From positions 1 to 21,866 of IMG/VR virus record IMGVR_UViG_3300021225_000389: a stretch of 21,866 nt of DNA. One strand, written 5' to 3'. This document shows, piece by piece, positions 1-21,866 of the stretch. The notes below the pieces were generated by a model, which saw only the letters and a list, made by a program, of their open reading frames with translations, was not told where the DNA came from and did no database searches. The position numbers and the translations under genes were made by a program. Every line of letters starts with the position of its first letter. The stretch's first letter is position 1. The stretch comes from a virus.

Positions 1-20
1 AAAAATAAAAGTTTTTTCAT
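1..20 (-). CDS. Start of a gene running off the window edge
   Basis: An ATG followed by Lys-Lys-Leu-Leu-Phe codons opens at the very edge of the window on the minus strand. The few residues visible look like the start of a signal peptide or lipoprotein. A possible but weak promoter lies upstream: TTTG, 20 nt, then TATTATTA, which lacks the TTTG half of the host -7 box. Too little is present to assign a product. Confidence 0.3.
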
Positions 21-67
21 AATGCGTTAATAATACACAATAGACATCACAAAGTCAAAAAAAGTTG

Positions 68-139
68 AGGTCGGAGTTGGATTTGAACCAACGTTAATGG
101 TTTTGCAGACCACCTCCTGAGCCACTCGGACATCCGACC
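68..139 (-). tRNA. tRNA-Cys (GCA)
   Basis: A full cloverleaf of 72 nt. The acceptor GGTCGGA pairs with TCCGACC, the discriminator base is U, the anticodon stem is GTGGT/ACCAT and the loop is CTGCAAA, giving anticodon GCA. The T-arm is TTGG-TTCAAAT-CCAA. CCA is not encoded. It lies downstream of the hairpin-rich spacer at 140-417. Confidence 0.92.
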
Positions 140-417
140 TTATATCACATTATAAAACCATAAAGGTACAACTCATGTGTATGTTGTTCATCATTTGTAC
201 TATATTACTATTAGTTCTTTAGCATTCTACTTCCAGACTCCACTAAAAGTGGCACGAACTTGTATCTAACTTAGCCCCACGTGACCTGTACGGGTACTAA
301 AGTTTACTAATAGTTGAGGGTGAGAAGTCCTCTGTGTTGTAAGCATATTGTTACTTTTAACAACTTCCTTTTTTATCAATACCTCCTTTCTCAAGGGAAC
401 AACACAATATTTTATTC
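140..417 (-). ncRNA. Hairpin-rich non-coding spacer between the 77-aa gene and tRNA-Cys
   Basis: This stretch of about 280 nt has no credible ORF but holds nested complementary segments. TGTGTTGT (333-340) pairs with ACAACACA (399-406) over 8 bp. Inside it lies TTGTTA/TAACAA (348-353 with 358-363). CCACT/AGTGG (240-244 with 248-252) forms a separate hairpin. It is co-oriented with the flanking tRNA and gene and probably transcribed with them from the promoter at 672-702. I do not recognise an RNA family. The minus-strand orientation is inferred from the neighbours, since hairpins read on either strand. Confidence 0.45.
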
Positions 418-651
418 TCAAACATTTGGTGTGAAACGTTCTGCCGCCTCCTTGTAGATAGACATCTGAGTCATCATCAAGTGAGTGTAGACATTATCAC
501 CAACTATCTCGTGAACCATTTTACATTTCTCTCTAACAATACCTTCTGTACGGACAAAACCTTGTGGTCCATCTTCTTTCATTTCTCTAACCGCTTGAGC
601 TAATTCCAAGTCAGTCATATCAGAGAATACTTTTGTTACTGCGTTTTCCAT
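418..651 (-). CDS. Hypothetical 77-aa protein inside the tRNA region
   Basis: A small acidic, soluble, mostly helical-looking protein beginning MENAVTKVFSDMTDLELAQA, with no membrane segment or signal peptide. I do not recognise a family. It is supported as a real gene by a good host-type promoter 20 nt upstream (672-702), a normal ATG start, and no overlap with RNA genes. It lies between tRNA-Leu and a structured spacer, so its transcript probably continues into the spacer and tRNA-Cys. Confidence 0.7.
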   Translation of the reverse strand: MENAVTKVFSDMTDLELAQAVREMKEDGPQGFVRTEGIVREKCKMVHEIVGDNVYTHLMMTQMSIYKEAAERFTPNV

Positions 652-671
652 AGTTTGTTATTTTGATTTGA

Positions 672-702
672 CAAATCTACAGCAAAAGTTCTATTAAACA
701 AA
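672..702 (-). promoter_or_regulatory. Host-type promoter for the 77-aa gene
   Basis: On the minus strand, TTTG (699-702), a 19-nt spacer and TAGATTTG (672-679) match the Bacteroidota primary-sigma consensus TTTG-N19/20-TAnnTTTG. The start codon is 20 nt downstream. Confidence 0.75.
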
Positions 703-718
703 ATTTATTTTAAGAAAA

Positions 719-803
719 GTACCCCCTGTAGGACTTGAACCTACACGTCTTTAAGACAATGGTTTCTAAGACCATCCTGACTACCAGTTCCAGCAAGGGG
801 GTA
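719..803 (-). tRNA. tRNA-Leu (TAG)
   Basis: Class II tRNA of about 85 nt. The acceptor TACCCCC pairs with GGGGGTA. The anticodon stem is ATGGT/ACCAT and the loop is CTTAGAA, giving anticodon TAG. The long variable arm folds as GTCTT/AAGAC. The T-arm is GTAGG-TTCAAGT-CCTAC. The discriminator would be C with this pairing, which is unusual for Leu, so the exact ends may shift by one base. Confidence 0.9.
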
Positions 804-809
804 AATAAG

Positions 810-898
810 CGGAGGGGGTGAGATTCGAACTCACGGAACACCTTTCGGCGTTCGGTGCTTTTCAAGAGCACTGTACTAAACCACTATACGACCCCTCC
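810..898 (-). tRNA. tRNA-Ser (TGA)
   Basis: Class II tRNA of 89 nt. The acceptor GGAGGGG pairs with CCCCTCC, with discriminator G as expected for Ser. The anticodon stem is GTGCT/AGCAC and the loop is CTTGAAA, giving TGA. It has a long variable arm with an internal hairpin and a T-arm of GTGAG-TTCGAAT-CTCAC. Confidence 0.93.
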
Positions 899-1114
899 AA
901 AGTTCCCCACCCTGAGATTCCAAGTGAGTAGTTATATCGGTTTTTCTCTTTCCAAAAACCTGCTGGGCGTCCCCGTTGAAAAAAGTCACACTACGTAGGA
1001 GGAGTTGTGCTGTCTCCTTGAGTCCTACGAGAAGTCCTTAACAGCGGACGTTCCAATACCGACCATAGATTAAATGAGTCTTTGGTTAGACTTCTGAGTA
1101 TCTCTTACTCATTG
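899..1114 (-). ncRNA. Candidate structured RNA between tRNA-Ser and the first tRNA-like element
   Basis: No ORF fits, but strong nested pairing is visible. CGTAGGA (994-1000) pairs with TCCTACG (1023-1029) and encloses GGAG (1001-1004) with CTCC (1014-1017). GGTTTTT (939-945) pairs with AAAAACC (954-960). Further short stems are GTCC/GGAC and AGTCT/AGACT. The stretch is less AT-rich than the neighbouring genes. Family unknown; it is flanked on both sides by tRNA-type elements, which could release it by RNase P and RNase Z processing. Confidence 0.5.
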
Positions 1115-1235
1115 TAGTCAGGACAGGACTTGAACCTGTACGATGTATTTCTCTTACATCTCGGAATTAATGGCCTCATAGAAATATCTCTTTCTATTAG
1201 CTTACTTGTTGCGTCTACCATTCCGCCACCTGACT
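1115..1235 (-). ncRNA. tRNA-like element 1 (Leu-like ends, abnormal core, 121 nt)
   Basis: The ends are tRNA: acceptor AGTCAGG with CCTGACT and discriminator A, a D-arm of GCG-GAATGGTAGA-CGC, and a perfect T-arm ACAGG-TTCAAGT-CCTGT. Between the D-arm and T-arm lie about 72 nt, more than twice the usual span of anticodon plus variable arms. They contain hairpins ATAGAAA/TTTCTAT and GATGTA/TACATC. I find no 5-bp stem with a 7-nt loop carrying U33 and an anticodon. The first 25 nt are identical to element 3. It may be a tRNA-Leu derivative, an intron-disrupted tRNA or a processing signal. Confidence 0.55.
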
Positions 1236-1246
1236 ATATTTTATAA

Positions 1247-1369
1247 TTAAAAAACTATCTGTGTCAATGAATAACCAACAACAATAACACCAAAAATGTA
1301 AACAATCATAGGGTCAAATGGATAACACCCTTTTTCAAGCTCTTGATGAAATTTTTTAAGTATCTTCAT
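1247..1369 (-). CDS. Hypothetical 40-aa single-pass membrane protein
   Basis: A short ORF with ATG at 1369 and TAA at 1247, beginning MKILKKFHQELEKGCYPFDP. The first 20 residues are basic and hydrophilic. They are followed by one hydrophobic segment of about 19 residues (MIVYIFGVIVVGYSLTQIVF), which would cross a membrane. It fills the gap between tRNA-like elements 1 and 2. No promoter or family is evident. Its coherent composition and exact fit in the gap support it, but the ORF is short. Confidence 0.5.
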   Translation of the reverse strand: MKILKKFHQELEKGCYPFDPMIVYIFGVIVVGYSLTQIVF

Positions 1370-1384
1370 AATTTTCAATTTTTG

Positions 1385-1476
1385 TAGTCAGAACAGGATT
1401 CGAACCTACCATCCGTTCTATCACCGTTTCTAGTGGGATTCGAACCCCGATAGATAGGACTGACCAACACCTGACT
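1385..1476 (-). ncRNA. tRNA-like element 2 (two T-arm-like motifs, 92 nt)
   Basis: The acceptor AGTCAGG pairs with TCTGACT (one G-U), discriminator A, followed inward by a T-arm GTAGG-TTCGAAT-CCTGT. A second T-loop sequence, GGGTTCGAATCCC, sits in the middle of the element, and the outer middle can pair as CTATC/GATAG. No D-arm of normal form and no anticodon arm are visible. It looks like a fusion of two tRNA 3' halves, or a remnant of recombination between neighbouring tRNA genes. Confidence 0.5.
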
Positions 1477-1693
1477 ATATAAAAACACCCTACTTTATCC
1501 AACTTACAGGTGTTATGGCTGTCCTCATTGCTGAGTTAGGAATAAACTGTCTTGCTCCCCTTCGTGATGGGTCTTACCGACGTTAGTAGTCAACTAGAAG
1601 GTAATATATATACAAACCTTCAACTCTTCCCTATGGTTATCACACCATTTCTCATCGTATGGGACGTACTATCTGATGATTAGTCAGAACGTG
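1477..1693 (-). ncRNA. Candidate structured RNA between tRNA-like elements 2 and 3
   Basis: About 217 nt without an ORF. Visible pairing: AACACC (1484-1489) with GGTGTT (1509-1514), GAAGGT (1597-1602) with ACCTTC (1616-1621), and ATGG/CCAT around 1640. At 1681-1690 a second copy of the acceptor 3' segment (tagtcagaac) precedes the copy belonging to element 3 by 13 nt, suggesting slippage or recombination there. RNA family unknown. Confidence 0.45.
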
Positions 1694-1791
1694 TAGTCAG
1701 AACAGGATTCGAACCTGTATGATGGTTGCTTTAAGTTTTTTTTCACTGTACTTCCCATCTAAGCTAGCGTCTACCATTCCGCCACCTGACT
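1694..1791 (-). ncRNA. tRNA-like element 3 (Leu-like ends, abnormal core, 98 nt)
   Basis: Shares its first 25 nt with element 1: acceptor AGTCAGG, then D-arm GCG-GAATGGTAGA-CGC. The T-arm ACAGG-TTCGAAT-CCTGT is perfect and the acceptor closes with TCTGACT. The 48-nt middle keeps the string CTTAGA, as in a Leu(TAG) anticodon loop, but the flanks cannot form a 5-bp anticodon stem. A long pairing GATGG/CCATC occupies the variable-arm position. It could be a decaying tRNA-Leu or an RNA that needs only the acceptor and T-arms. Confidence 0.5.
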
Positions 1792-1847
1792 GTATGTGGG
1801 CTACCCTCCTTTCGTCGCAACCGCCCACCCGTTGTGATTTCAGATTG
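1792..1847 (-). ncRNA. Short hairpin spacer between tRNA-like elements 3 and 4
   Basis: GTGGGC pairs with GCCCAC over 6 bp around a loop of about 20 nt. The segment is GC-rich for this genome and has no ORF. It is probably part of the same polycistronic RNA. Confidence 0.35.
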
Positions 1848-1919
1848 TAGTCAGGACAGGATTCGAACCTATAATCTCCCTCGTTTTCCATGGGGTGTTT
1901 CCAATTACACCACCTGACT
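1848..1919 (-). ncRNA. tRNA-like element 4 (72 nt, non-canonical anticodon loop)
   Basis: The most tRNA-like of the five: acceptor AGTCAGG/CCTGACT, discriminator A, D-arm GTGT-AATTGGAA-ACAC, 5-nt variable loop AGATT, and T-arm ATAGG-TTCGAAT-CCTGT. The anticodon stem would be CCCAT/GAGGG, with three G-C pairs, an A-A mismatch and a U-G. The loop GGAAAAC lacks the near-universal U33. If the loop opens to 11 nt it contains AT-GGA-AA, which would read as GGA (Ser), but this is speculative. Confidence 0.55.
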
Positions 1920-2023
1920 ATGTTGTAGGACCCGCACCCTACACTGAACTTGTACTTCGTTCTATTAAGCGTTTACGTAAAAGACCTACACTGGTACGCT
2001 CTTCAGCGTTGTAGGTACTTTAG
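1920..2023 (-). ncRNA. Candidate structured RNA between tRNA-like elements 4 and 5
   Basis: Strong nested pairing in 104 nt. ACCTACA (1984-1990) pairs with TGTAGGT (2010-2016) and encloses the hairpin ACGCT-CTTC-AGCGT (1996-2009, written on the plus strand). TGTAGG (1924-1929) pairs with CCTACA (1938-1943). No ORF. The stems are perfect, which argues against neutral decay. Confidence 0.5.
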
Positions 2024-2138
2024 TAGTCAGGGCCGGACTCGAACCGGATAAGCGACCTTACTTCTAATGATATCTCCAAGTGTCGAGAACCACTAACTCT
2101 CAGGATTTGGGTCCGTCCCTCATTACGCCCACCTGACT
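2024..2138 (-). ncRNA. tRNA-like element 5 (115 nt)
   Basis: The acceptor AGTCAGG/CCTGACT with discriminator A is as in the other four. The T-arm differs but still pairs (CCGG-TTCGAGT-CCGG), a compensated change relative to ACAGG/CCTGT. The middle holds GAGAG-TTAGTGG-TTCTC, which has anticodon-arm size but would read AGT with G37, not a normal bacterial anticodon. A 30-nt arm closed by GAC/GTC and ACTT/AAGT follows in the variable-arm position. It directly abuts the end of the 97-aa gene. Confidence 0.5.
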
Positions 2139-2140
2139 AA

Positions 2141-2434
2141 TTATTTTACCACTTCATCCCAATCTGATACAACAAACTTCAAATCCATCCACCCATCTAC
2201 TTTACCCTCTCTATATTCAGCAATGAATCCTCCAGTTGACACGGTTGTCTTTTCCTCAATAGCCATTTTCAAAAGTCGTCTTGCTTCACCTCTTAATTCA
2301 TATTTTTCAGGTACCCCAAGGCTACCATTACTATTCGCCCATTTCCAATTAAGGAATACCATTACCTTATGAACTTGGTCAAAGTCAAAGTTATCCATTA
2401 TGTTGTCAAGAGCGTCTTGTTGTTTTGGTGTCAT
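2141..2434 (-). CDS. Hypothetical 97-aa protein
   Basis: Soluble protein starting MTPKQQDALDNIMDNFDFDQ, with several tryptophans in the middle (FLNWKWA) and near the C-terminus (DGWMDLKFVVSDWDE). I do not recognise a family, though its size and composition are typical of small early phage genes. It has its own host-type promoter (2456-2487) 21 nt before the ATG. Its stop codon lies 2 nt from tRNA-like element 5, so it probably heads the tRNA-like transcript. Confidence 0.75.
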   Translation of the reverse strand: MTPKQQDALDNIMDNFDFDQVHKVMVFLNWKWANSNGSLGVPEKYELRGEARRLLKMAIEEKTTVSTGGFIAEYREGKVDGWMDLKFVVSDWDEVVK

Positions 2435-2455
2435 ATCTTTATCGTTTTGTGATTA

Positions 2456-2487
2456 CAAATATATAGCGAAGTTCCTGTCAGTCCAAA
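2456..2487 (-). promoter_or_regulatory. Host-type promoter for the 97-aa gene and tRNA-like cluster
   Basis: TTTG (2484-2487), a 20-nt spacer and TATATTTG (2456-2463). Its upstream box lies inside the 3' end of the 59-aa gene. Confidence 0.75.
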
Positions 2488-2657
2488 TTTTCTTTTGACT
2501 TTTCACTGAAATCTATATCATACATTCCAGCTTCCTCGTCGTGTTTCATTAATTCAATAAGTCCCCTCTTTGAAACAATCTTACTCGCATCGTTATCAAA
2601 GATACTATCCCATATCATCTGAAATGGATAGATTAGTGTTTTCCAAAGTGTTTTCAT
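2478..2657 (-). CDS. Hypothetical 59-aa protein overlapping the methyltransferase 3' end
   Basis: Begins MKTLWKTLIYPFQMIWDSIF at ATG 2657; an in-frame TTG two codons upstream is a less likely start. The aromatic, partly hydrophobic N-terminus may associate with membranes or be an amphipathic helix. The C-terminal half is acidic. It overlaps the last 53 bp of the upstream methyltransferase gene in another frame. Such a long overlap is unusual here and suggests the methyltransferase was joined onto an existing gene. Family unknown. Confidence 0.6.
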   Translation of the reverse strand: MKTLWKTLIYPFQMIWDSIFDNDASKIVSKRGLIELMKHDEEAGMYDIDFSEKSKENLD

Positions 2658-3492
2658 TCTCAAAACTTATTTCAACTTGTTTTTTTTCTTCTTTTCTTTG
2701 TTTATATGTTTTGTTCACTTTGTGAAGTAATAACTCACAATTGAATCTTTCAATTTCTTTTTCAGTAATATTATTTAATCTAAAATTAGCCTTATTTATA
2801 TATTCTTCAGAAATATCTATACCAAAATAATTATGTCCAAGTAACCTACTGGCAACAGCACTTGTACCACTACCCATATAAGGGTCAATTATTAAACAGT
2901 TTTTTAAATCATCCAATATTGAGTAGATACATCTTGTTGGTATCTCAATAGGAAATGGAGCAGGATGATTAAACACAATAGACTTATCCATTTCAGGTCT
3001 CAACTTCCAAACAGACGTTAACAACGCATGTTTTGAAAGTAGTTCAGTGCCATTATCACCTTTATTTTTTGGTTTATATAACCAATATATTCTTTCCTCA
3101 ACTTGCCAAAATCTCCATCCTCTAATATTTGCAGCAATATTACGGTCCCAAACAATTTCTTGTTTAATAATCCAATCAGTTTTTTTCAACCAATCAATCG
3201 GATGAAACATTTCACCTTTATCCCATCTAAGTTTATGATTATAAAAAAATGAACCACCAGGTTTCATTGTCCTATATAATTCATTTAATATATCAATTTG
3301 TTCTATTTGATATTCAGATTCATTAATATTATCAGTAATATCTGAATATTTAATATCTTTTACCAAAACACCTTTTCTATTCTTTTGTTTGTTATACGGT
3401 GGTGAAGTAACACCTAAATCAAAACTATCATTAGGTATTTGTTTTAAAATTTCAAGAACATCTCCTAAAATTATTTCATTAATTAGATTCAT
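2605..3492 (-). CDS. DNA methyltransferase, beta-class N4-cytosine/N6-adenine type
   Basis: A 295-aa SAM-dependent DNA methyltransferase. The catalytic motif TSPPY is at residues 29-33 and the SAM-binding motif DPYMGSGT at 203-210, followed by GIDIS at 224-228; the order catalytic motif first, SAM motif last defines the beta class. SPPY rather than DPPY favours N4-cytosine methylation, but N6-adenine members exist. The conserved HPAPFP segment is at 176-181. The last 50 residues are a charged tail. It overlaps the upstream 203-aa gene by 14 bp, so the two are translationally coupled. That partner is a plausible cognate restriction enzyme. Recognition site unknown. Confidence 0.9.
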   Translation of the reverse strand: MNLINEIILGDVLEILKQIPNDSFDLGVTSPPYNKQKNRKGVLVKDIKYSDITDNINESEYQIEQIDILNELYRTMKPGGSFFYNHKLRWDKGEMFHPIDWLKKTDWIIKQEIVWDRNIAANIRGWRFWQVEERIYWLYKPKNKGDNGTELLSKHALLTSVWKLRPEMDKSIVFNHPAPFPIEIPTRCIYSILDDLKNCLIIDPYMGSGTSAVASRLLGHNYFGIDISEEYINKANFRLNNITEKEIERFNCELLLHKVNKTYKQRKEEKKQVEISFENENTLENTNLSISDDMG

Positions 3493-4090
3493 TTTTAATT
3501 ATAAAAGATAAAAACGGTTTAGTGAATTTGTTTTCAAATTTTTTAAAATCAGAAGACAAATATTCAATTTTTAAACTATCAGAAGTATTAAAATGTTTGT
3601 AACTAAATTTAACACTTCTAACATATCTACTAACAACATCTCCATCAGGTAAATGTTTAGTTAATTGTCTTTCAATTTCAGTTACAAAATCTGTTGAATT
3701 ATAATTAAAACTAATGACGAATAAAACTTTACCATCTAAAAAACCAGACACCATCATTTTAACATTATCACTCTGATATTTTTTGTGTCTAGCCCAAGTA
3801 AAATCGCTGAAGTTACCTGAACCATCAAATTTTTTATTAGAATCAGATGAAATATTTTTAGGTTTAGCCTCAATTGGTTCATCATCAGAATCATAACCCA
3901 ATTTGTTAACACTTTGATTTTTACCTAACACCCCCAAAGTTACACCTTCTCTGAATGTTGAAGAATTTTTATCTTTAGACATTTCACTCAACAATTCAAG
4001 TAACAACTTTTCTTTGGTGTACCCATCAAGATTTTTAATTTTATCAATGTTTCCAATTGAGTAGTTTAGTTTTAAATTAGTTGAATTCAT
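3479..4090 (-). CDS. Putative type II restriction endonuclease partner of the methyltransferase
   Basis: 203 aa, unknown by direct recognition. Residues E48, D67 and E74-A-K76 (in GYDSDDEPIEAKP) fit a PD-(D/E)xK nuclease core (D-x6-E-x-K). A segment around 94-122 (FSDFTWARHKKY, then VSGFLDG) and a hydrophobic strand after it could complete the fold. It is directly upstream of, and overlaps by 14 bp, a beta-class SPPY methyltransferase, the usual restriction-modification arrangement. It has a host-type promoter that gives an almost leaderless message. It may instead be an unrelated protein; the nuclease assignment rests on the motif and on context. Confidence 0.55.
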   Translation of the reverse strand: MNSTNLKLNYSIGNIDKIKNLDGYTKEKLLLELLSEMSKDKNSSTFREGVTLGVLGKNQSVNKLGYDSDDEPIEAKPKNISSDSNKKFDGSGNFSDFTWARHKKYQSDNVKMMVSGFLDGKVLFVISFNYNSTDFVTEIERQLTKHLPDGDVVSRYVRSVKFSYKHFNTSDSLKIEYLSSDFKKFENKFTKPFLSFIIKNESN

Positions 4091-4094
4091 AGTT

Positions 4095-4125
4095 CAAATA
4101 TAGTAATAAATTTTGAATTAAACAA
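4095..4125 (-). promoter_or_regulatory. Host-type promoter for the restriction-modification pair
   Basis: TTG (4123-4125), a 20-nt spacer and TATATTTG (4095-4102). Only 4 nt separate the -7 box from the ATG, so the mRNA would be essentially leaderless. It lies immediately beyond the 3' end of tRNA-Gln, so the pair can be expressed independently of the tRNA array. Confidence 0.75.
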
Positions 4126-4126
4126 G

Positions 4127-4197
4127 TTGTCCCTGATGGATTCGAACCACCATTATCTGAACCAAAATCAGATGTCCTGCCATTAGACGAAGGGACA
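4127..4197 (-). tRNA. tRNA-Gln (TTG)
   Basis: 71 nt. The acceptor TGTCCCT pairs with AGGGACA, discriminator A. The anticodon stem is TCTGA/TCAGA and the loop TTTTGGT gives TTG. The T-arm is GGTGG-TTCGAAT-CCATC. Confidence 0.9.
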
Positions 4198-4255
4198 ATG
4201 GAGTGTAGTGGGGCTGCAGTCCCCTGAGGCACCTACACAAGTTATTCCTCTTTAG
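4198..4255 (-). ncRNA. Structured spacer between tRNA-Gln and tRNA-Asp
   Basis: GTGTAG pairs with CTACAC, and inside it GGGG pairs with CCCC around a 7-nt loop. This compact two-tier hairpin has no T-run to suggest a terminator. It resembles the GTAGG-type stems seen in the spacers at 899-1114 and 1920-2023. Confidence 0.4.
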
Positions 4256-4328
4256 CGGCTCCAACGGGATTCGAACCCGTACCACACGGCGTGACAAGCC
4301 GGCATTGTAGCCATTCAACCATGGAGCC
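4256..4328 (-). tRNA. tRNA-Asp (GTC)
   Basis: 73 nt. The acceptor GGCTCCA pairs with TGGAGCC, discriminator G. The anticodon stem is CCGGC/GCCGT and the loop TTGTCAC gives GTC. The T-arm is ACGGG-TTCGAAT-CCCGT. Confidence 0.93.
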
Positions 4329-4334
4329 AAAAAG

Positions 4335-4407
4335 AGCGGGTTGGGGTAATCGAAACCCCATCTTCACTTTGGAAGAGTGACATAATGAGCCGTTATACGA
4401 AACCCGC
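4335..4407 (-). tRNA. tRNA-Gly (TCC)
   Basis: 73 nt. The acceptor GCGGGTT pairs with AACCCGC, discriminator U as usual for Gly. The anticodon stem is TCACT/AGTGA and the loop CTTCCAA gives TCC. The T-arm is GGGGT-TTCGATT-ACCCC. The D-arm stem is weak. Confidence 0.9.
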
Positions 4408-4487
4408 TTATAAAAAACCCACTTCGTCAGATTAACGGACTGACTGCCATATAGGAGGTGGGGTTGTCCTGTTAATTCAGGACCTCG
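4408..4487 (-). ncRNA. Structured spacer between tRNA-Phe and tRNA-Gly
   Basis: Read on the minus strand: GTCCTG/CAGGAC is a perfect 6-bp hairpin. It is followed by CCCAC/GTGGG enclosing GTCAG/CTGAC, then a run of six T. The last stem plus T-run could work as a terminator or attenuator within the tRNA array, or this may be a small RNA in its own right. Confidence 0.45.
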
Positions 4488-4560
4488 TGGTACCAGTTGG
4501 AATCGAACCAACCACACAAGGATTTTCAGTCCTTTGCTCTACCAACTGAGCTATGGTACC
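4488..4560 (-). tRNA. tRNA-Phe (GAA)
   Basis: 73 nt. The acceptor GGTACCA pairs with TGGTACC, discriminator A. The anticodon stem is AAGGA/TCCTT and the loop CTGAAAA gives GAA. The T-arm is GTTGG-TTCGATT-CCAAC. Confidence 0.95.
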
Positions 4561-4568
4561 AATTTAAG

Positions 4569-4643
4569 TTCTCACGGTTGGACTCGAACCAACGACCTTT
4601 TGTGTATCAGACAAACGCTCTAAACCACCTGAGCTACGTGAGA
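4569..4643 (-). tRNA. tRNA-Ile (GAT)
   Basis: 75 nt. The acceptor TCTCACG pairs with CGTGAGA, discriminator A. The anticodon stem is TTTGT/ACAAA and the loop CTGATAC gives GAT. The T-arm is GTTGG-TTCGAGT-CCAAC. Confidence 0.94.
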
Positions 4644-4650
4644 ATATTAG

Positions 4651-4721
4651 CACGCCAGCAGGGACTCGAACCCCGAACAACGGTTTTGGAGACCGTGATG
4701 ATACCATTTCACCACTGACGC
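4651..4721 (-). tRNA. tRNA-Trp (CCA)
   Basis: 71 nt. The acceptor GCGTCAG pairs with CTGGCGT (two G-U pairs), discriminator G. The anticodon stem is ACGGT/ACCGT and the loop CTCCAAA gives CCA. It is the first tRNA after the terminator-like hairpin at 4748-4778. Confidence 0.92.
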
Positions 4722-4747
4722 ATTTTTTCCCAATATGTCAAAGAACC

Positions 4748-4778
4748 AAAAAAAAACCCCAAACTTTATAGTTCAGGG
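4748..4778 (-). terminator. Intrinsic terminator after the 37-aa ORF
   Basis: On the minus strand, CCCTGAACT and AGTTTGGGG pair over 9 bp (two G-U pairs) with a 4-nt loop, followed by nine T. It separates the 37-aa ORF from the tRNA array and could terminate or attenuate transcription into it. Confidence 0.8.
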
Positions 4779-4805
4779 TCCTTCTTTATATATTTGATGA
4801 TACGA

Positions 4806-4919
4806 TTACATCTTATTAAGAACCCTAAACTTACGACAGCCTTGCCACTGAATCGTAAACCAAAATTGGTCCACAATTGTTGGGAAGTTACCTACGTTAT
4901 GTGTTGAGTTCTGTTTCAT
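4806..4919 (-). CDS. Hypothetical 37-aa ORF between promoter and tRNA array
   Basis: ATG at 4919, TAA at 4806. It begins MKQNSTHNVGNFPTIVDQFW, is rich in aromatic residues and has one cysteine. It has its own host-type promoter and is followed by a strong intrinsic terminator, so it forms an autonomous short transcript of about 200 nt. Because it precedes the tRNA array it could be a regulatory leader peptide, a small phage protein acting on the host, or a non-coding RNA with a chance ORF. No family recognised. Confidence 0.5.
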   Translation of the reverse strand: MKQNSTHNVGNFPTIVDQFWFTIQWQGCRKFRVLNKM

Positions 4920-4947
4920 TGTTTCTAATTAAATATCAATTGTTTTA

Positions 4948-4978
4948 CAAAAGTAATATAATTTATCAGTCGTGTCAA
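4948..4978 (-). promoter_or_regulatory. Host-type promoter for the 37-aa ORF and possibly the tRNA array
   Basis: TTGACA (4973-4978), then TACTTTTG (4948-4955). The spacing from TTG is 20 nt, as in the three promoters at 15224-15444. It lies just beyond the 3' end of the ferritin gene. Confidence 0.75.
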
Positions 4979-4983
4979 GTTTT

Positions 4984-5574
4984 TTATCCGAAATATGTAT
5001 TTTCGAAATAAAGAACTTGGAATTTATCTTTCTTATCTACAAGGTTTGAAGCATTTATCAAGTCATTAAACTCAACAACTGATTCTCTTTGGATGTCTCT
5101 GAATTGTTGTAAGAAGTCAAATGTTGTTAAGTCATCTTGAAACACGTCATGTGAATCACTATTATAACTCTTCATTAGTTTCAATTCAAACTCATATGCT
5201 TGGTGTACGATATCAATTAAATTATCAAACTTGTGTGATGAATCCGCTTTAGCAATTTCAGGTAGTATATTAAAATCAGTCATATACTTCTGTATGATTT
5301 CAGCATGTCCCAATTCTGTTTTAGCATCTGCGTCAAAGAAAGCCGCTGCCTTCTTATAGTTTTGGTCATGACACCAGTTAGCTGCTGCTCTGTATAGGTA
5401 GTGAGCGTAATATTCATCTTTAAGACGAGAGTTTAGTATCTTAATTACTTTATCAGATAACTTATAAAGTTTTGGTTCAGACTGCGACTTCAGATTATTA
5501 TCGCTTGTTTTTTGTTCGTTAATATTCATCGCCGCTTGAAATAATTGTTCTTTAGTTATTACTACATTTTTCAT
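4984..5574 (-). CDS. Ferritin-like iron-storage protein with an N-terminal phage tag
   Basis: 196 aa. Residues about 38-175 form a non-haem ferritin four-helix domain with all five ferroxidase-type ligands in register: E54 (DEYYAHYLYR), E87 and H90 (ELGHA), E130 and Q162. Known members oxidise Fe(II) and store Fe(III) in 24-mers. The first 37 residues are extra compared with bacterial FtnA. They begin MKNVVITKEQ and carry INE at 18-20, matching the shared tag seen in other proteins here. Driven by an ATATTTAT box 4 nt before the start. A phage ferritin might protect the host or DNA from iron-driven damage, or be a packaged virion protein; the tag favours the latter. Confidence 0.85.
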   Translation of the reverse strand: MKNVVITKEQLFQAAMNINEQKTSDNNLKSQSEPKLYKLSDKVIKILNSRLKDEYYAHYLYRAAANWCHDQNYKKAAAFFDADAKTELGHAEIIQKYMTDFNILPEIAKADSSHKFDNLIDIVHQAYEFELKLMKSYNSDSHDVFQDDLTTFDFLQQFRDIQRESVVEFNDLINASNLVDKKDKFQVLYFENTYFG

Positions 5575-5577
5575 ATA

Positions 5578-5586
5578 TATAAATAT
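5578..5586 (-). promoter_or_regulatory. ATATTTAT box, ferritin gene
   Basis: Sense strand ATATTTAT, 4 nt from the ATG. If it is a -10 element the mRNA starts at or next to the start codon. Confidence 0.5.
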
Positions 5587-5600
5587 ATCTTATATTACAA

Positions 5601-5608
5601 ATATTTAT
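5601..5608 (+). promoter_or_regulatory. ATATTTAT box, 217-aa gene
   Basis: Plus-strand ATATTTAT, 5 nt before the ATG at 5614. Together with the ferritin box it forms a divergent pair in a 39-bp gap. Confidence 0.5.
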
Positions 5609-5613
5609 CAAGT

Positions 5614-6267
5614 ATGAAGGTTAAAAAATATGTTGACTACATTGTTAAAATGATTCCTGAATTTGAATTCGAAGGTCTTAGAATATATTGGTCTGGTGAG
5701 TATTACAAAAATTACAGAGTTGATAAAGTTCCGATTTACAAAATAGATAACCCTAATAATGTCCCATTTACAAAAGTGGCAATATCTGCTGAGATAGAAG
5801 AAAGGATTTCAACAATACAAAAATTCTTACCCAATATTGATATTGCTCCGATGTTTTTATATTACCTATATTGTGATGATTTATATGTCCCACAAAAAAC
5901 TCTCAACAAGATTTCTAAATGTTTAAAGGGTTCAAAATTTGAAAAAATGAAAGAATTTTCTATAGACAACTTACGTAAAGAATTTTTAGTTAAATGTTCT
6001 TTTGACGGAAATTTTAGTATATTAATAGATAGTGAAGCAATAGAATGGAATGTTAATTTTTCTATTGATGAAGCGGTTTTATATTATGACGGTGAAGCTG
6101 AAGTTTTATCTAAAAAGGACGCTCGTGAAATAACACTTGACCTTTACGAAGATTATATTGAAAATGAAATTTGGGATTGTATCCAAGAAGATATTGGTGA
6201 GAACAAAGCCTTTGTTAATTTTGATTTTATGGGGTGGTATACCTTATTTAAATATATTCAATCCTGA
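5614..6267 (+). CDS. Hypothetical 217-aa protein
   Basis: One of the few plus-strand genes. I choose ATG 5614 (MKVKKYVDYIVKMIPEFEFE) over an upstream in-frame start at 5545. The extension would be a string of Tyr, Ile and Lys encoded by promoter-like AT-rich DNA, and the ATATTTAT box sits 5 nt before 5614. No recognised domain. It is acidic, with a predicted mixed fold and no membrane segments. It is divergent from the ferritin gene and converges on the next gene with a 10-bp overlap of the two 3' ends. It lacks the N-terminal tag. Confidence 0.75.
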   Translation: MKVKKYVDYIVKMIPEFEFEGLRIYWSGEYYKNYRVDKVPIYKIDNPNNVPFTKVAISAEIEERISTIQKFLPNIDIAPMFLYYLYCDDLYVPQKTLNKISKCLKGSKFEKMKEFSIDNLRKEFLVKCSFDGNFSILIDSEAIEWNVNFSIDEAVLYYDGEAEVLSKKDAREITLDLYEDYIENEIWDCIQEDIGENKAFVNFDFMGWYTLFKYIQS

Positions 6268-6812
6268 ACAAAAAATCTTTCCATATCCACACTAACACCA
6301 GTCTTGTAGGTAATTTCTTCTGTAAAAACTTCATCAATAATTTCCTTAACTTCATTTTCAATTTCCCATCCAATGGATTGGTCGTTAAGAGCTTGTTTTA
6401 AATCACGAACTCCATCACCTGTCATTATTAAATCCACCTCACTACCCGGTAAAATATAAACTTCAACCCACATTTGTCCGTCGTCTTGGTCTATTGGTTT
6501 TGCGTTGAAATCAAAACTATATCCACCTGAAAAGTTATATCGGTCTGTTTTGAAAGTTTGTTGTAATAATTCTTCAGTTAGTTTAACCGATTGTTCATTG
6601 TCCAAGAAGTTCCTTAACGTTCTAGTTAAGATACCAAATTGTTTTGACCAAACTGATATATCAAAAAACTTCAAAATTGACTTATCAATATGTGGTCGTT
6701 CACCTCTATTGACTTGTTTCTCAAACAATTTCTTAGCCAACTTTTCAAAGTTTGGTTGTTCCATCCCCTCTTTCAATAATCTATTTTGTTCTTCTGATAT
6801 AAGATACTTCAT
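6258..6812 (-). CDS. Hypothetical tagged protein, 184 aa
   Basis: Unknown function. The N-terminus MKYLISEEQNRLLKEG matches the shared tag, with LKE at residues 13-15 as a possible (L/I)-x-E cleavage site. The remainder is a soluble domain with a basic segment at about 30-45 (KLFEKQVNRGERPHIDK) and an acidic C-terminal part. It is preceded by an ATATTTAT box 5 nt from the ATG that overlaps the stop codon of the next gene upstream, so it can be transcribed separately from that tagged neighbour. Confidence 0.8.
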   Translation of the reverse strand: MKYLISEEQNRLLKEGMEQPNFEKLAKKLFEKQVNRGERPHIDKSILKFFDISVWSKQFGILTRTLRNFLDNEQSVKLTEELLQQTFKTDRYNFSGGYSFDFNAKPIDQDDGQMWVEVYILPGSEVDLIMTGDGVRDLKQALNDQSIGWEIENEVKEIIDEVFTEEITYKTGVSVDMERFFVQD

Positions 6813-6816
6813 TACT

Positions 6817-6825
6817 TATAAATAT
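6817..6825 (-). promoter_or_regulatory. ATATTTAT box, 184-aa tagged gene
   Basis: Sense ATATTTAT followed by AAGTA and the ATG. It fits in the 12-bp gap between two tagged genes. Confidence 0.5.
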
Positions 6826-7190
6826 TACCAATCAATACCAGGTCCGAATTCCCTGTCGTCAATTATGTTTTCAATAAACAATTCTATATTTGGAATCCAC
6901 TCACTAATTCTAGCGTTAATTTCTTCAATTAAATTATCAAAATCTTCTCTTTTTGAGTTTTTATGTATGGTAACTAAAACTAACACACCATCAGTAAAGT
7001 GCATATAATCCTTTTTAGCAACATCATTAACAATTATTTTATTAACAGAATTAACTTCATCAAGTTCATCCATCTCACCCATTCCCCACTCTTCAGATTC
7101 TTCTCTGATTATATCAAGTGTGGAATTAATTAATCTCTGAATTGTGTTCCCTAAAGACTTAGCTTGGGATTCTGTAATGATAAACTTCAT
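6825..7190 (-). CDS. Hypothetical tagged protein, 121 aa
   Basis: Begins MKFIITESQAKSLGNTIQRL, the shared tag. The nearest later (L/I)-x-E is IRE at 28-30, further in than in the other tagged proteins, although ITE at 5-7 also fits. The rest is acidic, ending in REFGPGIDW. A strand-rich centre (KIIVNDVAKKDY, then GVLVLVTIH) followed by a helix suggests a small alpha/beta domain. Family unknown. It lies 12 bp downstream of the HAD gene with its own ATATTTAT box, so promoter class changes inside this gene cluster. Confidence 0.8.
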   Translation of the reverse strand: MKFIITESQAKSLGNTIQRLINSTLDIIREESEEWGMGEMDELDEVNSVNKIIVNDVAKKDYMHFTDGVLVLVTIHKNSKREDFDNLIEEINARISEWIPNIELFIENIIDDREFGPGIDW

Positions 7191-7195
7191 ATAGA

Positions 7196-7203
7196 ATAAA
7201 TAT
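7196..7203 (-). promoter_or_regulatory. ATATTTAT box, 121-aa tagged gene
   Basis: Sense ATATTTAT, then TCTAT and the ATG. It overlaps the stop codon of the HAD gene. Confidence 0.5.
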
Positions 7204-7775
7204 TACCCTTCCAAGAAAGATAACACTTTATCTTTGATTCCAATTTGTTTGATACCTTCATTCTCGTTTGGTGTAAGGACAAAGTTATCCAATCCCCAAT
7301 CGTGTTCAAACTCCATTCCATAACGTAGTCCTTTCTTACCCATGTCCAAATCGTCAATAGCAACCCAATGTGTTACTTCAGGATGGTTTGATAACCAATC
7401 TTGGATTTCAGTACTTCTTGTCCCTTCCAAATCCCAATTTCGGTGCCAGGTAACTCTTGTTAAATCAAGTACATTACCTGTAAAATCAATTGGTCGTTTG
7501 GTGATACCATGTTTTTCGTAGTAATCACCCATCTCTTCAACTGAACACCAAACTTTCCAGTCAGAAGATACAACGATTTCAGCACCTGTCTTTTCCAAGA
7601 TTTCATTTAATACCTTGATTGCCTTTTTGTCAAAGTTATCAAAACGAGCGTCAACAGGCATTGACATAACATCTTGACTCAACTTCTTTCTCGCCTTTTG
7701 TTGTTTCTTAAATCGTGACCCCCAGTTACCTGATAAACAGATAACTCCATCGTGGTCTAAGAATATTACTTTCAT
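7203..7775 (-). CDS. HAD-superfamily phosphatase (resembles HAD domain of RNA-repair proteins)
   Basis: 190 aa. The HAD nucleophile motif DHDG is at residues 7-10 (D7 nucleophile, D9 acid), motif II is VVSSDW at 68-73, and the motif IV acidic pair DD is at 141-142. This matches the HAD fold, closest in my judgement to the small phage HAD group also found fused in Swiss-army-knife RNA-repair proteins. Such enzymes remove phosphates, for example from nucleic-acid 3' ends, which could serve RNA repair near a tRNA-rich region; the substrate is not shown by the sequence. Follows the 56-aa gene with a 1-nt gap, sharing its host-type promoter. Confidence 0.8.
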   Translation of the reverse strand: MKVIFLDHDGVICLSGNWGSRFKKQQKARKKLSQDVMSMPVDARFDNFDKKAIKVLNEILEKTGAEIVVSSDWKVWCSVEEMGDYYEKHGITKRPIDFTGNVLDLTRVTWHRNWDLEGTRSTEIQDWLSNHPEVTHWVAIDDLDMGKKGLRYGMEFEHDWGLDNFVLTPNENEGIKQIGIKDKVLSFLEG

Positions 7776-7776
7776 G

Positions 7777-7947
7777 TTATTTCTTTTTTGAGTATTTCTC
7801 TCGGTTGGTTACTTTTTTAACTGGGTCGTATTTGTATTTTATTTCTACAGATATCGGGCCATTCTTGAACTTATCCAAATCGTAAGTCCATACAGAAGTA
7901 GTATCTTCTGTCTCGTAGGTTCTTTGAAATTTAGTTTTTTCGCTCAT
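7777..7947 (-). CDS. Hypothetical 56-aa protein upstream of the HAD gene
   Basis: ATG at 7947 and TAA at 7777, beginning MSEKTKFQRTYETEDTTSVW. It is small and hydrophilic with a lysine-rich C-terminus (REKYSKKK). It is supported by an excellent host-type promoter 7 nt upstream and by coupling to the HAD gene (stop and next ATG separated by one base). Family unknown; it may be an accessory to the HAD enzyme. Confidence 0.75.
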   Translation of the reverse strand: MSEKTKFQRTYETEDTTSVWTYDLDKFKNGPISVEIKYKYDPVKKVTNREKYSKKK

Positions 7948-7954
7948 AAGGGAG

Positions 7955-7985
7955 CAAAGATACGAAATTATTTTTCGTTTTCAAA
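7955..7985 (-). promoter_or_regulatory. Host-type promoter for the 56-aa and HAD genes
   Basis: TTTG (7982-7985), a 19-nt spacer and TATCTTTG (7955-7962). It overlaps the 3' end of the 141-aa gene upstream. Confidence 0.78.
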
Positions 7986-8393
7986 ATTATATAATGGAAT
8001 AAAATCTTCAGATGGTGAAAATTCAAAGTTATCAACAACAACAGGTAAATCAATATTAAAGAATTTAAGGAAGTTTTCAATATCTTCACCAATTTGAACA
8101 TAGAACTCAAACCAAAAATTAGTTACATTTTGTCTACCAGTCACCTTCTGTTTAGTGCTAAAAACGGCAGAAGATAAGTAAAGATTAACCATTCCTTCAC
8201 CATTAACCAACTTAACCGAAACGAAAAGGTGGTCAGTCATTTCACCAACACTTCTTAATTGTCTAATACCATCAATGTGAAATTGATAATAAGCTTTAAC
8301 AGGTTGCCCTTCCAACTTGAATCTAACTCTATGGTTATACTCAAAGGTTTTACCTTCAATGAACTTATTTATTCTTTTAAGTTGACTATTCAT
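7968..8393 (-). CDS. Hypothetical 141-aa protein
   Basis: Soluble protein starting MNSQLKRINKFIEGKTFEYN. It is strand-rich (VSVKLVNGEGMVNLYLSSAV, FWFEFYVQI), with an acidic C-terminus. No tag, signal peptide or recognised family. Its start overlaps the lipoprotein stop codon by 4 bp, making it the last gene of a unit that starts at the tagged 105-aa gene at 10162. Confidence 0.75.
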   Translation of the reverse strand: MNSQLKRINKFIEGKTFEYNHRVRFKLEGQPVKAYYQFHIDGIRQLRSVGEMTDHLFVSVKLVNGEGMVNLYLSSAVFSTKQKVTGRQNVTNFWFEFYVQIGEDIENFLKFFNIDLPVVVDNFEFSPSEDFIPLYNFENEK

Positions 8394-8821
8394 CGTCTAA
8401 CACCTGGTTTAGTTGTCCCTCTTTGTGGTCCATCAGTTCTTTTATAATGAGTCACATTTGGTTTAGGTGTGTTAATAGTCGGTGAAGGGTTGTTGTGTTG
8501 TGGTGGAGGTGGTGGTGGTAACGGTAGTGTCGTCTGTTGATAGTTATATGTTGGGTAATAATTGTTATTTCTATTGTAGTAGTTATAGTCAGGATAGTTG
8601 TTGTAATAAGTTACAGGTAATACAGTTCTGTTACCGTAATAGTCCTCAGATGATACCGGTCTTGCCTTTGGTTCGTGGTGTGTCACCCAAAACTCTTCGG
8701 TTCTGTTCCAATACATCTCATCATCTTCAGGTCTTGTTCTGTCATCAGTTAGATTTTCAAAACTAGCACAAGATGTGAATAGTAAGATAAAAAATAATAT
8801 GTTAAGATTTTTCAATTCCAT
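8390..8821 (-). CDS. Putative lipoprotein, Pro/Tyr/Asn-rich
   Basis: 143 aa from ATG 8821 (an upstream GTG is less likely). The first 17 residues form a lipoprotein signal (LNILFFILLFTSC), with lipobox LFTSC and the lipidated cysteine at 18. The mature part is low-complexity: charged, then Tyr/Asn-rich, then a run of seven prolines, then basic. Outer-membrane spanin subunits are small proline-rich lipoproteins, so a lysis role is possible. A moron-type surface lipoprotein is equally possible. It overlaps the metallopeptidase 3' end by 20 bp. Confidence 0.75.
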   Translation of the reverse strand: MELKNLNILFFILLFTSCASFENLTDDRTRPEDDEMYWNRTEEFWVTHHEPKARPVSSEDYYGNRTVLPVTYYNNYPDYNYYNRNNNYYPTYNYQQTTLPLPPPPPPQHNNPSPTINTPKPNVTHYKRTDGPQRGTTKPGVRR

Positions 8822-9845
8822 AAACACGACCTAAATTTCTTTTTAGTTTTTTACCAGCTTTGTTAATTCTTGGTTCATACATTTTAAACAAATCATAGAT
8901 ACTTTTTGTTTTCTCTATGTTTTGTGGGACAGGGTTACCAGTTTGTTTAGCAATTTGTCTATATTGTTTCATATAGAACTTATGTAAATTACTCAAATGA
9001 TAAACAAGTGTGTCCTCACCACTTCTTTCTTTGATAATATTAACAAGACCATCAAAGAAGTCATCAGCATTAAACTTTTCCATCTTATCAGCAATTTGCC
9101 AGTAAGGTGATTTCATAAACTCCTCAGGTGTCATCTTAAAGGATTTTGAATACGCTTCTTGTGACATAGCATTTAACTCATATGGTTCTGAATAATAAAC
9201 CAAATCCAAAAATGATGAGTAATAAGTAAAAATTTTCTTAGGAACATTTGGATTTATACCACCAGCAAATGTTTTAGTTAAATCAACCTCACCCTTACCT
9301 GTTGACTCCCATCTTTTATAAAACTCATATAAGTGTAACATTTCATGAGTAATACTATCTCTTAAATCATCAATCAAATCATTAATATCTTCAGGTTCAA
9401 ATGTTGGTGTAATTAAAACTTCAACCTCCATTTTACCGATGATAGTTTTATTAATCTCTTTAAGTATTTTTTCAGGTATTTCAAGTGACGGAAGTTTCAT
9501 ATAAGATTCACCCTGTGATTCTTTTTTAATTTGATACATCGCCCCACCTGTTCTAAACTTAGCATTACCAGTAGGTTTTTTTACATAACCAAATTTAATT
9601 TCAATATCTAAACCTTCAACAGGGAACTCTATAAATGCATCCGGGTCTGACTTAACAACTTGTTTCATTGTGTTGTAGTCTAAATTAATTGACTCCGAAT
9701 CATTTTTTTTATTGAATGTCATGTCTTCAACAATTGGCATAACCTCATTAAGGACAATATTAATGAATGGTATTGTCGCACGACTAACACCTAAATCTTC
9801 ATTTAGTATTTGTTTATATTGTTCCTCTGTAATTACTACTTTCAT
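8802..9845 (-). CDS. Putative zinc metallopeptidase with N-terminal phage tag
   Basis: 347 aa. The zincin signature HEMLH is at residues 167-171 (H167, E168, H171), with E223 in EPYELNA as a candidate third ligand, typical of gluzincin-like folds. The N-terminus MKVVITEEQYKQILNED is the clearest copy of the shared tag, with LNE at 14-16. The C-terminus is basic (KAGKKLKRNLGR). Probable role: peptidase acting in capsid maturation, on the host cell wall, or on host proteins after injection. The ATG overlaps the stop of the upstream tagged 105-aa gene by one base. Confidence 0.75.
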   Translation of the reverse strand: MKVVITEEQYKQILNEDLGVSRATIPFINIVLNEVMPIVEDMTFNKKNDSESINLDYNTMKQVVKSDPDAFIEFPVEGLDIEIKFGYVKKPTGNAKFRTGGAMYQIKKESQGESYMKLPSLEIPEKILKEINKTIIGKMEVEVLITPTFEPEDINDLIDDLRDSITHEMLHLYEFYKRWESTGKGEVDLTKTFAGGINPNVPKKIFTYYSSFLDLVYYSEPYELNAMSQEAYSKSFKMTPEEFMKSPYWQIADKMEKFNADDFFDGLVNIIKERSGEDTLVYHLSNLHKFYMKQYRQIAKQTGNPVPQNIEKTKSIYDLFKMYEPRINKAGKKLKRNLGRVYGIEKS

Positions 9846-10162
9846 TACTTACCAATTACAATATCGTTATAGTTTAAAGTTTCCATTCCTTTCATGTCGT
9901 CAACAACTTCATCATACATATAAGCTTTAACAACAGAAACAATTGATTGTTCTGCTTGAGCAATTTTAGATTCCATCCAATCGTCCAACTGTTCATCATC
10001 TTCTAAAATTTCCCACATCTGTAATGCTAAAGTACCAATGGTAAATAATTGTTGTTTAGCCATATAATTTCCATCTTTATCTTCTTTTACAATTCCTTTA
10101 TTTTCAGATAAAGTTTTTTTTAACTTTTCAAGTTGTTCTTGAGTTATAACGATTTTAGACAT
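9845..10162 (-). CDS. Tagged structural-type protein resembling a marine T4-like phage domain
   Basis: 105 aa from ATG 10162 (MSKIVITQEQLEKLKKTLSE); the longer reading from 10210 would start with a hydrophobic string encoded by terminator and promoter DNA. After the tag, with LSE at 18-20, residues about 28-90 (YMAKQQLFTIGTLA, then DDWMESKIAQAEQSIVSV) resemble a helical module I know from uncharacterised or virion proteins of marine T4-like phages (MAKxQL, then W-x-SKI). This is from memory, not a search. Driven by its own ATATTTAT-type box and coupled to the metallopeptidase. Confidence 0.7.
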   Translation of the reverse strand: MSKIVITQEQLEKLKKTLSENKGIVKEDKDGNYMAKQQLFTIGTLALQMWEILEDDEQLDDWMESKIAQAEQSIVSVVKAYMYDEVVDDMKGMETLNYNDIVIGK

Positions 10163-10177
10163 AGTAATAGTTTTATA

Positions 10178-10186
10178 TATAAATAC
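10178..10186 (-). promoter_or_regulatory. ATATTTAT-type box, metallopeptidase operon
   Basis: Sense GTATTTAT (one mismatch), 16 nt before the ATG. It lies just downstream of the terminator at 10191-10225, consistent with a new transcript starting here. Confidence 0.45.
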
Positions 10187-10190
10187 AAAT

Positions 10191-10225
10191 AAAAAGAAAA
10201 AAGGGAACAATAATGTCCCCTTTTT
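10191..10225 (-). terminator. Intrinsic terminator after the 87-aa gene
   Basis: GGGA/TCCC stem with a 9-nt loop between T-rich tracts on both strands, so it could act in either direction. Upstream of it (10229-10268) lie two more hairpins, CTTTG-TTAAA-CAAAG and CTGAC-TTCCGG-GTCAG, in the 3' UTR of the 87-aa gene. Confidence 0.65.
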
Positions 10226-10268
10226 GAGCCTGACCCGGAAGTCAGTCCACCACTTTGTTTAACAAAGA

Positions 10269-10532
10269 CTATTTAACCTCTCCTACTTTAGCCAATACTT
10301 GGTCAGAAAAAGTAATCAATTCATTTTCTGTTGTAATCAAACATTCAGATAAAATTTTGAATGGGATTTGAATTAATGTGTCAGTAACATTATAATATCT
10401 AAATGATGTCTTATTATCAATCGCATCATTAACAAGTTTTAAGAACAATTTGGTTTGAACCATATCTGAAAAAGACATAGACAAGATTTTACCAAAGGTT
10501 TCGTGTTGAATGATTAATGTTGTTTGTTTCAT
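10269..10532 (-). CDS. Hypothetical 87-aa protein
   Basis: Begins MKQTTLIIQHETFGKILSMS. No membrane segment or known motif. It is a single-gene unit, with a host-type promoter directly upstream (10537-10568) and a terminator downstream. The promoter leaves only 4 nt before the ATG. It sits beyond the 3' end of the rmlB-like gene but is transcribed from its own promoter. Confidence 0.75.
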   Translation of the reverse strand: MKQTTLIIQHETFGKILSMSFSDMVQTKLFLKLVNDAIDNKTSFRYYNVTDTLIQIPFKILSECLITTENELITFSDQVLAKVGEVK

Positions 10533-10536
10533 AAGA

Positions 10537-10568
10537 CAAATATAGATAAACTATTCTTCTCTTCCAAA
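10537..10568 (-). promoter_or_regulatory. Host-type promoter for the 87-aa gene
   Basis: TTTG (10565-10568), a 20-nt spacer and TATATTTG (10537-10544). It overlaps the 3' end of the rmlB-like gene. Confidence 0.72.
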
Positions 10569-11519
10569 CTTTTTGAAATAAAAATCTATAGTTCTATCTA
10601 AACCTTCGTCAAAATTAACTTTAGGTTCCCACCCAACTTGTTCTTTTACTTTGGTAAAATCAATTGAGTATCTAAAGTCATGTCCCTTTCTATCTTCAAC
10701 GAATGTAATTAAGTCCTGAGAGTTCTGTTCCCATTGTTTAAAATCATCAATCTTATCACAAATCAACCTAACAAGTCTTAAATTGTTTAGTTCATTACCA
10801 CCACCGATACAATAGGTTTCACCTACCTTACCTTTGTGGAATATCATATCAATCGCATCAACATGGTCCTGAACATACAACCAATCTCTTACATTCTGTC
10901 CGTTACCATAAACTGGTATTGGTTTACCATCAAGGATACTCTTAATGATTGTTGGGATTAGTTTTTCACTATGTTGGTTTGGTCCGAAGTTGTTTGAGCA
11001 GTTTGATATCACAACAGGTAATCCGTATGTGTGATGATAAGCTCTAACAAAGTGGTCGGATGATGCTTTAGATGCTGAGTAAGGACTTCTTGGGTCATAA
11101 GCAGTTTTCTCGTCAAAAGAACCCACCGAACCTAAATGTCCAAATACTTCATCAGTTGATATATGATAGAATAATTTAATACCATACTTAACCGAAGCGT
11201 CCAACAGATTCAATGTTCCAATAATATTGGTTTGAACAAACTCCATCGGATTTAATATTGAGTTATCAACATGCGACTCAGCTGCAAAATGTATTACCGA
11301 ATCAAATTTATAATCCTCAAATAACTTAAACAACCTATCTCTTTCAGTGATACTGAATTTGATTATCCGAGCTTCACGATGATTCTCAATATTACTTTCA
11401 TCCGCAGCGTATGTCTCACTATCAAGGATAACTAAATTGTAATCTGGGTATTTTGATTTAAAGGTATTATAAAAATTTGAACCGATAAACCCAAGTCCAC
11501 CTGTAATTAATATATTCAT
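10551..11519 (-). CDS. rmlB: dTDP-glucose 4,6-dehydratase (RmlB-like)
   Basis: 322 aa, the normal family length. The NAD-binding motif GGLGFIG is at residues 7-13. The family triad STDEVFG at 121-127 (T122, D123, E124) and Y147/K151 in YSASK are all present. These residues are diagnostic of RmlB, which converts dTDP-glucose to dTDP-4-keto-6-deoxyglucose in rhamnose and related sugar synthesis. A related NDP-hexose 4,6-dehydratase is the main alternative. No other sugar genes are in the window, so it must feed a host pathway or phage genes elsewhere, perhaps to alter surface sugars or glycosylate virion proteins. Overlaps the upstream gene by 4 bp. Confidence 0.92.
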   Translation of the reverse strand: MNILITGGLGFIGSNFYNTFKSKYPDYNLVILDSETYAADESNIENHREARIIKFSITERDRLFKLFEDYKFDSVIHFAAESHVDNSILNPMEFVQTNIIGTLNLLDASVKYGIKLFYHISTDEVFGHLGSVGSFDEKTAYDPRSPYSASKASSDHFVRAYHHTYGLPVVISNCSNNFGPNQHSEKLIPTIIKSILDGKPIPVYGNGQNVRDWLYVQDHVDAIDMIFHKGKVGETYCIGGGNELNNLRLVRLICDKIDDFKQWEQNSQDLITFVEDRKGHDFRYSIDFTKVKEQVGWEPKVNFDEGLDRTIDFYFKKFGREE

Positions 11520-11779
11520 TTTTCTATCTCAATTTTAATTTCAGTCTTACTTTTACTGAAGTTTTCTTTAATTATGGAATTCCAACTTAACTCTACCAAG
11601 AATTTCTTAAACTCCTCATCCTTAATTTTTTTAATATAAGAAAGTAATTCTTGTTCAGTGCAATTAGGATTGACATCCATGTATTGTTTGATTATTGGAA
11701 ACTTTTCCAAATCAATCTCTTCTAACTCTCTTACTCCTTCATAATGGTGTCTTTCAACCACACCTAATTTAATTTTCAT
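11516..11779 (-). CDS. Hypothetical 87-aa protein coupled to rmlB
   Basis: Begins MKIKLGVVERHHYEGVRELE. Charged, helical, with a Lys/Glu-rich end (FSKSKTEIKIEIEK). No known motif. It forms a two-gene operon with the RmlB-like gene through an overlapping stop and start. Nothing in the sequence links it to sugar metabolism beyond this coupling. Confidence 0.7.
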   Translation of the reverse strand: MKIKLGVVERHHYEGVRELEEIDLEKFPIIKQYMDVNPNCTEQELLSYIKKIKDEEFKKFLVELSWNSIIKENFSKSKTEIKIEIEK

Positions 11780-11801
11780 ATCCCAATATAAAAATTAGTA
11801 T

Positions 11802-11830
11802 CCCCCATGTTTCAGGGGGATTTTATTATT
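11802..11830 (-). terminator. Hairpin terminator after the T9SS cargo gene
   Basis: CCCCC/GGGGG with an 8-nt loop. The T-run on the minus strand (ATTTTTA) is 7 nt beyond the stem, so it is weaker than the other terminators. On the plus strand it is followed by ATTTTATT. Confidence 0.5.
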
Positions 11831-12875
11831 TAATAATTCTTGTTGTGTAAAACTTACCACTATCGTCAGTAAGAGTGATGACGTATGTTCCTTGACTTAA
11901 CACTTCAGAATCAAACTGAATGTTTTTAGTAAAGTATTTTTCTTGGTGAACACATTTACCGTCAATAGACATAATTCTTAATACTCCACTATTTGATGGT
12001 GTATTGATATTAACAATACCTGAAATAGGATTTGGCCAAACTTTAACGTTGTTAGTTAATTCAGTTACACCAACAGTATATTCAGGAACAACATGTAAAG
12101 TATAATCATTTAAAATTCCACCCGGTGTCCAAACTCCATTACTATCAATTGAAAAGTTTATTGAAGTATAAACCTGACAACCATCAATGGAGATTGCGTA
12201 TAGGTTAATCGGGAGCATTTGTGAAGTAAACGTTGATGTAGGGAATATAATGGTTGGGTATTGTTCGTTTGAAATTGTTCCATTTCCTCCATTGAAGAAA
12301 AACCATTCCCATTCTACATCATTTGAACCTTGATAAACAACGTAAATAGTGTTTGGTTCAGATACAAGTGAATCAGGAACAAAGTACAGAGTATCAATTG
12401 TCGGCATTGCCTCAATCAAACCATCACAGTTGTTATCAATTCCGTCATAACATAGTTCAGGTGCTCCTGGATAGATGTATGGGTCAAATGGATTACAATC
12501 AATATTATCCATGAAACCATCAAAATCTGAGTCGTTGTTTTGAAGTGTGATTGTAAATGTCTGAACACCTTGTCCAGGCCCAAGATATAATGTTTCGTTT
12601 ATACAAGTCTCACCTAAACATGGTGAAGTATAAATTGCGCAGATACTAACATTTAGACTGTCAATTCCAGGTACAACCGCCACATAACTTCCTGTAGGTT
12701 GTTGTGTTAAAGTAATACTACCTTGAACTCCACCTCCATAATAGTTTCCAAATAGAGTATACGGACATCCACCTAAGTTAATTACATCAACATTAAATGA
12801 TGTTAATAGTTGAGAAGAAGCACTCATTCCAATGAATGCAAAAAGGGTTAAGAGAAATAATTTAATTTTTTTCAT
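11826..12875 (-). CDS. Secreted protein with MopE-type metal-binding motif and T9SS sorting domain
   Basis: 349 aa. A Sec signal peptide spans residues 1-21 (FLLTLFAFIGMSASSQ). A Cys-containing beta region follows (C37, C79, C86, C91). Residues about 115-154 are an Asp/Cys-rich motif of the putative-metal-binding type (DSDFDGFMDNIDCNPFDP, then DGIDNNCDG), also called MopE motif. Residues about 270-349 match the Por secretion C-terminal domain, with NVKVWPNP, then IDGK and GTYVITLTDDSGK to the end. Known proteins with this tail are exported through the type IX system and anchored or released at the cell surface. Flanked by terminators on both sides, so it is an independent, probably moron-like unit. 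Confidence 0.88.
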   Translation of the reverse strand: MKKIKLFLLTLFAFIGMSASSQLLTSFNVDVINLGGCPYTLFGNYYGGGVQGSITLTQQPTGSYVAVVPGIDSLNVSICAIYTSPCLGETCINETLYLGPGQGVQTFTITLQNNDSDFDGFMDNIDCNPFDPYIYPGAPELCYDGIDNNCDGLIEAMPTIDTLYFVPDSLVSEPNTIYVVYQGSNDVEWEWFFFNGGNGTISNEQYPTIIFPTSTFTSQMLPINLYAISIDGCQVYTSINFSIDSNGVWTPGGILNDYTLHVVPEYTVGVTELTNNVKVWPNPISGIVNINTPSNSGVLRIMSIDGKCVHQEKYFTKNIQFDSEVLSQGTYVITLTDDSGKFYTTRIIK

Positions 12876-12939
12876 AGTTTGTTTTTTATGTTTAGGTAAT
12901 AATAGAAGATTCAGTTGAATAAATCAACATATTAATTAG

Positions 12940-12963
12940 AAACCCCCTTTTTCAAGGGGGTTT
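12940..12963 (-). terminator. Intrinsic terminator after the endolysin gene
   Basis: AAACCCCC pairs with GGGGGTTT over 8 bp with an 8-nt loop, directly after the endolysin stop codon, followed by a short T-rich tract. Confidence 0.7.
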
Positions 12964-12966
12964 AGA

Positions 12967-13800
12967 TTATTTAAGTAGATTATAATACTCGTTGAAGTGT
13001 TTAATTCGGTCTGGGAGACCTATTGTCCCACCATTTACTCTCTTTGTAACTGCTGTGACTGTTGCTTCATCAGCACCCTTATCACAGATTGACCAAAGCT
13101 TGTTTGAGTCAAAGAAGAAAGCGGCAGATGCCAATGGGTATTTGGTCGCAACCAAGTCAGGATTAGATACCGTATCTTCACCAATAAACTTAGCAAAGTT
13201 TGTGTAGTTATTCTTTCCAGTTAGTTGGATATACCCTCTACCACGAAACTTATACCCTTCACCAGTTGATTCATCACCATTACCCATTCTACTTCCGTAA
13301 ACACGGGAAGCAATCTTTTCAGGTTGTTTTGCGTATGATTCATTTAAGTTACCAGGGAAATACTTCCCAAAGATTTTTTTAAGTCCGTCAGCAGAGTAGT
13401 TTAAGTTTTCACTAACTGACTTGAACCCACCTGACTCGTGACCACACTGAGCCAAGAAGTGAGCCAATCTTAATGGATTAGTAATATTGAATTTTTTTGC
13501 GGTTTCAGGGATTTGAGCAATCACCGCATCAGGAACATGTCCTTTTAGATTTTGTAATTTGAATTCAGAACTTACAGGAATAACAACATCTTCTTTAACC
13601 ACTTGAGCTGGTTGAGTTGTTGGAAACATTTTAGACCAAGTACCAGCACCAACAATACCATCAGCTGTCAATCCGTTTGCTGCTTGCCATTCTTTAACTA
13701 ATTTTTCTGTATTAGGACCGAAACTTCCGTCAGCAGTGGTCCCTAATTTTGATTGGAGTTTTTTAACGTCTTCCCCTTTTGACCCAACTTTCAATAACAT
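12967..13800 (-). CDS. Endolysin: peptidoglycan-binding domain plus GH19 lysozyme/chitinase-like domain
   Basis: 277 aa. Residues 1-58 are a PG_binding_1 domain (VGSKGEDVKKLQSKLG, then DGIVGAGTWSKM). A linker rich in Pro, Gln and Val joins it to a GH19-type glycosidase domain at about 82-277. The first catalytic Glu is E122 (AQCGHESGGF), with E131 (SEN) as the second candidate, and the family block FRGRGYIQLTG at 185-195. It would cleave peptidoglycan at the end of infection. No signal peptide, so it needs a holin or other export. Its ATATTTAT box supports late expression. Confidence 0.9.
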   Translation of the reverse strand: MLLKVGSKGEDVKKLQSKLGTTADGSFGPNTEKLVKEWQAANGLTADGIVGAGTWSKMFPTTQPAQVVKEDVVIPVSSEFKLQNLKGHVPDAVIAQIPETAKKFNITNPLRLAHFLAQCGHESGGFKSVSENLNYSADGLKKIFGKYFPGNLNESYAKQPEKIASRVYGSRMGNGDESTGEGYKFRGRGYIQLTGKNNYTNFAKFIGEDTVSNPDLVATKYPLASAAFFFDSNKLWSICDKGADEATVTAVTKRVNGGTIGLPDRIKHFNEYYNLLK

Positions 13801-13815
13801 ATCTGTAATTTTATT

Positions 13816-13824
13816 TATAAATAT
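13816..13824 (-). promoter_or_regulatory. ATATTTAT box, endolysin
   Basis: Sense ATATTTAT, 16 nt before the ATG, downstream of the 61-aa membrane gene. Confidence 0.5.
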
Positions 13825-13840
13825 GCCTTAAATCAAGAAA

Positions 13841-14026
13841 TTAAACCAACACAATCCAAGTTAAGAGTGATAAGAATACCGCTAAAAATAAAAAACCTAC
13901 CCATAACATACCAAGATTAGAGTTTTTTTCGCTTTCATTTCTATAGTAAATTTTTTTAACTTCCTCACCTAACTCATAACTGTTAGGGTATTTGTCAACT
14001 AATTCTTTAAGTTCTTTTTGTGTCAT
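13841..14026 (-). CDS. Small membrane protein next to the endolysin, holin candidate
   Basis: 61 aa starting MTQKELKELVDKYPNSYELG. Residues 1-37 are hydrophilic and charged. Residues about 39-61 form one hydrophobic segment (LGMLWVGFLFLAVFLSLLTW) that ends at the C-terminus, so it is a tail-anchored membrane protein. Position next to the endolysin suggests a holin, antiholin or spanin role. A single terminal transmembrane helix fits class III holins poorly, so the role stays open. Starts 2 nt after the upstream stop codon. Confidence 0.7.
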   Translation of the reverse strand: MTQKELKELVDKYPNSYELGEEVKKIYYRNESEKNSNLGMLWVGFLFLAVFLSLLTWIVLV

Positions 14027-14028
14027 GA

Positions 14029-14253
14029 TTACTTTTTAGTATAAATATAAAAGTGTTCACCAATATCCACAGTATATCTTTCCATGAACTTACCCTGACA
14101 AGCTTCCTTAAGTTTTGGAGTTAGAGCAAAGTGTTCATCCTCGTCAAGAGTTGGTTGAAGTCTAATTTCATACTCCATCTTATACGGTAGTTCTTTCTGT
14201 GTTACCACCGCCCATGATGGTAAAACCTCTTTTAGATTTTCTAAAATTGTCAT
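14029..14253 (-). CDS. Hypothetical 74-aa protein heading the lysis-region operon
   Basis: Begins MTILENLKEVLPSWAVVTQK. Soluble and compact, with a strand-rich pattern (KMEYEIRLQPTL, then ERYTVDIGEHFYIYTKK). No known domain. It is the first gene after the giant non-coding region and has an ATATTTAT-type box 14 nt upstream that overlaps the T-run of the RNA terminator. Confidence 0.7.
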   Translation of the reverse strand: MTILENLKEVLPSWAVVTQKELPYKMEYEIRLQPTLDEDEHFALTPKLKEACQGKFMERYTVDIGEHFYIYTKK

Positions 14254-14266
14254 AGTTATTAGTTTC

Positions 14267-14275
14267 TATAAATAA
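14267..14275 (-). promoter_or_regulatory. ATATTTAT-type box, 74-aa gene
   Basis: Sense TTATTTAT, 14 nt before the ATG. It overlaps the end of the terminator at 14274-14296. Confidence 0.45.
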
Positions 14276-14296
14276 AAAAACCCGTCGGTTGACAGG
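14274..14296 (-). terminator. Intrinsic terminator ending the giant non-coding transcript
   Basis: Minus strand CCTGTC-AACC-GACGGG (6 bp with one G-U) followed by seven T. It fixes the orientation and 3' end of the upstream RNA. Confidence 0.82.
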
Positions 14297-15217
14297 TAAT
14301 ATTAGAAAAGCCTGAGATTATAGCTTATGTTAAGAAACTTTTGAAGGATTATTGTTTCCCTTCGTATCCACTTTCTTTTGGAAAGTATTTCTCAGTGACG
14401 GTCTTTTAGGTTTACCACTCCTTGAGGTTTGAATTACTCTATCAGTACTCAACTCTTTCCGAGGTTGCCACCCCAGTTCATCCTTGCGGGATTAAAGGTT
14501 TTTCTTAACAATACACATTGACTTGGGGTCTCTGTGTGCAATGAACGGCTCATTACTATGTAGTCACCTTTCATTCAAACCTGATGGACACTTTTCCTTT
14601 GTTATTATGTAATAATGTTAGGTTTGTGTTGTAGATGTGCCAGAGTAGTGGTCCAACGTAAGCTCCGTTTCCTTTTGAGAAACGAAATACTAAACTACTC
14701 CGTGAAGTGTCCCCACCTCCATATTTCAAGATTACTTCATAAAGAGACCTTGGTAGGTCTTCCTTAGGGATAGTAGCGACACCACTCGTTCTCTATCTTA
14801 CCTTTCGGTTTTAAGTCCTCTATCATATTGGGACCCGCAATGGTGTGACTGGATGGTCACATTTCTTACAGAGTTCCTATGGGTTATTCTTGTCGTTCTT
14901 CCGAACTCAACCTGACAATCTACTTTGCCAGGTCACCCTACCATTTTCCCTACGAAGTTATCCTCGGTACTTACGGTGTTGTGATATCCCACTTGTGTAC
15001 TTGAGTTCAAATCCCACCAAAAGGTGGTTTTCAAACCGCAGTCTCCTCAACACATGAGAGACCACTTTATCCTACTTTCGTAGTTTATTTAAGGACCATA
15101 CACGGCCCATTATCGTTTATCAGATTAAATGTCTCATAATCAACCCGAAGGTCTCATAATCAACTACTGAACGGATAATCTTTTTGTTTCAAAGAACGTT
15201 TCGGACATTTCCGATTT
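14297..15217 (-). ncRNA. Giant structured non-coding RNA candidate, about 940 nt with terminator
   Basis: No frame is open for long on either strand, and the stretch is visibly less AT-rich than the genes around it. It is full of perfect short stems: ACTTTC/GAAAGT (14370-14386), GAGTAGT/ACTACTC (14643-14700) enclosing GTTTC/GAAAC (14667-14683), TGTGAC/GTCACA (14844-14861) and CCACC/GGTGG (15014-15027). Two copies of a 14-mer (plus strand gtctcataatcaac) lie at 15131-15144 and 15151-15164. It starts below three strong promoters and ends in an intrinsic terminator, so it should be an abundant transcript. Size, lack of coding and phage/tRNA-rich context recall the ornate RNAs GOLLD and ROOL, but I cannot confirm homology. 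Confidence 0.65.
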
Positions 15218-15218
15218 G

Positions 15219-15254
15219 TTTTACAAACTTACGACTTTTTTTTCAATCTGTCAA
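15219..15254. repeat. 36-bp direct repeat, copy 1
   Basis: Identical over 36 bp to 15320-15355. Read on the minus strand it is a complete promoter (TTGACA, then TAAGTTTG). A third diverged copy keeps only the two boxes and the downstream TAAAA at 15409-15444. Confidence 0.95.
15224..15254 (-). promoter_or_regulatory. Tandem promoter 3 (nearest the giant RNA)
   Basis: TTGACA (15249-15254) and TAAGTTTG (15224-15231), 20 nt between TTG and the -7 box. Start expected near 15217-15220. A small hairpin, CGGA-AATG-TCCG, follows in the transcript. Confidence 0.85.
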
Positions 15255-15319
15255 GTAGTTTGTCTACTTTTTTTTGATTTAACTACCGAGTATCTTTCAT
15301 TCCCTATAAGTGTTAAATC

Positions 15320-15355
15320 TTTTACAAACTTACGACTTTTTTTTCAATCTGTCAA
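15320..15355. repeat. 36-bp direct repeat, copy 2
   Basis: Exact copy of 15219-15254, including its run of eight T. The two copies are 101 bp apart. Confidence 0.95.
15325..15355 (-). promoter_or_regulatory. Tandem promoter 2
   Basis: TTGACA (15350-15355) and TAAGTTTG (15325-15332), spacing identical to the others. The roughly 70-nt segment below it can fold through GATTTAAC/GTTAAATC (8 bp) followed by a run of A. Confidence 0.85.
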
Positions 15356-15413
15356 ACTTTTTGTAAAGATTTTGAGAGTTGTATCTGAATCGTTGTCATT
15401 CTCAAATCTTTTA

Positions 15414-15444
15414 CAAACTTACATCAAATATTTGGTAGTGTCAA
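15414..15444 (-). promoter_or_regulatory. Tandem promoter 1 (most upstream)
   Basis: TTGACA (15439-15444) and TAAGTTTG (15414-15421) with a different 17-nt spacer, so the boxes are conserved while the spacer is not. The segment below it folds through AAAGATTTGAGA with TCTCAAAATCTTT (one bulge). Confidence 0.85.
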
Positions 15445-15462
15445 ATAAATATATCAAAAAAA

Positions 15463-15873
15463 TCAAAAGTTTAACACGTTAGTTAAAACTTCCTTAATAC
15501 CTGATGACATATTAAGTTCATTAATTTGTTCTAAAGTCTTATATGCACATTCAGTATGTTCAAAACCATCCATAGCATTTTCCAAATCAGGAATGATTAT
15601 AGTATCAGTATCTAAAAGGAATACATGTAAAATAGTTTTAACTTCACCCATCTTATTAAGACGATTAATTCTACCAAGCGATTCAATATCACCATTAACC
15701 TGAACACCCATTTCTTCATAGAACTCTCTATACGCAGCCTCCTTTGGGTCTTCACCCTCTTCTATACCACCCATAGGTATTGCCCATTTTGATGGTTCGT
15801 TAATTTCCACAGCTCTCTTACAAACTAAACATCTGTCATTTACTTTTACAATTATTCCCGCACTTTGTTTCAT
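15463..15873 (-). CDS. NUDIX hydrolase
   Basis: 136 aa. The NUDIX box G-x5-E-x7-R-E-U-x-E-E-x-G-U is complete at residues 35-57 (G35, E41, R49, E50, E53, E54, G56). Such enzymes hydrolyse nucleoside diphosphates linked to another group, using Mg2+ bound by the glutamates. Possible substrates include oxidised dNTPs, ADP-ribose, NAD-type or capped-RNA ends, and the sequence does not decide between them. It is divergent from the DUF192 gene across a 20-bp gap and ends 19 bp before the tandem promoters. Confidence 0.9.
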   Translation of the reverse strand: MKQSAGIIVKVNDRCLVCKRAVEINEPSKWAIPMGGIEEGEDPKEAAYREFYEEMGVQVNGDIESLGRINRLNKMGEVKTILHVFLLDTDTIIIPDLENAMDGFEHTECAYKTLEQINELNMSSGIKEVLTNVLNF

Positions 15874-15878
15874 AATAC

Positions 15879-15886
15879 TATTTATA
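15879..15886 (+). promoter_or_regulatory. ATATTTAT-type box, DUF192 gene
   Basis: Plus-strand CTATTTAT, 8 nt before the ATG at 15894. The reverse strand toward the NUDIX gene reads TATATATAAATAG and has no clear copy of the box, so the 20-bp gap may serve both genes. Confidence 0.4.
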
Positions 15887-15893
15887 TATAACT

Positions 15894-16247
15894 ATGTTTG
15901 TAACAATAAATAAAGAAATCTTTAAAGTCAAAGTTTGTGAAACCCAATCTGAAGTTGAAAAGGGTATGATGGGTCGTGAATTCATCGGATTTGACGGTAT
16001 GTTATTTTTTATGGGTGAAGGTGACCACAGCTTTTGGATGATGAACTGTATTATTCCTTTGGATATCATCTTTATAGATGAAAACCATAAAATAACAAAA
16101 ATACACCATAACTGTGAGCCGTGTGAGTATGAACCTTGTAGAAGATATGAAGGTAATGGAACCTATGTATTAGAAATAGAAGGTGGTCGTTGTCAAGATG
16201 AAAACATAGAAGAAGGTGATATCTGTAAGTTCTTAATTAAAGTTTAA
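15894..16247 (+). CDS. DUF192 family protein
   Basis: 117 aa. The pattern is that of DUF192: the segment EVEKGMMGRE at about 22-31, then GMLFFMGEGDHSFWMMNCIIPLDIIFID and later CEPC. Members are small beta-barrel proteins, often exported in bacteria and frequent in phages, of unknown function. No signal peptide here, so it should be cytoplasmic. Five cysteines between residues about 71 and 110 (CEPCEYEPC, CQD, CKF) are more than usual and could bind a metal. It converges on the DHH gene with a 4-bp overlap. Confidence 0.82.
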   Translation: MFVTINKEIFKVKVCETQSEVEKGMMGREFIGFDGMLFFMGEGDHSFWMMNCIIPLDIIFIDENHKITKIHHNCEPCEYEPCRRYEGNGTYVLEIEGGRCQDENIEEGDICKFLIKV

Positions 16248-17653
16248 CCTTTCTTACTTTCACCAATCTTTTCCTGTAAGACATTAACAAATCTATTTTG
16301 TAACATCTTTAAGAATTTAATATAAGGTGAGTCATCTTTTTCAGAATCATATTTAGGTTTACCTTGTGGTGGTCTCTTACTTCTTCCGATGTAATTTAAA
16401 CCAGATATATTTGTAATACACTTGTGTCCACCTGAATTTGCTTGGATAACTTCCCATACAGGAACTGAAACACCATCTAAAACACTCCACTCTTCTTCAG
16501 TTAGTTCAGATGATTTCTTTTCCATCAAAGATTTAATATCCATAAGTTCTTTAACACCATCTTTCTTATCCAAGTATTTGTCACCATAGATTGCCGCAAA
16601 GTCTTTAAATGTAAATCCAACCGATTCTTCTTTAGCCGCAGTTTCAGATACCCATTTGATTGTTGATAGTGGTATTTGTTTTTCTTTAAGTTGTGCTTCC
16701 CAATGTCCTAATACCTCTTGAGCAATCTCACCCAAGTTAACACCTTTAAGTTCTCTTTCCTTTTTGAAGGGATTACAAGACGCTTGGAGTAATCCAAGTG
16801 GCCAAGCAATAACAAGGAAGTCAGCTTCAGGATTGTTTCTAAATGGTGTATATCTGTCGTAAGAACCTGGTTTTATCATACTACCACCACCATACTGAAC
16901 GATGATATTATCTTTAACCTCAACATTCTTATGACCTTTCATTGTCTGAACATAATCTTCTTTATTCTTTTCTAATGAAGATATGTCAGCATATCTATTT
17001 GTCTTCATCAACTCTTTTATCTTATTAAAGATTGAAAGGATTGAAGGTTTACAATCTAATACCAACGTTTCTAAAAACCCTGGTTTACTTTTGAACGCCA
17101 ATAATAGTTTGTTTGTTACTAAACCTAGTAACATTCTATTTTCTTTAGCACTTTTTTCTTTTGATGTTCCGTATACGTAATTCATCACCATTTCAGGTGT
17201 AATGTTTTTGGAAGCATAATCCGCACTATCAACCATTGATATGGTTGCAACATCTTCAGGTGTGAAAATTTCAGATGCTGGAACAATCTGTGAAAGGGTT
17301 TCAACATTTGAACGAGCTCCTCTGAACTGGGTTGACTTTGTTTCTTCAGCACCTGCCTGTCTATCATGGTGGTCAGTGTGAACAACGAACATAGGTTTTC
17401 CGTGAGCAAAATCCACAAGGACTGGCATAATCTCACCTGTAGCATCAGCCTTCTTAACGGCAAATTCCTTATCTCCGTATTGGATTACCTCAACATCAAC
17501 AACTTTAATCCCGTTGTCTTCAAGGTATTTTTTCATTGCTAATGCTGTTGCAACACCATCTAAATCTTGGTGAAAGTATATCTTTGCTTTTTTGTATCTG
17601 TCAGAAAGTTCTCTTATGTTTCTGATACCACCTTCGGAAATTACCTTTTTCAT
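16244..17653 (-). CDS. DHH-family phosphoesterase with tag-like N-terminus
   Basis: 469 aa from ATG 17653; an in-frame TTG at 17674 is less likely, since it would read through the ATATTTAT box. DHH motifs in order: HQDLDG (28-33), D81 in VDFAHG, HTDHHD (92-97), a later acidic pair at 142/146, and GGHKCITNISG (408-418), which resembles the GGH motif of the DHHA1 domain. Known relatives are RecJ, NrnA nano-RNases and cyclic-di-AMP phosphodiesterases. The substrate cannot be read here; degradation of short oligonucleotides or of cyclic-nucleotide defence signals are both plausible. The N-terminus MKKVISEGGIRNIRE is a divergent tag. Confidence 0.82.
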   Translation of the reverse strand: MKKVISEGGIRNIRELSDRYKKAKIYFHQDLDGVATALAMKKYLEDNGIKVVDVEVIQYGDKEFAVKKADATGEIMPVLVDFAHGKPMFVVHTDHHDRQAGAEETKSTQFRGARSNVETLSQIVPASEIFTPEDVATISMVDSADYASKNITPEMVMNYVYGTSKEKSAKENRMLLGLVTNKLLLAFKSKPGFLETLVLDCKPSILSIFNKIKELMKTNRYADISSLEKNKEDYVQTMKGHKNVEVKDNIIVQYGGGSMIKPGSYDRYTPFRNNPEADFLVIAWPLGLLQASCNPFKKERELKGVNLGEIAQEVLGHWEAQLKEKQIPLSTIKWVSETAAKEESVGFTFKDFAAIYGDKYLDKKDGVKELMDIKSLMEKKSSELTEEEWSVLDGVSVPVWEVIQANSGGHKCITNISGLNYIGRSKRPPQGKPKYDSEKDDSPYIKFLKMLQNRFVNVLQEKIGESKKG

Positions 17654-17658
17654 TAATA

Positions 17659-17667
17659 ATAAATATT
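17659..17667 (-). promoter_or_regulatory. ATATTTAT box, DHH gene
   Basis: Sense ATATTTAT, 5 nt before the ATG, immediately downstream of the terminator at 17673-17700. Confidence 0.5.
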
Positions 17668-17672
17668 GTAAC

Positions 17673-17700
17673 AAAAAAAAAGTTCACCATAACGATGAAC
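17673..17700 (-). terminator. Intrinsic terminator after the Dps-like gene
   Basis: GTTCATC/GGTGAAC (7 bp, one U-G) with a 5-nt loop, followed by nine T on the minus strand. Confidence 0.85.
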
Positions 17701-17727
17701 CTTTTAAAGTAAAAAAGTAATATACCT

Positions 17728-18099
17728 CTATTTTAAAGTTAACAAGTATTTCAACTGGTTAATTTCCGCTAACATCTCATCACGGATGTTTAATAAGTCA
17801 GAATCCATCTTTGGGTCATACTCTTCTGAAAGTCCAACAAGATAATCACAAACTGAACTAACATATCCTGTTAAATCAAGTTCTTCAATATCACTACCAC
17901 CTAAAGAATAACCACCTGTAAAACTAGGCCTTCCGTGTTTACCCATACATACCTCAACAAACTTATCAATCAAATCATCAAGTGAATCATAAATACGTCC
18001 ATAAGCCCCATGTCTTGAGAATGATTTTGTTTGCCAATGTAATACTCTAAATTGAGTTTGCGTTTCTAATAAAAATTTAACAACTTCCGAATTTTTCAT
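17728..18099 (-). CDS. Dps/ferritin-like small phage protein (DUF5856-like)
   Basis: 123 aa from ATG 18099. The segment TQFRVLHWQTKSFSRHGAYG (residues about 14-33), followed by a helix with DDLIDKFVE, resembles helix A/B of Dps (HWxxKG, then H and D ligands). It matches a family of phage proteins I know as DUF5856; this is from memory. H20, H29 and the Asp/Glu of DSLDDLID could bind a metal, but the sphere is shorter than in a true Dps. Monocistronic: ATATTTAT box upstream, terminators on both sides. No N-terminal tag. Confidence 0.68.
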   Translation of the reverse strand: MKNSEVVKFLLETQTQFRVLHWQTKSFSRHGAYGRIYDSLDDLIDKFVEVCMGKHGRPSFTGGYSLGGSDIEELDLTGYVSSVCDYLVGLSEEYDPKMDSDLLNIRDEMLAEINQLKYLLTLK

Positions 18100-18112
18100 C
18101 ACAATATTTTAT

Positions 18113-18121
18113 TATAAATAT
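18113..18121 (-). promoter_or_regulatory. ATATTTAT box, Dps-like gene
   Basis: Sense ATATTTAT, 14 nt before the ATG. Confidence 0.5.
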
Positions 18122-18132
18122 ACTGATAAATG

Positions 18133-18159
18133 AAAAATGGAGTTATTTAACTCCATTTT
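18133..18159 (-). terminator. Intrinsic terminator built over the methyltransferase stop codon
   Basis: AAAATGGAGTTA and TAACTCCATTTT pair over 12 bp with a 2-nt centre, followed by T. The 5' arm is the last codons of the methyltransferase gene, and the stop codon lies inside the hairpin. Confidence 0.8.
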
Positions 18160-19000
18160 CAAATTCCAACTTTTGTTGATTCTTTTGGTCAACAAAACTT
18201 TGTATTCTTTGTTTCGCTATTTCACAATAATTTGAACTCAATTCAATACCTACCCATCGTCTGTCGTGAACAACTGCCGCTACACAACTGGTTCCTGAAC
18301 CATTGAAGGGGTCTAACACCACATCGTTCTTATATGATAGAATCTTGATTGCCTTTTCAGGAATATCCATTGAGAAGGTCGCCTTGGTTAATGTACGAGT
18401 ATCAGCAAAATACTTCCATTGTCCGAACACTAACTCCATGAATTCCTTTTTATCTTGTTCAGCGTAAGCAACTTTGTTCTTCCCATCTTCAGTTAAGTAA
18501 GGTTCACCCTTCCATTGTGGTTCACCTTTAACTTTCTTAATGTGATGTTTCTTATAAGCCAATATCACACATTCCTTTGGGTTATAGATATAAGGAGCCG
18601 ATGGACTCATCCAAGAACCCCAAGCGGTTGTCTTACTTCTATGTGGTGAGTCTTCTTCAAGGTCAACAATACCATAAAACTTAAACCCAACTTTTTTCAT
18701 CACCTGATATAGTTCTGAAGCAAAGAATACTCTACCACCTCGTGCTTGTACATTTACTTCGTATGGGATGTTAATGGCAATTCTCCCATCATCTTTAAGT
18801 AAACGATAAGCCTCAGTTAACCATTTTTCAGACCACTCCCAATATTCATCCATAACAATTTCATCATTATGTGTGTCATATTGGATACCTACATTATATG
18901 GTGGAGATGTAACCATTAAGTCAACCCATCCTTCAGGCATTTCACTCATCACCTCAATGGTATCACCATTGATTACTCTATTAATATAATTCTCAATCAT
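18143..19000 (-). CDS. DNA methyltransferase, beta class, second copy type
   Basis: 285 aa. The catalytic motif TSPPY is at 31-35, the SAM motif DPFNGSGT at 230-237 and GIELS at 251-255, so this is again a beta-class amino-methyltransferase, probably N4-cytosine or N6-adenine. It is clearly different in sequence from the enzyme at 2605-3492 and has no nuclease gene beside it. It is therefore likely an orphan enzyme that marks phage DNA against host restriction. Last gene of a four-gene host-promoter operon (53-aa, HTH, DUF3310, methyltransferase), overlapping DUF3310 by 8 bp. Confidence 0.92.
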   Translation of the reverse strand: MIENYINRVINGDTIEVMSEMPEGWVDLMVTSPPYNVGIQYDTHNDEIVMDEYWEWSEKWLTEAYRLLKDDGRIAINIPYEVNVQARGGRVFFASELYQVMKKVGFKFYGIVDLEEDSPHRSKTTAWGSWMSPSAPYIYNPKECVILAYKKHHIKKVKGEPQWKGEPYLTEDGKNKVAYAEQDKKEFMELVFGQWKYFADTRTLTKATFSMDIPEKAIKILSYKNDVVLDPFNGSGTSCVAAVVHDRRWVGIELSSNYCEIAKQRIQSFVDQKNQQKLEFENGVK

Positions 19001-19220
19001 TCTGTAATTTTTCTATCTTTTTTTCAATATACCACACCGCCTTTTTCAAGTCCTGAACTACGTTATCTTTCTTACCAGCTCGTGATAGGTATTTGACTGC
19101 GTTACCCAAATAAAAATCTTTATCTAAACCCCAAGCGTCAATGACTTTAATTGCTTCATATGGATTATCTTCACCACCATAGTGTGATGGGTGATTAACC
19201 ATTTCTTTTTGTTCTGACAT
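18993..19220 (-). CDS. DUF3310 family protein
   Basis: 75 aa from ATG 19220 (MSEQKEMVNHPSHYGGEDNP). An in-frame ATG at 19250 would deepen the overlap with the upstream gene from 26 to 56 bp. The conserved features NHPSHY, then YEAIKVIDAWGL, GNAVKYLSRAGKKD and KAVWYIEK define DUF3310, a small phage protein, often annotated as a nucleotide-kinase-like or SaV-like protein, of unknown function. It often sits among DNA-metabolism genes, as here, next to a methyltransferase. Confidence 0.85.
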   Translation of the reverse strand: MSEQKEMVNHPSHYGGEDNPYEAIKVIDAWGLDKDFYLGNAVKYLSRAGKKDNVVQDLKKAVWYIEKKIEKLQND

Positions 19221-19395
19221 AATAATCTTTTCCGTATTTACTTTCTTCAATTAATCCTTCTTTAACAAGTTGGTCAATTCTTTTTCTTGTTTCATCAATA
19301 CCAACTCTTAAGATGCTATCACAAATGTAAGTGATGTGAAGTGGTTTTTCAAGTTTTCTTAACAGAACTTCATACGGGTCTATATTGTTTCTCAT
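19195..19395 (-). CDS. Small winged-helix-like DNA-binding protein
   Basis: 66 aa. Residues about 17-60 read as a helix-turn-helix followed by a wing: HITYICDSILRVGIDETRKR, then IDQLVKEGLIEESKYGKDYYV. It has the pattern of MarR/ArsR-type or phage HTH regulators but only the minimal domain. It may regulate its own operon or act on phage early genes. Overlaps the genes on both sides by 26 bp, so the operon is tightly coupled. Confidence 0.7.
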   Translation of the reverse strand: MRNNIDPYEVLLRKLEKPLHITYICDSILRVGIDETRKRIDQLVKEGLIEESKYGKDYYVRTKRNG

Positions 19396-19531
19396 ATTCT
19401 TTGAATTTGGTTTCTACTTCAATGGACGAAAATAAAATAGCATCAGCGTTAAGATAGTATTTTATATTTTCGGGATTCATTTCTATCTCGTGTATCTGTA
19501 ACTCACCAACTATTTTTTTGTTGAATCCCAT
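19370..19531 (-). CDS. Hypothetical 53-aa protein, first gene of the methyltransferase operon
   Basis: ATG at 19531, TGA at 19370; starts MGFNKKIVGELQIHEIEMNP. Small and soluble, family unknown. A host-type promoter ends 4 nt before the ATG, which strongly supports this start and a nearly leaderless message. Confidence 0.72.
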   Translation of the reverse strand: MGFNKKIVGELQIHEIEMNPENIKYYLNADAILFSSIEVETKFKEYEKQYRPV

Positions 19532-19535
19532 ATTC

Positions 19536-19566
19536 CAAAAATACTAATCTTTTTTTAGATTTACAA
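19536..19566 (-). promoter_or_regulatory. Host-type promoter for the methyltransferase operon
   Basis: TTG (19564-19566), a 20-nt spacer and TATTTTTG (19536-19543), inside the 3' end of the 253-aa gene. Confidence 0.72.
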
Positions 19567-20305
19567 TTGTTTTTTTCTGAATTATGTAACTTAACACCTT
19601 TCTCTTATAGATTGGTAGAAGTGTATTTTCAAATGGTAGGTCGTTGGATGACATCAATTCAAAGATTGGTAAATCATTATCTTCACCTAATTCTTTCATA
19701 ATTGTTTTAATTACCTTTCTTGATTCACCATCAAATAATAATTTAACTGCAAACTTGGAATCATGTTTAACCATGTCAATTCCACCAGTTGAGTATTTCC
19801 AAATCTTTTTGTTGTTACCAGTGAGTGTAAAGAAATATCCTGTTTCTAAATTTTGGTTTTTCTTTTCGTTGGTATGTTTGATTGATACTGAATCGTATGT
19901 TAATGTCCAAAGAGCTTTGATGACATTGAAGTATTCAAAGAATTTCGGTCCAGCATATTTTAGAATCTTATTTAGTTCCTCCAACTCATCGTCGTTTAAC
20001 TTTGGGATTGGTGTGAATTTAAGTTCGTTGATTAGTATTTCATCGTCAATCACTTCAAATTTTTTGTTAACGATGATGTATTTGAACTCCGAAGATATTG
20101 TTTGTAGATTTGCTAAGTGTAACGACATTTCACTGAATAACGGATACAACTCAAACTTTTCAATCTTATCGTCACAGAAATTTAAAAAGTCCATCAACAT
20201 ATAATACTTATGTTCGTAGTCAACTGGTTCTGTTAACAACCAGTCTGTTGATAACTTAAAATGATTATCTTTTTTTGATTTTCTTCTTTTTGGTTTTGTT
20301 TCCAT
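19544..20305 (-). CDS. Hypothetical 253-aa protein
   Basis: Unknown. It begins with a basic patch METKPKRRKSKKD, followed by a mixed alpha/beta soluble domain (WLLTEPVDYEHKYYMLMDFL, then ELYPLFSEMSLHLANLQ). The C-terminus is basic (YKRKVLSYIIQKKTIVNLKKD). It starts one base after the stop codon of the 435-aa gene, so the two share the ATATTTAT box at 21629 and probably a late schedule. The basic termini could bind nucleic acid or an acidic partner such as that neighbour. Confidence 0.75.
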   Translation of the reverse strand: METKPKRRKSKKDNHFKLSTDWLLTEPVDYEHKYYMLMDFLNFCDDKIEKFELYPLFSEMSLHLANLQTISSEFKYIIVNKKFEVIDDEILINELKFTPIPKLNDDELEELNKILKYAGPKFFEYFNVIKALWTLTYDSVSIKHTNEKKNQNLETGYFFTLTGNNKKIWKYSTGGIDMVKHDSKFAVKLLFDGESRKVIKTIMKELGEDNDLPIFELMSSNDLPFENTLLPIYKRKVLSYIIQKKTIVNLKKD

Positions 20306-20306
20306 T

Positions 20307-21614
20307 TTACCCTTCTATTTGTAAAATGTAATATGTTTCACCATCAAATTCAATAGTATCTTCCGTTCCATCGTAATAGTTAAGTGTGTGTCCAATACCG
20401 TCAGAATCAATTACGTCTTTTTTGAACTCCGATAAATTAATGAAGTCGGCTAAATTTAATCCATAATTTTCAATGACTGACATAGCAGTACCAGAAACCA
20501 AATCATCTACCAAATCTTCAACCTTAGCATCAATTAAATCTTCAGGAATAGTTTTATCACTATCTTTTAACTCATCAAGTTCTTCATTTAACTCATCATA
20601 TTCTTCTTGGTCTATTTCAGAATCTTCCAATCTCGCATTAATTTCATCAATTCTTTCCTGAACTTTCGGGTCACTATATTCAAAATCGTCCTCATCAAAA
20701 AATTCTTCAAGATTTCCCCTTACTTCTTCTTCCTCACCTTCACGGAAATAATCTTTCAATTCTTCTTCATCCAAATGATTTTCAACAAAACTTCTGTTAA
20801 ATCCAGTTATTCCTATATCATCAATCAATTCATCAACTTTTTCATAAGCTGCTCGGTAGGTTGTTCTCTCATCACCCACCGCCCATCTTTCTTTTGTTTC
20901 TTCCAAATCATTTGTCAAAACATAAAATACTCTCATTCCGTAATATCTGTAATCATAAACCAGATTATACAAATCAATTCTTTTCTCAAGCTCTCCAATT
21001 TCTTCCTCTATCGTTTCCAAATCCAGTAAGTTTTCATTATCCTCTGTATCAATCTCTATTTGTTCACGTTCTTCTTTTTCTGCATATAACTGCTTTAATC
21101 TTTCATCATCACCAGGTTCTTTCGCTTCAAAATCACCTACTGAAGAAATAAGATATTCAAATAATACATTTGCATATTCAGCAATATCAGTATTTGAAGT
21201 TTCTAAATTCCATTCATCATTCTCTCTTAAAGTTTCTTGTTCCGCTTTCTTCTTTTCTCTTTCTCTTTTGATGAGCATTTTTTCAAGAGGTGTTCCATAT
21301 TTTGATATGTATGTATTGGTAGTCACCACACCTTCAAGTGAATTAACCTGTGTGTAACTAACATCTAAAGAACCTTTAACCGTAATATTTGTTATGTTCT
21401 TAGCCTCTGTTCTACTTAAATTTAAATCTCCGTCAACAACAATTCTTTTACCTCTAAATTGTTTCATATTCTGAACCGCCTTACCATCATATCCGGCAAA
21501 CTTTAAAAAATGAATATATTGTTCAGGTGTTATAACAACCTCGTTATCACCTTCGTTTTCAAGTAAAACCTTAACAACGTCTCTAATTTGTGATATGTCA
21601 ATATTAACTCTCAT
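20307..21614 (-). CDS. Large acidic protein with two tag-like segments
   Basis: 435 aa. Residues 1-19 (MRVNIDISQIRDVVKVLLE) end in LLE and residues 24-43 (EVVITPEQYIHFLKFAGYDG) repeat the shared tag pattern, so there seem to be two tag modules in a row. Residues about 55-105 hold two short beta repeats (VDGDLNLSRTEAKNI and VKGSLDVSYTQVNSL) of leucine-rich or pentapeptide-like character. The rest is a very acidic, Glu-rich helical or coiled-coil region (for example EREQIEIDTEDNENLLDLET). Composition and length fit a scaffold or core-type head protein, but I do not recognise the family. Confidence 0.75.
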   Translation of the reverse strand: MRVNIDISQIRDVVKVLLENEGDNEVVITPEQYIHFLKFAGYDGKAVQNMKQFRGKRIVVDGDLNLSRTEAKNITNITVKGSLDVSYTQVNSLEGVVTTNTYISKYGTPLEKMLIKREREKKKAEQETLRENDEWNLETSNTDIAEYANVLFEYLISSVGDFEAKEPGDDERLKQLYAEKEEREQIEIDTEDNENLLDLETIEEEIGELEKRIDLYNLVYDYRYYGMRVFYVLTNDLEETKERWAVGDERTTYRAAYEKVDELIDDIGITGFNRSFVENHLDEEELKDYFREGEEEEVRGNLEEFFDEDDFEYSDPKVQERIDEINARLEDSEIDQEEYDELNEELDELKDSDKTIPEDLIDAKVEDLVDDLVSGTAMSVIENYGLNLADFINLSEFKKDVIDSDGIGHTLNYYDGTEDTIEFDGETYYILQIEG

Positions 21615-21628
21615 ATTAAATTATATTA

Positions 21629-21636
21629 ATAAATAT
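21629..21636 (-). promoter_or_regulatory. ATATTTAT box, 435-aa gene
   Basis: Sense ATATTTAT, 14 nt before the ATG. Confidence 0.5.
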
Positions 21637-21677
21637 TAAAATAACTATATTATTTACTATTAAATAACATGTGGTAA

Positions 21678-21686
21678 ATATTTATA
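21678..21686 (+). promoter_or_regulatory. ATATTTAT box, 41-aa gene
   Basis: Plus-strand ATATTTATA, about 16-17 nt before the ATG at 21703; divergent from the 435-aa gene. Confidence 0.5.
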
Positions 21687-21702
21687 GTAAAATACTAACA
21701 AT

Positions 21703-21828
21703 ATGAGTTGTGGATGTAAAAAAACAAATGTTTCACCTGAACAGGTGAAAAAATTAAGAACTGAAAGTATCAGAAACGCAGTTCAAAGTACTATTGAAAA
21801 GTATTACAACAAAAACAAGAAAAAGTAA
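21703..21828 (+). CDS. Hypothetical 41-aa protein with CxC motif
   Basis: ATG at 21703, stop at 21826-21828. It starts MSCGCKKTNVSPEQVKKLRT and ends in a Lys/Asn-rich tail. Cys3 and Cys5 could form a small metal or redox site, and the rest is a basic amphipathic helix. The segment VSPEQVKKL is loosely similar to the tag, without its hydrophobic start. The ATATTTAT box supports expression. Family unknown. Confidence 0.6.
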   Translation: MSCGCKKTNVSPEQVKKLRTESIRNAVQSTIEKYYNKNKKK

Positions 21829-21852
21829 TAAACCTCTAATAAATTAAAAACG

Positions 21853-21866
21853 ATGAAAAACAACGG
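21853..21866 (+). CDS. Start of a further plus-strand gene, cut by the window end
   Basis: An ATG followed by Lys-Asn-Asn codons, 24 bp after the 41-aa gene. Too short to judge; listed because it is co-oriented and in the expected position. Confidence 0.25.

Follow-up and report, generated by a model that had tools for sequence, protein, structure and literature searches.

The window, by which we mean the whole 21,866-nucleotide (nt) stretch of viral DNA analysed here, carries on its minus strand an array of five tRNA-like elements separated by spacers (Table 1). In the direction of transcription the array runs from element 5 to element 1, with tRNA-Ser(UGA) and tRNA-Leu(UAG) downstream. All five elements have an AGTCAGG acceptor strand paired at seven of seven positions with CCTGACT or TCTGACT, and discriminator A (A73), as a first-pass annotation of this DNA had claimed. 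The T-arms, which it had described as intact, are so in four elements (stems ACAGG/CCTGT, ATAGG/CCTGT or GTAGG/CCTGT, the last with two wobbles); for element 5, whose T-stem TCCGG/CCGGC has four pairs and a mismatched first pair, the description is slightly generous. Of the parts of a decoding tRNA, the 7-base pair (bp) acceptor, the T-arm and the discriminator are present in all five elements and the canonical anticodon arm is absent from all five: a 5-bp arm with a 7-nt loop and U33 occurs in 0 of 5, in agreement with the annotation.

Table 1 Features of the tRNA-like array in the window, in the direction of transcription
Feature	Position	Strand	Remarks
tRNA-like element 5	2024..2138	-	115 nt; T-stem TCCGG/CCGGC; core kept in L026, L185, L159
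Spacer RNA, structured	1920..2023	-	104 nt; 3′ half conserved (L074, L203, L166)
tRNA-like element 4	1848..1919	-	72 nt; misnamed tRNA-Phe(aaa) by ARAGORN
Spacer	1792..1847	-	56 nt; 100% identical in related phage L139
tRNA-like element 3	1694..1791	-	98 nt; core homologue in L007
Spacer RNA	1477..1693	-	217 nt; exactly fills the gap between elements 3 and 2
tRNA-like element 2	1385..1476	-	92 nt; core holds a second T-arm-like hairpin, GGGGTTCGAATCCC
Spacer with 41-codon open frame (MKILKKFHQELEKG...)	1236..1384	-	Not a structured RNA, as read from the sequence
tRNA-like element 1	1115..1235	-	121 nt; core homologue in L024/L116
RNA family A, structured	899..1114	-	~215 nt; flush between element 1 and tRNA-Ser(UGA)
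tRNA-Ser(UGA), ordinary	810..898	-	3′ border of RNA family A
tRNA-Leu(UAG), ordinary, same array	720..802	-	

The Rfam tRNA model accepts elements 1, 3 and 4 (35–44 bits; gathering score, 29) and gives no report for elements 2 and 5 even at E ≤ 1; the processing of these two poorly scoring elements is less sure. ARAGORN, which the annotation had proposed as a check, calls one of the five, element 4, and the name that it assigns, 'tRNA-Phe(aaa)', is an artefact, as the element has neither U33 nor a 5-bp/7-nt arm. Standard tRNA finders miss or misname such elements, which are therefore probably mis-annotated in many phage contigs. The tmRNA covariance model yielded only a 13-nt sub-threshold fragment (9.7 bits; gathering score, 47), and the GOLLD and ROOL models of Rfam gave zero matches in positions 600–2500 of the window even at E ≤ 1.

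The spacers are found in other phage loci (designated by L numbers) to varying extents. The 104-nt spacer contains a covarying terminal hairpin (GTAGGGTGCGGGTCCTAC / GTGGGGAGCGGATCCCAC / GTGAGGAGCGGGTCTCAC). In L139, both tRNA-like elements that neighbour the 56-nt spacer are different from those in the window. The 217-nt spacer recurs with ~96% identity and equal length in L026, L185, L211, L227 and L256. The spacer between elements 2 and 1 has only a weak local match elsewhere; it looks coding, its 41-codon frame specifying a small, probably membrane-spanning protein, and this counts against reading the spacers as non-coding RNAs to be released.

The spacer between element 1 and tRNA-Ser(UGA) belongs to a family, RNA family A, of which we extracted 64 copies including that of the window (for example, L126:7462-7674 and L093:12117-12337). 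Its 16-mer core occurs in at least 120 viral stretches, some of them by chance; BLAST finds the family in none of the annotated phages, and it has no match in Rfam. The consensus structure of 55 aligned copies contains 127 double-changed cells, compared with 40.3 ± 7.2 in shuffled alignments and at most 27 in controls slid by 1–3 columns. The 5′ end of family A lies 0–1 nt past the upstream feature in 45 of 57 copies (28 tRNAs and 17 elements), and the 3′ end is no more than 3 nt away from the following feature in 48 of 60 (40 tRNAs and 8 elements); the window copy is flush at both sides. Family A is a new structured RNA, with interchangeable borders that are either an ordinary tRNA or an element.

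The elements themselves recur widely. A 22-mer from the element 3′ half, GGTTCRARTCCTGTYCTGACTA, matches at least 120 stretches of viral contigs, and nearly all of its 193 copies in the fetched loci have AGTCAGGT 53–190 nt upstream, usually along with GGCGGAATTGGTAGACGC. We extracted 227 distinct elements from 137 loci (median length 103 nt; mostly 70–190 nt), counting related loci among these IMG/VR fragments as separate and placing the ends by pattern and pairing rules, by which some elements may be missed or misplaced. There are up to 18 copies per phage, and a reversed-pattern control gave 0 matches where the true pattern gives 1–18 per record. Given this control and the recurrence in at least 120 viral stretches, chance is excluded. 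In a phage of 208 kb, 18 copies lie on one strand within one stretch of ~13 kb, and none was found in the rest of the genome. The carriers are not one recent clade, because TerL identity spans 24–67% among the six carriers with full terminase matches. Their hosts are uncultured bacteria, probably mainly Bacteroidota; carrier contigs have been binned with Chitinophagaceae, Flavobacterium and Saprospiraceae.

When compared by BLAST with 50,697 annotated phages, neither the array nor family A gave a match, and a single element gave mostly short matches to phages, many of them to pieces of ordinary tRNAs. A scan of bacterial genomes returned 10 stretches, all in draft or metagenome-assembled genomes; these are probably phage contigs, so that a parental host tRNA sharing this 3′ half is not evident. 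A CCA enzyme is encoded in 1 of 14 carrier records and RtcB in 0 of 14; in these records, which may be fragments, tRNA machinery of this kind shared by the carriers is thus not apparent. Searches of the open-access literature yielded no description of the elements. They form a large, hitherto undescribed family with hundreds of members in many phages, a scale that the first-pass annotation had missed, and are not local debris.

The cores of the elements are hypervariable yet are themselves selected RNAs, a point that the first-pass annotation had missed. The 227 elements have cores of 186 groups, and as 157 of these are singletons, sampling of the repertoire is far from complete. Homologues of element 5, also 115 nt long and with a core identity of 86–89%, occur in L026, L185 and L159; elements 2 and 4 have no core homologue beyond the near-identical contigs L123/L124. 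In 26 homologous core groups, there are 26 compensatory cells, compared with 7.5 ± 2.6 after column shuffling (maximum 13 in 60 shuffles), and 9 broken cells, compared with 17.7. The annotation had suggested looking for the same elements in related phages and for covariation, and both are present. The single-sequence fold energy of the cores is barely better than that of shuffled sequences (mean z = −0.26).

Because the extra sequence lies where the anticodon arm belongs, the elements could be tRNAs with introns whose splicing yields functional tRNAs, an outcome that the annotation had named as one that would overturn its interpretation. We consider this almost certainly incorrect. A common closing helix resembling an anticodon stem was not found: a helix of at least 5 bp is present in 79 of 226 elements and in 66 after shuffling, which is no clear excess. 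Moreover, the inserts are much shorter than group I introns, and the same arrays already hold large sets of ordinary tRNAs.

A first estimate of acceptor-stem conservation was dropped because the search pattern itself contained the stem, and was replaced by a sample of loci fetched without the motif, through a neighbouring protein and through a 16-mer of a spacer RNA. In these loci, AGTCAGG (≤1 mismatch) occurs in 107 of 123 anticodon-less elements and in one of the 295 that have a canonical arm (Fisher P = 6 × 10−81, which is overstated as the test treats related loci as independent). The contrast between anticodon-less elements and ordinary tRNAs inside the same arrays is plain, and it extends to the T-stem, which is ACAGG/CCTGT in 66 of 107 anticodon-less elements, whereas the canonical tRNAs have 115 different T-stems. 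The canonical anticodon arm is absent from 304 of 311 elements with this acceptor stem, and the stem is also seen in rare canonical tRNAs, such as Lys-UUU in L053. The acceptor stem is thus nearly private to the anticodon-less elements, which the first reading had also overlooked. The immediate flanks are similar to those of ordinary tRNAs in the same loci (n = 278), with T-1 in 83% of elements versus 71% of tRNAs and C74 in 98% versus 99%.

The acceptors that accompany homologous cores differ in a compensated manner, being AGTCAGG/CCTGACT in some and GATCAAG/CTTGATC, AGTCAAG/CTTGACT or AATTAGA/TCTGATT in others. The stem can therefore change together with its partner, and selection on the element ends acts at the RNA level. 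Although the acceptor can vary with compensation, most elements keep AGTCAGG, a sequence bias beyond pairing. We know of no need of RNase P or RNase Z for this acceptor sequence. As a conjecture, the near-invariant A1–U72 acceptor stem might block charging. A strict pattern, run without a positive control, detected no tRNA with this acceptor among 199 genomes from one host order.

The same data bear on the annotation's suggestion that the elements are recombination intermediates of a decaying tRNA-Leu family. An origin as tRNA-Leu pseudogenes, in decay or kept alike by recombination, would accord with the consensus 5′ half AGTCAGGTGGCGGAATTGGTAGACGC of the elements, which we take to resemble tRNA-Leu, and with the sharing of the stem by rare canonical tRNAs. 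However, phages whose TerL proteins have 24–67% identity preserve the stems, the T-loop, A73 and C74; more than 100 elements retain the acceptor, the T-arm and the flanks; every acceptor change is compensated, as on homologous cores with GATCAAG/CTTGATC versus AGTCAGG/CCTGACT; and the cores covary. The random loss of stems looked for as a sign of tRNA pseudogenes was not found, the stems being kept or compensated. Random decay is refuted by the held stems, the compensated acceptors and the core covariation, and we regard this reading as a whole as very improbable. A Leu ancestry is plausible, the 5′ half being tRNA-Leu-like, and recombination is a possible source of new cores.

Gaps between neighbouring elements have a median of 157 nt, none being ≤15 nt; 42% of tRNA–tRNA gaps are ≤15 nt. 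In the array of L139 (1300-6000), open reading frames of at least 60 residues cover 31%, compared with >80% in other parts of the genome. Among 116 element/element pairs of homologous spacers anchored at the 5′ end, 113 have upstream elements that are not homologous to each other and 3 have homologous ones, although these pairs are not independent, as loci overlap and family A dominates. One spacer module, family D (TGACACGCACGG...GTGCGTAGGTAA), lies within the cores of elements in L196 (acceptor GGTTGGG/CCCAACT) and L221 (AGTCAGG), and in seven other loci it lies outside any detected element. Core-versus-spacer matches in L205 and L140 were left out of the evidence, because these seemed to be elements with a different acceptor that had escaped detection.

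These observations give strong comparative support to the annotation's proposal of punctuation. Conserved structured spacer RNAs start 0–1 nt past one border and end ≤3 nt from the next, and the bordering unit is exchangeable, being either an element or an ordinary tRNA; borders that are flush on both sides and can be exchanged in this way carry most weight. We think it probable that these non-decoding tRNA-like RNAs punctuate, for RNase P and RNase Z, a polycistronic phage tRNA/non-coding RNA array, many of them also carrying RNA cargo. The specificity of RNase P and RNase Z lies in the acceptor/T-arm, from which we infer cutting by these enzymes; the likeness of the T-1 and C74 flanks to those of ordinary tRNAs points the same way indirectly. 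The acceptor stem, the T-arm and, mostly, the D-arm would recreate what the two enzymes recognise. A transcript of the array, presumably made as a single unit, would be cut at the 5′ and 3′ ends of each element, freeing the elements, which might then receive CCA, and thereby releasing the structured RNAs between them with defined ends. The ordinary tRNAs of the array would act likewise, the two kinds being exchangeable as borders. The anticodon domain, dispensable for cutting, would have been replaced by a hypervariable structured RNA, many elements would probably be carriers of cargo on a stable tRNA-like scaffold, and the A1–U72 acceptor stem may keep them uncharged, which is conjectural.

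Pure punctuation leaves the conservation and covariation of the cores and the near-fixed acceptor sequence unexplained. A carrier role is supported because the cores covary and family D is found inside them, and the freedom of the anticodon domain to vary allows the core to host RNA. It is unlikely, in our estimate, that cargo is the main role of the elements, with phage regulators, sponges or defence decoys displayed on a protective tRNA scaffold that tRNA enzymes mature, and with the bordering of spacers as a by-product. The cores are diverse but structurally selected, a spacer module is inserted in two of them, and their hypervariability is compatible with an arms race, all of which suits a primary cargo role; the flush borders, exchangeable with ordinary tRNAs, and the weak average folding of the cores speak against it. 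So do the sense and antisense matches of 15 cores to their own 208-kb phage, which at 9–15 nt for the longest equal those of order-1 shuffles and are not above chance.

The annotation had also raised a decoy role: elements that present the acceptor, T-arm and elbow, with no anticodon to cut, to defence nucleases or toxins that attack tRNAs. Such a role would fit the anticodon-less state of 304 of 311 elements with this stem and a diversity of the arms-race type. This seems quite improbable to us, because the variation lies in the core and not in the tRNA-like part that a tRNA nuclease sees, flush spacer RNAs are left unexplained, and we know of no defence target for such decoys. The ~25-nt shared ends, and the same spacer with different neighbours, could also mark recombination cassettes, with the common ends acting as DNA sites for the exchange of cores and spacers; however, conservation ends exactly at the tRNA boundaries and takes in tRNA processing flanks, and compensation in the acceptors suggests that it is the RNA that is selected, which makes such cassettes hardly credible.

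Mitochondrial polycistronic transcripts are punctuated by tRNAs, and plant t-elements and mascRNA are tRNA-like structures cut by RNase P and RNase Z. The proposed punctuation of the phage arrays resembles these systems in using a tRNA, or a structure like one, to delimit a neighbouring RNA with no need for decoding; by contrast, it concerns phages, hundreds of elements with one acceptor stem and hypervariable cores, and mainly non-coding RNAs between them. As in t-elements, an acceptor/T-arm module lies flush with a neighbouring RNA, for family A on both sides and with borders exchangeable with tRNAs, and conservation suggests that this neighbour is a mature RNA. The likeness is one of presumed mode of action and does not place the elements in a described family.

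The species 1 and 2 RNAs of T4 (rnaC and rnaD) are a precedent for stable RNAs within a phage tRNA cluster, and the 3′ end of rnaC has a T-arm-like hairpin, CCGGG-TTCGAAT-CCCGG, which is a point of likeness to the elements. They differ in having no shared acceptor stem, a fold without a regular 7-bp acceptor, and one copy of each per T4 cluster. BLAST finds rnaC and rnaD in T4-like phages, and positions 900–2200 of the window gave zero matches against phages, T4 included. The tmRNA shares with the elements a tRNA acceptor and T-arm and a replaced anticodon domain; the elements differ from it in matching no tmRNA model and in being mostly 70–190 nt long with no tag frame identified. A phage tmRNA is present in an array of the same kind in L093 (5724-6218, plus strand). 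GOLLD and ROOL are large structured phage RNAs beside tRNA islands, with tRNAs sometimes inside GOLLD (PMC12286853); the elements and spacers match neither family. The window has a GOLLD RNA (RF02032, 320 bits) at 14309-14702 on the minus strand, apart from the tRNA-like array. A single copy of the Rfam freshwater-1 RNA (RF02979), a separate small RNA and not an element, lies inside the tRNA/tRNA-like array of L139 (385-447, minus strand) and may show the origin of this orphan RNA.

Why phages have large tRNA arrays is an old question. The tRNA-like modules and the real tRNAs that border conserved non-coding RNAs suggest that part of these arrays is not for decoding, a second and testable reason for phage tRNA clusters. 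A position flush between tRNA ends offers a bioinformatic handle for new phage RNAs, and the elements would be natural cases of RNA modules borne on a tRNA scaffold. A bolder idea, which we advance tentatively and hold to be possible, is that they are an unrecognised RNA class: phage tRNA-scaffold cassettes with a private, possibly charging-proof acceptor, in which fast-changing functional RNA modules inside and between elements form exchangeable 'RNA island' units used against or inside the host.

Several minor observations were made. Another anticodon-less tRNA-like RNA, of ~155–175 nt and with a conserved GGGTTGACCAC(A/G)AAGC, occurs at L016 587-742, L046 5302-5469, L064 12256-12431, L109 836-992 and L198 13645; its acceptors are TGTCAGG, TGTAAGG, TGTAGAG, TGACAGG and TATCGGG, each with the exact complement. 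The second T-arm-like hairpin seen in element 2 of the window (1385-1476, minus strand) has counterparts in cores of L025_359, L039, L049, L106 and L111, as if a further tRNA 3′ domain were nested within. Spacers of L003, L025, L037, L078, L093, L140 and L141 have, just 5′ of elements, a short hairpin, TGACAGCTCGGAAAGACGAGCAA, with a compensated stem, possibly a processing or regulatory motif. A spacer RNA with constant ends (GTGTTGTTCCCTTGAGAAAGGAA ... ACAACACAGAGGACTTCTCATCCTC) and a hypervariable middle, in L026, L097, L139, L141 and L142, repeats the pattern of constant ends and variable core. Finally, five otherwise different proteins of the window, starting at 5574, 6812, 7190, 9845 and 10210 on the minus strand, have a similar N-terminal peptide (MKNVVITKEQ, MKYLISEEQ, MKFIITESQ, MKVVITEEQ and ...KIVITQEQ), which is perhaps a targeting or packaging signal.
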